From: Verrucomicrobiales bacterium | Lineage (GTDB): Bacteria; Verrucomicrobiota; Verrucomicrobiia; Verrucomicrobiales; DEV007 | Assembly: GCA_029213265.1 (NCBI GenBank) | Contig: JARGNG010000009.1 | Coordinates: forward strand, 13,804-77,803 | DNA length: 64,000 nucleotides | Direction of reading: 5' to 3' | Shown: piece after piece, positions 1 through 64,000 of the stretch | How the letters are laid out: each line of letters starts with the position of its first letter | Numbering within the stretch: the first letter of the stretch is position 1 | Notes under the pieces: generated by a model | Seen by the model: only the letters and a program-made list of their open reading frames with translations | What the model was told of the DNA's origin: nothing | The model's database searches: none | Made by a program: the position numbers and the translations under genes

Positions 1-129
1 AACGCGACGGGGCGCCTGGAGAGAGTGATTCCGGAACAGATGGACCGGGGGAGCCCGGAAGGAGAAATCACGAGCCAGCCGCATTGGAAAGCGCGGGAGA
101 ATCGTTTCTGGATGCCGGACTTGGAATGA
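1..129 (+). CDS. 3' end of an unknown protein (partial)
   Basis: Frame 1 is open from the first base to a TGA at 127-129, giving 42 C-terminal residues ending in RFWMPDLE. The piece is rich in charged residues and has no motif I recognise. An open stretch of this length is not rare by chance in this base composition, so the call rests mainly on the fact that the neighbouring gene lies on the same strand about 175 bases further on. The gap 130-304 holds no convincing gene. No function can be proposed. Confidence 0.35.
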   Translation, partial: NATGRLERVIPEQMDRGSPEGEITSQPHWKARENRFWMPDLE

Positions 130-304
130 GGGCGTTTGCCCCCACCGTGCTTGCAGCGCTTCGGCGTCGGCATAAAACTACGTAGCCAGCCTGATCGTCA
201 GCAGGCCCAACTCAATCAAGTCAAGGTGAGGGAAGGAAATAGCGGAGTTTCGATATTTACCGTTCGCTGAAAACCCCATAGGGTCCTGCAAGTCCCCGAT
301 ATTC

Positions 305-3300
305 ATGCCAAACCTACTGATTGTGACTCGTGCTCTCCTGATCGGAGCGGTCCTCAGTATGGTTGGACTGCCGTTCGCTGCCACAGCGGATCCCCGGATC
401 AACGAATTCATGGCCTCTAACAAGTCGACCCTGGTCGATGAGGATGGTGATCGATCGGATTGGATCGAGATTTACAACCCGGGAACGACGGCCATCAATC
501 TACGTGGGTGGCATTTGACGGACCAGTCCATGAACCTGGTTCAATGGCAGTTTCCGGATGTCACCCTCCAGCCTGATCGTTATCTTCTCGTGTTTGCTTC
601 CGGGAAAAACCGGAATGTCCCCGGTCAGCCGTTGCACACCAATTTCAGTCTCAATGAGGAGGGGGAATATCTTGCTCTTGTCCGGCCGGATGGATCGAGT
701 GTGGTGCAATCATTCGATCCATTTCCAACCCAGCGGGACGACATCTCCTATGGCGTTAAAGTCAACACAACCGACGTTGTCCTGCTCGCCGAAGGAGCAC
801 CGGCTACCGCATTGATTCCTGTGAATGGAACGCTCGGAACCTTGTGGACGGCTACTTCCTTCAATGATTCGCAATGGCTCAGTGGCACGACCGGCATCGG
901 ATATGACTACGGAGCACAGATCGGACTGGATGTCTGCGCGATGCGTGACTCGAACAGCACGGTCTACGCACGGGTCCCCTTCACGGTTGTAAACCCGGCG
1001 GAATACGAGTTCTACACCCTCCGATTGAAGTATGAAGACGGGGTGATTGCCTATCTCAACGGCACGCAAATCTTTGCGGACAACCTACCCAATCCGGTGG
1101 ACTGGCAATCAGCCGCGCCGAACAACCGGCCCGATTCGATTGCGCAACAGTTTTACGAGATCGATATCACGCCTGTTCGAAATCTGCTGAATCCAGGAAC
1201 CAATGTTCTCGCGTTTCATGGACTCAACAACGGGGTGGGAAGTTCTGATCTCCTGATCTCTCCCGAAGTCGTCGGAAGAACCTACCCGGCAGGCAGTCCC
1301 GATTCTGAATATTTCGTCCTCTCATCTCCCCGCGAAGCGAACGGGGAAGGCTTTGTGGAAATCGCCGGTGATGTTCTCATTTCGAGCACGGGGCGAACTT
1401 TTACAGGGAGCATACAGGTCGAACTGACGGAAACCACTCCGGTTGTCGGGACGGAAATTCGCTACACCTTAAATGGCGACGAACCGCATTCCGGTTCCCC
1501 CCTTTACACCGGCACCATCACACTGAGCAATTCAACCTACCTTCGCGCGAGAGTCTTTGAGCCGGCAAAAGGTCCGGGGCTCATCGCGGGGGAAGCCTTT
1601 GTGAAACTGGAATCGGACATCGTCGATTTCAGTTCCAACCTGCCAATCATCGTGATCGACAATTTTGGCCGGGGCGGATTTCAGGGAGATCCTCAGAAAG
1701 AGTCTGTGATTTCCTTCTTTGAACCGGTCGATGGGCGAACGTCGCCCACAAATGATCCCACGATTACAACCCGATCGGGCATCAAGCGTCGTGGATCGAG
1801 CACCGGAGGTCAGCCCAAACCCAATCTGGCAGTCGAAGCCTGGGATGAATACAACCGCGATGTCGACATCAGCCCGTTCGGGATGCCATCGGAAGCCGAC
1901 TGGGTGCTCTACGCTCCGCTCAATATTGATCCCAGTCTCATGAACAATCCCTTGATGTACGAGCTCGGCAATCATCTGGGGCGTTACGCGGTGCGAACTC
2001 GCTTTGTGGAGGTGTTCATCAACACAGACGGAGGCAATCTCGAATTAGGGGACTACCATGGAATCTATGTGTTCATGGAAAAAATTGATCGCGAAGGCGA
2101 TCGCGTTGATATCGACCGCCTGCTACCGGAGCAAACGTTGGAACCCGATGTTTCGGGTGGTTACATCTTGAAAATCGATCGCGCCGATCCGGGGGATTCG
2201 GGCTTCAATGCCGCGAACCAATCCGTAAAATATGTGTATCCGGGCGAGGAGGACATCCTCCAACCGGAGCGGGATGCCCAGGAACAGTTTATTCGCGGGT
2301 ATGTCAGTGATTTCGGCAGTGCTCTTTACGGATCGGAATTCACGGATCCAGTCAATGGCTACGCACCCTGGTTTGATGTCGAAGCGGCGATCGATCACCA
2401 CCTTCTCAACGTGCTTTCGTTCAACGTCGACGGCCTGCGTCTCAGTACGTTTATGCACAAACCCCGAAACGGGAAAATCACTTTTGGACCCATCTGGGAT
2501 TTTGATCGCGCGCTGAGTTCGAATGATGGCCGCGACGACAATCCGTGGGTTTGGCGGAATGGAGGAGGAACCGACTTTTTCAATTACGGCTGGTGGAATC
2601 GCTTGTTCAGCGACATCGATTTTTTTCAGAAATACATCGATCGCTGGCAGGAACTGCGTCGCTCTACCTTTAGCACAAACCATATCTTCTCCATCATTGA
2701 TGGCTACGTCGCGGAAGTGAATGAAGCCCAACCCCGTGAGCAGGCCCGCTGGGGCATCACTCCACGTGGAGGCAGTTATGCAGGGGAAATAGCCCTCAAA
2801 AAGCAATGGCTCACGAACCGCATCGCCTTCATGGAAAGCCAGTTCGTCCCGCCGCCAAAGATGAGCTCAAGCGGGGGGCAGGTGAGTCCGGGTTTTGAGT
2901 TGCAACTCACCGGCGGAAGCTCCGGCAGCATCTACTACACTCTCGATGGAAGCGATCCGCGGCTTCCGGGCGGAACGGTTTCACCCACCGCATCGCTCTA
3001 CACGGGCAGCATTACCATCCAAACCACCTCGGAAGTTCGAGCCCGAATCTTTGATGCATCGCATACGAGTTGGAACGGCGCGAACAATCCTCCCTTAACG
3101 AGCCAATGGTCGGGAATCATGGGGGCACGCCTGACCGTACTTCCACCGGCTGATTCGAACTCCTTGGCCGTGACCGAGATCAACTACCACCCGGCCCCGC
3201 CCAGTGCCCAGGAACTTCTTTCCAATCCCTCACTCGATGAAGATGATTTTGAGTTTCTCGAACTGAGGAACATTTCCGATGAGACCATCGATCTGGTGGG

Positions 3301-5068
3301 TGCAAAGTTTACCGATGGCATCACCTTTGAGTTCACCACCAGTTCAACCACGACTCTGGTGCCCGGCGGTCGACTCCTGTTGGTAAAAGACCTCGCTGCT
3401 TTTCAATTGCGGTATGGGAGCTCCATCCCGATCGACGGCCAATATTCGGGGAGCTTGAAAAACAGCGGCGAACTCATTCGAATGGAAGATCGCTTCGGGA
3501 TCGAACTGTTATTTTTTGAGTTTGAAGACGGGTGGTATCGATTGAGCGATGGTCTCGGATTCAGTTTGCAGGTTCGCTTCGAAGATGGGCTCGGGAATCC
3601 ACTGGGCGATTCATTTAGTTGGCGCGCCAGCGCAGTCCCGCACGGATCTCCCGGCGCAGTCGACGGATTGCCGATTTTCGATGGCCCCATCGTAGTCAAC
3701 GAGGTTCTGGCCCATACCGACCTGCCCCAGGTGGACTCGGTGGAACTCAAAAACCTGTCGGACAGTCCCGTCGACATCAGTCATTGGTGGTTGACCGATG
3801 ATCTGGGGCAGTATCGGAAATATCAGTTTCCAGCAGGCACTGTCCTGGGTGCTTCGGGATTTCTGCTTGTCGACGAGTCGGATTTCAATGCCAACCCGCA
3901 AAGCGAAACCAGTTTTCTTCTGAGCTCGCTCGGGGACGAAGTCTGGATTGTCTCCGCCGACTCGAATGGTGATCTGACAGGCTATCTCCACGGACTTGAT
4001 TTCGGCGCCAACAAGAATGGCGTCTCGCTCGGCCGGTTTGTGAACTCAGCCGGAAAAGAACGTCTCGTTCGTCAGTCCGCAAGAACCTTATCAGGCCCCA
4101 ACTCTTCCGTCGCCACGGGACCGGTGATTATCAGCGAACTCATGTACTATCCGCCGGACCTTGGCGGAAACAGCAATGAACGGGATGAGTTTGTCGAAGT
4201 GCGCAATCTGAGCGGCTTGCCTGTTCAACTCTACGATCCGGATCACGACACGAACGTCTGGAAGATTTCAAATGGGGTGGAGTTTACATTTCCGCGGTTC
4301 ACGACGATTCCGGCCAATGGGCATATTCTCCTCGTCAGTTTTGATCCTGTTTCCGATGCGGTCTCATTGGCCGCATTCCGAAGTGCCTACGGATTGACCG
4401 GTTCGGAAATCATCCTCGGACCTTTTGAAGGAAAGCTAAAGGATGCCGGGGAACGAGTTACCCTGCGTCGCCCCGACACTCCCCAACAGGCACCGGCCGA
4501 GAATCCGGGCTTTGTCCCGATGATCGAGGCCGATTCGCTCCGATACAGTGACGGTTCCTTCTGGTCAACCGGAGCGAATGGTTCGGGAATGTCTCTACAG
4601 CGACTTTCCGGAACGGACTACGCGGACGAACCGCTGAACTGGATCGCGACGGCACCAACCCCGGCATCATTCAATGGGTATAACTCGATCGATCGCGACT
4701 TTGACGGACTACCGACTCTGTGGGAGATGCGGTGGGGGTTGAATCCCAATGTAAATACAGGCGACGACGGTGCGCAGGGGGATCCGGATCACGACGGGAA
4801 AACGAACCTCGAGGAATGGCGAGCCAATACCAATCCGAACGACAACAGCGATTCGCTCCGTTTGACCTTGCTCATGGCAGAAGACGGTTCTTATCAGGTG
4901 AAATTTCAAACCTCCTCCGGCAGGCGGAACCTTCTCCAGTCCACCGCGGACTTGGTGAACTGGAAAACCATCGAGCAAGTTCCCGCCGGCGAAAGGCGAA
5001 TTAAGGTGGAGGTGTTTGGTCAGACATTCACGCCCTCCTTTTTTCGAGTGATCAGCCAACAAGACTAG
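305..5068 (+). CDS. Secreted lamin-tail-domain / CotH kinase multidomain protein
   Basis: A 1587-residue exported protein. Residues 1-28 form a signal peptide ending in ATA-D. A first lamin-tail beta-sandwich (about 30-150, INEFMASN start) is followed by a beta-rich, carbohydrate-binding-like stretch (160-330), a chitobiase C-terminal-like repeat (370-425), a CotH-type kinase fold (about 445-835, with the metal-binding GPIWDFDRA near 728-736), a second chitobiase-like repeat (860-920) and three more lamin-tail domains (about 955-1095, 1125-1245, 1275-1400). A Ca-binding thrombospondin-3-like stretch rich in D/N/G lies near 1470-1520. CotH proteins are secreted atypical kinases; the target here is unknown. 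The architecture is typical of large Verrucomicrobiota/Planctomycetota surface proteins. ATG at 305 is chosen because the signal peptide starts there. Surface display or secretion is inferred. Confidence 0.9.
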   Translation: MPNLLIVTRALLIGAVLSMVGLPFAATADPRINEFMASNKSTLVDEDGDRSDWIEIYNPGTTAINLRGWHLTDQSMNLVQWQFPDVTLQPDRYLLVFASGKNRNVPGQPLHTNFSLNEEGEYLALVRPDGSSVVQSFDPFPTQRDDISYGVKVNTTDVVLLAEGAPATALIPVNGTLGTLWTATSFNDSQWLSGTTGIGYDYGAQIGLDVCAMRDSNSTVYARVPFTVVNPAEYEFYTLRLKYEDGVIAYLNGTQIFADNLPNPVDWQSAAPNNRPDSIAQQFYEIDITPVRNLLNPGTNVLAFHGLNNGVGSSDLLISPEVVGRTYPAGSPDSEYFVLSSPREANGEGFVEIAGDVLISSTGRTFTGSIQVELTETTPVVGTEIRYTLNGDEPHSGSPLYTGTITLSNSTYLRARVFEPAKGPGLIAGEAFVKLESDIVDFSSNLPIIVIDNFGRGGFQGDPQKESVISFFEPVDGRTSPTNDPTITTRSGIKRRGSSTGGQPKPNLAVEAWDEYNRDVDISPFGMPSEADWVLYAPLNIDPSLMNNPLMYELGNHLGRYAVRTRFVEVFINTDGGNLELGDYHGIYVFMEKIDREGDRVDIDRLLPEQTLEPDVSGGYILKIDRADPGDSGFNAANQSVKYVYPGEEDILQPERDAQEQFIRGYVSDFGSALYGSEFTDPVNGYAPWFDVEAAIDHHLLNVLSFNVDGLRLSTFMHKPRNGKITFGPIWDFDRALSSNDGRDDNPWVWRNGGGTDFFNYGWWNRLFSDIDFFQKYIDRWQELRRSTFSTNHIFSIIDGYVAEVNEAQPREQARWGITPRGGSYAGEIALKKQWLTNRIAFMESQFVPPPKMSSSGGQVSPGFELQLTGGSSGSIYYTLDGSDPRLPGGTVSPTASLYTGSITIQTTSEVRARIFDASHTSWNGANNPPLTSQWSGIMGARLTVLPPADSNSLAVTEINYHPAPPSAQELLSNPSLDEDDFEFLELRNISDETIDLVGAKFTDGITFEFTTSSTTTLVPGGRLLLVKDLAAFQLRYGSSIPIDGQYSGSLKNSGELIRMEDRFGIELLFFEFEDGWYRLSDGLGFSLQVRFEDGLGNPLGDSFSWRASAVPHGSPGAVDGLPIFDGPIVVNEVLAHTDLPQVDSVELKNLSDSPVDISHWWLTDDLGQYRKYQFPAGTVLGASGFLLVDESDFNANPQSETSFLLSSLGDEVWIVSADSNGDLTGYLHGLDFGANKNGVSLGRFVNSAGKERLVRQSARTLSGPNSSVATGPVIISELMYYPPDLGGNSNERDEFVEVRNLSGLPVQLYDPDHDTNVWKISNGVEFTFPRFTTIPANGHILLVSFDPVSDAVSLAAFRSAYGLTGSEIILGPFEGKLKDAGERVTLRRPDTPQQAPAENPGFVPMIEADSLRYSDGSFWSTGANGSGMSLQRLSGTDYADEPLNWIATAPTPASFNGYNSIDRDFDGLPTLWEMRWGLNPNVNTGDDGAQGDPDHDGKTNLEEWRANTNPNDNSDSLRLTLLMAEDGSYQVKFQTSSGRRNLLQSTADLVNWKTIEQVPAGERRIKVEVFGQTFTPSFFRVISQQD

Positions 5069-5486
5069 GTCGAGCAAATAGAATCGTCCCGGTTGGAGTT
5101 TTCCCCAAGAAGTTTCCGGTGAGTTCGGGGGCTCCGCTCCGGGATGAATCGTTCAGGTCGGCTGAAGTCGCCGTGATCCCCCGGCACCTCCACTTATTTG
5201 CCTTTCAGGCGAGAGGATCCGTGAGAACGAAACGCGAATCTCCCTCGCGAACGGAATCGGATTCACGGTCCACTTCGACATCTTTGCTCAGCCACCTCAC
5301 CGGCTTCGGAACGATCTCGAAAGCACACCCTGACAAGGGAGCATATGCGCCAAATCCATTCTTGAAGAATCCCGGTGACTCCTCTGAACTGGTAGGCATG
5401 GTTCAAGTTTGTGCCAGGGTGATGGGATCTTCCGGGAACCGGAAGAGAGAGACCACTCTTGTTGTTCGACTTGTGCCTGATTTGTC
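5069..5486. other. Intergenic stretch, no gene recognised
   Basis: These 418 bases separate the lamin-tail/CotH gene from the LamG-cytochrome gene. Both strands have short open frames (up to about 123 codons on the plus strand, running into the next gene), but none has family resemblance. No convincing terminator or tandem repeat was found. The upstream region of the next gene must contain its promoter, but no good -35/-10 pair stands out. Confidence 0.4.
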
Positions 5487-8400
5487 ATGAACACTCGCTT
5501 TGTATTCTTCCTCGCAGGGATGGCTCTGTTGCCGGCTCCCGGCTTACAGGGCGCTGATTCGACTCTCGCGGCGAAATGGGATTTTGATACCGAGGAACCT
5601 TTGCCGATGGTAATTCGTGGCGATGTGGTTCGCGATCAGCCCGGGCCGCGCCCGCCGGAATTCCCCGATCTCGATCCTGAAAACACGGCGGTTCGGCTGA
5701 ACGGGAACGGCTCCCGCATTGAGATCAGCGATCCGGGAGCCCGGAGCGAATTCGATTTCACCAATGGGGATGGCATCACGATGGAGGCCTGGGTCAGGGT
5801 GGATGAGTTGCGACCGGGACAGCCTGCCTACATTGTCGGAAAGGGGCGCACCCATTCACCGAAATTCAGTCGGGACAACCAGAACTGGTCGCTTCGCGTT
5901 GTCGGCGGTCCCAATGGGTTGGCGCGGTTGGGCTTTCTTTTTACGAGCGTGTCGAGCGGGGGAGAAACGCACTGGCACCGTTGGAATACAGAGTCGGCCT
6001 TCCAGATTTCCACCGGCTGGCATCACATCGCGTTGGCGTATGAGTTCGGAAAGCCGGAGAGCATCCGGGGCTGGATCGACGGGTTGCCGAGCGATGGGAA
6101 ATGGGATGTCGATGGACCGACTACCGATCCGCCCGTGGTCGACGACGATGATGTCTGGATTGGCTCCGCTCTCAACGGGAGCGCCGGCAACAGCCTCGTG
6201 GGAATGGTCGACATGGTCGCGATTCATCGGGAGCTTTTCTCGGACGAGAAGGTGGCGAATCGTTTTCGGCGCAAGGACGGGCCGCAGGTCGTGGGGCCGG
6301 GAAAACCGGAGATGCCGGAGCTTGGGACGATCAAGAGTGAGGAGGTGCTCGTTCAGTTCAGTGAGAGCCTGCCCGCCTTCAACCGATGGGCCAATCCGGT
6401 CGAAATGCCGGAGGAAACGGATCGCTGGATGAGTGATGCCTTTCTTTTACCCCGCCTCCCGAAACGATACGACGACTGGGGGATTCGGTCCGCGTGGAAG
6501 CCTCCGCTCCTCGTGCGCCTGGGAGCCGATGTGGATTTGCCTGCAGGAAAACAATGCTTCCTGATTCGCACCCGGGCGCTGGCACGTCTGTGGATCGACG
6601 GGCAACTGGTCGCGGAAACCGAGCCTGCTGACGCAAGCAGTCCGAATGGTCACGATTTGGTAACGCCACTTGCGGAGCCTCCTCATCCCGGCCTGCGGGT
6701 AAAGGGATACCACCAGCAGGAAGTATTCGGGACCGTGGACATTCCGGAGAAGGGAGGACTTTCCCGCGTGGTGCTGGAATTGATCGCGGGTGGAAAGAAT
6801 CAACGTACCGACACCGGCGAAGTCTGTGTTGCCATCGAAACGGAGGACGGCACTTCGTATTCGATCCTGCGAGCGGGTGAAAACCCAGCGCTGCCTCTGA
6901 CCGATGCAGCGGTTGAACCGGTTCTCTCCCAAATGGAAAGGACTCTCGCCCATCTCGATGACAGCCAACGCCGCGCTGCGGCAAGGTCGCGCGACGAATT
7001 CTGGAAGAAAAGACATGAGATCGCGAGGGAATGGGTCAGGCAGAATCCTTCGAGTCCTTCGCCGGGCAACGGGCATCCTGTCGATGCGTTTCTGGATGCA
7101 AAAATTGAAAAGGCCCATGCACGCAGCTCCTCTAATCCGAAGGAAAGCGAAGCGTTCGAGAAAGACGTCCTCTCTGTCCTGAGGGAGGAATGTTTTCGCT
7201 GCCACGGAGAGAAAGAGAAAGGGGGGCTTAAACTCGATTCCCGGGAAGCGGCGCTTCGGGGAGGGGAGTCTGAGATTCCCTCCCTCGTTCCGGGCGACCC
7301 GGATGCCAGCGAACTTGTCCTTCGCATTCGAAGCCACGACGAGGATTTGATCATGCCGCCGACTGGCGATCCGCTTACGGACGATCAGGTCGCCAGTCTG
7401 GAGGCGTGGATTCGAGACGGAGCCGATTGGCCGACAGCTCCGGTGGACGTCTCAAAACTCACCAAATCTCCACTGACAGGCGATGAAGTCTTTCTTCGTC
7501 GCATCTACCTCGATCTGATTGGCCTGCCGCCCACCGCCGGGGAGGCGATGGCCTTTCTCCGCGATCAAAATCCTGACAAGCGAACCAGGCTGATCGATCG
7601 ATTGCTGGAGGACGAACGCCGGGCCGATCACCAGATTAGCCTGTGGCTCGACCTTCTCGCCGAGAATCCCACGCTGATTAATCAGTCACTGAACAGCACG
7701 GGGCCGTTTCGCTGGTTTCTCCACGATGCGTTTCGCGACGGGAAACCTCTGGATCGCATGGTTACCGAATTGCTCATGATGCGTGGTGATGCTGCGTTTG
7801 GAGGAAGTGCCGGATTTGCGCAGGCGGGGGAAAACGATGCGCCTTTCGCTGCCAAAGGACATATCGCCGCCTCTGCTCTTCTGGGAATCGAACTGCAATG
7901 TGCGCGCTGCCACGATTCCCCGTATCACAGCACGACCCAGCGCGACCTTTATTCCCTTTCGGCGATGCTTTCCCGGAAGACGGTCACCGTTCCCGAGACG
8001 AGCCGGGTGCCTCTTGGATTTTTCGAGAAGACGAAGAGGGAATCGTTGATTCAAGTTACACTCAAGCCCGATGAGCCCGTTACCCCTGTCTGGCCCTTCT
8101 CCTCGACGACCGGCGTTGCCGACGGGCCGAATATTGATCGCCTAGTCGAAGATCCCGGGGACACGAGAGAACGCTTCGCTGCGCTCGTTACTTCACCGGA
8201 GAATCAGCGCTTCGCTCAGGTCATTGTGAACCGGATCTGGAAACAGCTCATGGGAGCAGGGTTCGTTGAGCCGGCGCATGATTGGGAAGGTCGCGATGTC
8301 AGTCACCCCGAACTCCTCGAGTGGTTGGCGGGAGAGCTGATTTCCCACGACTATGACGGGAAGCACATCGTTCGTCTTATTACCACCTCCGCCGTCTACC

Positions 8401-9194
8401 AGCGCGAGGTTGGCGGCGGGAACCCTGCCGCCTTCGCAGCCGAAGAACGATTCTTTCACGCTCCCGGCCGCCGCCGCCTCACGGCTGAGCAGGTGGTGGA
8501 TTCGCTTCACGCTTCGACCGGCAAAGCGATCGAGTCGGAAGAGCTCACCTTTGTTCACGACGGTCGTCACCCGCTGGGACGGCGTCAATCCCTCGGCGTT
8601 CCTCAGCGAGCCTGGATGTTTGCCAGTCTCAACAATGAACGCGATCGTCCGAGCCTCGCTCTCCCGTATGCCCAGACGGTCGTCGATGTGCTCGAAGCAT
8701 TCGGGTGGAACGGTTCCCGGCAGATGCCGGTTCTGGAGCGTGCGAGTGATCCGAACATTCTACAACCCGGCATCCTCGCCAACGGTCTGCTCGTGCAAAA
8801 CCTTTCCCGTGCTACAGAGGGAAGTGAACTCGCCGACCTGGCCGTGGAAGCGGAGTCAGGCGAGAGCCTTCTCGAGAATTTGTTCCTGCGCTTTTTCAGC
8901 CGCTTCCCGGTCGATGCGGAACGCGAGGTCTTTCTCCCTGCTTTGAACGCCGGTTTCGACGACCGTCTCGTTCCGCCAGATCAACAGCTTGTCTTTCCGA
9001 AGCCCGATCATCTTCCTCTCGTGACCTGGCTGAATCACGTCAGCGAGGAAGCCAATGTCATCCAGCTCAAGGTCGAAAAACAGGTCCAGCGTGGGCCGAA
9101 TCCCGACCCGCGGTTGCGGACAGAATGGCGCGAAATCTACGAAGATATTGTCTGGAGCCTCATCAACGACCGTGAGTTTGTCTGGATACCCTGA
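5487..9194 (+). CDS. LamG - PSCyt1 - DUF1549 - DUF1553 exported cytochrome-type protein
   Basis: A 1235-residue protein with a signal peptide (1-22). Residues 28-260 are a LamG/concanavalin-like sandwich (WDFDTEE start, GWHHIALAYE core). Residues 560-655 are a PSCyt1 haem domain (CFRCHGEKEKGGLKLD, then the IMPP motif that normally carries the axial Met). DUF1549 follows (about 670-860) with a second CxxCH site (CARCHDSPYH), then DUF1553 (about 900-1230, LNNERDRPS). It is 20 bp upstream of a DUF1501 gene, the standard pairing of these families in PVC bacteria, where they occur next to sulfatases and glycan-degradation genes. The biochemical role of the family is not established; an exported c-type haem protein on a glycan is my inference. 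Start is ATG just before the signal peptide. Confidence 0.9.
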   Translation: MNTRFVFFLAGMALLPAPGLQGADSTLAAKWDFDTEEPLPMVIRGDVVRDQPGPRPPEFPDLDPENTAVRLNGNGSRIEISDPGARSEFDFTNGDGITMEAWVRVDELRPGQPAYIVGKGRTHSPKFSRDNQNWSLRVVGGPNGLARLGFLFTSVSSGGETHWHRWNTESAFQISTGWHHIALAYEFGKPESIRGWIDGLPSDGKWDVDGPTTDPPVVDDDDVWIGSALNGSAGNSLVGMVDMVAIHRELFSDEKVANRFRRKDGPQVVGPGKPEMPELGTIKSEEVLVQFSESLPAFNRWANPVEMPEETDRWMSDAFLLPRLPKRYDDWGIRSAWKPPLLVRLGADVDLPAGKQCFLIRTRALARLWIDGQLVAETEPADASSPNGHDLVTPLAEPPHPGLRVKGYHQQEVFGTVDIPEKGGLSRVVLELIAGGKNQRTDTGEVCVAIETEDGTSYSILRAGENPALPLTDAAVEPVLSQMERTLAHLDDSQRRAAARSRDEFWKKRHEIAREWVRQNPSSPSPGNGHPVDAFLDAKIEKAHARSSSNPKESEAFEKDVLSVLREECFRCHGEKEKGGLKLDSREAALRGGESEIPSLVPGDPDASELVLRIRSHDEDLIMPPTGDPLTDDQVASLEAWIRDGADWPTAPVDVSKLTKSPLTGDEVFLRRIYLDLIGLPPTAGEAMAFLRDQNPDKRTRLIDRLLEDERRADHQISLWLDLLAENPTLINQSLNSTGPFRWFLHDAFRDGKPLDRMVTELLMMRGDAAFGGSAGFAQAGENDAPFAAKGHIAASALLGIELQCARCHDSPYHSTTQRDLYSLSAMLSRKTVTVPETSRVPLGFFEKTKRESLIQVTLKPDEPVTPVWPFSSTTGVADGPNIDRLVEDPGDTRERFAALVTSPENQRFAQVIVNRIWKQLMGAGFVEPAHDWEGRDVSHPELLEWLAGELISHDYDGKHIVRLITTSAVYQREVGGGNPAAFAAEERFFHAPGRRRLTAEQVVDSLHASTGKAIESEELTFVHDGRHPLGRRQSLGVPQRAWMFASLNNERDRPSLALPYAQTVVDVLEAFGWNGSRQMPVLERASDPNILQPGILANGLLVQNLSRATEGSELADLAVEAESGESLLENLFLRFFSRFPVDAEREVFLPALNAGFDDRLVPPDQQLVFPKPDHLPLVTWLNHVSEEANVIQLKVEKQVQRGPNPDPRLRTEWREIYEDIVWSLINDREFVWIP

Positions 9195-9214
9195 CGCAAT
9201 CCTATTTCCATTGA

Positions 9215-10510
9215 ATGAATCCTGTTTCTACCATGAACCGAAGACGTTTTCTGGGTGCTGGCGCCTCCCTTGCGAGTGGCCTTGCTCTGCCTCGCTCGCT
9301 GAGGGCCGAAGCGGCGGAAGAACTCATTCAAGGGAAAGCCGAGCACGTGATCTCGATCTGGCTGGGCGGAGGAATGGCGCAAACCGATACCTTCGACCCG
9401 AAGCGCCTCGGTGATGCGAAGGCGGGGAAGCCGGGATCCTACTATCCGTCGATCGAGACAGCGGTGCCCGGAGTCCGCCTGTGTGAACATCTTTCCAAAA
9501 TGGCTCGTCTTATGGATCGGGTGACGGCGGTGAGAACGGTGCATCACGATGTCATCGACGAACACGCTGCCGCGACGAACCGGATGCACACGGGCCGGCC
9601 GATCAGCGGGACCATCAGTTATCCATCGATCGGTTCCATCATCGCGCACCAGCGCGGTGCTGCCGGCGAAGGGGCTCCGCCCTACGTTGTCATCGGGTAC
9701 CCGAACGTCACCCGGGGGCCGGGATTCCTCGGAGCGCAGGCCGGGTATCTCTATCTTACCGACACCAGCCGCGGACCTGCCGGGTTGTCGAGGCCGAAGA
9801 GCATCACGCCGGAGCGCCAGGCCCGCCGGGAACAATTTCTCGCCGCTCTCCAGTCAGGCGATCCACCGACAAGCGATCGTCAATTGATGAGCTACGACGC
9901 GGCCATCGAGCAGAGCCTCAAGCTGAGCGGGCCTGAATTCAATCGTGTCTTTCACCTCGATCAGGAACCGGCCGATTTGCGGAGTCAGTATGGAGGTGAG
10001 TTCGGCCAGCGATGCCTCCTCAGTCGCCGTCTCATCGAGCGCGGGGTTCGTTTTGTCGAGGTCTCTCACAATCTCAATTTCCTCAATGGAACCGGATGGG
10101 ACACCCACAACGAGGGGATCTTGAAGCAACATGAGTTGATCCGGGAACTCGATACTGCGGTGGCGGCGCTCATCACCGATCTGGAATCGAAGCGCCTCCT
10201 CGATAAAACCCTGATCGTCATCACCACCGAATTCGGGCGCCCACCGGAATTCGATGGCGGCGGTGGGCGCGGCCACCAGGGCAGCGCTTTCTCCTGTGTC
10301 CTCGCAGGTGGTGGATTGCAGCACACAGGCGCCTACGGTGTGACGGACGACTTGACCAAAAAGATCGTCGAGAACCCGGTCAGCGTTCCCGATTTTTTCG
10401 CCACGATCTGTGCCGCCGTCGGTGTCGACTACCGGGAGAATCTCTACGACGGTGACCGTCCCGTGCCGATTACAGATCGAGGGAAGCCGATCGGGGCGTT
10501 GTTCGGGTAG
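9215..10510 (+). CDS. DUF1501 family protein, Tat-exported
   Basis: A 431-residue member of DUF1501, a family with the alkaline-phosphatase/sulfatase fold. The N-terminus carries a twin-arginine signal ([11 protein letters not shown]) with an A-x-A-like cleavage region near LRAEA. Family landmarks are visible: [15 protein letters not shown] (near 49-63), [22 protein letters not shown] and GRGHQG, which match metal-ligand regions of the superfamily. The gene starts 20 bp after the DUF1549/DUF1553 gene and is almost certainly co-transcribed with it. Two ATG codons (9215 and 9233) are possible; the second sits directly before the NRRRF motif. Substrate unknown. Confidence 0.9.
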
Positions 10511-10536
10511 AGAAGGGGACACGTCGACAATACTAT

Positions 10537-11583
10537 ATGATCACGATTCTTCGGGCCATCATTCTGCTTTTCAGTGCCGCAGCTGTCTGTAGCGGGGCGG
10601 ATATGGGAAAGCCGCGTGTCGTGGTGCCGGCTCCGGTAGAGGAGCGCTTCGCCCACCTTTCCTGGCCGAAGATCGTGACTGCGCCGGATGGAACCCTCGT
10701 GACCGCCTACATTGCCGGGAGAAAACACGTCAACGGGGACGGTTGTCCTGCGGTATCCATTTCGAGGGATGCGGGGAAGACTTTTAGTGAGCCGAAGATT
10801 CTGCGCGAATTCGACAAGACGATGCCTTATCAGCACGGAGCCAATCTGGCTCTCGGTGTCGCGGATGACGGAGCGATCGTCCTCATGGTCATGGCATTCA
10901 CCGATGATATTCGTAACTCGATCTTTGGATGGCGTACGGAGGACTCGGGGGAAACGTGGACACCGGTCGATACTTCCTCCCTGGCCGACAGCAAAACCGG
11001 TTCCGTCTTCGGGCATGTGTTTCCGGTGCCTGGAAAGGGACTTGCCGTTTGCGGGCACTTTCGTAAGCCGAAGGGCGACGGTATCTGGATCGCCTATTCT
11101 CAGGATCACGGGAGAAGCTGGGGAGATCCTCAGACCATCACGGACCGTCGTTACTTCGAGCCGTGCTTTCTGTTCTCCGGGACGAGAATGATTGGCCTGG
11201 TGCGGGAAAACGCGGCGCACGCCTATCATCAATTTGTCAGTCCTGACCGGGGCCAAACGTGGCAGGCGACGCAAAAAGCCCTCCAGCGGAATCCAGATTC
11301 GGTTCATCCCTGCCCCTTTCTGATCGAGGATCCCGCTCGTCCCGGGCAACTCTATGCCCTTCAGTCCGAGAGAGGCGAAAAGAATCAGATCCATCTTTGG
11401 AAAGCGAGCGCTGACGAGTTCAAATGGGAACACCTTCGTCTTCTCGTTGAGGTTCCCAGGGCCGAGGATTTCAGCTACCCATGGATGACTCCTCTGGGAA
11501 ATGGGAAATGGTTTCTCGTCTATTATGCGGGAGAAAAGGATGGGCCAAATTCAATCTGGGGGATGGATCTTTCCCTGCCCTGA
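10537..11583 (+). CDS. Sialidase-fold (BNR/Asp-box) exported protein
   Basis: A 348-residue protein with a signal peptide (about 1-20). Four Asp-box repeats mark a six-bladed sialidase propeller: SRDAGKTF (near 76), TEDSGETW (near 134), SQDHGRSW (near 187) and SPDRGQTW (near 233). The position where sialidases carry the F/Y-R-I-P motif with the first catalytic Arg reads LSWPKIV, so the Arg is absent. It may therefore act on something other than sialic acid, or be a binding propeller. It follows the DUF1501 gene by 26 bp and precedes an SGNH hydrolase, suggesting joint action on a decorated glycan (inference). Confidence 0.85.
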   Translation: MITILRAIILLFSAAAVCSGADMGKPRVVVPAPVEERFAHLSWPKIVTAPDGTLVTAYIAGRKHVNGDGCPAVSISRDAGKTFSEPKILREFDKTMPYQHGANLALGVADDGAIVLMVMAFTDDIRNSIFGWRTEDSGETWTPVDTSSLADSKTGSVFGHVFPVPGKGLAVCGHFRKPKGDGIWIAYSQDHGRSWGDPQTITDRRYFEPCFLFSGTRMIGLVRENAAHAYHQFVSPDRGQTWQATQKALQRNPDSVHPCPFLIEDPARPGQLYALQSERGEKNQIHLWKASADEFKWEHLRLLVEVPRAEDFSYPWMTPLGNGKWFLVYYAGEKDGPNSIWGMDLSLP

Positions 11584-11605
11584 TGGAAGTATCTATGGTT
11601 TCGTA

Positions 11606-12313
11606 ATGAGAAGATTTCAACAGTGGTTCACCCCGGCTTTGGTCCTGACTTTGTTAGTGATCGCGACGCCGACTCCGGCGCAGACTCCGGAGCCCAAACC
11701 GTCGTTCCATCGTGTGTTGTTTCTTGGAAACAGCATCACCAAACACGGCCCGAAGGAGAAGATCGGTTGGTCGGGGAATTGGGGGATGGCGGCCAGCAAA
11801 GAGGACAAAGATTTCGTGCACTTGGTTGCAAACGCTCTTTCAAAGACCGGAGAACCTCCTTTGGAGACCATGGTCCGGAATATGTCGGGATTCGAGAGGG
11901 ACTACGCGAGTTACGACCTCGCGCCGCTCCTTGAGGAGGTGATCGAATTCGACAGTGATCTCGTGATTCTCGCGATCGGGGAAAACGTGGCGAAACCGGA
12001 TTCCGCGGAAGCGGAGAAAACATTCGCAGACAGAACACGGGAGTTCCTTCAAGCCCTGAAAAGGGACGACGGCCCCGTCATCGTGGTGCGCAGTTGTTTT
12101 TGGGGCAATCAGACCAAAGACAAGATCCTCAGGCAGGTTTGTGAAGATGTGGGCGGAATCTTTGTCGATATCAGTCAACTTTCGGAAGACAAGTCGAACT
12201 TTGCACGATCGGAACGTGATTTCGCTCACCAAGGCGTTGCAGCGCATCCGGGGGACAAGGGAATGCAGGCCATTGCTGATGCGATTCTGAAAGCTCTCCA
12301 TGGAGAGCCCTGA
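11606..12313 (+). CDS. SGNH/GDSL-family hydrolase, exported
   Basis: A 235-residue protein from the ATG at 11606 (a longer frame to 11501 overlaps the previous gene and is rejected because the signal peptide begins at this Met). The signal peptide runs through VLTLLVIATPTPAQ. Block I is LFLGNSITKHG with the nucleophile Ser; the mid-protein block reads AIGENVA in place of the usual GxND; the C-terminal block GVAAHPGDKGM supplies the catalytic His. The family removes acyl groups from sugars and lipids. Beside a sialidase-fold protein, a carbohydrate O-acetylesterase role is plausible but not proven. Confidence 0.85.
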   Translation: MRRFQQWFTPALVLTLLVIATPTPAQTPEPKPSFHRVLFLGNSITKHGPKEKIGWSGNWGMAASKEDKDFVHLVANALSKTGEPPLETMVRNMSGFERDYASYDLAPLLEEVIEFDSDLVILAIGENVAKPDSAEAEKTFADRTREFLQALKRDDGPVIVVRSCFWGNQTKDKILRQVCEDVGGIFVDISQLSEDKSNFARSERDFAHQGVAAHPGDKGMQAIADAILKALHGEP

Positions 12314-12354
12314 AATGGATTGCGAAAGAAGCGATCAATTCGATACGAGGAGAA

Positions 12355-13116
12355 ATGAGATTATCAGGAAAGTCAGCTATCGTCACCGGGGCCGGGTCGG
12401 GAATTGGAAATGCAACGGTGCGGAAGTTCCTCGAGGAAGGGGCGTCCGTCTTTGCGACCGACATCGATGCGAGCGCCCTCGAAGACCTTGCCAGCGAATG
12501 TCCCGGTGTCGAGACGGTAGCCGGTGATGTGAGTCGCCTGGAAGACGGGGAGGCGATCGTCAGGGCTGCCACCGACAAGTGGGGAAAGCTCGATATCCTC
12601 GTCAACTCGGCAGGGATCACGGCTCGCAACGTCGGCGATCAAGCGAGTCTCGAAGAGCGCTGGGACAAGGTCATGGCGGTCAACGTAAAGGGATCCATGC
12701 TGATGGCGAACGCCGCTGTAGGGGCAATGAGAGAATCGGGCGGCGGCGCGATCGTCAACCTGAGTTCGGTCATGGGCTTCACCGGCTACCCGACCACACT
12801 CGAGTTTTCAGACGGCTTCAATCCCTATCCCAGCAGCAAGGGAGCGGTCAGCCAGTTGACCCGGGACATGGGGGTGCGCCTCGCCGGGGAGGGGATTCGG
12901 GTGAACGCGGTGGCTCCCGGGTTTGTTCACACCTCGCTTACGGCCAATGTGACGCAAAACCCGGAAATCCTGAAGACCCTGAATGAACTGCACCCCGCGG
13001 GTCGCATGGGAACGGCCGAAGAGGTTGCGAACGTGATCGCATTTCTCGCCTCGGACGAAGCCTCCTTCGTGAACGGCGCGGTCTGGATGGTCGATGGAGG
13101 GTATTCAGCGCAGTGA
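12355..13116 (+). CDS. Short-chain dehydrogenase/reductase (SDR)
   Basis: A 253-residue classical SDR. The cofactor motif TGAGSGIG is at about 12-19, NSAG near 86, the catalytic Ser in NLSSVMG and the YPSSK motif (Tyr/Lys) near 155. An Asp after beta-2 (ATDIDA) suggests NAD(H) preference. The C-terminus ends with the usual FVNGAVWMVDGG. It reduces or oxidises a secondary alcohol; in a glycan-processing neighbourhood a sugar or sugar-acid substrate is likely. It is the last gene of the plus-strand run and converges on the ATPase gene 52 bp away. Confidence 0.92.
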   Translation: MRLSGKSAIVTGAGSGIGNATVRKFLEEGASVFATDIDASALEDLASECPGVETVAGDVSRLEDGEAIVRAATDKWGKLDILVNSAGITARNVGDQASLEERWDKVMAVNVKGSMLMANAAVGAMRESGGGAIVNLSSVMGFTGYPTTLEFSDGFNPYPSSKGAVSQLTRDMGVRLAGEGIRVNAVAPGFVHTSLTANVTQNPEILKTLNELHPAGRMGTAEEVANVIAFLASDEASFVNGAVWMVDGGYSAQ

Positions 13117-13167
13117 CCAGGGCAGCCGGATCGGTGCTATGGGAATGGCAGAGACTCCTGCGCCTGC

Positions 13168-15876
13168 TCACGCACCTGGAAGAACCCGTCTTCGGGCGAA
13201 AAACTTCCGGATCTCTTCCGCCCACAAAACGAGACTCGCTACGGCTCCGATGAGAAAGAACTCTTTCAGTGGAATCGGGACGGTGTGAAAAATCCGGTTC
13301 ATGGGCTCCGTGTAGATCACGAGGAAATGAAGAACATTGCCGAGGGCGAGGCCTCCGATCAGCCAATAGTTTCTGAATACGTCAAAATTCAGAGCGGACT
13401 TCAATTCACTGCGGCAGTTGAGGACATTGAACCACTGACAGACGGCGAGAACCGTGAATGTCTCACTACGGGCCACTTCATAGGGAACCTCGGTTGATAA
13501 ACGCCAGACGTAGTAACCGAAGGCGGAAAGCACCATCACAGGAGTCATGATCGCGACCCGGTATAGCATCGCCCGATCGATGAGCGGGTTTCCCTGCGGG
13601 ACGGGAGGGTGGTTCATTTCGTCACCTTCGCGCGGTTCCATGATCAAATTCACGGTCACGGTCCCCTCGGTGATGATGTTGATCCACAGGATCTGAACAG
13701 CGGCAAGCGGAATGGGATATCCCAGGAAAAGTGCGGCCAGGAGCACGGCTACCTCGGCCATCGATGTGGCAAACAGATAGAGAATAACCTTTTTCAGATT
13801 GCGGAAAACGAGACGTCCCACTTCGACAGCATGGACGATCGTTGAAAAGTTGTCGTCCGTGACCACGATTTTTGCCGCGCTTTTTGCCACCTCGGTGCCG
13901 GTGATCCCCATCGCAACGCCGACGTCAGCGGTAGCGAGGGCCGGGGCATCGTTGACTCCGTCTCCGGTCATCGCGACAACATGGTTCTGCGACTGAAATG
14001 CCTTTACGATTCTCAGTTTCTGGTTGGGATGCACCCGGGCAAAGACAGATATCCGGTCGAGTTGAGACACCAGTTCTTCGTCGGACATCTTCTCCAGCTC
14101 CTGCCCATTTACGGCGAGATCGCCTTCCCGGGCAATGCCCAGAATCCGCGCCACCGCGAGACCGGTTAGTTTGTGGTCGCCGGTAACCATAATGGGGCGG
14201 ATCCCCGCACTGCGACACTCTGCGACCGCCTTTTTCACTTCACTGCGGGGAGGGTCCATTTGTCCCACCAGCCCCAGGAAAGTGGCACGGCTCTGAAACT
14301 GGGAAAAACCTGCGCTATTGTCGATGGCATAGTCATCGATCACGGCCACGGCAATGAGGCGGAGGGCGCTTTCTCCCAGCTCGATGGAAACGGCATCGAG
14401 GGTGTCTCGAAAGGAAGCCTCTGCCGGCACTGATTCGCCATTTCGCGACACGTGCGAGCAAAGCGCCAGCACTTCCTCCGGAGCCCCTTTGATGTATACG
14501 CGGCCGCTTGCCCCGCGACCGTGTTGAGTGGCCATCAGTTTCGAGGCGGAATCAAACGGGATTTCTTCGTGGCGGGGGAAAGCCTCGCGCAACTCTGGAA
14601 GCTCCACTCCTCCTTTGATTGCCAGCGTGAGGAGTGCCGCTTCCGTGGGATCCCCGAGGGTCCGCCAACGGGGATCATTCTGGTCCGGCGGAACCAGTTG
14701 AGCGTCGTTGCACAGTGCTGCTGCTTCCAGCAGTGAGCGGAGATCGGGATCCGTTACAATCCAGATTTCTTTTTCTCCTTCTTTTAGGGTTCCAACCGGT
14801 GAATACCCCGCGCCGGTGACAGTGATTTGTCTTCCAACGGGAAGCCAAAGTGATGTGACGGTCATCTCATTTTTCGTCAACGTGCCGGTCTTGTCACTGC
14901 AGATAATACTGGTGGATCCGAGTGTCTCCACGGCGGAAAGCCTTCTCACGATCGCTCCCCGCTTTGCCATGCGCTGCATCCCTACCGCCAGCATGATAGT
15001 CATGGCTACGGGCAAGCCCTCCGGGACCATGGATACGAGCTGGCTGATTGCGACCATTAAAACTTCGACAGGTGGCAAGCCCCGGGCAAATCCCAATCCC
15101 ATGACGAGGACAAACAATGCCGCCGCTGCTTTTAACACATAGCGGCCGAATTCCTCAAGGCGCAGCTCCAGCGGCGTCTTCGGATCTTCCGCTCCTGCGG
15201 TCAAATTGGCGATTTGTCCTACTTCCGTTGCGGTTCCCGTAGCGGTTACGACGGCGCGAGCTCTCCCTGCGGTAATGTGGGTTCCCGAATAGACCATGTT
15301 GTGGCGATCCGCGAGAGGGGTATCCCCGGGAAGTTCGTCGACCCGCTTGCTAACCGGTAAAGACTCACCGGTCAGTGCCGCCTCGGCCACTTCCAGGGCC
15401 GCCTCCTCAATGAGTCGGGCATCAGCACCAATGCCATCCCCCGCAGCGAGGAGCATAATATCTCCCGGAACGAGATTTTGTGCTTCGATAACCTCCTCCA
15501 CCCCGTCGCGAACCACCCGCACCTTCAAATTCGAAAGACGACGCAATGCTTCCATCGAGCGTTCGGCTCGACCTTCTTGAATCGTACCGATAATCGCATT
15601 CAACATCACGACCACGAGAATCACGATAGAATCACCGCGGTGCCCTGAAAGGTAGGCAATCACAGCTGCCACGAAGAGTATGTAAATCAGTGGGCTCGTG
15701 AACTGCCCCAGCATCACTCTCCAGAGCGGTCGGGTTTCGGATTCGGGCAGAGCGTTGAGCCCGTATTTCCCGATGCGGGTTTCCATATCCACCCGGTTGA
15801 GCCCCGTTTCGAGATCGACGTCGAGTCGGGAGCAAACTCCGGAAATCGGGATCTGATGCCAATCGCTAACATTCAT
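13168..15876 (-). CDS. P2-type cation-transporting ATPase
   Basis: A 902-residue ATPase with an N-terminal cation-ATPase domain, actuator TGES motif (near 169), TM4 motif VPEGLP, phosphorylation motif CSDKTGTLT, MVTGDHKLT and the hinge GDGVNDAPAL. Ten transmembrane segments are expected. The layout is that of Ca2+-ATPases of the SERCA/PMR1 group. By alignment to SERCA, the TM4 Glu and the TM5 Glu (SMAEVAV) are kept, but TM5 Asn768 corresponds to Ser and TM6 Asp800 corresponds to Glu (WINIITEGT). The transported ion is therefore uncertain. It lies 200 bp downstream of hypC on the same strand and probably has its own promoter. Confidence 0.92.
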   Translation of the reverse strand: MNVSDWHQIPISGVCSRLDVDLETGLNRVDMETRIGKYGLNALPESETRPLWRVMLGQFTSPLIYILFVAAVIAYLSGHRGDSIVILVVVMLNAIIGTIQEGRAERSMEALRRLSNLKVRVVRDGVEEVIEAQNLVPGDIMLLAAGDGIGADARLIEEAALEVAEAALTGESLPVSKRVDELPGDTPLADRHNMVYSGTHITAGRARAVVTATGTATEVGQIANLTAGAEDPKTPLELRLEEFGRYVLKAAAALFVLVMGLGFARGLPPVEVLMVAISQLVSMVPEGLPVAMTIMLAVGMQRMAKRGAIVRRLSAVETLGSTSIICSDKTGTLTKNEMTVTSLWLPVGRQITVTGAGYSPVGTLKEGEKEIWIVTDPDLRSLLEAAALCNDAQLVPPDQNDPRWRTLGDPTEAALLTLAIKGGVELPELREAFPRHEEIPFDSASKLMATQHGRGASGRVYIKGAPEEVLALCSHVSRNGESVPAEASFRDTLDAVSIELGESALRLIAVAVIDDYAIDNSAGFSQFQSRATFLGLVGQMDPPRSEVKKAVAECRSAGIRPIMVTGDHKLTGLAVARILGIAREGDLAVNGQELEKMSDEELVSQLDRISVFARVHPNQKLRIVKAFQSQNHVVAMTGDGVNDAPALATADVGVAMGITGTEVAKSAAKIVVTDDNFSTIVHAVEVGRLVFRNLKKVILYLFATSMAEVAVLLAALFLGYPIPLAAVQILWINIITEGTVTVNLIMEPREGDEMNHPPVPQGNPLIDRAMLYRVAIMTPVMVLSAFGYYVWRLSTEVPYEVARSETFTVLAVCQWFNVLNCRSELKSALNFDVFRNYWLIGGLALGNVLHFLVIYTEPMNRIFHTVPIPLKEFFLIGAVASLVLWAEEIRKFFARRRVLPGA

Positions 15877-16076
15877 AAAGGGGGCTCCGAGAAATGGATC
15901 GTCCCCTGAGCATGGTCAAGTTGTACCGTCTACACTCCGGGGACGAAAAGGTTACAGTGGTCTTCTCTCGTTGCCAATGGCAATCACGAGGCTGGAACGA
16001 AGCTAGACGATGGGAGGAGAATAGCCTCCTTGTCTCTTGCTTTTCTATAGGCGGGAATTGCTACAGGTTGCCGGAG

Positions 16077-16340
16077 TCAGGTTTCATCCACCGTCTGAAT
16101 CCCGCCGGCATTTTCGGCATCGGCGCCGATCATCCTTAGGGTGCGCATGGCTTCCGCTTCGTCCACCACCGCGATGGCGAAACCGACGTGCACCAGGACA
16201 TAGTCGCCCACGACAGCGCCGGGTGTGCACGCGAGTTGAATGGTTTTCACGATGCCGGCGAAAGAGACTCGACCGGAGCGAAACAGAGGGTCTTCGCTTT
16301 CGGTCACTTCAATTACTTTTCCGGGGATCGCGAGGCACAT
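16077..16340 (-). CDS. hypC: HypC hydrogenase maturation chaperone
   Basis: An 87-residue HypC/HupF protein beginning MCLAIPGKV with the essential Cys2. HypC binds the iron precursor with HypD and carries Fe(CN)2CO to the apo large subunit. The frame is open further upstream inside hypF, but the conserved MCLAIPG start fixes the ATG at 16340. The start lies 32 bp inside the 3' end of hypF, so translation is probably coupled. The motif GDYVLVHVGFAI is typical. Last gene of the hydrogenase operon. Confidence 0.95.
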   Translation of the reverse strand: MCLAIPGKVIEVTESEDPLFRSGRVSFAGIVKTIQLACTPGAVVGDYVLVHVGFAIAVVDEAEAMRTLRMIGADAENAGGIQTVDET

Positions 16341-18600
16341 GGGTGTGAGCAGATTGGGATTGGAGCTTTCGCCCTGCGACGATGGCCTGCCCGAGGGCAA
16401 GCCCGCCGTCATTGGGCGGCATGAGATTCGGCCAGACCGGAACAAACTCTTCCTCGCGGAGCCTCGCAATCGTTCTTTCCAGCAAAAGAGCGTTTTGGAA
16501 ACAGCCTCCTGTCAGGACGACGGTCTTCTTTCCGGCAACGCGGGCTATGAGGAGAATGGCATCGCTCATCGATTCCATGAATCGGGCGACGATGGTCGGA
16601 ACCTGAACATTGTGGCTTAGGTCCTCGAGAAGTGCCCGAATCATCGGTTCCCAGTCGAGGATTTGATCCCGTAGCTCGAGCGGCGTGAATCGACTGCCGT
16701 CCGGACCTGCCATGCATTCCATGTCCATCGCTGCCTGGGCTTCAAATTCGTTGTGCCAGCGCAGTCCGGTGAGTGCGGCAACGGCATCAAATAACCTTCC
16801 TGCGCTGGATGTGCTCGCTACCCTGATTCGCTTCTCGAGTTGGGTGTAGGCAATGGCAATTTCCTTCTCGGTGAAAGCAGAAGCCAAGGGGGTGTCCTTC
16901 ACTGCGATGCCCGCTTCGAAAAGAAGTCCGAGAGCGGCATATCGCGGCTGGCGGATGGCCAACTCGCCGCCGGGGAGAGGAAAGGATCGCAGCGAGGCAA
17001 ACCTCTCGGAGTCTGTCTGGTTTGCAATGAGGAATTCGCCCCCCCAAATGGTGCCGTCAGTGCCATATCCCGTGCCGTCCCAGGCGATGCCGAGGACCTC
17101 TTCCTCAATGTGGTGTTCCGCGAGGCAGCTGGCCACGTGGGCATGATGATGCTGCACCTGGATCAGCTCCAACCCCATTTCTTCCGCCATCCTCACGCTG
17201 TGGTAACCCGGGTGCTGGTCAGCGGCGACCGCTTGCGGCTGAACCTGGCAAATCGAGGGGAAGTCCAGGCACTGCTCTGCAAACACCTGTTGGGCAGGTT
17301 CCGTTTCGAGGTCGCCGATATGCTGGCCACAGCGAATCCCAAAAGGGCCGGACACAGCGATCGAAGTCTTTTGATCCCCTCCAGTTGCGAGAACCGGCGG
17401 ATGGTTTCCTTCAATGGTGACAGGCGTAAACCCTCGTGAGCGCCGCAAGAACAACTCGCGGCCGGCCGTGACACGAAGCACGGAATCATCCACGGCACGT
17501 GCGATAGACCGGTCATGAACGAGGAAGGCATCCGCAATGCCCCGCATGGAAAGGAAGGCTTCGTCGTTTTCCGTACAGATCGGTTCGTCGGAAATGTTGC
17601 CGCTCGTGGCGATTACGGGGAAAGCAAGCCGTCGCATCAGAAGGTGATGGAGCGGCGAGTAGGGCAGGAGGACACCGAGCCCGGGATTGCCGGGTGCGAG
17701 CGAATCGGGCAGAGTGTCGGAATCACGCCGGCGTAAGAGGACGATCGGAGCACCCGGCGAAGCGATGGCTTTCTCTTCCAAAGAGGAAAGTTCGCAATGA
17801 CTGCGAACCGAAACCAGATCCAGCATCATGACCGCGAGAGCCTTCGCGGGGCGGTGTTTCCGGATTCGAAGCTGGCTGACTGTTTCCGAAGAGCGAGCAT
17901 CCGCGATCAGGTGAAAGCCCCCGATTCCTTTCACCGCCACAATTTGGCCGGCCTCGATGGCCTGAGCGGCGCGTTCCAGAGCCTCCTCCCGGCTGGCGAG
18001 AACCCGGCCATGAGCATCGGTGAAAGAGAGTTGCGGTCCGCAGTCAGGGCACGCATTGGGCTGGGCATGAAATCGACGATCTATGGGAGATCCATACTCC
18101 TCCCGGCATGCCGCGCACATGGGGAAGTCGCGCATCGTGGTGCGTTCCCGATCATAGGGCAGCGAAAGGACGATGCTGAAGCGTGGCCCACACTGGGTGC
18201 AGTTCGTGAACGGGTAGTGATAGCGGCGGTTGGTCGGGTCAAAGATCTCGCGAAGACAATCTGAACAGGTGGCAAGGTCGGGAACGATTTCGGCTGAGGC
18301 ATTTCCGGACTGTTTTTCCCCGGAACGACGAATCATGAAATCAGAATCACCCCGGGGCTCTTGAGGCGATGCCGACACGCCGCGAACAACCGCATGACCC
18401 GGGGCATCGCGACTGACCCGCTGCAAAAAAGTCGCGCAAGCCGTCGCATCTCCTTCGATCTCTATGGATAAACCGATCAGCGAATTGCGGGCCCAGCCAT
18501 TGAGGCCCAGCTCATTTGCTAGCTTGTGAACAAAGGGCCTGAACCCGACTCCCTGCACTGTCCCGGCGATCTCGATTCTGTGTCGTTCGGTGGCAGCCAT
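16309..18600 (-). CDS. hypF: HypF carbamoyltransferase
   Basis: A 763-residue HypF of normal length. It has an N-terminal acylphosphatase domain (1-90, GTVQGVGFRPFV), paired zinc fingers (about 107-195, CSDC, CTQC, CAAC, CPDC), a YrdC-like domain (about 200-390) and a Kae1-like C-terminal domain with the metal-binding VQHHHAHVAS. It converts carbamoyl phosphate to the thiocarbamate on HypE, the source of the cyanide ligands. Its ATG follows the hypA stop with no gap. Confidence 0.96.
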   Translation of the reverse strand: MAATERHRIEIAGTVQGVGFRPFVHKLANELGLNGWARNSLIGLSIEIEGDATACATFLQRVSRDAPGHAVVRGVSASPQEPRGDSDFMIRRSGEKQSGNASAEIVPDLATCSDCLREIFDPTNRRYHYPFTNCTQCGPRFSIVLSLPYDRERTTMRDFPMCAACREEYGSPIDRRFHAQPNACPDCGPQLSFTDAHGRVLASREEALERAAQAIEAGQIVAVKGIGGFHLIADARSSETVSQLRIRKHRPAKALAVMMLDLVSVRSHCELSSLEEKAIASPGAPIVLLRRRDSDTLPDSLAPGNPGLGVLLPYSPLHHLLMRRLAFPVIATSGNISDEPICTENDEAFLSMRGIADAFLVHDRSIARAVDDSVLRVTAGRELFLRRSRGFTPVTIEGNHPPVLATGGDQKTSIAVSGPFGIRCGQHIGDLETEPAQQVFAEQCLDFPSICQVQPQAVAADQHPGYHSVRMAEEMGLELIQVQHHHAHVASCLAEHHIEEEVLGIAWDGTGYGTDGTIWGGEFLIANQTDSERFASLRSFPLPGGELAIRQPRYAALGLLFEAGIAVKDTPLASAFTEKEIAIAYTQLEKRIRVASTSSAGRLFDAVAALTGLRWHNEFEAQAAMDMECMAGPDGSRFTPLELRDQILDWEPMIRALLEDLSHNVQVPTIVARFMESMSDAILLIARVAGKKTVVLTGGCFQNALLLERTIARLREEEFVPVWPNLMPPNDGGLALGQAIVAGRKLQSQSAHTHVPRDPRKSN

Positions 18601-18876
18601 TCACTCTGACTCGTCGATTTCGACTTCAATGTTTCGAAGGAGAATTTGTTGTGCATTGGAGTCATTCATATCCTCCGATACTTCGATGTCGAGCCAGGCG
18701 CCTTCAGCGACGGTGCCCCGGGAAAACTCGACGAAGTAGTCAGCGAACCGGTCGGGCGAGAGATGACTCAGCGCCCCCAGCCAGACCTCCACAACCAAAG
18801 CCCGTCTCCCACCGTTGGCGCGGACCACGTCGTCGATTTTGGACAGCAGATTGTTGATGAGAGAGAGTTCGTGCAT
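18601..18876 (-). CDS. hypA: HypA-like nickel protein lacking the zinc domain
   Basis: A 91-residue protein starting MHELSLINNL, with the nickel-binding His2 and Glu3 of HypA. The N-terminal half aligns well (VWLGALSHLSP, FEFSRGTVAEGAWLDIE in outline), and the last residues LLRNIEVE match the usual C-terminal strand. Between them the whole zinc ribbon with its two CxxC pairs is missing, and the protein contains no Cys at all. Ordinary HypA is about 113-118 residues. The start is fixed by MHE; a longer frame reaching back into the protease gene is rejected. The reading frame is intact, so this is a domain deletion, not a frameshift. It sits between the protease and hypF genes. Confidence 0.85.
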   Translation of the reverse strand: MHELSLINNLLSKIDDVVRANGGRRALVVEVWLGALSHLSPDRFADYFVEFSRGTVAEGAWLDIEVSEDMNDSNAQQILLRNIEVEIDESE

Positions 18877-18880
18877 CGTT

Positions 18881-19333
18881 CTACTTCTGGCATTCCGCTT
18901 TGACGAGGTCTGCGGCCCGATGCACGGCCTCTTCGATTTCATCGCTCAGCTCGGCGCCATGCTCGAACGAGATTCCTTCGATCCCGAACACGATGACGCG
19001 GGGCGGCAGGGTTCCCAGTGAGCGGGCGAGTTCGACGGCTTCGGCGACTCCGAAGGCATGGGTGGAGCAGTGCAGATAGGAGGTCGGTAGTGGTTCTGTC
19101 GATACATCGAAGCGCTCTATGTCGCCCGGCTGGTTGCCCGATTGAGACGCATCGACCAGAACGGCGGCCCCGGCATCCTTCCATAGATCCATGAGCGAGT
19201 CGGGTGTGCCGGTGGATTCATGGATCGTCACTCCGGCAGGACAGCCTTTCGCGAGAAGGCGGGCGACCTGCCGACCGGCGGCATCATCGCCTCGCATCGG
19301 GTTTCCCACACCGATCACGACGGTCCGGCTCAC
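18881..19333 (-). CDS. Hydrogenase maturation endopeptidase
   Basis: A 150-residue HybD/HyaD-type protease from a GTG at 19333 whose GTGA overlaps the stop of the large-subunit gene. It begins [18 protein letters not shown], where the nickel-sensing acidic residue appears as Asp instead of the more usual Glu. The other ligands are seen in LVDASQSG (Asp) and CSTHAFG (His). The enzyme removes the C-terminal peptide after the DPCxxCxxH motif of the large subunit once nickel is in. Its place directly after the large-subunit gene fits this substrate. Confidence 0.92.
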
Positions 19334-20652
19334 TGGGAAACCTCCTCCCGGTGGATCTTCAGGAAATGGGTCGCGCAGGAAATGCAGGGATCGTAGTTCC
19401 GGATCGTCTGCTCGCACTGCCATTGCAGTTCGTCATCGTTCAGATGGAGGTAGCCGGGGACGAGTCGTCGAAGGTCGTCCTCAATCGTCTTCTGGTTTTG
19501 AGAGGTGGGCGGCACGATTTTCGCCTCGAGGATATCGCCCTGTTCGTCCACGCGGTAACGATGATAGAGCAATCCTCTCGGCGCTTCCGTGCAACCGAAT
19601 CCGGTGCCGCCGCTGGCATCCACCTCGATCGAAGGGGCTTCGGTTGGCTCGTAGTTTCCGATGACACGAAGGGCTTCTTCGCAGGCGTAGAGCATCTCCA
19701 CACTTCGGATCATGATGCTGCGGAAGGGATTGCGGCAAGCGGGATCGAGTCCCACCGCCCGCGCGACGGCAAGGCACCGCGGAGTCAGCTTTTCGAAGTT
19801 GAGAGCGAAGCGCGCCATCGGCCCGACGAAGTAGGCGCCATGCCCTTTGTGAATGGATTGCAGGGCGTTGGTGTAGGGCTCGTGCTCCTCGACGAAGTGC
19901 TGCTCGTAATCCGAGATCGGGATGTCGAGACCACGGTTCGAAATGATCCGTCCCTCGTTCATGGGATACTCGTCCGGATGCGACAGGCAGACCAGTTCGT
20001 AGTCGTGCTCAAAATCGGGGAAGGGCAGGGTCGCGGCCCAGCGAACCGTCTTTTCCGCGATGTCGGCGGCGACCTTCAGATCCTCTTCCAGCTTGGCGAA
20101 ATCCTTTTTCGGGGGGGCTTTGTAGAAACCTCCGACCTTCACGTTGACCGGATGAATCTCGCGGCCGCCGAGAACGATACCGATGTCGTTGCCGATTTTT
20201 TTGAGTTTCAGTCCCATTTCCACGATCTCGCGATGATCTTTCGCCATCTCGATCGCGCTGGGATAGCCGAGAAAGTCGGGCGCGTGCAGCATAAAGACAT
20301 GCAGCCCGTGGCTCTCGATCCACTCGCCACAGTAGAGCAGGCGGCGCAGGTCGCGGATCTGTCCAGTGACACTTACCCCGGCGGCGTCTTCCATGGCGTG
20401 ACAGGAACTCATCTGATAGGCAACCGGGCAGATGCCACAGATCCGCGCGGTGATATCCGGTGCCTCGTGAAAGGATCGCTCGCGCAGGAAGGCTTCAAAA
20501 AACCGGGGGGGCTCGAAGATTTTCAGCTTCACATCTTCGACCTTGCCGTCCTGCACGTTGAGATACATCGCCCCTTCGCCCTCGACGCGGGCGAGGTAGT
20601 CGACCTTGATGGTGCGGGTGGTTCGGGGAGGAGGAGGATCTTCAGGGCTCAT
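19330..20652 (-). CDS. [NiFe] hydrogenase large (alpha) subunit, group 3b type
   Basis: A 440-residue catalytic subunit. The N-terminal ligand motif is [14 protein letters not shown] and the C-terminal one DPCISCATH, supplying the four nickel-bridging Cys. Eleven residues follow the final His and would be cleaved by the neighbouring protease. Short length, lack of a Tat signal on the small subunit, and linkage to FAD and Fe-S subunits indicate a cytosolic bidirectional NAD(P)-linked enzyme (HydA/HyhL type, once called sulfhydrogenase). It interconverts H2 and protons/electrons. Its ATG is 11 bp inside the 3' end of the small-subunit gene. Confidence 0.95.
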
Positions 20653-21427
20653 GTTTGTCGCTTTCTTCGCGGAAGGGGGAGGCGAGGCCGTTAAAAGACC
20701 GGTAGGTCCGCATGATATCGCGGTTACTTACACCCATCGCTTTCCATTGGGCGGAAAGCGCGACGGCGTTGGGGGATTCCATGGGACCGAAGCAGCCGAA
20801 ACAGCCACGATTGTAGGCCGGGCAAATCGCGCCGCATCCCGCCTGGGTGACCGGGCCGAGGCAGGGTGTCCCGTGCGCTACCATGACACAGGGATTGCCG
20901 CGCAGTTTGCACTCCACACAGACGCTGTGCTGCGGGACGACCGGTTTGCGACGGTGGAGAAATGCTACGACGACCTCGAGTAGCTGGTGCTTGTTCACCG
21001 GGCAGCCTCTCAGTTCAAAGTCCACCGCCACGTGATCCGAAATGGGGGTGGAGGTGGCGAGAGTATCCAGGTATTCCGGTTTGGCATAAACAACCGAGGC
21101 CATTTCCTTCACGTCCTGCCAGTTGCGCAGGGCCTGGATCCCGCCGGCGGTGGCACAGGCTCCGATGGTGACGAGATACTTCGATTGAGCGCGGACCTCG
21201 AGGATGCGCTCGGCATCATGGGCGGTGGTAATAGATCCCTCGACGAGTGAGAGATCATAGGGGCCTTCGACGACCCGGCGGGTCGCCTCGGCAAAGTTGG
21301 CGATTTCGATGGCATCGGCCACGGCAAGCAATTCGTCCTCGCAGTCCAGCAGACTGAGTTGGCAACCGTCGCAGGAGGCGAATTTCCAGACCGCCAGTTT
21401 GGGTCTCTGTGTTTCGTCGCTGCTCAT
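20642..21427 (-). CDS. [NiFe] hydrogenase small (delta) subunit
   Basis: A 261-residue electron-transfer subunit without signal peptide. The proximal cluster Cys are in [16 protein letters not shown] and RGCP. The C-terminal third is Cys-rich (CVEC, GNPC, CGAIC, GCFGC) and can hold two more 4Fe-4S clusters, as in HydD/HyhS of group 3b enzymes. It relays electrons from the large subunit to the gamma and beta subunits. The ATG overlaps the stop of the gamma gene (ATGA). Confidence 0.94.
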
Positions 21428-22290
21428 ACCTCGCGTTGGGAAAACCAGTGATGGATGTGATCGTAGCGGAAGACCGGGCCGTCACGACAGATGAATTCGG
21501 GACCAAACTGGCAGTGCCCGCAAATCCCCACAGCGCACTTCATGTTTCGCTCCAGGGTAACAAAGAGCCGGGAGTCGGGGAGGCCATTTTTGTTCAGTTC
21601 CACAGCGGTGAAGCGCATCATGATTTCGGGACCGCAAACCATGGCGACGGCATTTGCCGGGTCGAAATCCGCCTGCGGGATGAGCGTGGTCACGACGCCG
21701 ACGTGGTGGTACCAATCAATTCCCGCGCGATCCACCGTGAGCTTCACCTCGACATCCGGCTCCTCTTTCCATTCGAGTAATTCGTCATGAAAAATCAGAT
21801 CTTCCGGGCTTCGCGCTCCGGCGAGGATCACAATGCGTCCATAGTCTTTGCGATGGGCGAGAGCGTGAAGGATGGCGGGACGCAGCGGGGCGAGTCCGAT
21901 GCCGCCGGCAACGAAAACCAGGTCGCGGCCGGGCAATTCCTCGATGGGCCAGGCACTGCCGAAGGGGCCGCGCAGACCGATGGTGTCGCCAGGAGCAAGC
22001 CTGTCCAATGCGCTGGTCACGGTGCCGACGCGGCGGATCGTGTGCACCCGGGTATCGCTGTTTTCCGGAGACCCGCTGATGGAAATGGCGCTCTCTCCGG
22101 TCCCGAAAGCATACAGCATGTTGAACTGCCCCGGAGCAAAAGGGCGCAAGGTTCCTTCCTCCGCCGGTCGCAGCTCAATCGTAAAGGTGTCCGCGTTCTC
22201 TTCCAGGCGTGACACGACCACCCAGGGTTCAGGCAGCATCGAGCCGGCCTGAAGCGCTGACGCATCGGGTGGGTGGAGGACTGAGCTCAT
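21424..22290 (-). CDS. Hydrogenase gamma subunit, FAD/NAD(P)-binding with 2Fe-2S
   Basis: A 288-residue ferredoxin-NADP reductase-like protein. The FAD region shows PGQFNMLY; the nucleotide fold shows [13 protein letters not shown] and VCGPEIMM. The C-terminal Cys group [14 protein letters not shown] plus a later Cys binds a 2Fe-2S cluster as in dihydroorotate dehydrogenase PyrK and HydG/HyhG. It exchanges electrons between the hydrogenase and NAD(P)H. Its start overlaps the stop of the cyclic-nucleotide-domain gene by ATGA. Confidence 0.94.
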
Positions 22291-22763
22291 GGAGCGGTTG
22301 TGTCGGCGGGGGCGCCATAGATATCGATCAGCTGGAGACGGGTTGCTTCGAGGCGGTCAGCCATCATTTTGGAAAATCGTTTCATCATCGTATAGCCGAA
22401 GCGGGGGTCCGACTCGCACTTGTTGCGAAGGCAGCGGCCATCAATCGAAAAAGCGCGCACATTGGATACTGCCCGGAGATCGAAGTGCCAGTCGTAGGGA
22501 GGCACGAGCCAGGACCAACCGACGACATCACCCGCGTCCGAGGTCTGGAGTCGCATCAGCCCCTGAGGAGAGGGCATTTCCATGGCGATACGACCTTCAC
22601 GAATCAGAAAAAACTCGTCAGCTGGTTCGCCCTGCTTCGCCACGAGGTCACCCTCATGGAAACGGACGTTCTTGGCACAACTGGTGATGAGATGAATCGA
22701 GTCATCATCAAATCCTGAAAAGAGAGGATGTTTCCGGAGTAGGGGTTCGAGGGTAGTGCTCAT
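22287..22763 (-). CDS. Cyclic-nucleotide-binding-fold protein inside the hydrogenase operon
   Basis: A 158-residue protein made of a single cNMP-binding beta-barrel (about 10-130: [22 protein letters not shown]) and a C-terminal helix. There is no DNA-binding helix-turn-helix. In the segment where cAMP-binding domains carry the phosphate-binding G-E-x-A-L...R, this protein reads [13 protein letters not shown] then LRA, so the canonical Glu is missing. It probably senses another ligand or acts as a structural/allosteric part of the hydrogenase. Four-base overlaps on both sides show tight co-translation with the beta and gamma subunits. Confidence 0.88.
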
Positions 22764-23911
22764 GATGTCGTAGGCGCAGGATGGTTGTCCTTTTCCCGGA
22801 TGGCTGCGACCTCCTGCGTGAGGTCAATCCCAACCGGGCACCAGGTGATGCAACGGCCACAACCGACGCAACCCGATGATTGAAACTGATCGTGCCAGGT
22901 GGAAAGCTTGTGGGTCAGCCACTGTCGATAGCGTGATTTGGCGGACTGACGGGCGCTGCCTCCATGCATCCAGGTGAAATCCAAAGTGAAGCACGAGTCC
23001 CAGCTTCGCCAGCGTTCGGCGTTGTCGCCGGTCAGATCGGTGACATCCTCTACCGTGGTGCAAAAGCAGGTGGGACAGACCATCGTGCAATTCGCGCAAG
23101 TCAGGCAGCGCTGGGCGACGTCCTCCCATTGGGGATGCTCGAGATTTTCGCGGAGCAACTCACGCACGCCCCCGGTATCCATCCTGCGGCCCATCGTGGA
23201 GGCGGCATGTTCGACTCGTTGTTTGGCGGCGGACACGTGTTCAGGCCCGGCCGGAGTGGCGGGAAGTTCGTTCAGGACTTCGCGGCCTTCGTCACTACCT
23301 GCTGTGAGGACAAAGTAGTGGGAGGTGTCTTCGATCACTTCGGTTACTGCGAGATCGTGCGGCGTTTGATCGGTCACTTCGGGGCCGGTTCCCATGGAGA
23401 CGCAGAAACAGGTGCCGCCTGCCTCTCCACAGCTCACTCCGATCGAGAAAATATTCTTTCGACGCCTCTCATAATGGGAGTCCGCCGTTCCGCTGCCGAG
23501 GAAAACTTTGTCCTGAATCATCATCGCGTTCAGCTCGCAGGATTTCATTCCGAGGAAGGCATAGCGAACGGGCTCTTCCTCGTCGCCATCGGTGAAAGTC
23601 ATGTGGCCGCTCGTATCGCGTTCCGCTTTCACGAGACGCAAACGCTGGGGATGAAGGTATTTTTTCCAGGATTCGGGACCGACTACGTATCCAAACAGCG
23701 CTTCATCTTCCCGCCGCTTCAAACGATAGTGTCCTCCCTCCTGTTCGTCTTTCCAACCGATCGGCAGGTCCTCCACTTTGGTTAGATCATCGTAGACAAT
23801 CGTACCATCCCGCACCGTCGGTCCGACGACCCGGTAACCGCGACGTGCCAGCGCTTCGAGCAGCGAGCCAAATTGTTCGCGGGGAAGAAGAACGGGAGGG
23901 TCGGTCGTCAT
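22760..23911 (-). CDS. Hydrogenase beta subunit, 4Fe-4S protein
   Basis: A 383-residue iron-sulfur protein of the sulfhydrogenase beta / anaerobic sulfite reductase A type (HydB/HyhB). Two clusters lie in the C-terminal third: [12 protein letters not shown] and [12 protein letters not shown]. The N-terminal half has the family pattern [12 protein letters not shown]. It passes electrons between the small subunit and the flavin subunit or external carriers. The start shares one base with the hypE stop (TGATG). The beta-gamma-delta-alpha gene set is what defines the enzyme as group 3b. Confidence 0.93.
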
Positions 23912-24957
23912 CAGCAGATTCGGGGTAGTTGTTCGCCGTGCAGCATTTCGACCACACGCCTTGTCCCCACGATAGATTCTAATACGACCCGGCCTTTTTG
24001 CTCACCGGCGATTGTGCCGATCCTGAGCGCATTTTGCGTTACCGGAAATTCGGATAACACGCTGATTGCCTCTTCTACGCTCTCTTCGGGTAGAATGGCA
24101 ATCATTCTGCCCTCGTTCGCGACATGGAGGGGATCGAGTCCCAGCATCTCGCAGGCACCCCGCACCTGGGTCTCCACCGGGATGTCGACTTCGCGAATGC
24201 GGGCTGTCAGGTGGGAGTCCAGCATCAGTTCCTTCAGGGCTGCGGCGAGACCTCCGCGGGTCAGGTCGCGCAGGCAATGAACCGGCAGTCCGGCGGCGAG
24301 TAGAGCCAGAACCGGTTCGTGGAGAAGAGCGGAATCGCTCTGGATCGTAGTCTCAAAATCGAGACTTTCACGAGCCGCGAGAACGGCGATGCCGTGTCGC
24401 CCGATGTCGCCACTGAGCAGAATGGCATCTCCTTCCCGAATCGCTGCCGGGCCGATCTCGAGGGAATGTTCGACGATCCCGATTCCCGAGGTATTGATGA
24501 AAATCCCGTCCCCTTTGCCGCGATCAACCACTTTGGTATCGCCGGTGACGACCTGGATGCCCGCCCCGGTTGCCGCAGTATGCAGGGATTCCATGATCCG
24601 GCGCAGCTCATTCAGCGGCAGCCCTTCTTCCAAAATCAAACCGACGCTGAGACACAGAGGGCGGGCTCCGCACATGGCGAGATCGTTGACCGTACCGTGC
24701 ACCGCCATCGAACCAATGTCGCCTCCGGGGAAAAAGCGGGGACGAACGACGTAGGAATCGGTCGTGAATGCGAGACGCCCACCGGTAGCCGGGAGCACCG
24801 CTCCGTCGTGATGGGCACAGACCGGGGAATCTCCGAGAGAGGGGAAAATAATTTCGTCGAGAAGCCGGTGCATCATGACTCCGCCGCTGCCGTGCGAAAG
24901 CTGCACCGTTCCGCCCTCGTCGTGAGGTATCGGACAGGAGATCGTTGAGTCTTTCAT
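23911..24957 (-). CDS. hypE: HypE carbamoyl-dehydratase
   Basis: A 348-residue AIR-synthase-like protein. It starts [11 protein letters not shown]; a longer frame to 25077 overlaps hypD and is rejected. Motifs: [42 protein letters not shown]. The C-terminus is PRIC, with the terminal Cys that accepts the carbamoyl group from HypF and is dehydrated to thiocyanate with ATP. ATG overlaps the hypD stop (ATGA). Confidence 0.96.
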
Positions 24958-26060
24958 TCCGGCACCTCCTCTTCCGATCTTCGGTAGCGGTAGTAAGCCG
25001 CACAGGCCCCTTCGTCCGACACCATCGTTGCGCCGACGGGGTGCTCCGGAGTGCAAATGGTACCGAAGTGCGGACACTGATCCGGCTTTTTCCTTCCCTG
25101 AAGAATCAAGCCGCTGATGCAGCCCGAGTCCGCTTCCCGCACGGGTTCTCGGGTCAATCCGAATCGACGTTCCGCGTCAAAATCCGCATACGCTTCTGAA
25201 AGGCCGAACCCGCTTTGCGGAATCTCTCCGATCCCGCGCCATTCCCGGGGAATGATGCGAAACACCTCGCGAATGATTTGCTGTGCGGGAGTGTTTCCCT
25301 CGCGGTTGACCCAGCGCGCGTATTGGTTTTCCACGGTAGCGAGGCCGTCTTCCAGTTGACGCACGCAGAGCAGGATTCCCTGCAGGATGTCGACGGGCTC
25401 AAATCCCGTGACGACGATGGGGACGTGATATTTTGCGGCGATGGGAACATATTCCTCCCACCCCATGATGGCGCAGACATGACCGGCTGCGAGGAATCCC
25501 TGGACCCGGTTGTCCGGCGCGGAGAGCACGGCCTCCATCGCTGGCGGCACGACGACGTGGGAACAGATCACAGAGAAATTTTTTACCTGCAGCGCTTTTG
25601 CCTGGCGCAATGCCATGCCGTTGGCGGGAGCGGTCGTTTCAAAACCGACCGCAAAAAATACGACTTCGCGATCCGGGTTTTCGATCGCAATTTGGAGTGC
25701 ATCGATGGGGGAGTAGACAAACCGTACGTCTGCGCCTTCGGATTTTGCCCGGAAGAGATCGTCCTTCGTTCCCGGAACCCGCAGCATGTCGCCAAACGAA
25801 CACAGGATCACTCCCGGACGCCGCGCGATTTCGATGGCGGCGTCAATCAGGTGCGCAGGGGTCACACATACCGGGCAGCCGGGGCCATGGACCAGGGTCA
25901 ACTTCTCCGGCAGCAGGGTGTCGAGACCAAACCGCACAATTGCGTGGGTCTGCCCACCACAAACCTCCATGATCGTCCAGGGCCGGGTAGCGACGTTCTC
26001 AATCGCATCCGCCAGCCGTCGAACGGCATCACTGTCGCGATAGTCGTCGAGATGTTTCAT
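24954..26060 (-). CDS. hypD: HypD Fe-S scaffold for the iron centre
   Basis: A 368-residue HypD. It begins [10 protein letters not shown]; the frame is open for another 65 codons upstream, but that lies inside ureE and the ATG at 26060 overlaps the ureE stop (ATGA). Landmarks are [30 protein letters not shown] and the 4Fe-4S region with Cys in [22 protein letters not shown] and [10 protein letters not shown]. With HypC it assembles the Fe(CN)2CO unit. Confidence 0.96.
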
Positions 26061-26524
26061 GGCTTGGTTTCGGGCGTCGGGTTGGCAACTGCGGCGGCCA
26101 CTTCCGGCGGCAGTCTCAGCGGCTGAAACACGACGTTCAGCTCCTCGTGCGGCCACTCCTCGCGTTCGATCATTCCTTTGACGATGGGATGAACCGTCAC
26201 TCTCAGAAAGCCATCCACGATTTGCACGGGGAAGTGGAGATTGCCGATCTTCCAACCGACCAGCGCGGCGAGTTCCATCGTCGGAGTCGCGATTTGATAG
26301 ACTGGCTCTGTTTTCTGCACAATCACATAGTCAGCCGCGTCCGTCTGGTAGATAACGCAGCCGGTCTTGAGACGTGATTCGAGATCGAAATCAAACTCCG
26401 TGCCGTCCGCGGCCACGCCCTGCCAGCGGCGTTTCAGAAAACGATAGCGCTCTACTTCCAGCCTGACTTGTTCGCTTTCGGGGCGCAGCGAGTGCTCCGC
26501 CACCATTTTCCTGACCGCTTGCAT
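26057..26524 (-). CDS. ureE: UreE-type nickel metallochaperone
   Basis: A 155-residue protein recognisable as UreE. The peptide-binding-like N-terminal part has [18 protein letters not shown]; the C-terminal metal-binding part has [14 protein letters not shown], where His97 corresponds to the invariant nickel-binding His at the UreE dimer interface, and VHPIVKGM, where His112 may match a second metal His. The His-rich tail of Klebsiella UreE is absent. UreE normally delivers nickel to urease, but no urease gene is visible in this window. Position directly ahead of hypD suggests it supplies nickel to the hydrogenase. Confidence 0.82.
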
Positions 26525-26527
26525 GGA

Positions 26528-27067
26528 TCACCTGATTACCGCGAGCCGCATCCTCCTAGGCTGGAAGGACCGGAGTGCGAACGCCAACAAGGCACCGGGT
26601 GTGAGTCCGGCTGCGGTTCCGAGACAAAGGCCCAAGGTATCAAATCCCGCGCCATGGGAACAACCCTGCCAGAAACCCATCGCGGCGACGAGGCACCACG
26701 GAGCGACTTTCGCGAGACGGGATTGGTTCAAAAGCAGCAGGCCCGAAAGAATCACCGACAAAGCCACCAGCGGGACCGAGATCGCCATCCCGGACTCCAG
26801 GCCTAAACCGAGTGCTCCAACAAACGTGACTCCGATGGCGGAACCCGGCCGGATCCCCATTGTAAAGGCCAAAGCTCCTACTCCGAGCATCACCGCCAGG
26901 TGATCAAAAGAAACGAATGGATGCGTAACCGAGTCGCGATACGATCTTTCGTCGAATTCATCGATTTCCTCCTCGGGATGAAAATGTCCGGGATGTGCCT
27001 GCGTGACTCCGCAGCAGGAAAACAAGATGATTGCAATGAATGTAGGCACGGAACAAAATCGCATCAT
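26528..27067 (-). CDS. hupE: HupE/UreJ family nickel permease
   Basis: A 179-residue membrane protein, first gene of the hydrogenase operon. A signal peptide (1-24) ends in TQA, so the mature protein would begin HPGHFHPEEE, a His-rich periplasmic entry site. The family motif is seen as HPFVSFDHLAVMLGVG (near 49-64). About five to six transmembrane helices follow, including GFWQGCSHGAG. HupE/UreJ proteins bring nickel (in some cases cobalt) through the inner membrane. The stop is 3 bp before the ureE ATG. Two adjacent ATGs (27067, 27064) are possible starts. Confidence 0.9.
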   Translation of the reverse strand: MMRFCSVPTFIAIILFSCCGVTQAHPGHFHPEEEIDEFDERSYRDSVTHPFVSFDHLAVMLGVGALAFTMGIRPGSAIGVTFVGALGLGLESGMAISVPLVALSVILSGLLLLNQSRLAKVAPWCLVAAMGFWQGCSHGAGFDTLGLCLGTAAGLTPGALLAFALRSFQPRRMRLAVIR

Positions 27068-27102
27068 GGGTAAAGGTTAGAGTTGCGCATTCGGAGGGTC
27101 AA
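27068..27102 (-). promoter_or_regulatory. Candidate promoter of the hydrogenase operon
   Basis: On the minus strand TTGACC (27102-27097) and TAACCT (27079-27074) are separated by 17 bases and end 6 bases before the hupE ATG. If used, the transcript would be leaderless or nearly so. The -10 match is only partial, so this is a suggestion. The rest of the divergent gap to the plus-strand cytochrome gene (up to 27348) shows no clear activator site. Confidence 0.3.
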
Positions 27103-27348
27103 GCATGAACCGGAGGCCCTCGTTTCTTGAGGTAAGAGCCGAAATCGGAAACCAATCTCCACGTGTGTTTACGCAGGGCCGTTCCAACTAGGTCTTGAAG
27201 GGGCGTCCTTTCCAAATTTGATGGAAAAAGGGGGTGGGGCGGCAACGGATCATCTTGCAACGTCAATCGGCAGTTGACGGCGACGACCATTTCGATCCAA
27301 TAGGGTTGATTGATCCAACCAACCCTGTTTGGTAGGAAACCCAAAGGA

Positions 27349-29229
27349 ATGATAGGCTTCGGACATTGTGGAATCGGTCTGCTGATCGCAGTGAGCCTCT
27401 CAGGGCTCCCGCTATCCCTTTGCGCGGCGGGGAGCGGGGAACCCGCTGCTCGTCTCGAGGAGGCGAAGAAGTCATTTGTGGAGGGCGTGGGTCCGTTCGT
27501 GCGAGAGTATTGCACCGACTGTCACGGCAAAAAGAGGAGAAAGGGAGGGCTCAATTTTGAGGCCGCGCTGAAGGATCCGGGCGAGACGACTTCGCGTCGC
27601 CAGTGGAAGCAGGCGCTTGCGAACGTAAAGGCCCATGACATGCCGCCGGAGGAGGAGACGCAACCGACGGAGGAGGAGCGAGCTGAGTTTCTGGAATGGA
27701 TTGGAAAGATCAAGTATCTCAGCCCGAAAGATCCCGGTCAGTTCGTGATTCGTCGCCTCACGAAAACGGAATACGGGAACACGCTGCAGGATCTTTTCGG
27801 CGTGGATCCCGCTATCGTCGGGGATCTTCCCGAGGAAGTCTCCGGGGAAGGGTTTCTGAACAATTTGTCTCCGCTCCAGTCGGAGCAGTATCTAGGGATC
27901 GCCAATGCAGTATTGGCGCAACCGGATGTGCAAAAGCGGCTTTTGGAACAGTTTCCGGCTCCCGCGGAAGGTTATCGTTTGGGTGCAAAAAAGGCAGTTA
28001 ATACGTTGGCAAGGAATGCTTTCCGTCGTCCTGTTTCGGAGGCGGAGCTGGAAGTTCTCTTGACGGTCTTTGACCTGGCTCGCGAAAACGAACTCGACTA
28101 TGCCGATTCGATTCGACTGATGACGAAGGCGGTTCTGGTTTCCCCCCAGTTTCTCTTCATCACGCCTGCAAAGCCGGTGGAGTCGGAAGAAGCCATCGTT
28201 CCATTGGACGATTATCAACTTGCATCGCGCTTGTCCTATTTGATGTGGTCGACGATGCCGGACGAGGAGCTTTTTGCCCTGGCGGACAGTGGGAAGCTTC
28301 AGGAGAAGGCGGTTTTGCAGTCGCAAGTGAAACGCATGATCGCCGATCCCCGTTCGCGGGCATTGTTCGATGGCTTCGGAGCCCAGTGGCTGGGGTTGGG
28401 CGATCTTGCGACCAAGACTTTCGATCCGGAGAAATTTCCGCAAATGACGAGTGAATTGCGTGTGGCGATGGTGGACGAAGCGCGTCTTTTCTTCGAAAGC
28501 ATTTTGCGGGAGAACGAGAGCGTCGTCCGTTTTGTAAACAGCGACTACACCTTTCTCAATGGAACCCTCGCTGCGATCTACGGGCTGGAAGAAGTGGTGA
28601 CCGGGCCGGAGATGCGCAAGGTGACGTTGAAAGATGCCAACCGCGGCGGAATTCTGGGAATGCCGGGGATTCTTGCGACAACGTCTTTTCCCAATCGAAC
28701 GAGTCCGGTGAAGCGGGGTGTCTGGGTACTCGAACAAGTGCTAGGGGATCATATTCCTCCTCCTCCGCCAAACGTGCCTGAGTTGGAGAAGCAGGATCAG
28801 AAGGAGGTTGAAAATTTGACGCTACGGCAGCGCACGGAGTTGCATCAGTCGAATTCCACCTGCGCCAATTGCCACAAAGTTCTCGATCCGATCGGTTTTG
28901 GTCTCGAGAATTTCGATGCGATTGGTCGCTGGCGGGAAGAGGATGATACCGGAGGACCGATAGATTCGTCGGGTGAGCTTCCCGGTGGAAAACGCTTTTC
29001 CACCCCGGGCGAGCTGAAGGCGTTTATCGCCGGGCGAAAAGAGGAACTGGGCCGCAATCTGACCGAAAAATTGCTAGCCTATGCCTTGTGCCGGCAACTG
29101 GAGGGCTATGACGAAATCGTGGTGGATCACTTGATGGAAACGATCGCAAAAGACGGGTATCGTATGCAAACGATTGTTTCCGAAATTGTGACGAGTTATC
29201 CCTTCACGCATCGCCGCATTCGGAATTGA
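27349..29229 (+). CDS. DUF1587/1595/1592/1588/1585 exported cytochrome-type protein
   Basis: A 626-residue protein. The ATG at 27349 follows an AAAGG ribosome site and begins a signal peptide ([16 protein letters not shown]...), so it is preferred over a TTG at 27310. An N-terminal haem site CTDCHG is followed by the MPPEEE methionine region, DUF1587 ([16 protein letters not shown]), DUF1595 (LARNAFRRP), DUF1592 ([20 protein letters not shown]), DUF1588 with a second haem site ([19 protein letters not shown]) and DUF1585 (DGYRMQTIV). This is the complete PSD/PSCyt3 order seen in PVC bacteria. Function is unestablished. It pairs with the DUF1552 gene 13 bp downstream. Confidence 0.9.
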
Positions 29230-29242
29230 ATCCATTTGCCCC

Positions 29243-30628
29243 ATGAGAAAGAACTACCTAATCGATCGACGCAAGTGCCTGAGGGGAGTCGGGGCAACGC
29301 TGGCTCTTCCGCTTCTGGAAACAATGGGCTGGGCCGAGACGGGCGGGGAGACCCCGTTTACGCCGCCTGTTCGCCTTGGTTTCATGTATATGCCGCACGG
29401 GGTGATCATGGATGAGTTTTGGCCTGCGAGTCCGGAGACATTTCTCTCCTCGCCACCGCCTGCTCTGGAATCGCTGCGTCCGGTGATCGATCAGTGCCTC
29501 CTAATGAAGGGGATCTCGGGCGTTCCGATCGCTCCGTTCAATGGCGCTCCTCATGCGCTGGAACTGTCGACCTGGCTCACCGCTATCTTGCCGGATGCCG
29601 ACACCCGGAACCGGGTCAATATCGCGATTTCTGCCGACCAAATCATGGCGAACTACGTGGGCGGCCTGACTTCGCTTCCGTCGCTGGAGTTGGCGACGAT
29701 GCCGCAGACCCACAAAGAGAATCAGGAAGGTCTGCACGAAGCCTACTATTCGCACTGTAGCTTTCGCTCCCCGACTCAGACCGTTCCCGCCGAAATCAAT
29801 CCGCGGAGCGTGCTCAATCGTCTCTTTGGCAAATCTGACCAACCCGGCGAGGCAGCCGAAGCGAACCCGCTTGATCGACAGATGCTCGATCTGGTGATTG
29901 GAGGTGCCCGGGATCTTCGCAAGAAGCTTCCACAAAACGATCAGCACAAACTGGATGAGTATCTCGACAGCGTCCGGGCCGTGGAACGTCGTATCGCCGC
30001 GATCGAGTATCGCCAGAAGGAGGCCGCTCTCGAGAAAGCCGGCGTCAGCACCCGAAAGCGGAATACCGCCGATTCCCCGCCTATCGAGATCAAGATTCCC
30101 GAAAGCGAAAAACGCAGTGAATATATGCAGGTGATGTGCGATCTCAATGTGCTCGCTTTCCAGACCGACACGACGCGTGTCAGCACCTACATCGGTTCCA
30201 CCCCGAACGGGGTCTCCTATCCGGAACTTGGTTTCAACGATGAGCACCATTCTCAGACCCATCACGGCAACAAGGATCAGGAAAAGATTGGCAAAGTGGC
30301 GGCGATCACCAAATTCAATATCGATCAGTTCGCCTACATGGTGAACAAGATGCACAGCCTGAAGGAAGGGGATGGCACCCTGCTCGACAACTGCATCATG
30401 ATGTGGGGCTCCGGACTTGAGGACGGAAGCACACACAGCCGCGAGAATCTGCCTTTCATTGTCGCGGGAAGGGGAGGTGGTTCGATCAATACGGGGCGCT
30501 TCCTGCCCGATACAAAAGGCAATCAGGGGGACTTGCTCTCGACCTTACTGGCCTGTGCCGGGGTGCCGGTGGATCGACCGATCGGGATCGCGACCCGCCA
30601 GATTGCTGAGATGAAAGCCGGTGCTTGA
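29243..30628 (+). CDS. DUF1552 family protein, exported
   Basis: A 461-residue DUF1552 protein, the regular partner of DUF1592-type cytochrome proteins. The N-terminus [19 protein letters not shown] is a Tat-like signal. Family motifs: [14 protein letters not shown] (near 49-62), [15 protein letters not shown] (a helical stretch near 236-250), and [12 protein letters not shown] near the C-terminus. The fold is thought to be sulfatase/alkaline-phosphatase related. It follows the previous gene by 13 bp and is likely in the same transcript. Substrate unknown. Confidence 0.9.
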
Positions 30629-30689
30629 GCCCGACGGTTTCAAAAGGCGGGCGTTGAAGCGCTTTGGCCTGACAAAGTGATCGACTCCT

Positions 30690-31721
30690 TCACCGACGAA
30701 TCGAAAGTTCTGGGAGCCGGATGGAATGGCTGATCCTTGTGTTTCCTCTGAGATCGCGGATACGGAATTCGATTCGGGTGTTTTCCCCGGCCCAATCAAT
30801 TATGATCTCACCGAAGTTTTCGCGGTGGTAGGTCTTGTCGGAAAATCGGAAGCGGTTCTGAGTGGGAGTTCCTCTCGGGTGCGCCTGATTGAGGCTGCTG
30901 GAGGTGAAGTCGTAGATTGGATAGGGGACATTCTCAGAAACCCGGGAAAATTCAGACCAGTGTCGATCTCCACTCAGGAGAATGACTCCTTCTGCGCCGG
31001 TTTCTTTGATCAAGTCGAGCAGCTTCTGTCGTTCGGCTGGCAGATTGGACCAGGTTTCCTGCCCGGATGCTTCGGCCACGATCTGAATGCCGGATCCGAT
31101 CAATCGAATCTCGGCAGGCTTCTGTAGCTCTGCTTCAAGCCATGTCCATTGCTCCTGCCCCAGCATGGTAAGACCGGGATTGTCGTCCGGATAATAGGGG
31201 CCGCCGAGGCGTTTTTCACCGGTTTTGAGAGGACTTCGGAAGTAGCGGGTATCGAGCAGGATGATCTGAACGCGCTTTCCCTCGGGACCAAAGATTTGCG
31301 AACCGTAGACTCCCTCCCGATTTCTCCTCGTCGAGTCTTCCGGATCCTTCCAGAAATCGAGAAATTCCTCTTCCGCCTCCTTTTTTGCGGCAAATTCCGC
31401 GCCGCCGTCGTTGACCCCGTAGTCGTGATCATCCCATGTCGCAAGAAGCGTGCTGGTCTCTCGCAACCTGATGAATCCGGGCATTTCTCCGAGAGCCGCG
31501 TATTTGCTGCGCATCAACTCCTGATCGTCTGTGTCGGCATAGATGTTGTCACCGAGGAAGAGGAATACTTCCGGCTGGTGGGAAAGAATCGTTTCGAAGA
31601 TCGGGACGGGATTTTCCTGCTTGATGCAGGAGCCGAAGAGGATTCGGGATACCGGTGTTTCGGTCTGGGCTGCGGCTGTTCCGCAAAGGGCGACCACGAG
31701 AGAAAAGAGGATTTGCCGCAT
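30690..31721 (-). CDS. PhoD-like alkaline phosphatase family protein, exported
   Basis: A 343-residue metallophosphoesterase of the PhoD family. The ATG at 31721 opens a signal peptide (MRQILFSLVVALCGTAAAQ); the frame upstream of it is rejected. Metal-ligand motifs: FGSC, FLGDNIYADTDD, WDDHDYGVND and LLSGDRHWSEF. It hydrolyses phosphate mono- or diesters in the periplasm. It is convergent with the DUF1552 gene and sits after amtB, from which it is separated by a terminator. Confidence 0.92.
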   Translation of the reverse strand: MRQILFSLVVALCGTAAAQTETPVSRILFGSCIKQENPVPIFETILSHQPEVFLFLGDNIYADTDDQELMRSKYAALGEMPGFIRLRETSTLLATWDDHDYGVNDGGAEFAAKKEAEEEFLDFWKDPEDSTRRNREGVYGSQIFGPEGKRVQIILLDTRYFRSPLKTGEKRLGGPYYPDDNPGLTMLGQEQWTWLEAELQKPAEIRLIGSGIQIVAEASGQETWSNLPAERQKLLDLIKETGAEGVILLSGDRHWSEFSRVSENVPYPIYDFTSSSLNQAHPRGTPTQNRFRFSDKTYHRENFGEIIIDWAGENTRIEFRIRDLRGNTRISHSIRLPELSIRR

Positions 31722-31873
31722 ATTGGGAGAGTAGCACAGCAGGAAGGCTTTCGAAGCTATCCAAAGGCCGTCATCACGTGGCAAGGCGACGTATCGGAAA
31801 GAAATTTTCGAAAAAGATCACATTTCTCCAATAACTTTCGTCCCGGCGCGTCTAAAGAGTAGTCATTGAGTTT

Positions 31874-31909
31874 AAAAACCCGGGCGGAGCTTCTCCGACC
31901 GGGTTTTTT
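31874..31909 (-). terminator. Rho-independent terminator of amtB
   Basis: A GC-rich hairpin (stem core ACCCGG.CGGAG / CTCCG.CCGGGT, loop about CTTC) flanked by A5 on one side and T6 on the other, about 40 bp downstream of the amtB stop. The flanking A/T runs make it usable from both strands. Confidence 0.8.
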
Positions 31910-31948
31910 CTTGTCAGCTTGGAATCCTGACAACTCTGTATGGAGCTG

Positions 31949-33259
31949 TTACAGGGTGTAGCTTTGCTCTCCGTGCTCCGCAATATCGAGGCCGGTTTCC
32001 TCTTCTTCTTCACTGACCCGGAATCCGACGGTCTTTTTACAGAGAAAGATAATCAATGCGGTGGCGACGCCGGACCAGACGACCGTAACAAGGAGACCCA
32101 GAACCTGCACTCCGAACTGGGACATTGAGCTGCCTTTGTTGATTCCCATTCCGCCGAAAGCTTCGGTGCCGAGGAAAGCGACGAGTAGGGTTCCCATAAT
32201 TCCGCCAACTCCGTGGACGGCGAAAACGTCGAGACTGTCATCAATGCCCAGTCGGCTTTTGATGAAGTCGCAGGCAAAGTAGCAAACAATACCGGCGGCC
32301 AGTCCAATGACAATGGCACCCATCGGACCCACGTTTCCGGACGCAGGTGTGATCGAAGCAAGGCCCGCTACCATTCCGGTGACGATACCGACCAGACCGG
32401 GCTTTCCGGTTTTGATCTTTTCAACAACCATCCAGGTGAGCGATGCGGTTGCTGCGGAGATGTGGGTTACCAACATGGTCATTCCGGCGGAACCACCGGC
32501 AGCAAGCTGGCTTCCGGCGTTGAAGCCGAACCAACCGACCCAGAGAAGTGCGGCACCCATCATGACGAGGCCGGGACTGTGAGGAGGCATCAGCTTGTTG
32601 GGGAAACCGGTACGGGGCCCCAGCATCTTTGCGAGAACGAGGGCGGAGACGCCTGCGGTGGCATGGACGACGATTCCGCCGGCGAGATCGATTGTTCCGT
32701 TGTTAAACATCCATCCGGAACCGGCCCAGACCCAGTGAACGGCGGGTGCATAGACGAGAATCAGCCAGAGAGCGCTGAAGAGCATCACGGCGGAAAACTT
32801 AATCCGTTCGACGAAGGCACCAATAATAAGGCCCGGGGTAATGATCGCAAAAGTCATCTGAAACATCACGAAGACGGTTTCAGGGATCGTGCCCTCAACA
32901 CTGTCAGCTGTTACGCCTCTGAGGAACGCGGCGCTGAAATCACCGATCCAGGGACAGGACCCTTTGAAGGCCATGCTGTAGAGAAAGCCCACCCACATCA
33001 CAGAGGCGAGGCACGCCACCGCAAAGCAATGCATCAGAACAGAGAGCAGATTCTTGGCGCGAACGAGACCGCCGTAAAAAAGTGCCAGACCCGGCAAGGT
33101 CATGAGAAGGACGAGGACCGTAGCGGTCAGCATCCATGCGGTATCGCCGGAATCCAGTTTGGAGGCGGCCTCTTCTGCGAAGAGTGATGATCCGGTGAGA
33201 AAAAGAAGGAGAATGGTAAGGAAGGGGGTGGAACAAAACAAGGGTCGAATAGATTGCAT
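31949..33259 (-). CDS. amtB: Ammonium transporter
   Basis: A 436-residue Amt/MEP/Rh transporter with a cleavable signal peptide (to LFAEE) and eleven expected transmembrane helices. Motifs: FYGGLVRAKN, the pore twin histidines in VVHATAG and VHGVGG, and GWFGFNAGS. It conducts ammonium/ammonia across the inner membrane. No glnB/glnK gene is next to it, which is unusual, since amtB and glnK are often paired. The 227-base gap upstream of it shows no sigma-54-like site that I can see. Confidence 0.96.
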   Translation of the reverse strand: MQSIRPLFCSTPFLTILLLFLTGSSLFAEEAASKLDSGDTAWMLTATVLVLLMTLPGLALFYGGLVRAKNLLSVLMHCFAVACLASVMWVGFLYSMAFKGSCPWIGDFSAAFLRGVTADSVEGTIPETVFVMFQMTFAIITPGLIIGAFVERIKFSAVMLFSALWLILVYAPAVHWVWAGSGWMFNNGTIDLAGGIVVHATAGVSALVLAKMLGPRTGFPNKLMPPHSPGLVMMGAALLWVGWFGFNAGSQLAAGGSAGMTMLVTHISAATASLTWMVVEKIKTGKPGLVGIVTGMVAGLASITPASGNVGPMGAIVIGLAAGIVCYFACDFIKSRLGIDDSLDVFAVHGVGGIMGTLLVAFLGTEAFGGMGINKGSSMSQFGVQVLGLLVTVVWSGVATALIIFLCKKTVGFRVSEEEEETGLDIAEHGEQSYTL

Positions 33260-33486
33260 AATTGGTTACAAGAATGGGGTTTTCCCAGGCAGCGCAGAGG
33301 GGCCAACCTGGACAGGGGTTATCATTGGAGCCAACTGCAATGCAGAAAGGGACCCCAAACTACCGGCTTTGGTAGCAAAGGGAATGGATTCCCGTCAATG
33401 GAAAAGGCTGGGAATCAGCCAATTGGGAGCGCCCGTTGGCCGCATTTAATTCCGCGGACTTCAATACTCAAGTTCCGGAGAGTCCT

Positions 33487-35814
33487 CTACTCTTCCGCTC
33501 CGAGGCTGCCGGGCTGGAAATCAACCGGCAGAGCGACCTTCGGGAATGCCTTCAAAGTCAGGCTGAACAGCACTCCATATTCGTCTTCACCCCGACGGTT
33601 GTCACGAATGATACCACCTAGACTCGCAGTCCAACTCGCGAAGTCCTTGTGAAGGCTGTATTGCTGATACTCCAGGGTGTTGTCGTCCCGCTCGAAGCGA
33701 TGCGAAGTGCTGAATCCCCACTCGTCTCCGAGGCGGGTGTAGGTATGAAGGGAGTAAAGGTCGGAGTCCCGGAAGAAGGGGTGATCATTCAGGAAGTAGT
33801 GGCCAATTCCGAAGTGAAACCAGTCGGTAGGCATGAATTGCACAAGAGAGTTGACCTCCGTAAAGTCAAGTGTGTCATCAAAGAGGGGCAGCTGTGCGGT
33901 GGTCGAGGCGGAAAGCCAGGGCAGGGGACGCCAGTCGACTTCAGTGAAGAAATTCGAAGTGTTCCGGTTGAATTCCGGATCTTTGTCGTAGATATCGATG
34001 TAATTGTTCAGCGCGAGCCACTCATAGGAATGGCCGTTTCGCTTCGTGATGAAGCGCTGAGAAACACCGGTGCGGAAGACGGACCAGTCCCGCATCTCGT
34101 CCATCGAAGTGAAAAGGGGCAGGTCGATCGCGCGAAGCCTTGTCGTGGGAGTAAAGCGATCAATCGGTGTGAATCGACCACTGATTTCGTTGGTGTTGAG
34201 ATAAGAATAATTCAGGTAGGGGCGAACCACGTGCAGGAGTCCGTTCAATCCGAGTGCGCGATTCGAAACGTGGGGCGAGCGCTTCGACATCTTGAAGGAA
34301 AGGTCAACCCCCGCATGGGTCGTGGTACTTTCAAAGGTGTTCAAACCGGGCATATCGAAGTTGTTGTAGTTCGCGTAGCCCGTGCCGACGCGGGGAACCA
34401 CATTCAGCACTCCGCCGACCTTCGTGGGGAAAAGCGCCTCGTGATAGGTCTGGAATCGGTTGAATCCACTTGGCTCGATTGCCCCTGCAAGAATGCGATC
34501 GGCGTCGTATTCCTCACCGATAATTCCGTAGGTGGTCAACCCCTGGTAGTAGAAGCCGGTGTCCCCGATCGGAGTTCGAATGACGTCGATGGCGAGCTCG
34601 GGGGAACGAGTGTCGGTTTGAAAGAAATCATTCACCTGGAATCGGCCCGTTAATGAAATCTCGCCCTGAGGAAAGAGTTTGTTGATGTTGATCAAATTAT
34701 CAGGACGGGGATCAACGCGGAATTCAGAGGGGAAAAAGTCTTCGTAAATGAACTCATCACTGAGCTTGTTGATGTCGAAGTCGACAAAAAATGTCTCATC
34801 TTCTGTGCCGGGAAAGTAAATCCGATGCTGGAAATTGACCCGGTAACGACTGGAGGTGACGTTACCTTTGCGGTCTCTTCCATTGAACCGTATCTGTGGA
34901 TTGGAGTCCTCGGCATAATAGAGGTTGAGGCGTCCGATTTGATTGTTGTCCCGGAATTCATCCGCCTCGAACTCGACTCCACCCGCCAATCCGCGCTCGG
35001 AACGAAAGTCAAAATGGGCTTTTGCGAGAATGTCATCCTTGATCATGAACCCGTATTGGTTCAGGAGGAAGGCACCCCAGGCGGAGTTCCAGCCCGGGAC
35101 AAAATAGTATCCGAGCTCCTCATCCATGGGCTGGACGTAGTAAGGGAACCAGAAAACCTGACGATCGCCCATGTAGATCTTGGCACCGTGCATGACGATT
35201 TTGTCGTCTGGATACACTTCAAGCTTCTTCACGAAGACCCGATGATCAGGATTTGCCGAATCGTGCGTTGTAAACGTGGCATCCAACAGGGTAATCGGAC
35301 CATCGGTTCCTTCTTCCGGCTTCGTGATGTTATCGGACATCACGAGGATTGGTTCCAGAGCGCTCTTGAACTGGCTCGTGGTCATCTCACCCGTCTTGAT
35401 GTTGTAGATGATTTCCTCGGCATCAATAATCTCACCACCGCGGAAGACGCGAACATTGTCCCTCGCAAAGATCTTCCCGGTCGACTGATGGAACTCGACT
35501 TGATCCGCCTCAATGATGACGTCGCCATACTTCACAATGACATCACCGGAAGCGCGGGCGATTCCCAGATTCTGATCGTAGTCCGAGAAGTCGGCCTGAA
35601 TATCCAGATTGGTCGTATCCGCTGATGCGGTATCACCGATTTCGAACCCCGTGTCCTGGGCGGATACGGTCCTCAGCCCATCGGAAAAGAACGCAAGGAA
35701 CATGCCGATAAATGCCGGAAGAAGCACCCGTCGGGAAGGAGTCAAACCGTTGCTGTGAACTGCAGAAATCAAAGCGGTTGAAGAACGTCTGTAAATATGG
35801 CCGCAATTGGTCAA
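33487..35814 (-). CDS. lptD: LptD outer-membrane LPS translocon
   Basis: A protein of up to 775 residues with an OstA/LptA-like N-terminal domain (about 60-165: GDVIVKYGDVIIEADQVEF) and a long beta-barrel region ending in beta strands. The start is uncertain: the full frame opens with TTG (35814), another TTG at 35745 would give a better signal peptide (TPSRRVLLPAFIGMFLAFF), and an ATG at 35703 lacks basic residues. It inserts LPS into the outer leaflet with LptE, which is encoded at 54.9 kb. Gene order radC-lpxA-lptD on the same strand suggests one transcript. Confidence 0.88.
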   Translation of the reverse strand: MTNCGHIYRRSSTALISAVHSNGLTPSRRVLLPAFIGMFLAFFSDGLRTVSAQDTGFEIGDTASADTTNLDIQADFSDYDQNLGIARASGDVIVKYGDVIIEADQVEFHQSTGKIFARDNVRVFRGGEIIDAEEIIYNIKTGEMTTSQFKSALEPILVMSDNITKPEEGTDGPITLLDATFTTHDSANPDHRVFVKKLEVYPDDKIVMHGAKIYMGDRQVFWFPYYVQPMDEELGYYFVPGWNSAWGAFLLNQYGFMIKDDILAKAHFDFRSERGLAGGVEFEADEFRDNNQIGRLNLYYAEDSNPQIRFNGRDRKGNVTSSRYRVNFQHRIYFPGTEDETFFVDFDINKLSDEFIYEDFFPSEFRVDPRPDNLININKLFPQGEISLTGRFQVNDFFQTDTRSPELAIDVIRTPIGDTGFYYQGLTTYGIIGEEYDADRILAGAIEPSGFNRFQTYHEALFPTKVGGVLNVVPRVGTGYANYNNFDMPGLNTFESTTTHAGVDLSFKMSKRSPHVSNRALGLNGLLHVVRPYLNYSYLNTNEISGRFTPIDRFTPTTRLRAIDLPLFTSMDEMRDWSVFRTGVSQRFITKRNGHSYEWLALNNYIDIYDKDPEFNRNTSNFFTEVDWRPLPWLSASTTAQLPLFDDTLDFTEVNSLVQFMPTDWFHFGIGHYFLNDHPFFRDSDLYSLHTYTRLGDEWGFSTSHRFERDDNTLEYQQYSLHKDFASWTASLGGIIRDNRRGEDEYGVLFSLTLKAFPKVALPVDFQPGSLGAEE

Positions 35815-35892
35815 TTTACCAAAGCTGATTTACTCCCAAATGGGCAAAAGACCACCGAAAAGTCCGGTTTCGGAGCATTTGTTTCGGTTTTT

Positions 35893-36690
35893 CTAACTTT
35901 CTCCGGCGGTCTTGCGATATCGAACACAAATTGGCTTTTTCGACGTTTTCCGTAAAAACTGGTAAAAGATCTCTGTCTCAGGGAGAAACGTTTGATCCGC
36001 GGCCTCCTCCAGTACGTCTTCGACGTACTGGGTCGTGAGATACAAATTGCGAAAGGCCTCTTTGATTTCCTTTCTCACTTCAGGACCGAAACCCGCTCTC
36101 CTCAGGCCGACCGAATTGATTCCCGACACGTAGTTCACCCCGGCTGTGATCACATAGGGAGGCATGTCGAGAGACATGCCGGCAAGGCCCTGCGCCATGA
36201 CATAGTCTCCGATCCGCACAAACTGGTGGTAGACGGAGGCACCTCCGAAAAAACAGTGGTTCCCGACTTCGACATGGCCGCCCAGGAGGATATTGTTGGC
36301 CATTGTGTTTCCGTTGCCGATGATGCAGTCGTGTCCAACGTGCGCTCCGTTCATGAGGAAGTTTCCGGAACCGAGCACCGTTTTGCCATCCGGTTCGATG
36401 CTGCGGTGAATCGTGACGTATTCACGAATCGTATTTTCGTTACCCAATTCCACCCAGCTGGGTGTATCGGGATCGTACCCTCCATACTGAGGATCTGCAC
36501 CGACCAGGGTTCCTGATCCGATTCGGCAGTCAGATCCGACGATGCTTCTCCGTCGAATTTGCGCTGCGGCATCGATCACCGTGCGGTCTCCGATCACGGT
36601 ATCCTCTTCGATGATAGCAAACGGCCCGATGGTGACCCCTTCTCCGATTTGTGCCGAGGGAGATATGACTGCTGTGGGATGTATAGCCAT
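35893..36690 (-). CDS. lpxA: UDP-GlcNAc O-acyltransferase LpxA
   Basis: A 265-residue left-handed beta-helix acyltransferase built of hexapeptide repeats. The catalytic His lies in AHVGHDCIIGN. It performs the first step of lipid A synthesis, adding an acyl chain from ACP to UDP-GlcNAc. The ATG at 36690 (MAIHPTAVI) is preferred over one seven codons upstream because LpxA proteins begin IHPTA. It lies 13 bp after radC and 78 bp before the widest lptD frame. Confidence 0.95.
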   Translation of the reverse strand: MAIHPTAVISPSAQIGEGVTIGPFAIIEEDTVIGDRTVIDAAAQIRRRSIVGSDCRIGSGTLVGADPQYGGYDPDTPSWVELGNENTIREYVTIHRSIEPDGKTVLGSGNFLMNGAHVGHDCIIGNGNTMANNILLGGHVEVGNHCFFGGASVYHQFVRIGDYVMAQGLAGMSLDMPPYVITAGVNYVSGINSVGLRRAGFGPEVRKEIKEAFRNLYLTTQYVEDVLEEAADQTFLPETEIFYQFLRKTSKKPICVRYRKTAGES

Positions 36691-36703
36691 AAGTAATGAA
36701 AAT

Positions 36704-37399
36704 TTACACAAGTCCCGCTTCCCGAAAGCTGAAGTAAGGTTCGATTTCAGAACTGGAGCGGCAGCCGATTATGATATGGTCGGTGAATTCGATTCCGACC
36801 GCGTCGCAGGCAAGTGTCATCCGTTTGGTGACCTGATGATCAGCCTGACTGGGAGAGGGATCGCCGGAAGGATGATTGTGAACCAGGATGATTGCGCTCG
36901 CGGCGTGGCCCAGCGCCTTTCGCAGAATTTCCGACGGATTCGCAAAGCTCTCATTTACGGTGCCCCGGAAAATCTCTGCGAGGTGAATCAACTTCTTCCG
37001 GTGATTGAGCAGAATGACACGCACAGACTCCTGATCGAGTGACTGCATTTCGGGCCCCAGAAGATCGTAAACATCTTCCGGACTGGTAATGGCTTGTTCA
37101 TGAAACGGCTCGCGGGCTAGACGGCGACCAAATTCAAAAACAGCGGCGAGTTGAGCAGCCTTGGCCGGGCCGATGCCTTCCTGTTCAGTCAATTCTTCGA
37201 CCGTAGCCCGTGACATATTTCGGAGACTGCCGAATCGCTGGATCATCTCGCGGCCCAGATCGACTGCGCTCATGCCTTTGCGCCCGGTTCCGAAGAAAAC
37301 GGCAAGAATCTCGGCGTCGCTCAAGTAAGCGGCCCCTTTTTCCACGATTTTCTCGCGGGGACGTTCGTCTTCCGGGAGGTCTTTGATCAGAATAGCCAT
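36704..37399 (-). CDS. radC: RadC family JAB-domain protein
   Basis: A 231-residue protein from the ATG at 37399 (MAILIKDLPEDERPREK, the conserved start); a long open extension upstream overlaps mnmE on the other strand and is rejected. An N-terminal helix-hairpin-helix part (LTEQEGIGPAKAAQL) is followed by the JAMM metalloprotease-like domain with HNHPSGDPSPSQAD. The cellular role is unclear despite the historic DNA-repair name. Divergent from mnmE. Confidence 0.94.
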   Translation of the reverse strand: MAILIKDLPEDERPREKIVEKGAAYLSDAEILAVFFGTGRKGMSAVDLGREMIQRFGSLRNMSRATVEELTEQEGIGPAKAAQLAAVFEFGRRLAREPFHEQAITSPEDVYDLLGPEMQSLDQESVRVILLNHRKKLIHLAEIFRGTVNESFANPSEILRKALGHAASAIILVHNHPSGDPSPSQADHQVTKRMTLACDAVGIEFTDHIIIGCRSSSEIEPYFSFREAGLV

Positions 37400-37492
37400 C
37401 CAATTTCGCGGGCATTCTGTCGGTTTTTCGCTGGCAGGGCAAATTGTTTTCCTGCTTGCGGGCGGCGGAATCGCTTCCACATTCGAGTCGTC

Positions 37493-38839
37493 TTGAATCA
37501 GGATTCCACCATTGCCGCAATCGCAACACCTCCCGGGATGGGAGCTGTTGGATTGATTCGTGTGAGTGGCCCGACCGCCACCTCGATTGTAGGAAAATCG
37601 TTTTCCGGTCGCGGCGTCGCGAAGTGGGTTCCCCGAAAGCAGCATCTGGGACGAATCGTTGACGAAAAGGGGGCCGTGGTAGACGAGGTGCTCGTCTGCT
37701 ATTTCCCGGAACCGGCGAGTTTTACAGGAGAAGATGTTGTGGAGATTGCCTGCCACGGAGGAATCGTCGTAACCAAAAAGATCCTTACGACCCTATTCAA
37801 AGCCGGCGCGAGCCCTGCAGATCCCGGGGAATTTTCGCAAAGGGCATTTCTCAACGGGAAGATCGACCTGACCCAGGCGGAGGCGATCATGGATCTGATT
37901 TCCGCCCGGACTGATCTGGCGGCGCGTGCTGCCAACGAGCAACTGTCGGGACGGCTTGGAAACACCTTGCAGGAATTGCGACAGGAATTGATTTCCCTGA
38001 TCGCCCACATCGAAGCCTACATCGACTTTCCGGACGAGGACATTGATCCCGATTCTTCCGAGGCTCTGGTGGGTCGTGCACAAAAAATTATCAACTCGGT
38101 GAACCAGCTTCTTGCGACAGCCGATCAGGGAAAAATCCTGCGGGAAGGAATTCGGACCGTGATCGCCGGTGCTCCCAATGCCGGGAAATCCAGCCTCCTG
38201 AATGTGTTGCTGGGATTCGACAGGGCGATTGTAAATGAGGAGGCGGGAACGACGCGGGACACGATTGAGGAAGTGATCAACCTGGAGGGGATTCCGATCC
38301 GGCTCATCGACACCGCCGGTATTCGTGATGGCGGGGAAGCGATTGAAAAAGAGGGGATTCAGAGGAGCCTTGCTCAAATTGAAAATGCAGAACTGATTCT
38401 TTTGGTCATTGACTCCAGTGCTTCCGACGTAGTATCCGACAGCATTCAGTTTCCGGAGAACGCCCGTGTCTTGCAAATTCTCAACAAAGCTGATTTGCCA
38501 AGACATTCCGATTGGAAGAGTGGGAATGCCTTTTCCATTTCCTGCCATTCTCCGGAGGCGCCGGAGCTTCTTCGCAAACACCTCTATGATTTCCTCGTCG
38601 ATGAAGGAGCGATCAATACGTCCAGTCTGACCGCAATTAACACAAGGCATCAGCATTGCCTTGCCAGGGCCCGCAGTGAACTCGAGAAAGGAATCGAAAA
38701 TCTGAAGGCGGGGGAATCGCCGGAGTTCGTGGCGATGGATCTGAGAGCTGCACTCGATGCTATTGGCGATGTGATCGGAAGAACGGACGTCGAGGAGATT
38801 CTCGGGGAGATTTTCAGCACCTTCTGTATCGGGAAGTAG
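37493..38839 (+). CDS. mnmE: tRNA-modification GTPase MnmE
   Basis: A 448-residue MnmE/TrmE from a TTG start at 37493 (the residues after it, STIAAIATPPG, are the family N-terminus). The tetrahydrofolate-binding domain comes first (to about 120), then helices flanking a G domain with GAPNAGKSSLLN, GTTRDT, DTAGIRD and NKAD, and the C-terminal CIGK with the essential Cys. With MnmG it modifies U34 of tRNAs. A terminator hairpin follows. Confidence 0.96.
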   Translation: MNQDSTIAAIATPPGMGAVGLIRVSGPTATSIVGKSFSGRGVAKWVPRKQHLGRIVDEKGAVVDEVLVCYFPEPASFTGEDVVEIACHGGIVVTKKILTTLFKAGASPADPGEFSQRAFLNGKIDLTQAEAIMDLISARTDLAARAANEQLSGRLGNTLQELRQELISLIAHIEAYIDFPDEDIDPDSSEALVGRAQKIINSVNQLLATADQGKILREGIRTVIAGAPNAGKSSLLNVLLGFDRAIVNEEAGTTRDTIEEVINLEGIPIRLIDTAGIRDGGEAIEKEGIQRSLAQIENAELILLVIDSSASDVVSDSIQFPENARVLQILNKADLPRHSDWKSGNAFSISCHSPEAPELLRKHLYDFLVDEGAINTSSLTAINTRHQHCLARARSELEKGIENLKAGESPEFVAMDLRAALDAIGDVIGRTDVEEILGEIFSTFCIGK

Positions 38840-38851
38840 GCGCGAAACGCA

Positions 38852-38879
38852 AAACGCCGGACCTTCCGGCCCGGCGTTT
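38852..38879. terminator. Bidirectional terminator between mnmE and the DUF1501 gene
   Basis: A perfect nine-base stem, AAACGCCGG and CCGGCGTTT, with a ten-base loop, placed between two converging genes. The ends are A-rich on one side and T-rich on the other, so it can serve both. Confidence 0.7.
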
Positions 38880-38906
38880 ACGAAATCATTCGGTGCGGTA
38901 AGGCGA

Positions 38907-40172
38907 TTAACCAAACAGCTTGGTAACCGGCTTTCCTTTGTCCGCAAAGGTAAAGGGTCGCTGGGTCGGGGAGTAAACCGTCTGCTCCAAGTCCATGCCC
39001 ATGCCGTATCCGATCGTGGCGAGGAAGTCTTCCGGCTTGACTGGATTGCTCCGGACTTTTTTACCGGAGCCATCGGTCTCACCGTATTTGGTTCCACCTT
39101 TTACACCGCCGCCCGCGAGAACGCAGGAGTAGGCAGCTGGATAGTGGTCACGACCCGCATTCATATTGATGTCAGGGGTACGTCCAAATTCCGTTCCGAT
39201 GGCGACCATGGTCGTTTCGAGGAGACCACGCTCTTCGAGATCCTTGAGGAGAGTGGCGACTGCCTTGTCGAGCTCAGGAATCTTATTCGCAGTTCCTGTG
39301 CTGAAATCGACGTGCATATCCCATCCTCCGGAAATCACTTCCACGACTCGCACGCCGTTCTCGACGAGCCTGCGGGCAAGGAGGCATCCCTGACCGAGGC
39401 GACCACTTCCGTAGTCTGCTGCGTTGGATTCCCCGGAAATATCGAAGGCGGAAAGCTCATCGCTCTTGAGAAGCTTGTTCGCCTGATTGTAGTACTCCAC
39501 GTAGGACTCAGGTCCCATGTATTTGAACTTTTCTGTAAATTGCTTACCGAGCTTGGAAGCCATTTCCATCCGGCGATCAAAGCGCTCTCCCTCTACAATT
39601 GGCTCGGTGTTGGGAACACCTCCTGCCGGATCGGCAATCGGAAGGGGAGAGAGGCGGGGCTCCATGAACCCTGCGTTGGATGTACTTTGACCGACCACAA
39701 CGCTGTCAGGAAGAACTTTTCCGCTCTCTCCGAGAAGAGTCGCAGCCCATGGGCCGATCGTCGGGTGAACAATGGTCGCCCGCTTCTCGTAGCCGGTTCT
39801 CATGATATACTGGCCCTGCTCGTGAGCTCCCTGGGTTGAGAACATCGAGTTGATGACGGCAAGCTTGTCAGCCTGCTTCGCCAGCTCCTTCATGTGCATC
39901 CCGACTTTGATGTCGTCGACATTAGTGTCAAGCAACTCGGTATCTCCCATAACCCCGCTGTTTTTCTTGGGGTCGAAGGTGTCGAGGTGGGTCATCCCTC
40001 CGGAGAGGTAGATGTAAATCAGGTTCTTGGCTTTGGCACCGTCCTGAGCTTTGAGGTTTCTCGGGAGGAAGGGAACACTGAGTCCAACTCCGAGACTCAG
40101 CTTGGCCGACATTTCCATGAAATAGCGGCGGCTGAGCGGATCTTTTCCGGCGAGTTCTGCGATATGGTCCAT
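38907..40172 (-). CDS. DUF1501 family protein (third module)
   Basis: A 421-residue DUF1501 protein. The N-terminus SRRYFMEMSAKLSLGVGLS is a Tat-like signal. Family motifs: YLSGGMTHLDTFDPKK, STQGAHEQGQYIMRTGYEK, VEVISGGWDMH and TEFGRTPDIN...GRDHYP. It lies 46 bp after the SHD1/DUF1549/DUF1553 gene and is its partner. It differs clearly in sequence from the DUF1501 protein at 9.2 kb, so it is not a recent local copy. Confidence 0.9.
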   Translation of the reverse strand: MDHIAELAGKDPLSRRYFMEMSAKLSLGVGLSVPFLPRNLKAQDGAKAKNLIYIYLSGGMTHLDTFDPKKNSGVMGDTELLDTNVDDIKVGMHMKELAKQADKLAVINSMFSTQGAHEQGQYIMRTGYEKRATIVHPTIGPWAATLLGESGKVLPDSVVVGQSTSNAGFMEPRLSPLPIADPAGGVPNTEPIVEGERFDRRMEMASKLGKQFTEKFKYMGPESYVEYYNQANKLLKSDELSAFDISGESNAADYGSGRLGQGCLLARRLVENGVRVVEVISGGWDMHVDFSTGTANKIPELDKAVATLLKDLEERGLLETTMVAIGTEFGRTPDINMNAGRDHYPAAYSCVLAGGGVKGGTKYGETDGSGKKVRSNPVKPEDFLATIGYGMGMDLEQTVYSPTQRPFTFADKGKPVTKLFG

Positions 40173-40218
40173 AACTAGGGTAGGTAAAAAGGTTGGTTTT
40201 AGGCGGTAAGGGAAGGGG

Positions 40219-42291
40219 TTACTGGATGAAGAGGAATTCAGGACTGTTCATGAGAGCCCAGGCGAGATCGCTGATCCCGTCATCGCCGTAGTCTTCGATC
40301 ATACTCATCCCGATTTCGAGCTCCTCTTTCGTGGGGAAGCGGTTGAGCAGCGTATGAAAAACACCGCGAACCTTGTCATCGGGACCGTCAAATTCCTCAA
40401 GGTCATCAACAACCTTGGAGGAAAGACCGGTCAGGCGCGAGGTGACACTGCCGTTCATGAGAGCAAGCACCTGGGGCACGGAGCCGTCGTAGTTGTGCTC
40501 ATCGGTAATCCGGCGGTCAGACTGGCCGAAGGTGTCGAGCATCGAGGCAGCGGGAGCCGGCTGAGGCAGTTCCGAGGCACGGAGTTCCGTGTCGTTGAAG
40601 ATCGTGGGTGTGTAGTCATCGTCTCCTTCAGCGACCATGGCCATTCCCATGCGATTGCCACGACCACTGTTCCACATTTCGTAGTGGCTCCAAACTTCTT
40701 CATTGGTGACTTCGTTGAAATCGATGTTCAGGATCTTCTTGTAAAAAGAGCCGTCGGCACCGCGCTTTTCATCGATCTCTGCACCATGAGCGAGAACCAT
40801 CATGGAATCCCAAGCCTGCTCAGCACGCATGCGACGGAGAACGGGACCGGAGAAGTAGTATTTGTCTGCCCAGTCCGGCTCCTCTGCGGTGGCGATTGAC
40901 TGGTAGGCACGAGTGTTGTAGAGGATCCGCATGAATTCACGGAGATCGTAGTTCACTCGCTTCATCTCGCTGGTGAGGAATTTCAGCACTTCCGGCTGCG
41001 AGGCTCCGCGAATCATGTCATTGCTGAAATCGTTAACCGGAATCAGCATGGCGCGACCGAAGGCGCGGTCCCACATACGGTTGGCAATGACGATGGAGAA
41101 TCGGGGATTAGCCGGGTCGATGAGCCATTCACCGATGGCCTCACGGCGGGTCTTGCCGCCTTTCTTGGCAGCGTCTCCGATGAGAGTGCGGGGATTGGCG
41201 ACCTCGTTGGGCTTGCCTCCACTTCCGCGGAAGTCATGGGGAAGAATGGTCTCCAGAGCCTCGTTGTCCGTCACGTTCCAACCGAGAGCATTGACGAAAA
41301 AGCGGAACTGATTGCTGTTTTGATCACGGGGAACAATGCCCTTCGTGTTCTCGGCCCACTTCATGAACTGATCTTTCCAGCCTTCCGGAGCGTTTGGCAT
41401 TTCAATCGCGCCGCCGCCCATCATCGCGGAGCTGGCACGGTATCCTGTGGAGCGCTGTGTGTTTCCAAAAAACGCAGCCATTTCGTAGAAGTCACCCTGA
41501 GTCCACTCATCGAAGGGGTGGTCGTGGCACTGCGCACAGGAAATATCGATTCCCAGCATGACCTGACCGAAGTTTGCGAAGGCATCGAACTCCATTCCTG
41601 TGTCGCGAAGGAGGAATCCGGCAGCCGGGTTCTGTCCGACGTTGCCTTCCGCAGTGATCATTTCATACACGATTTCGTGATAGGGGCGGTTGGCGCGAAG
41701 TTGATCCCTCCACCACTGAATATAGGGGTCCATGCGAATCCCATTGTTAAAGTCACTTGCGTGAAGGCGGAACATGTCCGCGAAGTAGTTGAACATATGG
41801 GAGGAAAATCCGGGAGAGAGGAGCAGTTCGTCGATCAAAGCCTCCCTTTTGTCAGGGCGGGCGTTGTCAGCGAATTCCTTAAATTCCTCGCGGGTCGGGA
41901 TTCGACCAATGATGTCGAGGTAGACCCGGCGGACAAAGAGGTCGTCAGGAAGTGGTTCGTTGAAAGAAGAAAACCCTTCCTTTTTCAATCCCATCGCCAG
42001 AAGCGTGTCGATTTTTTGTGCGGACGCCTTTGTAAAGGAGTCATCGCCAATGCGATTGAGGCGTTCAGCAGCTTCCTGGTCCGCCTGGATGAAGCGGTCC
42101 TTGGGAACGGAAATCTCGTTTCCCGTTGCCATCTTGAACTTGTAATTATCTCCCTCGATCCCGAGAAAGAGAGCCTTCATGGACTTTCCGTCCGTGCTTG
42201 TCCAGGTTCGAGCGTCTGCGTTGGTGACGGTCAGACCGAGGGTCATGGCCACGGCCGCGAGAGCGAGTAGGGGGCGTGTTAGATATTTCAT
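40219..42291 (-). CDS. SHD1 - DUF1549 - DUF1553 exported cytochrome-type protein
   Basis: A 690-residue protein with a signal peptide (1-27, ADA-R). Residues 28-75 are an SLA1-homology-like SHD1 domain (RTWTSTDGKSMKALFLG), often found at the front of these PVC proteins. DUF1549 follows (about 115-300, VYLDIIGRIPTREE, haem site CAQCHDHPFDEW) and DUF1553 (about 390-690). Unlike the module at 5.5 kb there is no separate PSCyt1 haem domain. Start codon ATG at 42291 opens the signal peptide. Likely co-transcribed with the DUF1501 gene downstream. Confidence 0.9.
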   Translation of the reverse strand: MKYLTRPLLALAAVAMTLGLTVTNADARTWTSTDGKSMKALFLGIEGDNYKFKMATGNEISVPKDRFIQADQEAAERLNRIGDDSFTKASAQKIDTLLAMGLKKEGFSSFNEPLPDDLFVRRVYLDIIGRIPTREEFKEFADNARPDKREALIDELLLSPGFSSHMFNYFADMFRLHASDFNNGIRMDPYIQWWRDQLRANRPYHEIVYEMITAEGNVGQNPAAGFLLRDTGMEFDAFANFGQVMLGIDISCAQCHDHPFDEWTQGDFYEMAAFFGNTQRSTGYRASSAMMGGGAIEMPNAPEGWKDQFMKWAENTKGIVPRDQNSNQFRFFVNALGWNVTDNEALETILPHDFRGSGGKPNEVANPRTLIGDAAKKGGKTRREAIGEWLIDPANPRFSIVIANRMWDRAFGRAMLIPVNDFSNDMIRGASQPEVLKFLTSEMKRVNYDLREFMRILYNTRAYQSIATAEEPDWADKYYFSGPVLRRMRAEQAWDSMMVLAHGAEIDEKRGADGSFYKKILNIDFNEVTNEEVWSHYEMWNSGRGNRMGMAMVAEGDDDYTPTIFNDTELRASELPQPAPAASMLDTFGQSDRRITDEHNYDGSVPQVLALMNGSVTSRLTGLSSKVVDDLEEFDGPDDKVRGVFHTLLNRFPTKEELEIGMSMIEDYGDDGISDLAWALMNSPEFLFIQ

Positions 42292-42359
42292 AGTGAACGG
42301 ATTGATTCGATTGTCCTAAAGGAATATCCGGAGAGGGTCGTTTTGTCACGACTTTCCGG

Positions 42360-42378
42360 AAAAAAAAACGTTTTTTTT
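42360..42378. repeat. A9-CG-T8 palindrome
   Basis: A run of nine A, then CG, then eight T, forming a perfect inverted repeat, sits between the PQQ-propeller stop and the start of the SHD1/DUF1549 gene. It may be a weak terminator or an intrinsically bent promoter element; nothing else marks this 123-base gap. Confidence 0.6.
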
Positions 42379-42414
42379 CGCGGGGCGCTGGAGACTGTTT
42401 TTCCGAAGGAATTC

Positions 42415-43743
42415 CTAGTCCGAAAAGCGGTAGAGAGCTGTGTCGGAACGGAGGATCAGAGCACCGTCGAGGGCGAGTGGGGATGCCATAATCGATCCTT
42501 CAATCTGGTTCTCGACGAGTTTCTCGTAGCTCTTTCCGGGAGCGAAAACTGTCAGCGTGCCTTCCTGGTTTCCGACATAGATTTTTCCGTCGGCAAAGAG
42601 GGGGGAGGCTGAATAGTTGCCGTCTATTCGTGCGTTCCAGTGAAGTTTTCCGGTCGCAGCGTCAAAGCAGGAGCCAACGCCGCCGTCTGAGATGATATAC
42701 AGTTCGTCGCCGATCAGAAGAGGGCTGGGCTTTGCCGGAATCCGCTTGGGATCCTCCCAGGCCACCTTGTCCTGATCGGTGATGTCACCTTTGCCATCGA
42801 CGTGGATTGCTTTGAGGACCGGTTTTCCGAATCCTGTCGAGATATACACGAGTTGGTGCTTCGGGCTGAAAACCGGGCGCGGCACGACGGAGAATCCATT
42901 ACCATGATCGAACCTCCAGATTTCTTTCCCCGTTTTCGGCTCGTAACTGACCAACCACTGGGAGCCCATGCAGATCAATTGGTCCCGTCCACTCCGATCC
43001 GTGATGAGAACCGGAGTGCTGTAGGCCTTCTTCTGATCGCCTTTCGCCGCGCGCATCGCAGGGCGATCGGTTTTCCACGCTTCTTGCCCACTTGCGACAT
43101 CGAGAGCGGTGACGAATTGCTGATCGACTCCGTCACAAATCAGGATGAGGAGATTTTCGACGACAACGGGGGAACTGCCGGGCCCGACGCTATGCTCCAA
43201 CTCAATCGTTCTCTCCCAGAGCACATGCCCCGAAGCGGTATCGACGGCGAAGGTTCCAAATGTTCCAAAGTGGGCAATCAGGGTTTTTCCGCTCAAAACC
43301 GGGGTGGGGGACGCGAAGCTGTTCAAGGAGTGAATGGCCTGCGGCTTCTCCACTTCGGCGAGTTTTTTCCGGCTGACGATCTCACCGGTCGTTGCGTTGA
43401 CCTGCAGAATCGTGAGCTCGATTTTCGAAGCGACCTGCTTCACCTTGAAATGCTTTTCCTCAACCCCTTCCGCCTTCAGTAGCTCAATTCGTTCATCATC
43501 CGAAGGGAAAATCTCGATGGCGGTGGTGAGCCAGAAATTCTCTCCATCGAAAACTGGAGAAGACCATCCCCGACCGGGGAGCCTGGTCTTCCACGTAACG
43601 TTTTTTTCCTCGCCGAAATCGGAAGGCACATTCTCGGCGGGAGCAATTCCATCGCCGGAAGGCCCTCGAAACTGGGGCCAGAGATCGGCCCGGGCGGAGG
43701 AGAGAAGAAAAGTGGAAGTCAGCAGGGCTATGGCTACTTTCAT
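42415..43743 (-). CDS. PQQ/BamB-like beta-propeller protein, exported
   Basis: A 442-residue protein with signal peptide (1-19). It starts its mature part with WPQFRGPSGDGIAP, the opening typical of the PQQ-like propellers that are abundant in PVC bacteria. Repeats such as VTALDVASGQEAWKTDR, YEPKTGKEIWRFD and FDAATGKLHWNARI mark the blades. No catalytic residues of PQQ dehydrogenases are evident, so a binding or scaffold role is more likely. It lies 12 bp after the ribokinase gene on the same strand. Confidence 0.88.
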   Translation of the reverse strand: MKVAIALLTSTFLLSSARADLWPQFRGPSGDGIAPAENVPSDFGEEKNVTWKTRLPGRGWSSPVFDGENFWLTTAIEIFPSDDERIELLKAEGVEEKHFKVKQVASKIELTILQVNATTGEIVSRKKLAEVEKPQAIHSLNSFASPTPVLSGKTLIAHFGTFGTFAVDTASGHVLWERTIELEHSVGPGSSPVVVENLLILICDGVDQQFVTALDVASGQEAWKTDRPAMRAAKGDQKKAYSTPVLITDRSGRDQLICMGSQWLVSYEPKTGKEIWRFDHGNGFSVVPRPVFSPKHQLVYISTGFGKPVLKAIHVDGKGDITDQDKVAWEDPKRIPAKPSPLLIGDELYIISDGGVGSCFDAATGKLHWNARIDGNYSASPLFADGKIYVGNQEGTLTVFAPGKSYEKLVENQIEGSIMASPLALDGALILRSDTALYRFSD

Positions 43744-43755
43744 GGAGGGCGTAGT

Positions 43756-44697
43756 TCAGGTGTTGGAATGTAGATGCTTGAGATGCTGATCGACCTTTTC
43801 CCGGTCCGGGACCGGTGCCTGAGCTCCCGAGCCCAGTGTGGTTAGCGCTCCTGCACAATTGGCTGACCTGACGGCATTCTCAAGTGATTCACCGTCCGCA
43901 ATGCGGGACGCGAAGCATCCCGCAAACGCGTCGCCGGCACCCACCGTGTCAATCGGGAGGACGGGAAGTGTTTCCACGGAATGCATCTCTCCGGTGCGTT
44001 CGTAGATGATCGTGTCACTTCCGCCGCGCGTGATGATGAGATTTTCGATTCTCATTTCCGTCATGCGTTGGCGGACCATCGAAACATCTTCGGTCAGCGG
44101 GGGGAATTCGAGCAATTCAGTGGCTTCTCCTTCGTTGACGATGAGATAGTCCGTGCGGATTTCGTGCCAGGGAAAAAGCGGGTCAAGCGGGGACGGGTTG
44201 ATTACCAGGGGGACCGCCCCTTCATTTGCGATTCGGGCGGCCTCTACCAGGGCAGGGGCGGGGATCTCGAAATTGGCAAGCACCGCCTGACAGGCGAGGA
44301 GGGCACTTTTGCCCTGAAGAATATTGGCACCGGTTAATTCGTCATTGGCACCCGGCGCCACTACAATCATGTTTTCTCCGCTTTCATCGACCGTGATGAA
44401 TGCGGAGCCGGTCCGGACCGAGGAGGAATGAAGATGGGTCAGGTCGATTCCCTCCTTTTCGAGAGCCTCCCGGTATTCTTTCCCTTCTGTGTCGTCTCCT
44501 ACGGAGCCGAAGAAACGAACCGCCGATCCCTGCCTCGCCGCCGAGATCGCCTGGTTGGCACCTTTTCCTCCATGATACAATTCGAGCCCGAGGGAGGCTA
44601 CCGTTTCGCCGGGAGAGGGCAGGCAATCGACCCTCGTAAAATAGTCGATGTTTAGAGAGCCGATCACAACTACGGTCGACTGATTCGCTTCGCTCAT
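43756..44697 (-). CDS. rbsK: Ribokinase (PfkB family)
   Basis: A 313-residue PfkB-type sugar kinase. The N-terminal signature is GSLNIDYFTRV, with GGKGANQAISAARQG typical of ribokinase. The C-terminal signature DTVGAGDAFAGCFAS holds the catalytic Asp. It phosphorylates ribose or a related sugar with ATP; the GGKGANQA motif favours ribose. No ribose transporter is nearby, so the substrate assignment is by family only. Confidence 0.93.
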   Translation of the reverse strand: MSEANQSTVVVIGSLNIDYFTRVDCLPSPGETVASLGLELYHGGKGANQAISAARQGSAVRFFGSVGDDTEGKEYREALEKEGIDLTHLHSSSVRTGSAFITVDESGENMIVVAPGANDELTGANILQGKSALLACQAVLANFEIPAPALVEAARIANEGAVPLVINPSPLDPLFPWHEIRTDYLIVNEGEATELLEFPPLTEDVSMVRQRMTEMRIENLIITRGGSDTIIYERTGEMHSVETLPVLPIDTVGAGDAFAGCFASRIADGESLENAVRSANCAGALTTLGSGAQAPVPDREKVDQHLKHLHSNT

Positions 44698-44730
44698 AAA
44701 AAAAATGGGGGAGAGGCTACCAGAGATTGA

Positions 44731-45069
44731 TCAGTTGGGAAGTGATTGTTTGTTTCCGTCCTCATCGACCCGAACCAGGGTGACTTCGGTGGAAAAGATC
44801 TCGGTCCGGTCGCGTAACACTTTGACGCTGTAGCGAACGGAAGAGTTGCCGCGATGGACCTGGTCTGTCTCAAATCGAAGGATGGCGCCTTGTCGAACAC
44901 TCTTGTGAAAAGCGACCTCCTTCATTCCGACCGTCACGAACTGGCAATCTTCGCAGTCCAGCGTCGCCGCCATCCAGGCGATTTCATCGACCCACATCAG
45001 CAAATATCCGCCAAAGAGGAATCCGTATTGGTTGAGGTGTTCGGGAAGGACGAGCCGATGATTTTCCAT
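44731..45069 (-). CDS. Acyl-CoA thioesterase, hotdog fold
   Basis: A 112-residue hotdog-fold protein. The ATG at 45069 (MENHRLVLPEHLNQYG) is chosen because acyl-CoA thioesterases of the YciA type begin near this motif; the frame is open for 81 more codons upstream but that part has no homology-like features. The motif NQYGFLFGGYLLMWVDE holds the usual catalytic acidic residue. It hydrolyses fatty acyl-CoAs in the cytosol. It precedes rbsK by 33 bp. Confidence 0.85.
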   Translation of the reverse strand: MENHRLVLPEHLNQYGFLFGGYLLMWVDEIAWMAATLDCEDCQFVTVGMKEVAFHKSVRQGAILRFETDQVHRGNSSVRYSVKVLRDRTEIFSTEVTLVRVDEDGNKQSLPN

Positions 45070-45152
45070 GGAAAGCAAGGGAGCACGAAAAAAGAATGAA
45101 TGAAATTCGTTTTCCCGCGTAGTAAGTGGTGACGCTACCGAAAAAGCTTTGG

Positions 45153-45181
45153 TTGTCTTAGAAATTACGTGCATGTAAATT
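45153..45181 (+). promoter_or_regulatory. Candidate sigma-70-type promoter
   Basis: TTGTCT (45153-45158) and TAAATT (45176-45181) are spaced by 17 bases and would start transcription about 37 bases before the LolA-like gene. Each box matches four of six consensus bases. Confidence 0.35.
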
Positions 45182-45224
45182 ACCGGACTTCGTCCAATCT
45201 CCCCGAACGTTCCGACTTTCCCAA

Positions 45225-45977
45225 ATGATGAATCGAATTGTAACTCTCGCCCTTGCCAGTTTCCTGACCCTGCCTGCATTTTCCCAGGAGGAGACGGGGG
45301 AGTCCCGGCCAACTGCTACGGCACCTTCCTTTGCGGGGAAATCGATTGATCAGCTTTCGGCCGACGAAGTCCTCAAGCTGGTTCGCTACAGCTACACGCT
45401 CTACAATCGTGATTTCACCGGGGTCCTGCGCATGGGGATCGCAAAAAAGGTGCCGTTTCTAATGTCGTTGAAGCCGGAATCAATCCGCTTCATCTTCGAC
45501 GATCCGGCGCAGGTCATTCTTCTGGATACCCGGAATCAGAATTTTGCCCTCTATGAAGGAGTCGGCGGCAAAGACCTTCAAGCGGTTGCATCATCGAAGT
45601 ATGATGATCCCATTCGAGGCACCGATGTAACCTACGATGATCTTTCGATGCGGTTTCTTTATTGGCCCAGCGCCAAAATCGTTCAAAAGGACCGGATCAA
45701 GCAGCGGGACTGCTGGGTCGTCCGCGTTCGAAATCCGGATGGAAAAGGGGCCTATGACACCGTCGACGTGTGGATTGACCAGGGAAGCGGCGGGATGATC
45801 AAGATGATCGGCTACAACAATGAGGGACGCCCGATCCGTCGTTTTGAGGTTCTCCACGGCAAAAAGTTCGGTGACGTTTGGATGGTCGACGAAATGAGAA
45901 TTGAGACGATCAGCCCGTCAGCCGGTGGCCAAATCAAGTCGAGCACGCGGATGCAGATCAAAGCGGCCGTGGAATAA
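45225..45977 (+). CDS. Outer-membrane lipoprotein-sorting-like protein (LolA fold)
   Basis: A 250-residue periplasmic protein with signal peptide (to about 21, AFS-QEE). The region VRYSYTLYNRDFTGVLRMGIAKKVPFL and the later RDCWVVRVRNPDGKGAYDTVDVWID match the LolA-like family annotated as outer-membrane lipoprotein-sorting protein (TP0789-like). It may carry lipid or lipoprotein across the periplasm. It is a single gene, convergent with the CNNM gene 6 bp away. Confidence 0.82.
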   Translation: MMNRIVTLALASFLTLPAFSQEETGESRPTATAPSFAGKSIDQLSADEVLKLVRYSYTLYNRDFTGVLRMGIAKKVPFLMSLKPESIRFIFDDPAQVILLDTRNQNFALYEGVGGKDLQAVASSKYDDPIRGTDVTYDDLSMRFLYWPSAKIVQKDRIKQRDCWVVRVRNPDGKGAYDTVDVWIDQGSGGMIKMIGYNNEGRPIRRFEVLHGKKFGDVWMVDEMRIETISPSAGGQIKSSTRMQIKAAVE

Positions 45978-45983
45978 AGTCGT

Positions 45984-47420
45984 CTAGGCAAGCTGATTCT
46001 CTCCGACTGCTTCTTCCACGCCGGAGTTGGTCTCTTCTTCATCCAGGGGATCGGCCCGCTCGAAGCGGACTTCCTGAACGGTGCGTTCGTCAGACTCCAC
46101 GATAGTGGCTTGATAGCTGCCAACGGGGACGGTTTCCCCGGACTCGGGGATTCGACCGAGAAGATTGGTGAGGAAGCCGCCAATCGTGCTGACGTCAGGG
46201 TCTTCCAAGGTTAGATCACCGACGCGGTCTTCCACTTCGTGAATGGGGACCCAGCCCTGGACCGAGAAACTGGCTTGATCAATCCGTTCAAAGCCGGACT
46301 CATCTTCGTCGTCGAATTCGTCATGAATTTCGCCGACAACGCGATCGAGAACGTCATCCAGCATGACGAGTCCCAACGAGCCTCCGAATTCGTCGACCAC
46401 GAGCGCGATGTGGGCGCTTTTGGAGAGAAAGAGCTTCAGCAGCTCATCCAGTGGCAGCATCTCGGACACATGCATGAGATCCCGTTTTGCCGCAAAAAGA
46501 TTCGGGGAATCCTTCTGCAATTCGCGCAAAAGGTCCTTGATGTGGATGAGGCCCATTGTCTGGTCGAGGTGGCCGTCCACGAGGGGAAAGCGGGTGTGTT
46601 TGGACTCGAGGGCAAGATCGAGATTTTCTTTGAAGGTCTTGTGAACGTCGAGAACGACCACATCATTCCGCGGCGTGATAATGTCACGAACGCACAGTTC
46701 ATTCAATTCGAGGGCATTCTCAAGAATCTCCAATTCCGTTTCGGTTACTTCCTGCGCCCGTCCTGTTTCCTCTACCATGAGCCTGAGATCATCGGCGGTC
46801 GTATTCGCCTGACGATTGTCGACCGGTTCGATACGGAAAATGTTCCGCAGCAGAAAGTTGGAGCAATTGTGGATCAACCATACCGGAAAGGCACAAATGA
46901 GGTAAAAGACGCGAAGCGGCCCGCTTGTCACAATCGTCGTGCCGACCGTTTTCCGGAATCCAATGGCCCGTGGTACCTGCTCTCCGATGATGGTATGCAC
47001 TACGGTCAGAAGGATGACTCCGATCACAAACGCAAGGCATCGAACGGCGACCAGGCTCATTCCTGATTCTAAAAGAAGTGGGGAAATCAACGCGGTAATG
47101 AACGGCTCTCCCAGCGCTCCCAGCACAATGCTGGACAGAGTGATTCCAATCTGGCAGGCGGCGAGGTAAGGGTCGACATGCTTTGCCAGTCGCAGGGCAC
47201 GCCGCGCCCCTTTCTTCTTCGCCGCTGCCACGACCTCCAGTTGGCTGACATGAACACGAAGGAGGGAGACTTCTGCCGCCACGAAAAACGAATTTACGAG
47301 AACAAGCAGCAGAAGCAGCAGACACCAGAGAACCGGGTGTTCGGAAAAAACGCCGGCAAAGGCGAGCAGAGTTTGGGCAGCAGGTTCAGCCGCAAGCGGC
47401 GGAAGTTCAGATGTGGTCAT
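45984..47420 (-). CDS. CNNM/CorC family transporter-like protein (hemolysin-C type)
   Basis: A 478-residue membrane protein. A DUF21/CNNM transmembrane domain (about 30-210, with NSFFVAAEVSLLRV) is followed by a pair of CBS domains (about 225-345, DIITPRNDVVVLD, HTRFPLVDG, LIHIKDLL, LVVDEFGGSLGLVMLDDVL) and a CorC/HlyC C-terminal domain (about 365-455). Relatives export Mg2+ or sense adenine nucleotides. The acidic C-terminal tail is ordinary. Single gene. Confidence 0.92.
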   Translation of the reverse strand: MTTSELPPLAAEPAAQTLLAFAGVFSEHPVLWCLLLLLLVLVNSFFVAAEVSLLRVHVSQLEVVAAAKKKGARRALRLAKHVDPYLAACQIGITLSSIVLGALGEPFITALISPLLLESGMSLVAVRCLAFVIGVILLTVVHTIIGEQVPRAIGFRKTVGTTIVTSGPLRVFYLICAFPVWLIHNCSNFLLRNIFRIEPVDNRQANTTADDLRLMVEETGRAQEVTETELEILENALELNELCVRDIITPRNDVVVLDVHKTFKENLDLALESKHTRFPLVDGHLDQTMGLIHIKDLLRELQKDSPNLFAAKRDLMHVSEMLPLDELLKLFLSKSAHIALVVDEFGGSLGLVMLDDVLDRVVGEIHDEFDDEDESGFERIDQASFSVQGWVPIHEVEDRVGDLTLEDPDVSTIGGFLTNLLGRIPESGETVPVGSYQATIVESDERTVQEVRFERADPLDEEETNSGVEEAVGENQLA

Positions 47421-47563
47421 TCAAGATTCTCCTGAATCCGGTCTCCGATACGGGGAGAAGGATCCGGCAAAAAAGCGAACCACAAGTGTACCTCTTTCGC
47501 TCCAGATCGCCAGTCAAAATTCCGAGCTCCTTCAAAAGGCTTTCTCCGCTGGAAAATGCCCGA

Positions 47564-49051
47564 CTAATTGGTATCGGACTCTTCCGCCGGGAACGGGAGG
47601 ACCATCTCCAATCCGCTGGGTACAGTTTCCGGAATCGTGTGTTCGAGATCTCTCGCCGAAGGACTGGTCAGTGCTTTCAGAAACGCAACCAGATCGGCGA
47701 CTTCTTCATCGGTGAAAAAGGTGGGGTATTTCAGATCCTCCGGCATGGTTTTCTTGACCATCTTGATGACCTCTTTGTCCTGATGGACGGCACCCCGGAA
47801 CTCCGGCTCCAGTTGCGACGGGTCGTAGTTTTCAAGCTCCGTTACCGGATTGAGTTGGTGTCGGACTGCGGCCTCCAGGCTGGTGTAGGCGCCGTTGTGC
47901 ATGTAGGGGGCGGTCAATTCGACATTTCGTAGTGGGGGCGTCCGGAAGGCAAAGCGGTCTTCGAGTCCAAAGTCACTTCGGTGGGTGACTCCAAAATCAT
48001 AGTCTTCATTGCCCTGGGGGCCGGGGCCGATCGGAATCACGCCGATGTTGTGGGCTTTCTGATCCGTGAGCAGCTTCCCGGCGTGACAGGTCGCGCATTT
48101 CGCTTTGTTGTAAAAAAGGTGGGCCCCTCTGAGTTGCTGGTCATCCAGGGCCTCGCTTTCGCCAGCGATGAAACGGTCAAAGGGGCTGTCGTGAAAGGTG
48201 AACGACTCGATTTCAAAGGCGGCGATCGCGTTGGCGGCGTGTGCGAAGTGCAATTCCTCTGACGGGATGTCCGGGAACGCGGCTCCAAACATCTGTTTGT
48301 ATTCATCGATCGCGAGAAGACGCTTCACCAGGGCGGCCCAGATCTCTTCTTCGTTTTGCCCAAGCACTTCACCGACTTCGTTGTGGGCTCCGGTGATATC
48401 GGTCTCTCCTTTGGTGCCTCGCATTTCCGCATCGGAAAGGACCGGCATCATAGCCTGAGCGGCGAGAACATTGTCGATAATATCCGGAAACACGACTTGA
48501 AAGTAGTTCGGAGTTTTCGTGAGACGCATCTGATTGACGACAAATTTGCCATCCTCACGCTCGTAAACCCGGTTGTCCCAGAACATGGTCTTCCAGGCGG
48601 AATCGCCGCGATTGAATATTTCGGGAGCGTTTCGAGGAGTGAAAGGGTGAGCCGCAGCGTTCAGGTTGAAGCCCATCAAGACAGGATCGCGACCCTCGAC
48701 CTCAACGAGACGAAGCCCCTCGGGCATGCGACGTCCGAGATTTGTGTAGGCACGGGTCCCAACGGAGCGGGAACGACCATCCGCCGTTGCGGTGAGAGGA
48801 TGGTGACAGGTCGCGCAGGAAACGTCGCGGTTTCCACCGATCAAGGGATCGAAAAAGAGCGCCTGGCCCAGCTTGAGGGTTGCTTCCGAATACTCCGGGA
48901 CCGGATCGATCGGCTCGACCCCTTGCTCTTCGAGAAGCAGCTTCAGTTTATCAATGGACTCCTGGCGGTCACTACCATTGCTGCAGGTCAGGCCGGAGCA
49001 GTAAACGGAGGCAGCAAAAACAAGGAGGAAGCCGGGTCGAATGCAATTCAT
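47564..49051 (-). CDS. MauG/cytochrome c peroxidase-like dihaem protein
   Basis: A 495-residue exported protein from the ATG at 49051, which opens a signal peptide (MNCIRPGFLLVFAASVYC). Two haem c sites are seen, SCATCHHP in the first third and KCATCHAG in the second half, plus YMHNGAYTSLEAAVRHQ, the conserved region after the second haem. The family reduces H2O2 or oxidises protein residues in the periplasm. It follows the FG-GAP/ASPIC gene by 52 bp on the same strand, so the two may be made together. Confidence 0.92.
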   Translation of the reverse strand: MNCIRPGFLLVFAASVYCSGLTCSNGSDRQESIDKLKLLLEEQGVEPIDPVPEYSEATLKLGQALFFDPLIGGNRDVSCATCHHPLTATADGRSRSVGTRAYTNLGRRMPEGLRLVEVEGRDPVLMGFNLNAAAHPFTPRNAPEIFNRGDSAWKTMFWDNRVYEREDGKFVVNQMRLTKTPNYFQVVFPDIIDNVLAAQAMMPVLSDAEMRGTKGETDITGAHNEVGEVLGQNEEEIWAALVKRLLAIDEYKQMFGAAFPDIPSEELHFAHAANAIAAFEIESFTFHDSPFDRFIAGESEALDDQQLRGAHLFYNKAKCATCHAGKLLTDQKAHNIGVIPIGPGPQGNEDYDFGVTHRSDFGLEDRFAFRTPPLRNVELTAPYMHNGAYTSLEAAVRHQLNPVTELENYDPSQLEPEFRGAVHQDKEVIKMVKKTMPEDLKYPTFFTDEEVADLVAFLKALTSPSARDLEHTIPETVPSGLEMVLPFPAEESDTN

Positions 49052-49103
49052 AGGATGTTGGGATTTCGGAGGGTGGAATGGCACAGAGTCCTGGCGGAAA
49101 GGG

Positions 49104-52100
49104 TTATTTCCTGTCGATCGAAAGAAACTTTGCCCCGGGATCTGCGGTGGTTGTACTGGATTTGCCGTCAGGCCACCTCACCGTGACAGAAACAGGTTTC
49201 TGATTCGTCTTGGGAACAGCAAAAATGAGATCGGAACTTGATTGCGAAAGGTATCCGCTGCCCGCATTCACTTCTGCCGTTTGAGGAGCAAGCCCTTCGG
49301 CATTTACCGTAATACGTGAGCCAATTGCGGTTGGATTTCCTTTCGCTCCATTCAGACGAATTTTCAGGGGGTGATTCGGCGAACGGTCGGCGAGTTTGTT
49401 CACGAAGATCTTGGGATCCTCATCGTTCACTCCGATGACAAAATCTTCCCAGCCATCGAGATTTACATCGACCGCGGCCAGACTCTTGGCATCTCCCGGA
49501 ACGACCAGTCCACTCTCGTGATGCCAGATAACTTCGAAAGGCTCTGCGGCGTTGCCGGTTCCTTTCAGGAGAGTACTGAGTCCTCCGTCAAGCCGGCCCT
49601 GTTCGACGGTGATATTGAAGTGGTTCTGGACGATGTAGCAGTCGGTCAGACCATCGAGGTCAACATCGCGGAGGACCACTCCGAACCCCGGCGATATTTG
49701 TGCAAGGTGGGGAAGGGCGGTCATCGTGAAATTCCCGGCCCCGTCATTGGTGAGGAGGGAGCAATCCATGTTGTTGGCGACGAATTGCTTCGCCTGTTGC
49801 AACTTGTCGAGATCGTAGATCCCGGAAAGCGGAAGGGAGGCGTAGTTGTGAAAGGTCTGCAACTTGTCCGCGATATACGGCATCGCACCACTGGACGCCA
49901 TGAAGCCACGGCGCGGATAACAGATCTTCTTGCCTTTCTCTTCCTCAAGAAACCGGGCCTCGACGATATGGGATTTCCCCGATTCATCAAAGTCACCGAA
50001 GAAGATGAGCTCCGGTGATTCCAACCGGGCGTTGTAGGTCGAGTTGCGACCGAGATTGGTGACCACGTAATCCGTATCACCGTCATTGTCGATGTCGCCT
50101 CCGGAAATCCCTGTCCACCAGCCGAGAGAGGCCTGCCCCTGCTTCATGAGACCGGATTTCTCCGTTTCCTCATTGAAGCGACCTTCATAATTGCGGAACA
50201 ATTTGATCGGCCCCCATTCCGTTGTCACCATCAGGTCCAGCCATCCGTCGTTGTCGACATCGGTCCAAAGTCCGCTCGTAACCATTCCCGCTTCGACGAG
50301 TGCCGGGGCCAGTTCGTCGGTGACCTCGGTGAATTTTCCGCCATCGTTGCGAAGTAGCGCGCTTTCGGGTGAAAGGGGAAATTGCCCGGGAATGGACCGG
50401 GAGCCGACAAAGAGATCGAGATCGCCGTCCCGGTCGAAATCGGCGGCAGCGGCGATTCCTCCGCTGTTTCGCAATTCCGGAAGCGCGTCGTCTTCGGCCG
50501 GAGTGAATCCTCCATTTCCGTTGTTCCAATAGAGTCGGTCCCGGAAGGCATCTCCATTGGGCGGGCCTTCGACTCCGCCACTGACGACATAGAGATCGAG
50601 ATCGCCGTCCCCATCCGCGTCAAAGAATAGAGATCCCATATCATCATATCGGAGATCTTCGTTCAGAGACGGCTGGGGGTCAGGAGACAACAGAACTTCC
50701 TGAGAACCGGGGCTGCTTTCATTGCGGAAAAGCTGACCCGGCTGGCCGGCGGCACCGCCGAGGTAGAAATCAGGGTCGCCGTCTCCGTCGATGTCGCCCC
50801 AGGATTGGCCGGGCCCCAACTGGGAGAGCTTGAAAGGAAGGAGAGGTTGGCGGTCGTAGTCGTCAAACTCCAGTTCCTCGTGGGAAAAGCCCTTCAGTGC
50901 AGGGGATTCCTCAAACCAGGGGTTTTTGAGCTCCCGGGACTTCACGGCCGGCTTCGGCTTCGCTCCGGTGTCCGGCTCGGTGATTCGATAGCGGCGATTC
51001 ACATCGAGGTTCGTAAATTCCTGCACTTCACCGCTGGGCCAGTCGAGACGAAGCGAGGCGATTTTCGCATTTTCACCCAGACCGAAGTGAACGATCGGCT
51101 CGTCTGCGTCGAGAAATCCTCCGTAGGGAAAAAGCTGGCGACTCTGCTCCACGCCATCGGGGGTGGTGAGAGTCACGAGAGTTCCGATACCTTTCGTATT
51201 ACTGCGCGTGCCCTGCAAATCGATCACAACCCGGTTTCCCGAGGTGCTCTGGTTGTGGTAGACGCTCAAAGGGTCATCCAGATTCGACGTGAGAAGCTCA
51301 AGACGGCCGTCTCCGTCGAGATCTCCCAGCGATGCGCCGTACGACATCCCGAGATGATTGAGGCCCCATTGCTCGGAGACGTCATCGAACTGAAAGTTGC
51401 CGAGGTTTTTGTAGGCGAGATTCTGCTCCCGGCGAACCGGAGTATTGCGGTAGTGATCCCAGTGCGTCCGTCCGACGAGGCTGGCGTGCGTGATTTCGGG
51501 CAGGTCGGAGTGATTGAACTGACGGGGGATCCCGTTGCAGAAAAACACATCGGGCAGCATGTCGTTGTCAAAGTCAGCGCTTCGAATCGCCCAGGTCCAT
51601 TCGGTTTGGGCGATGCCGGCCATCCAGGCACCTTCCAGAAACTCATTCGTCCCCGTATTGATATGGAGCGTGTTGTGCATGATTTGCTCAGCTCCTTCGA
51701 CATGCTCGAGGTTATCCTGGCGGTCGGCCATCGATGCCATCGACGCCATCTGCATGTAATGCGTCTTCGGCATCATGTCTGCGAGGAGAAAATCGATGTA
51801 GCCGTCGTTGTTAAAATCACTCTGCACCGCACCCATGGAGAACCAGGTTGTGTGGCGAACGTGGCTTTCGATAGTCTCGGTGAAAGTTCCGTCCCCGTTG
51901 TTTCGATAGAGGTAATCAGGGCTCTTGAAGTCGTTTCCGACGTAAAGATCCGGCCATCCATCAAAATTGTAATCCCACCAGGTGGCGGAGTTTCCCCAGT
52001 GGCGCTCGGTTGTGATCCCTGCCTCTTCTGTAATGTCTGTGAAGCCTTTTTCACCATCATTGCGGAAAAAGTAATCGGGGCGTCCGGCCTCAGTATAGAG

Positions 52101-52901
52101 GAATTCTCCGTTGTCTCCACGGCGATGCTGATCGACTTCATACCAGCGTTGCCACTCATCGCCGACATAGAATTTTCCGCTTTCCTCAAAGATCTGGATT
52201 GGGCTGGAGGGGCGCCCCTCGCCCCGATAGATCTGGTGCGTGAGGATGTAAACGTCGAGATCGCCGTCCCGATCATAATCACCGAAAGCCGCCACGACGG
52301 AGCCTTCTTTCAGATCCAGTCCGAATTTCTCGGCGCGCTCTTCGAAGCGAAGGGGACCTTCGTTCTTTTTCCCGCCATCGATGGTCAGGTTGATGAAAAG
52401 CTGATTCGGATGATCGTAGTTGCAGACGTAGATGTCGAGATCGCCGTCGTTGTCAATATCAGCGAGAGAGGTTCCCACAGCCCAGGCTCCCGCACCGCCG
52501 CCGACACCGGACTCTGACGTTACATCGACAAATTTCATTTTCTCCTTTTGAAGATAGAGCCCGTTTTCAAGAGGGCCGTTACCGGCAAACACGTCCGTGC
52601 GTCCATCGAGATCGAGATCACCTATCGCAACCGCAGCGCAGGCCGACGAGGAGTGGTAGGCACGGGCGAGGGAGTGATCCGCCATGATCGGCGAAATGTG
52701 CTGAATTCCGGATTTGTCGGGAGAAACCGATTCAAACAGCGTCGAGAGATTCTCAGTTCGAATTGTTTCCGCGAGCGCCTCCGAGGTAATCAGCGAGTCG
52801 TCATTCTGAGAATGAGCGGAAAAAGGCACGATATGGCAGAGGGCAACCGTTGCCACGGCCAGAGTTGGAAAACAGGAGTTGGGAAGGATGGAGCGAGTCA
52901 T
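49104..52901 (-). CDS. FG-GAP/VCBS repeat and ASPIC/UnbV protein, tandem two-unit form
   Basis: A 1265-residue exported protein (signal peptide about 1-32; ATG at 52901 chosen for this reason, the frame being open for another 123 codons). It consists of two similar units. Unit one has FG-GAP calcium-loop repeats (DLDLDGRTD, DIDNDGDLD, DYDRDGDLD, DFNNDGYID and others) and an ASPIC/UnbV domain at about 560-640 (KGIGTLVTL). Unit two repeats this, ending in a second ASPIC domain (about 1170-1262, AIGSRITV). Roughly fourteen D-x-D-x-D-G-type loops are present. Such CRTAC1-like proteins fold as beta-propellers; their bacterial role is unknown. Confidence 0.9.
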   Translation of the reverse strand: MTRSILPNSCFPTLAVATVALCHIVPFSAHSQNDDSLITSEALAETIRTENLSTLFESVSPDKSGIQHISPIMADHSLARAYHSSSACAAVAIGDLDLDGRTDVFAGNGPLENGLYLQKEKMKFVDVTSESGVGGGAGAWAVGTSLADIDNDGDLDIYVCNYDHPNQLFINLTIDGGKKNEGPLRFEERAEKFGLDLKEGSVVAAFGDYDRDGDLDVYILTHQIYRGEGRPSSPIQIFEESGKFYVGDEWQRWYEVDQHRRGDNGEFLYTEAGRPDYFFRNDGEKGFTDITEEAGITTERHWGNSATWWDYNFDGWPDLYVGNDFKSPDYLYRNNGDGTFTETIESHVRHTTWFSMGAVQSDFNNDGYIDFLLADMMPKTHYMQMASMASMADRQDNLEHVEGAEQIMHNTLHINTGTNEFLEGAWMAGIAQTEWTWAIRSADFDNDMLPDVFFCNGIPRQFNHSDLPEITHASLVGRTHWDHYRNTPVRREQNLAYKNLGNFQFDDVSEQWGLNHLGMSYGASLGDLDGDGRLELLTSNLDDPLSVYHNQSTSGNRVVIDLQGTRSNTKGIGTLVTLTTPDGVEQSRQLFPYGGFLDADEPIVHFGLGENAKIASLRLDWPSGEVQEFTNLDVNRRYRITEPDTGAKPKPAVKSRELKNPWFEESPALKGFSHEELEFDDYDRQPLLPFKLSQLGPGQSWGDIDGDGDPDFYLGGAAGQPGQLFRNESSPGSQEVLLSPDPQPSLNEDLRYDDMGSLFFDADGDGDLDLYVVSGGVEGPPNGDAFRDRLYWNNGNGGFTPAEDDALPELRNSGGIAAAADFDRDGDLDLFVGSRSIPGQFPLSPESALLRNDGGKFTEVTDELAPALVEAGMVTSGLWTDVDNDGWLDLMVTTEWGPIKLFRNYEGRFNEETEKSGLMKQGQASLGWWTGISGGDIDNDGDTDYVVTNLGRNSTYNARLESPELIFFGDFDESGKSHIVEARFLEEEKGKKICYPRRGFMASSGAMPYIADKLQTFHNYASLPLSGIYDLDKLQQAKQFVANNMDCSLLTNDGAGNFTMTALPHLAQISPGFGVVLRDVDLDGLTDCYIVQNHFNITVEQGRLDGGLSTLLKGTGNAAEPFEVIWHHESGLVVPGDAKSLAAVDVNLDGWEDFVIGVNDEDPKIFVNKLADRSPNHPLKIRLNGAKGNPTAIGSRITVNAEGLAPQTAEVNAGSGYLSQSSSDLIFAVPKTNQKPVSVTVRWPDGKSSTTTADPGAKFLSIDRK

Positions 52902-53654
52902 AAGACAAAATTCTCGTCGCGGAAGTCGTATCCAATCAGCGTCACAGAAACGGGAATGGGTTTGAACTGCCGACGGGGAATGTAACGAAAGATCCTGCTT
53001 TTCGTCAACCGTCGATGGCAAAGCAATTGCGGGAAGCTGAGGAATCGTCCAGACGGGCAAAATATTCCGGAAAATGGATCGTGATTCGCAGGGCGCAACG
53101 GAGCCGCGCCGGTGTCGCGCATTCCAGCAAAACTTGTCCGGGACCGGATCATTTGGGATCAGGGCGGCTCCCAAGGTGTGGAAAGTGTTTCGATGGAATT
53201 TCGTGGGAAGCTTTGTTTGCGAACCCGGGATGGATTTGGATTCTACGACAAAGCGGGTAGAAAGCCTCACGTGAAATCACGCCGGGGGATTCGGACCCTT
53301 CACAGGGCCCTGTGGTTTTCACCTTTAAATTTTACATTACATATATTGTAAGAAGTTATAAAGAGAGTAGCTCTGAACGGAGGTTTCCCGCATTCTAAGG
53401 TTCCGGGGCTTCATTCGTCTTACTTGTGATGTGGCACCTCCCGTGTCATTGGTTTTCCCTTTTTGTTCCACATGGAATCTACAGAGCCGTCAGTTGTCCA
53501 CGAATCTGAATTGTCAGGACTGAGAAATCAGTCGCTGCTTCCGAATTTCTCGCGGATCTTTTTCAGTTCGATTGCCTGCTGATCGAATTCCAATTTGATC
53601 GCCCGTCTCCTTCGTATACTTTGCTACCCGATCTCCGAAACAAACCCCAACGGT
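52902..53654. other. Long intergenic region with inverted repeats, no gene recognised
   Basis: This 753-base gap separates two divergent genes. Open frames here are short and unconvincing. It becomes AT-rich near 53320-53365. It contains the 14-base palindrome CACAGGGCCCTGTG (53301-53314), the inverted repeat TTACA-N5-TGTAA (53337-53351) and TTCCA-CA-TGGAA (53467-53478). A divergent promoter and operator region is likely; a small RNA cannot be ruled out. No tRNA or known RNA family was seen. Confidence 0.5.
53337..53351. promoter_or_regulatory. Operator-like inverted repeat TTACA-N5-TGTAA
   Basis: Perfect five-base arms around a TATAT centre in an AT-rich stretch about 300 bases upstream of the BamD-like gene and 435 bases upstream of the FG-GAP/ASPIC gene. 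The form suits a dimeric regulator; no regulator gene is adjacent. Confidence 0.3.
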
Positions 53655-54737
53655 ATGAATCGAATATTCCAACGCCTTTTCCTCGGCCTTCTCGCCTTAT
53701 CTCTCACGACTGTCCATGCAGATGGATTTCTCGGCGGCCTCAAGAAGGACGATAAAAAACTGAACTCCGAGCAGCTCACGACCCAGGAAGGCTCCGCCAA
53801 TGCGATGCTGGAAAAAGCGCGTGGATACGAGTCATCCGGAAAACGGCGTCAGGCTCGTGATACCTACAAGGCCGTCGTAAAATCCTATCCGCGCACTGAT
53901 GCCGCGGCCGAGGCTCAGTTCAGCTACGCAAAAATTCTCGAAGCTGAGGGCGACGATAAAAAGGCGTTTGAGCAGTATCAGGAGCTTCTCGTTCGCCACC
54001 GGAACACGCCCAAGTTCAACGAGGCGGTCGGAAATCAGTTTCAAATCGCCGATACACTGCGCAACAGCACCAAGAAGGGATTTCTCGGACTCGGTGCGCC
54101 GGTGCAGCCCTCCAAGTTGATCGAAATGTTCGAGCAGATTGCCGAAACAGCGCCCTACACCGAATTTGCTCCCAAGGCTTTGCTGAATATTGGCTACGTG
54201 CATTCCAAGCAAGGCGAAACGGATCAGGCCATAGCCGCCTTCAAGACGGTGGTCGATACCTACCAGAGTTCTGACTATGCAACAGAGGCTCAGTATCAGA
54301 TTTTTAAACTTCGCGGCGTTACTGCGGAGCAGTCCAACAGTCCCAATAAGGACCGTGCCCAGGTGGAGGCCGGGATTGATTTCGTGAGCCAGAATCCGGA
54401 TGACCAGCGCGCCATGGAGGTGCAATCGAATCTCCAGAGCATTGAGGAACGCTCCATGGAAAAGCTTTTCACGACCGGTGAGTTTTATGAAAAGAGCAAC
54501 AAGCCCGACTCGGCCCGTATTTATTACCGTGAAGTCGTAAAAAATCCGAATACTCCCTGGGCGGCCAAGGCTCAGGCCCGTCTGAATGTTCTGGATCGCG
54601 TCCCGCAGGCCTCTCCGCCCACGGTGGAGAAAAAGGCAGGTTTCTTCGGAGCGAATCCTTTAAAGAAGGACAAGGTCGAAATGCGGACCTCGGAAGATAA
54701 CGTCATTCCTCTGCCGGCTGCCGAGGCCACCGAATAA
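53655..54737 (+). CDS. BamD-like tetratricopeptide protein, periplasmic
   Basis: A 360-residue protein from the ATG at 53655, which begins a signal peptide (MNRIFQRLFLGLLALSLTTVHA). Five or more TPR-type helix pairs follow (for example ARGYESSGKRRQARDTYKAV and YVHSKQGETDQAIAAFKTVV). The pattern resembles BamD/YfiO and YbgF-CpoB proteins of outer-membrane assembly, but there is no lipobox Cys, so it would be soluble rather than lipid-anchored. It lies 162 bp upstream of lptE, which fits an envelope role. Confidence 0.78.
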   Translation: MNRIFQRLFLGLLALSLTTVHADGFLGGLKKDDKKLNSEQLTTQEGSANAMLEKARGYESSGKRRQARDTYKAVVKSYPRTDAAAEAQFSYAKILEAEGDDKKAFEQYQELLVRHRNTPKFNEAVGNQFQIADTLRNSTKKGFLGLGAPVQPSKLIEMFEQIAETAPYTEFAPKALLNIGYVHSKQGETDQAIAAFKTVVDTYQSSDYATEAQYQIFKLRGVTAEQSNSPNKDRAQVEAGIDFVSQNPDDQRAMEVQSNLQSIEERSMEKLFTTGEFYEKSNKPDSARIYYREVVKNPNTPWAAKAQARLNVLDRVPQASPPTVEKKAGFFGANPLKKDKVEMRTSEDNVIPLPAAEATE

Positions 54738-54899
54738 GCCCGTTGATTCCTGTCGTTGGGCGGTTTTTCGTCCGTGCTCTGAAATCCGGTTCCCGCTTGT
54801 TTTTTTGTGATTTCCGGATATTTTCGACTTGGACTGTCAGTGCTGTGGTTTTTTGCCGTTGAAGTGAACACGCCGCTGACTCCTCCTTTTCCATTCTGA

Positions 54900-55490
54900 A
54901 TGAATCGACTCTTTCCCGTTTCTCTTCTGCTGATTTTGCTTTCCATGATTCTGTCGGGCTGCACGGCCTACGAGCTTGGAGATGTGAAGCCTTCTTCCTA
55001 CGCCGGGATTAACAATCTTCACGTTCCGATTTTTAAGAACAACACCCTCGAGCCCCGCCTTTCCAGCCTCGTGACGAATGCGGTGCTGAAAGAGTTGCAG
55101 GTCGACGGGACTTATAAGGTAACCAACAAGTCGAGCTCGGATGCCGTTCTTGTGGGAGTCATCAAGGAGGTTCGCAAGCGCCAGCTTCGTTCGGTCCGGA
55201 CCGACACACTCCAGTCGCAGGAGTTAAAGTTGTTCCTCTATGTGGATTTTCACCTGGAGGATCCCGTTTCCGGCAAGCGAATTTTGACGACGGAAGTTTC
55301 CGGGGATGAATTTGGAAAATCGAAAGAGATCGAGGGCGAAGAAGTGATCAAGGCCCGCCAGGGACGAGTGATTGGGGAAACGATTCAGTTTGTCGACCGC
55401 AGCTACCAGGTGGGCGAACGTAATGCCTTTTCTTTCGCTGCACAGGATCTCGCGAACAAGCTGGTCTCCCAGCTCGCCAACGGATGGTGA
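54900..55490 (+). CDS. lptE: LPS-assembly lipoprotein LptE
   Basis: A 196-residue lipoprotein with signal peptide and lipobox LSGC (Cys21). The mature start CTAYELG and the segment INNLHVPIFKNNTLEPRLSSLVTNAVLKEL are typical of the LptE family outside Proteobacteria. LptE plugs the LptD barrel encoded at 33.5-35.8 kb. Its last seven bases overlap the start of rsmI, so the two are translated together. Confidence 0.9.
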   Translation: MNRLFPVSLLLILLSMILSGCTAYELGDVKPSSYAGINNLHVPIFKNNTLEPRLSSLVTNAVLKELQVDGTYKVTNKSSSDAVLVGVIKEVRKRQLRSVRTDTLQSQELKLFLYVDFHLEDPVSGKRILTTEVSGDEFGKSKEIEGEEVIKARQGRVIGETIQFVDRSYQVGERNAFSFAAQDLANKLVSQLANGW

Positions 55491-56218
55491 ACCGGGGGCC
55501 GTGCAAACCGGTTCAACTGATCGGGACTCCGATCGGAAACCTCGGCGATATTTCCTTTCGGGCGGTGGAATGCCTGCGCTCTGCCGACGTCATTGCCTGC
55601 GAAGACACCCGGCATTCCTCACGATTGCTTTCCCATCTGGAGATTTCCGGGAAAGAGCTTGTCGCTCTGCACGATCACAACGAACAGCAACGGGCCTCGG
55701 GGCTGGTTGAGCGTGCTGCGGCCGGTGAGCAGATTGTATTTCTGTCCGACGCAGGAACCCCGACGATTTCCGATCCCGGATACCGTCTCGTGAATTGCTG
55801 CATCGAAGCGGAAGTTCCCGTAGAGGTGATTCCCGGGCCTTCCGCAGTCATTACCGCTCTAGCCGGATCAGGGCTCCCGACCGACGCGTTTTACTTCGGG
55901 GGCTTCCTCCCTGTGAAATCGGGGAAACGGCTGAGGGAACTGGAGGCCGCTTTAGCAAGAACGGAGACCTCTCTTTACTTCGAATCCCCCTACCGCATTG
56001 CCAAAACGCTCCACGCGATTTCCGGGCTCGATGTCGATCGAGAGGTTTGTGTGGCCCGGGAATTGACCAAGAAATTTGAAACCTATCATCGCGGATCGGC
56101 CGCTGAACTGGCAGATAAGTTCGGAGCGCGAAAAGCCAAGGGCGAAATCACTCTCGTGATTCGCGGGCGTGGACGCGAAAAGAAATCCGATCGAAACCGC
56201 CTCCAGCAAAAAGAATGA
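55484..56218 (+). CDS. rsmI: 16S rRNA (cytidine-2'-O)-methyltransferase RsmI
   Basis: A 244-residue tetrapyrrole-methylase-fold enzyme. Motifs: LIGTPIGNLGDISFRAVE, ACEDTRHSSRLL, SDAGTPTISDPGYRLV and IPGPSAVITALAGSGLP. It methylates the ribose of C1402 in 16S rRNA using SAM. The ATG at 55484 lies inside the lptE 3' end. The usual length is about 280 residues; the shorter C-terminus here lacks the small extra domain of the E. coli enzyme. Confidence 0.95.
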   Translation: MVNRGPCKPVQLIGTPIGNLGDISFRAVECLRSADVIACEDTRHSSRLLSHLEISGKELVALHDHNEQQRASGLVERAAAGEQIVFLSDAGTPTISDPGYRLVNCCIEAEVPVEVIPGPSAVITALAGSGLPTDAFYFGGFLPVKSGKRLRELEAALARTETSLYFESPYRIAKTLHAISGLDVDREVCVARELTKKFETYHRGSAAELADKFGARKAKGEITLVIRGRGREKKSDRNRLQQKE

Positions 56219-56240
56219 GGCGGAGTCTTGCGACTCCGCC
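56219..56240 (+). terminator. Hairpin directly after rsmI
   Basis: Perfect nine-base stem GGCGGAGTC/GACTCCGCC with loop TTGC starting at the base after the rsmI stop. No T run follows, so it may be a Rho-dependent or mRNA-stabilising end. Confidence 0.5.
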
Positions 56241-56774
56241 CCGTTCCATCTCTTCACCAAGTGTCCAAAGGGAGTTGGACAAATAAATTCTTTTTCAGGG
56301 GGTCGTTTTGCCCTGCCCTGTATGTGCTTCGGGAAAAATGACTTTTGCCGGAGTTACCTGGCGTCCCGGAAAGGTCGCGAGCACTCTGCGGCGATGACCT
56401 TGTTTCGGCCGAACGCGTGGGCGTCCCCTTTCGTCATAGCGCTGCTGCTGGAGACTCTGAGCCGTCACAAAGTCACGCTTCGCTGCGGAATTGCTCCCAT
56501 AGAGGAACTGAATTAGCCGACCAAGTCGAACAAGGGGGGGCGAAAATAATACCATTGTCTGTTTTTTGGGAGCGTTTCGGTTTTCATTCCGGAATTCCGG
56601 TTTCTCAGGCCGGAGTTCAAAGTGGAAAAGGAACCGAAACGAAAGGTTTCGTGTGTCTTTGTTAAAATTACTATAATTTCAATAATTTATCAAACACTTT
56701 TTCAATATGACAAGTTTCTCCGTTGTCCCCTTTCCTCTTCTGCCTGAAACTGCAGGCATTGTCCGAACTTCGTT
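56241..56774. other. Intergenic region ahead of panB
   Basis: No credible gene. It contains the palindrome CCGGAATTCCGG (56589-56600), a small hairpin CGAAAC-GAAAG-GTTTCG (about 56636-56651) and a TATAAT (56672-56677) in an AT-rich stretch that could be the panB -10 box, although no good -35 is at the right distance. An 86-codon minus-strand frame (56295-56555) is Arg-rich and looks like chance. Confidence 0.4.
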
Positions 56775-57527
56775 ATGGCCTACCCCACTTCCCAATCACT
56801 CAGGGACCGCCTGCAGGCACCGGTCTCTTCGATTACTGCCTATGACTATCCGGTCGCCCGTCTTTGTGACGAGGCCGGGATCCAGCTCATCCTTGTTGGT
56901 GACTCCCTGGGCATGATGGTTGCGGGAATGGAGGATACGACGGGAGTCACTCTGGAGCACATGATCTACCACACGGAGATCGTCCGGCGCGGGGTGCAGT
57001 CAGCGGTCCTCGTTTCCGATCTCCCGATCGATACCTACCGAACGCCCGAAGAGGCCGTCACCAGCGCGAAGCGGTTGATGAAAGCCGGTGCTGATGCCGT
57101 AAAGCTGGAAGGTGGATTCGGGCAACTCGAAAAGGTGAAAGCCTTGAGAGACGAGGGGATCGCCTTTTGCGCGCACCTGGGGATGCTTCCTCAGCGGGTA
57201 AAAGAGGAAGGCGGTTACAAGAAGAAAGGAAAAGAGGAAGTGGAGGCAGATCAACTGGTGTCGGCTGCGATCGCCCTGGAAGAGGCCGGCGCCTTTGCCA
57301 TGGTGCTGGAGAGCATGGTCGCTTCCGTAGCAACGCGGATTACCGACGCTGTCTCGATTCCCACTCTTGGAATCGGAGCCGGTTCCGGATGTGACGGCCA
57401 GATTCGGGTGTTGCACGATGTCATCGGCGCGTATCCCTGGTTTGTCCCTCCTTTTGCGAAAGTCTACGGGAATGTCGCGGAGGTCATCCGGAAATCAGTG
57501 GCTGACTACATTGAGGAAATCAAGTGA
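56775..57527 (+). CDS. panB: 3-methyl-2-oxobutanoate hydroxymethyltransferase PanB
   Basis: A 250-residue TIM-barrel enzyme of pantothenate synthesis that adds a hydroxymethyl group from methylene-tetrahydrofolate to ketoisovalerate. Motifs: ITAYDYPVARL, LVGDSLGMMVAG, DLPIDTY, VKLEGG, AHLGMLPQ and the catalytic Glu region VLESMVA, then IPTLGIGAGSGCDGQ. E. coli PanB is 264 residues. The gene stands alone; panC is not in the window. Confidence 0.96.
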   Translation: MAYPTSQSLRDRLQAPVSSITAYDYPVARLCDEAGIQLILVGDSLGMMVAGMEDTTGVTLEHMIYHTEIVRRGVQSAVLVSDLPIDTYRTPEEAVTSAKRLMKAGADAVKLEGGFGQLEKVKALRDEGIAFCAHLGMLPQRVKEEGGYKKKGKEEVEADQLVSAAIALEEAGAFAMVLESMVASVATRITDAVSIPTLGIGAGSGCDGQIRVLHDVIGAYPWFVPPFAKVYGNVAEVIRKSVADYIEEIK

Positions 57528-57565
57528 CCGGGCCGATGAGGAATCGATCAATTCTCCCGCCCGGT
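57528..57565 (+). terminator. Possible panB terminator
   Basis: Six-base stem CCGGGC/GCCCGG beginning right after the panB stop and ending in TTT, but with a long loop of 25 bases. Weak. Confidence 0.3.
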
Positions 57566-57844
57566 TTCCACGCAATCCGACCTGCAAAAAATACTTGCGC
57601 TAAATGACAACGCGAGCCACATTCCATCGTCTCTGACCCCTTTTCAAGGTTGGGAATTTGCGCAAAGCTTCGATTTCAATACCTCGGCGCAAATCACCTT
57701 TTTCCCAGAAGTAAGGGACACTCTAAAGCGAAAGCCGTTTTCTATTCCCTGCAGGGATTCGAAATTCTGGATTTTCCAAACCGATAAGAATTCTTCGCTT
57801 GTCTCCTCGCGTGGAATTTGTATTTCAACAACCCCGGTGACCCT
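57566..57844. other. Upstream region of the rho transcription unit
   Basis: No gene seen in this stretch of 279 bases between the panB hairpin and the rho leader ORF. It probably holds the promoter and untranslated leader of rho; no clear -35/-10 pair could be picked. Confidence 0.35.
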
Positions 57845-57967
57845 ATGGCCCCATTGCTAGCTCAAGAGAGATCGGAAGCTGATACGCTTTCTATGGAATC
57901 TTTCGCGGCATTGTCGACCGGGCCCGGCACCTACACCTTTCTTTCCGTCTTTCCCTTAACTCAATGA
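57845..57967 (+). CDS. 40-codon leader ORF overlapping rho
   Basis: ATG at 57845, preceded by a weak GGTGA site, opens 40 codons (MAPLLAQERS start, SVFPLTQ end). Its TGA (57965-57967) overlaps the rho ATG (57964) as ATGA, the same coupling geometry used throughout the hydrogenase operon. No homology is recognised. It could be a leader peptide that couples translation to rho, or a chance frame. Confidence 0.4.
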   Translation: MAPLLAQERSEADTLSMESFAALSTGPGTYTFLSVFPLTQ

Positions 57968-59721
57968 GCCAGTCCCAAACTTCCGAGGAAGCTCACATTC
58001 CGAACAGCGACGAACTCCCGTTGGATCTCCCGGCCGAGTCTGCGAAGACGGAGTCTGCCCCCGCCGCTGAAAAGGAAAAGAAAGAGAAGAAAAAGAAGAA
58101 AGAAAAATCCGGGGAGAAATCGAAGGCAAAAAAGGAAAAAGCGGACTCTACCGGGGCTGAATCGTCTCCGGGTCATGATTCCCCCACGGCCGATTCCGAT
58201 GGCGGAAAAATGCAATCCCGAAAGCAGCAGGAGCCGTCCGGCGAAGAGAACAGGAAAGACCCCCCTCCTGAGAAACCGGGGTCGGAAAGCGCACCGAACG
58301 AAGGGGACGCAAAGCCGGAATCTCAAGAGGGCGGTTCAGGAAATTCAGAGAGACGCGGTGAAAACAGACCGTCCGGAGAAGGCGGGGAAAAACGCGAGCG
58401 CCGTCGTCGATCCCGCTCCCGTTCCCGAAACCGTCGTCGTGCCAATGATTCCGAGGAAGGTGGCGAGCCCCGTGAAGACGGGGATGACTCCGCGGACGGC
58501 GAACAGGGTGACGGAACTCCCCGGAAAACCCGCAAACAGAGATATCTCGAGCGAAAAGAAAAAGAACGCGCCAAGGAAGCGGCAGCTTTGGAAGCGGCTG
58601 AACCTGTTGAAACGGAAGGGATTGTCGAAATCTCAACGAAGGGATTTGGATTTCTCCGCGAAAAAGTGCGGGGATTTCAGCAGTCGCCGAAGGACGTCTT
58701 TATCACGCCGGAGATGGTTCGCATTTACGGGCTCCGTGACGGACTCATGGTAAAATGCATTTCGAAGCAGGGGCTCCGTGGCCCGCAGTTGGTAGAGCTT
58801 CAAAAAATCAACGGTCGCGACCCGGAAGATTACACCAACCTCCCCTACTTTGAGGAACTCACCGCGATCAACCCGAACAAGAAGCTGACTCTGGAAACGA
58901 ATCCGGCGCGGACGACGACGCGGGTGATTGATTTGATTGCTCCGATCGGACGGGGGCAGCGAGGATTGATTGTCGCTCCTCCCCGCACCGGTAAGACTAC
59001 GCTTCTTCACCACATCGCGGAAGGTCTGATCGAGAACTACGACGAAGAGTTGCATCTCATGGTTCTTCTCGTGGACGAGCGCCCCGAGGAAGTCACCGAT
59101 TTTCAAAGATCCTTTCCCGACGTGGAAGTCTTTTCCAGCTCCAACGACAGTGATGCCAAAGAGCACACCCGGATTTCCCTGCTCGCGATCGAGCGTGCCA
59201 AGCGTCTCGTTGAGGCGGGAGAGCATGTTTTTATTCTGATGGACTCGATCACCCGGCTTGCCCGCGCCTTCAACTCGCAGATGCGGGGAGGAAAGCGTGG
59301 AACGGCCAGCGGAGGTCTCATCGTAGGGGCACTCGAAGTACCCCGCCGGATCTTTGCCGCGGCCCGGAACACCCGGGAAGCAGGTTCTCTCACGATCATT
59401 GCGACGGCGTTGATTCAAACCAACAGCAAGGCGGACGAGGCGATTTTCCAGGAGTTCAAAGGAACCGGAAATATGGAACTCGTTCTCGATCGACAGATTG
59501 CGCAAAACTACGTTTACCCGGCCGTCGATATTCACAAATCCGGAACGAGGCGGGAAGAATTGCTTCTTCCTCCTCACGTATTGGAGAAGATCTACGTGAT
59601 TCGCCGCGGACTCGGTGGCTACAAGCCGCTCGATGCCATGGAGTGGCTGAACCGCTGTCTCGAGCGTTATCCGTCCAACGCGCAGATGTTGATGGATATC
59701 AAGACGACTGCTTTGTCGTAG
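57964..59721 (+). CDS. rho: Transcription termination factor Rho with long disordered N-terminus
   Basis: A 585-residue Rho. The first 215 residues are low-complexity and charged: a Lys/Glu run (about 38-60) and an Arg/Ser block (about 140-160), with few hydrophobic residues. The RNA-binding cold-shock domain starts at about 217 (TEGIVEISTKGFGFLRE). The ATPase core has the P-loop APPRTGKTT, LLVDERPEEVTDFQRS, SDSDAKEHTR-like Walker B context, RGGKRGTASGGL and FKGTGNMEL. It is a hexameric RNA helicase that ends transcripts. Insert-bearing Rho proteins are known in several phyla and bind RNA through the insert. Confidence 0.95.
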   Translation: MSQSQTSEEAHIPNSDELPLDLPAESAKTESAPAAEKEKKEKKKKKEKSGEKSKAKKEKADSTGAESSPGHDSPTADSDGGKMQSRKQQEPSGEENRKDPPPEKPGSESAPNEGDAKPESQEGGSGNSERRGENRPSGEGGEKRERRRRSRSRSRNRRRANDSEEGGEPREDGDDSADGEQGDGTPRKTRKQRYLERKEKERAKEAAALEAAEPVETEGIVEISTKGFGFLREKVRGFQQSPKDVFITPEMVRIYGLRDGLMVKCISKQGLRGPQLVELQKINGRDPEDYTNLPYFEELTAINPNKKLTLETNPARTTTRVIDLIAPIGRGQRGLIVAPPRTGKTTLLHHIAEGLIENYDEELHLMVLLVDERPEEVTDFQRSFPDVEVFSSSNDSDAKEHTRISLLAIERAKRLVEAGEHVFILMDSITRLARAFNSQMRGGKRGTASGGLIVGALEVPRRIFAAARNTREAGSLTIIATALIQTNSKADEAIFQEFKGTGNMELVLDRQIAQNYVYPAVDIHKSGTRREELLLPPHVLEKIYVIRRGLGGYKPLDAMEWLNRCLERYPSNAQMLMDIKTTALS

Positions 59722-59774
59722 ATTTTCGCGCAGCAGGATTGCCGAATCTGCGAGGGTTTGCTAGAACCTACCGC

Positions 59775-60968
59775 ATGAGTGAATTCACTACTGTCACCCG
59801 TCGCGGTTGGGGGTCCCGCAGCAAAAATTCCCTGGGAGGTGCCCTTTTTGGTTTCGTTCTTCTCGCGGTGGGAACCGTTCTCCTGTTCTGGAATGAAGGA
59901 AGAGCCGTCAAACGGTACAAAGACTTAAAGGAAGGGGCCGGAATTGTGGTTTCGACAGACTCTGGAACGATCGATCCGGCGATGGAGGGCAAGCTCGTCC
60001 ATACGACCGGTGAGGCAGTCACCTCCGCTCCCCTGACCGATTCCCAATTCGGTATCACGGAAAAGGCCATCAAGCTGATTCGCGAGGTGGAGATGTATCA
60101 GTGGAAGGAGAACGTGACTACGGAAACGAGCACGAGAACAGGCGGCACGGAAGAGACGAAAAAAACCTATTCCTATTCCAAAGTCTGGAATGGAAGTCTC
60201 ATCGATTCTAGCCGGTTCCAGGTGAAGGACGATCATTCCAATCCTCCGGAGATGAAGTACAAAGCGGCCTCGTTTCTGGCTGACGGCGTCACTCTCGGGG
60301 CTTTCAAGCTCCCCGAATTCCTCGTCGAGAAGATCGGTGGTGCCACCCGCCTGCCGATCGAATCACTGGAGTCTGCGCCGGAGGGCATCAAAGGAACCGC
60401 GAGGCTTCACAATCAACAGTTCTACTTCGGAAGTGATCCGCTGAACCCCCGGATCGGCGATATGCGCGTTTCCTTTTCGATTATTCGCCCCGGCCCTGTC
60501 AGCATCGTGGCCCAACAGGCCAATGATTCGTTCGTTCCCTACCAGGCGAAGACGGGCGGCACGGTCTCCCTCCTTGAGCGCGGAATTTTGCCATCCGGGG
60601 AAATTTTCGCGAAGGCGCACGAGCGAAACAAAATGCTGACCTGGGTCATTCGGGTCGGAGGATTTGTCATGCTCGGAATCGCTTTTTCCATGATTCTCGG
60701 CCCCCTCTCCGTCTTTGCCAGCGTCCTGCCTTTTTTAGGTCGAATCGTGGAGACCGGGACGACCATCATTGCCTTTCTTCTCGCGGGTATTCTCTGGACG
60801 ATCGTGGTCGCCTTTGCGTGGATTTTCTATCGTCCTTTTCTCGGAATTGCTCTTCTCGTGATCACAGTGGGTTTGATTTCCCTGATCGTGCGTCGACTCC
60901 GGGCAGCAAAGGGTTCCGGACCGGTTTCCCCGCCCCCTCCTCTCGACACCCCGCCACCGCTCACGTAA
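59775..60968 (+). CDS. TMEM43 family membrane protein
   Basis: A 397-residue protein from the ATG at 59775 (the frame continues upstream into rho). One transmembrane helix near 25-42 is followed by a long periplasmic or luminal domain and about four C-terminal helices (near 290-370), the layout of TMEM43 proteins (PF07787). Motifs GGALFGFVLLAVGTVLLFWNEGRAV and VSLLERGILPSGEIF fit. Bacterial function is unknown. It lies 53 bp after rho. Confidence 0.85.
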   Translation: MSEFTTVTRRGWGSRSKNSLGGALFGFVLLAVGTVLLFWNEGRAVKRYKDLKEGAGIVVSTDSGTIDPAMEGKLVHTTGEAVTSAPLTDSQFGITEKAIKLIREVEMYQWKENVTTETSTRTGGTEETKKTYSYSKVWNGSLIDSSRFQVKDDHSNPPEMKYKAASFLADGVTLGAFKLPEFLVEKIGGATRLPIESLESAPEGIKGTARLHNQQFYFGSDPLNPRIGDMRVSFSIIRPGPVSIVAQQANDSFVPYQAKTGGTVSLLERGILPSGEIFAKAHERNKMLTWVIRVGGFVMLGIAFSMILGPLSVFASVLPFLGRIVETGTTIIAFLLAGILWTIVVAFAWIFYRPFLGIALLVITVGLISLIVRRLRAAKGSGPVSPPPPLDTPPPLT

Positions 60969-60977
60969 TTTTGCTTT

Positions 60978-61523
60978 ATGGCTGAAGAATCGGATTCCTC
61001 CTCCCCGTCTGAATCCTCTTCCGACGAAATCTTCGATCTCGAGAAACTTCGCACGTCCAAGAGGGTCTCGTGGATTCTCGATGAATGCATTCGCATTCCG
61101 GGGACGAATATTCGTTTCGGACTTGATCCCATTCTCGGGTTGATTCCCTATGGAGGGGAAACCGTGGCCACCATTATAGGTGCTTCTATCCTGGGAGATG
61201 CGGGGAAAAAAGGAATTCCTTTTAAGAGCCTGGTACGCATGGGAGGCAATATGCTGCTGAATGCCGGTGTCGGTGCGATTCCGGTCGTGGGGGATCTCTT
61301 TTCGGGGTGGTTCAAATCAAACTCGAAGAACTACAAAATGCTCAGTTCCTATCTTAACAGTGAGCATGGCGAAGAGGAGCCCGGCGGATGGTGGCCGGTC
61401 ATCTTCATCCTTTCGGTGGTCGGCATCGTACTGGCGCTGAACATTCTTTCTTGGATTCTGATGGCGTCGCTCTTCATCTGGTTTTTCCAGCAACTCGGCA
61501 ACGCCGCAACGGGGAATCTATAA
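60978..61523 (+). CDS. DUF4112 membrane protein
   Basis: A 181-residue protein with an acidic, Ser-rich N-terminus (1-20). The DUF4112 core is seen in RIPGTNIRFGLDPILGLIPYGGE and NAGVGAIPVVGDLF. A C-terminal hydrophobic stretch (about 138-170) spans the membrane once or twice. Role unknown. It begins 9 bp after the TMEM43 gene and its TAA shares a base with the next ATG (TAATG). Confidence 0.85.
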   Translation: MAEESDSSSPSESSSDEIFDLEKLRTSKRVSWILDECIRIPGTNIRFGLDPILGLIPYGGETVATIIGASILGDAGKKGIPFKSLVRMGGNMLLNAGVGAIPVVGDLFSGWFKSNSKNYKMLSSYLNSEHGEEEPGGWWPVIFILSVVGIVLALNILSWILMASLFIWFFQQLGNAATGNL

Positions 61524-62509
61524 TGGACACTCTCTACGTGGAGTCGGGTATTTCGAGTCATCCGCGGGTGGAGTCGCTGCGGAAGCGGTTTCCCCGGGCC
61601 ACGGAAATCGAATGCGAGCGCTATGGCGAAGTCTTCAATGTTCGCTCTCAGAACTTCCGGCTTCAGAAGAAACGGCCCGCCCTGATCCTAGCCGAAAAAC
61701 ACGGAAAAACGGTTCTCCCGACTCCCCCGGCCTACTCCATTGGAAGGGAGAATAATTTCTATTTCAGTCATATGCTGAACTGCCTCTATGACTGCCGCTA
61801 TTGCTTTCTCCAGGGAATGTATCAGTCGGCGAACTACGTCTATTTTGTGAACTTCGAAGAGTTCGAGACAGGAATTGACGAGATACGGGCTTCAAGGGAA
61901 GCGCCGTGCTTCTTTTCCGGATATGACTGTGACTCGCTGGTGATGGAATCACTCACCGGATTTGCGAGCCACTTCGTGCCCTTTTTCTCCGAGCGACCCG
62001 ATGCCTGGGTAGAGCTGCGGACGAAGAGCCTGAATACGACCGTGCTGCAAAAATCCGACCCTGTCCCGAATATCATTGTGGCCTACACGCTCAGTCCGGA
62101 TCCCATTGCGCGAGAAATTGAGCACGGCGCGCCCCCTCTCTCGAAGCGAATGAACAGGGTCAGGTCCCTGGCTCAACAGGGTTGGATGATTGGATTGCGG
62201 CTTGATCCCCTTATTCCGTGGCCGGGATTTGCTGACCTGTATCCGCAAATGGTCGAGGAGATCTTCGACGCCATCGATGCCGATCAGGTTCACTCGGTGA
62301 CTCTGGGTCCGATGCGCTTTCCCAAAGCGATGTATGAAAAGATCATGAAGCTGTATCCCTACGACCCGCTCTTTGCTCTCGGGGAAGCAGAACTTCGTGA
62401 AGGGCAGATGACTTATCCGGCTCAAGTGGAAGAGAATTTGGTGGGCCTCGTGACTGAAGCGTTGCAAAAGTATCTCCCGGATTCGCGAATTTTTCGACAA
62501 ACCGGCTGA
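61523..62509 (+). CDS. splB: Spore photoproduct lyase family radical SAM protein
   Basis: A 328-residue radical SAM protein. The 4Fe-4S motif is CLYDCRYC (Cys87, 91, 94). A further Cys136 (SGYDCDSLVMESLTG) aligns with the catalytic Cys141 of Bacillus SPL, at nearly the same distance from the cluster. Of the two radical-path tyrosines around the third cluster Cys, Tyr93 is present but the residue after Cys94 is Phe. The ATG at 61523 overlaps the previous stop by one base; a longer frame inside DUF4112 is rejected. It may repair thymine photodimers directly, in an organism not expected to form spores. Confidence 0.88.
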   Translation: MDTLYVESGISSHPRVESLRKRFPRATEIECERYGEVFNVRSQNFRLQKKRPALILAEKHGKTVLPTPPAYSIGRENNFYFSHMLNCLYDCRYCFLQGMYQSANYVYFVNFEEFETGIDEIRASREAPCFFSGYDCDSLVMESLTGFASHFVPFFSERPDAWVELRTKSLNTTVLQKSDPVPNIIVAYTLSPDPIAREIEHGAPPLSKRMNRVRSLAQQGWMIGLRLDPLIPWPGFADLYPQMVEEIFDAIDADQVHSVTLGPMRFPKAMYEKIMKLYPYDPLFALGEAELREGQMTYPAQVEENLVGLVTEALQKYLPDSRIFRQTG

Positions 62510-62625
62510 TCGCGCGCCTGTTTCGTTCTCTGATTCGTCTAAAAAAGGGCACTGAATAACGTCCGATGATCTGGTTTCCTTTCCCGCAAGCTGATGCGAC
62601 AATCCCCTACCCAAATGCCCGACCT

Positions 62626-63483
62626 ATGAAATTATTCTCACTTTCTTTCCTGACTCTGTTTGTTTTGCTCCCTTCTCTACACGCTCAAACGGCGATGGAG
62701 ATTGCCGCGAAGTTCGAAAACGAAAAGATCGCCGCGATTGAATCCTATCTGGAGGCCAATCCGGAGGCGACGGATGTCGATCAGGCGCTTTCGATCGTCA
62801 TCGGCGCTCATATGGCAATGGGAAAATTTGAACCCCTGCCGGATCTTCTGAACAAGCGCTACGACCTGCAACCAAAGGGTCCGGGAGCGAATCTCCAACT
62901 GATTATGCAGGAGATTGCCCGTCCCTTTATCGAGTCGAGCATTCTCTCGGATCAAAGGGACAAAGCAAAGGCCTTCATTACGAAAGTGAAGACAGATTTC
63001 GGATCGAACCCCCAGGTCTCGCAGATTCTCGACCAGTGGGGCGGTGATCTTTATCTACCGAATGTCGGTGACACGATGGAAATCGCCTTCACTGATACCA
63101 CCGGGAAGGAAGTCGACCTAGCGGCCATGAAGGACAAGATCGTTCTCGTCGATTTCTGGGCAACCTGGTGTGGCCCCTGTGTCGCAGAGCTGCCTCACCT
63201 GCTGGAAGCCTATGAGAAATACCACGACAAGGGATTCGAAGTGATCGGAATCTCGCTCGACGACAATCAGGACACCCTCGCTCAGTTTGTGAAAAACAAC
63301 GAGGTTCCATGGCCGCAGTATTTCGACGGCAAAGTCTGGGGCAACGAAATTGCCCAGCGCTATGGCATCGGACAGCTTCCCGCTACGTTTCTCGTTGGAA
63401 AAGGCGGAAAGATCGTCGCCTCCAACCTTCGGGGCACGGCTCTCGACGAAGCGATCGAGAAAGAACTGGCCAGGTCGGAGTAG
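62626..63483 (+). CDS. TlpA-like thioredoxin-fold protein, exported
   Basis: A 285-residue protein from the ATG at 62626, opening a signal peptide (MKLFSLSFLTLFVLLPSLHA). The first half is helical without a known domain. The second half is an AhpC-TSA/Redoxin domain with the active site WCGPC (near 185) and the cis-Pro loop GQLPATFLVG. It reduces or exchanges disulfides in the periplasm, perhaps in cytochrome c maturation, which this organism needs for its many haem c proteins. A frame 20 codons longer exists but lacks a signal start. Confidence 0.9.
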   Translation: MKLFSLSFLTLFVLLPSLHAQTAMEIAAKFENEKIAAIESYLEANPEATDVDQALSIVIGAHMAMGKFEPLPDLLNKRYDLQPKGPGANLQLIMQEIARPFIESSILSDQRDKAKAFITKVKTDFGSNPQVSQILDQWGGDLYLPNVGDTMEIAFTDTTGKEVDLAAMKDKIVLVDFWATWCGPCVAELPHLLEAYEKYHDKGFEVIGISLDDNQDTLAQFVKNNEVPWPQYFDGKVWGNEIAQRYGIGQLPATFLVGKGGKIVASNLRGTALDEAIEKELARSE

Positions 63484-63631
63484 GCCTTCGCGAATCTTCC
63501 CGGATTGTTGGCAATCCTCGTGCCCGAGCTCCAGCGGGTAGTAACTGGGCTCGCTCTGATCCGTCTTTTCCCCATTTTAGGTTGATTTCCGGTTTCCTGT
63601 CGGGCAATTGCAGCGATAATGGGCCGTCTTC

Positions 63632-64000
63632 ATGAGTCAGGATAACCGAATCGACCGGCGCTTTGCCGAACTCCAGTCCGAAGGGAAAGCCGCCTTCGTT
63701 GCCTACATCTGTGCGGGGGATCCGAATATGGATCGTTCTCTTGATATCATGTTCGCACTCGAACGGGCCGGAGCGGATATTATCGAATTGGGGATTCCTT
63801 TTTCCGACCCGATGGCGGACGGAATCGTCAATCAAATGGCGGCCCACCGGGCGCTTGAGGCGGGAGGGAGCACTCCGGGTGTTCTCGAATTGATCCGGAA
63901 ATTTCGCGAAACATCGGAAACACCAATCGTCCTTTTTACCTATTTGAACCCTGTCTACACCTACGGTTTCGCAAGGTTTCACACCGATGCCGCGGAAGCC
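63632..64000 (+). CDS. trpA: Tryptophan synthase alpha subunit (5' part, runs off the window)
   Basis: The first 123 residues of TrpA from the ATG at 63632 (MSQDNRIDRRFAELQ). The motif IIELGIPFSDPMADG contains the catalytic Glu and Asp of indole-glycerol-phosphate cleavage, and FTYLNPVYTYG matches the conserved beta-strand region. The C-terminal half lies beyond the window. The upstream 148 bases separate it from the thioredoxin gene. trpB is not seen upstream, so it may be elsewhere. Confidence 0.94.
   Translation, partial: MSQDNRIDRRFAELQSEGKAAFVAYICAGDPNMDRSLDIMFALERAGADIIELGIPFSDPMADGIVNQMAAHRALEAGGSTPGVLELIRKFRETSETPIVLFTYLNPVYTYGFARFHTDAAEA

Follow-up and report, generated by a model that had tools for sequence, protein, structure and literature searches.

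The nucleotide cycle of HypB and the zinc site of HypA are regarded as core elements of nickel insertion into [NiFe] hydrogenases. HypA and HypB insert nickel in Escherichia coli, in Helicobacter pylori and, with an ATP-type HypB, in Thermococcus kodakarensis. H. pylori HypA also binds UreE (~1 µM), which creates a new nanomolar nickel site, and the flow of nickel described there runs from HypA to UreE (PMC7055735). The same review assigns a zinc site to all HypA proteins (PMC7055735). In a further report, the H. pylori HypA variants C74A, C74D, C91A and C94A reduced hydrogenase activity to 9–15% (PMC5557546).

Here we analysed a 64,000-nt stretch of DNA (the window) that carries a hydrogenase operon of a different composition. 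It shares with HypA–HypB insertion a HypA with an MHE motif, HypCDEF, the protease and the large-subunit motifs, but differs in that HypB was not found, HypA is without its zinc hairpin and UreE is part of the operon. HypA and UreE are likely partners both in the exchange described for H. pylori (PMC7055735) and here; H. pylori has HypB, UreG and urease, with urease as the target, whereas the hydrogenase is the only target found here. Judged by their gene content, some uncultured Verrucomicrobia appear to load hydrogenase nickel without HypB, through a urease-derived carrier and a cut-down HypA that lacks the zinc finger. Among the titles and abstract openings of the open-licence literature, we found none on ureE in a hydrogenase operon, on a zinc-less HypA or on UreE replacing HypB.

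A hydrogenase operon led by hupE and ureE

The window contains a compact group 3b-type [NiFe]-hydrogenase operon on the minus strand, with hupE and ureE as its first genes (Table 1). Pfam and NCBIfam profiles matched HypA, C, D, E and F, the protease and the four structural subunits where the preliminary description had placed them, and its reading of the first two genes as a HupE/UreJ permease and a UreE was borne out. Three bases separate hupE from ureE, and the ureE stop overlaps the hypD start as ATGA. The alpha subunit carries the motifs RICGIC at position 70 and DPCISCATH at position 421, so that both the NiFe-binding motifs and the alpha-beta-gamma-delta set of group 3b were found. Its closest solved relative is sulfhydrogenase 1 alpha (E = 2.8e-65); the subgroup name 3b is one that we assume from this match and from the customary classification. 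The top NCBIfam match of the gamma subunit, NF006220 (cytochrome-c3 hydrogenase subunit gamma), scored 211.7 bits, under its cut-off. The gene for a cyclic-nucleotide-binding (cNMP) domain between beta and gamma had gone unmentioned in the preliminary description.

Table 1. Genes of the hydrogenase operon, with positions in the window.
Feature	Position	Strand	Evidence
hupE, permease of the HupE/UreJ type, leads the operon	26528..27067	-	PF04955 62 bits, cut-off 23
ureE, UreE-type nickel chaperone, 155 aa, His97	26057..26524	-	PF05194 (UreE_C) 35.1 bits, cut-off 23; tree; solved UreEs by sequence and fold
hypD	24954..26060	-	TIGR00075 511.8 bits; PF01924
hypE, start inferred, mechanical ORF to 25077	23911..24957	-	TIGR02124 422 bits
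Hydrogenase beta subunit (4Fe-4S)	22760..23911	-	PF17179
Small cyclic-nucleotide-binding-domain protein, between beta and gamma	22287..22763	-	PF00027 42.4 bits
Hydrogenase gamma subunit (NAD-binding, Fe-S)	21424..22290	-	NF006220; PF00175 and PF10418
Hydrogenase delta (small) subunit	20642..21427	-	PF01058 (Oxidored_q6)
Hydrogenase alpha (large, NiFe) subunit	19330..20652	-	PF00374 (NiFeSe_Hases)
Hydrogenase maturation protease (mechanical ORF)	18881..19423	-	TIGR00072 108 bits
hypA, 91 aa	18601..18876	-	PF01155 profile positions 1-67 of 112
hypF	16309..18600	-	TIGR00143 777 bits
hypC, start MCLAIPGK inferred	16077..16340	-	PF01455

HypB, UreG and urease were not found in the genome

Profile searches of the window found no hypB in the operon. 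All genomes compared are drafts, and that of the window (G000) is 93.5% complete. In it, the HypB model TIGR00073 (cut-off 121.2 bits) gave five matches at E<=10, the best at 19.1 bits, and none at E<=1e-8 or E<=1e-10. UreG-like genes of urease-bearing relatives reach 60–81 bits with the same model, and UreG was therefore also not found in G000. Urease alpha (PF00449) was not found in G000, G405 or G413; searches with PF00449, TIGR00073 and PF02492 detected neither urease alpha nor UreG in G000. The whole-genome checks for hypB, ureG and urease alpha, among those that the preliminary description had proposed, turned out as it had expected. We also considered a divergent G3E protein as a hidden HypB. 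G000 has a single PF02492 match, a 385-aa CobW/COG0523-like protein encoded on a different contig, and we retain it as a rival below.

HypA is without its zinc hairpin

The window HypA has 91 residues and no cysteines. Alignment shows the MHE nickel motif at its N terminus, while the CxxC-Xn-CxxC zinc site of the family, the zinc hairpin, is absent. The same gap is present in the HypAs of five genomes (G000, G405, G413, G430 and G431), in none of which a HypB over the TIGR00073 cut-off or a second HypA was found. An assembly or frame error can be rejected as the source of the short form, because five genomes share it with low dN/dS (0.05–0.18; one of ten pairs undefined, dS saturated). This zinc-less HypA makes up half of the anomaly and had no place in the earlier interpretation.

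Of the 107 full-length HypAs in the phylum draw, 106 come from genomes with HypB. Eight shorter HypA matches stood beside them: two have coordinates that place them at contig starts (G161, G206), one runs into a contig end (G197) and two retain cysteine pairs (G003, G029). The hairpin is missing in G000, G110 and G362. The HypA at locus L154 (G192) is full length, with cysteines.

An in-place deletion from a HypA like that of G390, a genome of the same genus, is unsupported by the HypA tree: the G390 HypA groups with those of family f5 (94/92, bootstrap under the tool's star), and a long branch (2.05) leads to the zinc-less clade. The predicted HypA structure is poor (mean pLDDT 54) and its best fold matches, which are HypAs, have E ~2; the fold match therefore carries no weight.

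UreE is linked to the hydrogenase in related genomes

The entire operon recurs in the same gene order, complete and without hypB, in two Verrucomicrobia MAGs (L131, L132), and a third (G413, locus L133) has hupE-ureE-hypD-hypE as far as its contig end. Across the four species, ureE lies directly before hypD. A HupE-like frame, 38–44% identical, precedes ureE at all three additional loci. The linkage of UreE to the hydrogenase is more than chance: three further MAGs repeat this neighbourhood, each with a same-type operon and no HypB over the cut-off.

The C-terminal UreE domain is present in the window protein and at L133 (PF05194, 35.1 and 44.9 bits); against the NCBIfam UreE equivalog models the window protein stays under all cut-offs (top 33.6 of 144 bits). 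His97, the nickel histidine of the GNxH motif pointed out in the preliminary description, is invariant in eight aligned UreEs and in a separate alignment of four. A fold search with the predicted structure (mean pLDDT 65) yielded 23 structures at E<=0.001, every one of them a solved UreE; the top match had E 3.4e-8 and TM ~0.5. In the UreE tree, the four hydrogenase-linked proteins group as a single clade (97/99) that lies within nine ureG-adjacent UreEs of the same taxonomic order; since they are a single nested clade, UreE was probably recruited once out of a urease operon. The urease UreEs of Verrucomicrobiales relatives (f3), whose genes adjoin ureG, fall in the same clade with 50–58% identity; the window ureE differs from them in being linked to hyp genes in a genome that yielded neither UreG nor urease alpha. 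No residues fixed differently between the hydrogenase-linked and urease-linked UreEs passed our filter. With dN/dS of 0.07–0.24, UreE is under purifying selection. That UreE is dedicated to the hydrogenase, as proposed earlier, is well supported, because the searches for hypB, ureG and urease alpha and the linkage came out as predicted and the tree fits one recruitment.

G405 (77% complete) gave no UreE matches, and its contig ends inside gamma. The G390 operon has the same core order and an alpha subunit 77% identical to that of the window, but encodes a full-length HypA and an apparent start of HypB at the place where others have hupE-ureE, and no UreE match was found in that genome. Its presumed hypB is broken at the contig end inside a histidine-rich repeat. 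Family f5 of the same class (G042, G054, G072) shares the beta-cNMP-gamma-delta-alpha order, with alpha subunits 48–49% identical, but it encodes a HypB over the cut-off and a full-length HypA at other places in the genome, and it is absent from the UreE matches. In the distant G110 (92% complete), HypA is zinc-less, no HypB was found and the genome is not among the UreE matches; in G362, also distant, a zinc-less HypA stands beside HypB. The latter rules out a strict rule that HypB loss equals hairpin loss, and shows that hairpin loss does not come solely from loss of HypB. Together, these two genomes show that the loss of HypB, the loss of the hairpin and the acquisition of UreE need not coincide.

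A proposed route for nickel loading

We consider it fairly probable that UreE and the zinc-less HypA are a HypB-independent nickel-loading pair, a maturation variant with a rebuilt HypA–HypB step. HupE/UreJ proteins are a family of permeases that would only bring nickel in. HupE would probably import nickel, and a UreE dimer, probably acquired a single time from a urease operon within the order, would hold it at the His97 site and pass it to, or share it with, the MHE site of HypA. HypCDEF would make the Fe(CN)2CO group, already on the large subunit before nickel; the zinc-less HypA would dock there and insert nickel, and the protease would cleave afterwards. As nickel donor, UreE would stand in for HypB, and it might also take over the zinc loop's part in building a tight nickel site. 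Of the earlier proposal that UreE and HupE together replace HypB, the missing hypB and the conserved linkage stand; the replacement itself is inferential, and HupE would serve import only.

The proposal builds on gene content, conserved linkage, the failure to find hypB or urease, the UreE tree, the conserved His97 and MHE motif, purifying selection and the missing hairpin; we infer the direction of nickel transfer, the contact between HypA and UreE and the absence of participation by another NTPase. The HypA–UreE binding and the new nickel site in H. pylori (PMC7055735) speak for the pair, as does G390, with its full-length HypA, apparent HypB start and no UreE match. Counting against the pair are G110 and G362, the nickel flow described for H. 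pylori, from HypA to UreE and so opposite to our proposal (PMC7055735), and the presence of a COG0523-like GTPase in G000. A further claim, that nickel insertion proceeds with no dedicated NTPase, the UreE dimer and the minimal zinc-free HypA forming a joint site that loads the large subunit, is possible and put forward tentatively.

If true, nickel delivery would be decoupled from HypB GTP hydrolysis and from the HypA zinc switch. A natural lineage with UreE and without HypB and the HypA zinc loop makes it directly testable what purpose nucleotide hydrolysis and zinc binding serve, and UreE (155 residues) with HypA (91 residues) would be a small protein pair for reconstitution. The lineage also exemplifies the move of a component between nickel-enzyme assembly lines.

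Alternative explanations

HypB might be dispensable here, with the zinc-less HypA charged from the cellular nickel pool and UreE helping only at low nickel. High nickel rescues E. coli hypB mutants (PMC12134894), and G110, where HypB and a UreE match are both missing, suggests that a zinc-less HypA may manage without UreE, though this genome is 92% complete. Dispensability is nevertheless unlikely: four species retain hupE and ureE at the head of the operon, with UreE identity as low as 59% and dN/dS well below 1, and this retained position and low dN/dS indicate that UreE matters under natural conditions. We judge it quite unlikely that UreE is a nickel store for the hydrogenase while another G3E GTPase, such as the CobW/COG0523-like protein, performs the NTP-dependent step instead of HypB. 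G000 does have its one PF02492 protein, and ArsR-type fusions of the family occur in G430 and G431, but the G000 gene is unlinked to the operon, such proteins also occur in four genomes where no similar hydrogenase was found (G199, G392, G395, G408), and G405, at 77% completeness, has a zinc-less HypA but no PF02492 match.

A hypB lost from the drafts, with UreE as an accessory to an ordinary HypAB pair, is very unlikely. Every genome is a draft, and the presumed G390 hypB, cut at a contig end in its histidine-rich repeat, shows that hypB can fall into assembly gaps. Yet the operons of the window, L131 and L132 are without hypB, none was found elsewhere in G000, G405, G413, G430 or G431, and the chance of missing it in G000, G405 and G413 by incompleteness alone is ~0.003, if independent; the association of full-length HypA with HypB in the phylum draw also speaks against this reading. 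Least credible, and highly improbable, is that UreE serves a different nickel enzyme and occupies its place by chance or through shared regulation: urease alpha and UreG were not found in G000 or G413, and the position of ureE before hypD is conserved in four species.

A conserved hydrogenase operon led by hupE and ureE

The operon runs in the order hupE, ureE, hypD, hypE, beta, a gene for a cNMP-binding-domain protein, gamma, delta, alpha (the large NiFe hydrogenase subunit), protease, hypA, hypF and hypC. Three bases separate hupE from ureE, whose stop overlaps the hypD start (ATGA). Alpha keeps the RICGIC and DPCISCATH motifs. Among proteins of solved structure its best match is sulfhydrogenase 1 alpha (E 2.8e-65), in keeping with group 3b. 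Profile matches supported the gene content listed in the preliminary description (HypA, C, D, E, F, protease, four structural subunits, leading HupE/UreJ and UreE), and its observation as a whole was confirmed. The cNMP-binding-domain protein is conserved in four same-class operons (L064–L067; 41–43% identity).

Features located in the window and in loci (L) of other genomes (G)
Feature	Location	Strand	Remark
Hydrogenase operon	window 27067..16077	-	uninterrupted; gene names supported by profile matches
cNMP-binding-domain protein (PF00027)	window 22287-22763	-	between beta and gamma
Cation-transporting P-type ATPase (PF00122, PF00689)	window 13168-15876	-	same strand as the operon, directly downstream of hypC
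MCDICGCG-starting frame, G390	L087:13200-13528	+	after hypA; very histidine-rich; cut by contig end
ArsR-type helix-turn-helix fused to CobW/G3E GTPase domain, G430	L134:1069-2568	+	profile match
ArsR-type helix-turn-helix and CobW/G3E GTPase fusion, G431	L135:619-2169	+	read by eye
Zinc-less 94-residue HypA, G362	L190:803-1087	+	directly before HypB over cut-off
437-aa frame, HypC and radical SAM domains (PF01455, PF04055), G110	L069:11506-12816	+	after hypA, hydrogenase cluster

The preliminary description had proposed a survey of relatives, and ureE proved to be linked to same-type hydrogenase or hyp genes in three loci, found by scanning genome contigs once with the UreEs of the window and of a relative, G413. 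The full window gene order is present in L131 (JAGRPB010000009.1, genome G430) and L132 (JAEUHH010000037.1, genome G431), with respective identities to the window of 74% and 69% for UreE, 84% and 85% for alpha, 82% and 75% for HypA, and 44% and 38% for HupE. The third, L133, carries hupE-ureE-hypD-hypE to the locus end and matches contig C243 of G413 in length and content (both 11928 bases, opposite orientation). The arrangement of hupE-ureE with the hydrogenase operon is conserved. Another relative, G405 (alpha 86% identical), has gamma-delta-alpha-protease-hypA-hypF-hypC; its contig stops inside gamma and so allows no judgement on ureE. Among 33 genomes searched in the window's genus, alpha occurs in four (in G413 as a fragment only) and urease alpha in two, never together.

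In G390, of the same genus (alpha 77% identical), the UreE search gave no match, and the hupE-ureE position is occupied by hypA and a frame starting MCDICGCG. This HypA is full, with both CxxC motifs, and lies upstream of hypD on the opposite strand. From its sequence, the frame is probably the start of a nickel-storing type of HypB; a review describes a CXXCGC motif for E. coli HypB (PMC7055735). The remainder was not found: G390 has a single match to the HypB profile TIGR00073 (48.4 bits), which falls on a different contig, within a frame of 392 aa. As the window and G390 HypAs are not sisters in the HypA tree, module replacement fits better than in-place deletion.

HypB, urease and a zinc-less HypA

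No HypB over the TIGR00073 cut-off (121.2 bits) was found in G000, the window's genome: the best of five matches at E<=10 reached 19.1 bits, and none passed E<=1e-10 or 1e-8. UreG-like genes of urease-bearing relatives score 60–81 bits with this profile, so UreG was not found in G000 either. Urease alpha (PF00449), present in 9 of 56 relatives, was not found in G000. The genome-wide searches for hypB, ureG and urease alpha thus bore out the preliminary description.

Less likely rival readings are that hypB was lost in an assembly gap, that a different G3E GTPase acts in HypB's place, or that HypB is dispensable. The assembly of G000 amounts to 5.87 Mb (182 contigs, 93.5% complete). In G430 and G431, too, no frame passes the HypB cut-off: the top matches, at 45.1 and 30.2 bits respectively, are CobW-like frames (500 and 517 aa). 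The ArsR-CobW/G3E fusions of these two genomes are possibly a metal-sensing chaperone unlinked to hydrogenase. In a sample of 387 genomes from the phylum, a similar alpha (E<=1e-20) occurs in 68, and 64 of those have HypB over cut-off (without: G000, G110, G197, G293). HypA is over cut-off in 115 of the 387, its match reaching at least position 105 in 107, and 106 of these have HypB; in the exception, G132, HypA runs into a contig end. The eight shorter matches are those of G000, G362, G110, three at contig ends (G161, G197, G206), and G003 and G029, which keep cysteine pairs, yet lack HypB.

Window HypA, which begins with MHE at 18876, is 91 residues long and contains no cysteine; its Pfam match covers positions 1–67 of 112. 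In alignment A5 the HypAs of the window, G405, G413, G430 and G431 share a gap of 27 columns at the CxxC-Xn-CxxC hairpin, although the last strand is retained (window: ILLRNIEVE). A profile search of 37 hand-picked genomes gave HypA over cut-off in 25, with match ends at 110–112 in 19, at 66–67 in these five clade members and at 74 in G110; no clade member had a second match over cut-off. The review places the zinc site in all HypA proteins (PMC7055735), and H. pylori mutants C74A, C74D, C91A and C94A are reported to retain 9–15% of hydrogenase activity (PMC5557546).

A simple rule tying HypB loss, zinc-hairpin loss and UreE gain is contradicted by two genomes. G362, where zinc-less HypA adjoins HypB, shows that hairpin loss can occur while HypB is retained, apparently as a separate event. 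G110, with a zinc-less 81-residue HypA, has no HypB over cut-off and gave no UreE match in a search that apparently covered it, so HypB can be absent without UreE.

Origin and proposed role of UreE

When 35 UreEs are placed in a tree, the four linked to hydrogenase genes fall into a single clade (support 97/99). It is nested in a larger clade of 13 rows (100/99); the remaining nine come from the same order, and each has a UreG-like gene within 1 kb. Most of these nine loci also contain, by eye, neighbours that look ureF- and ureC-like from their motifs. A single recruitment of UreE out of a urease operon is therefore probable. The hydrogenase-linked UreEs are 59–73% identical to that of the window, with pairwise dN/dS of 0.07–0.24 (dS high), and the nickel-binding His97 noted in the preliminary description is invariant across the four. 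All 23 fold matches of the window UreE model at E<=0.001 are UreEs (best E 3.4e-8; pLDDT 65, moderate). Dedication of UreE to the hydrogenase is very likely, and service to something else an unlikely rival. The earlier interpretation is supported in part: it is probably right on dedication, and a putative role of UreE as a stand-in for HypB is the best explanation. No paper on such a system was found among titles and abstract openings of the open-licence literature.

The best reading, which we favour with some reserve, is that HupE would import nickel, which would be held at His97 of a UreE dimer and handed to, or shared with, the MHE site of zinc-less HypA, which would then dock on alpha. In H. 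pylori, according to the review, HypA and UreE bind at ~1 uM, forming a new nanomolar nickel site, and nickel movement is described as HypA to UreE (PMC7055735), whereas UreE to HypA, or sharing, is proposed here. The same source describes, for T. kodakarensis, HypA His98 being brought to the MHE site by HypB binding (PMC7055735); by analogy, a UreE histidine could take the part of His98.
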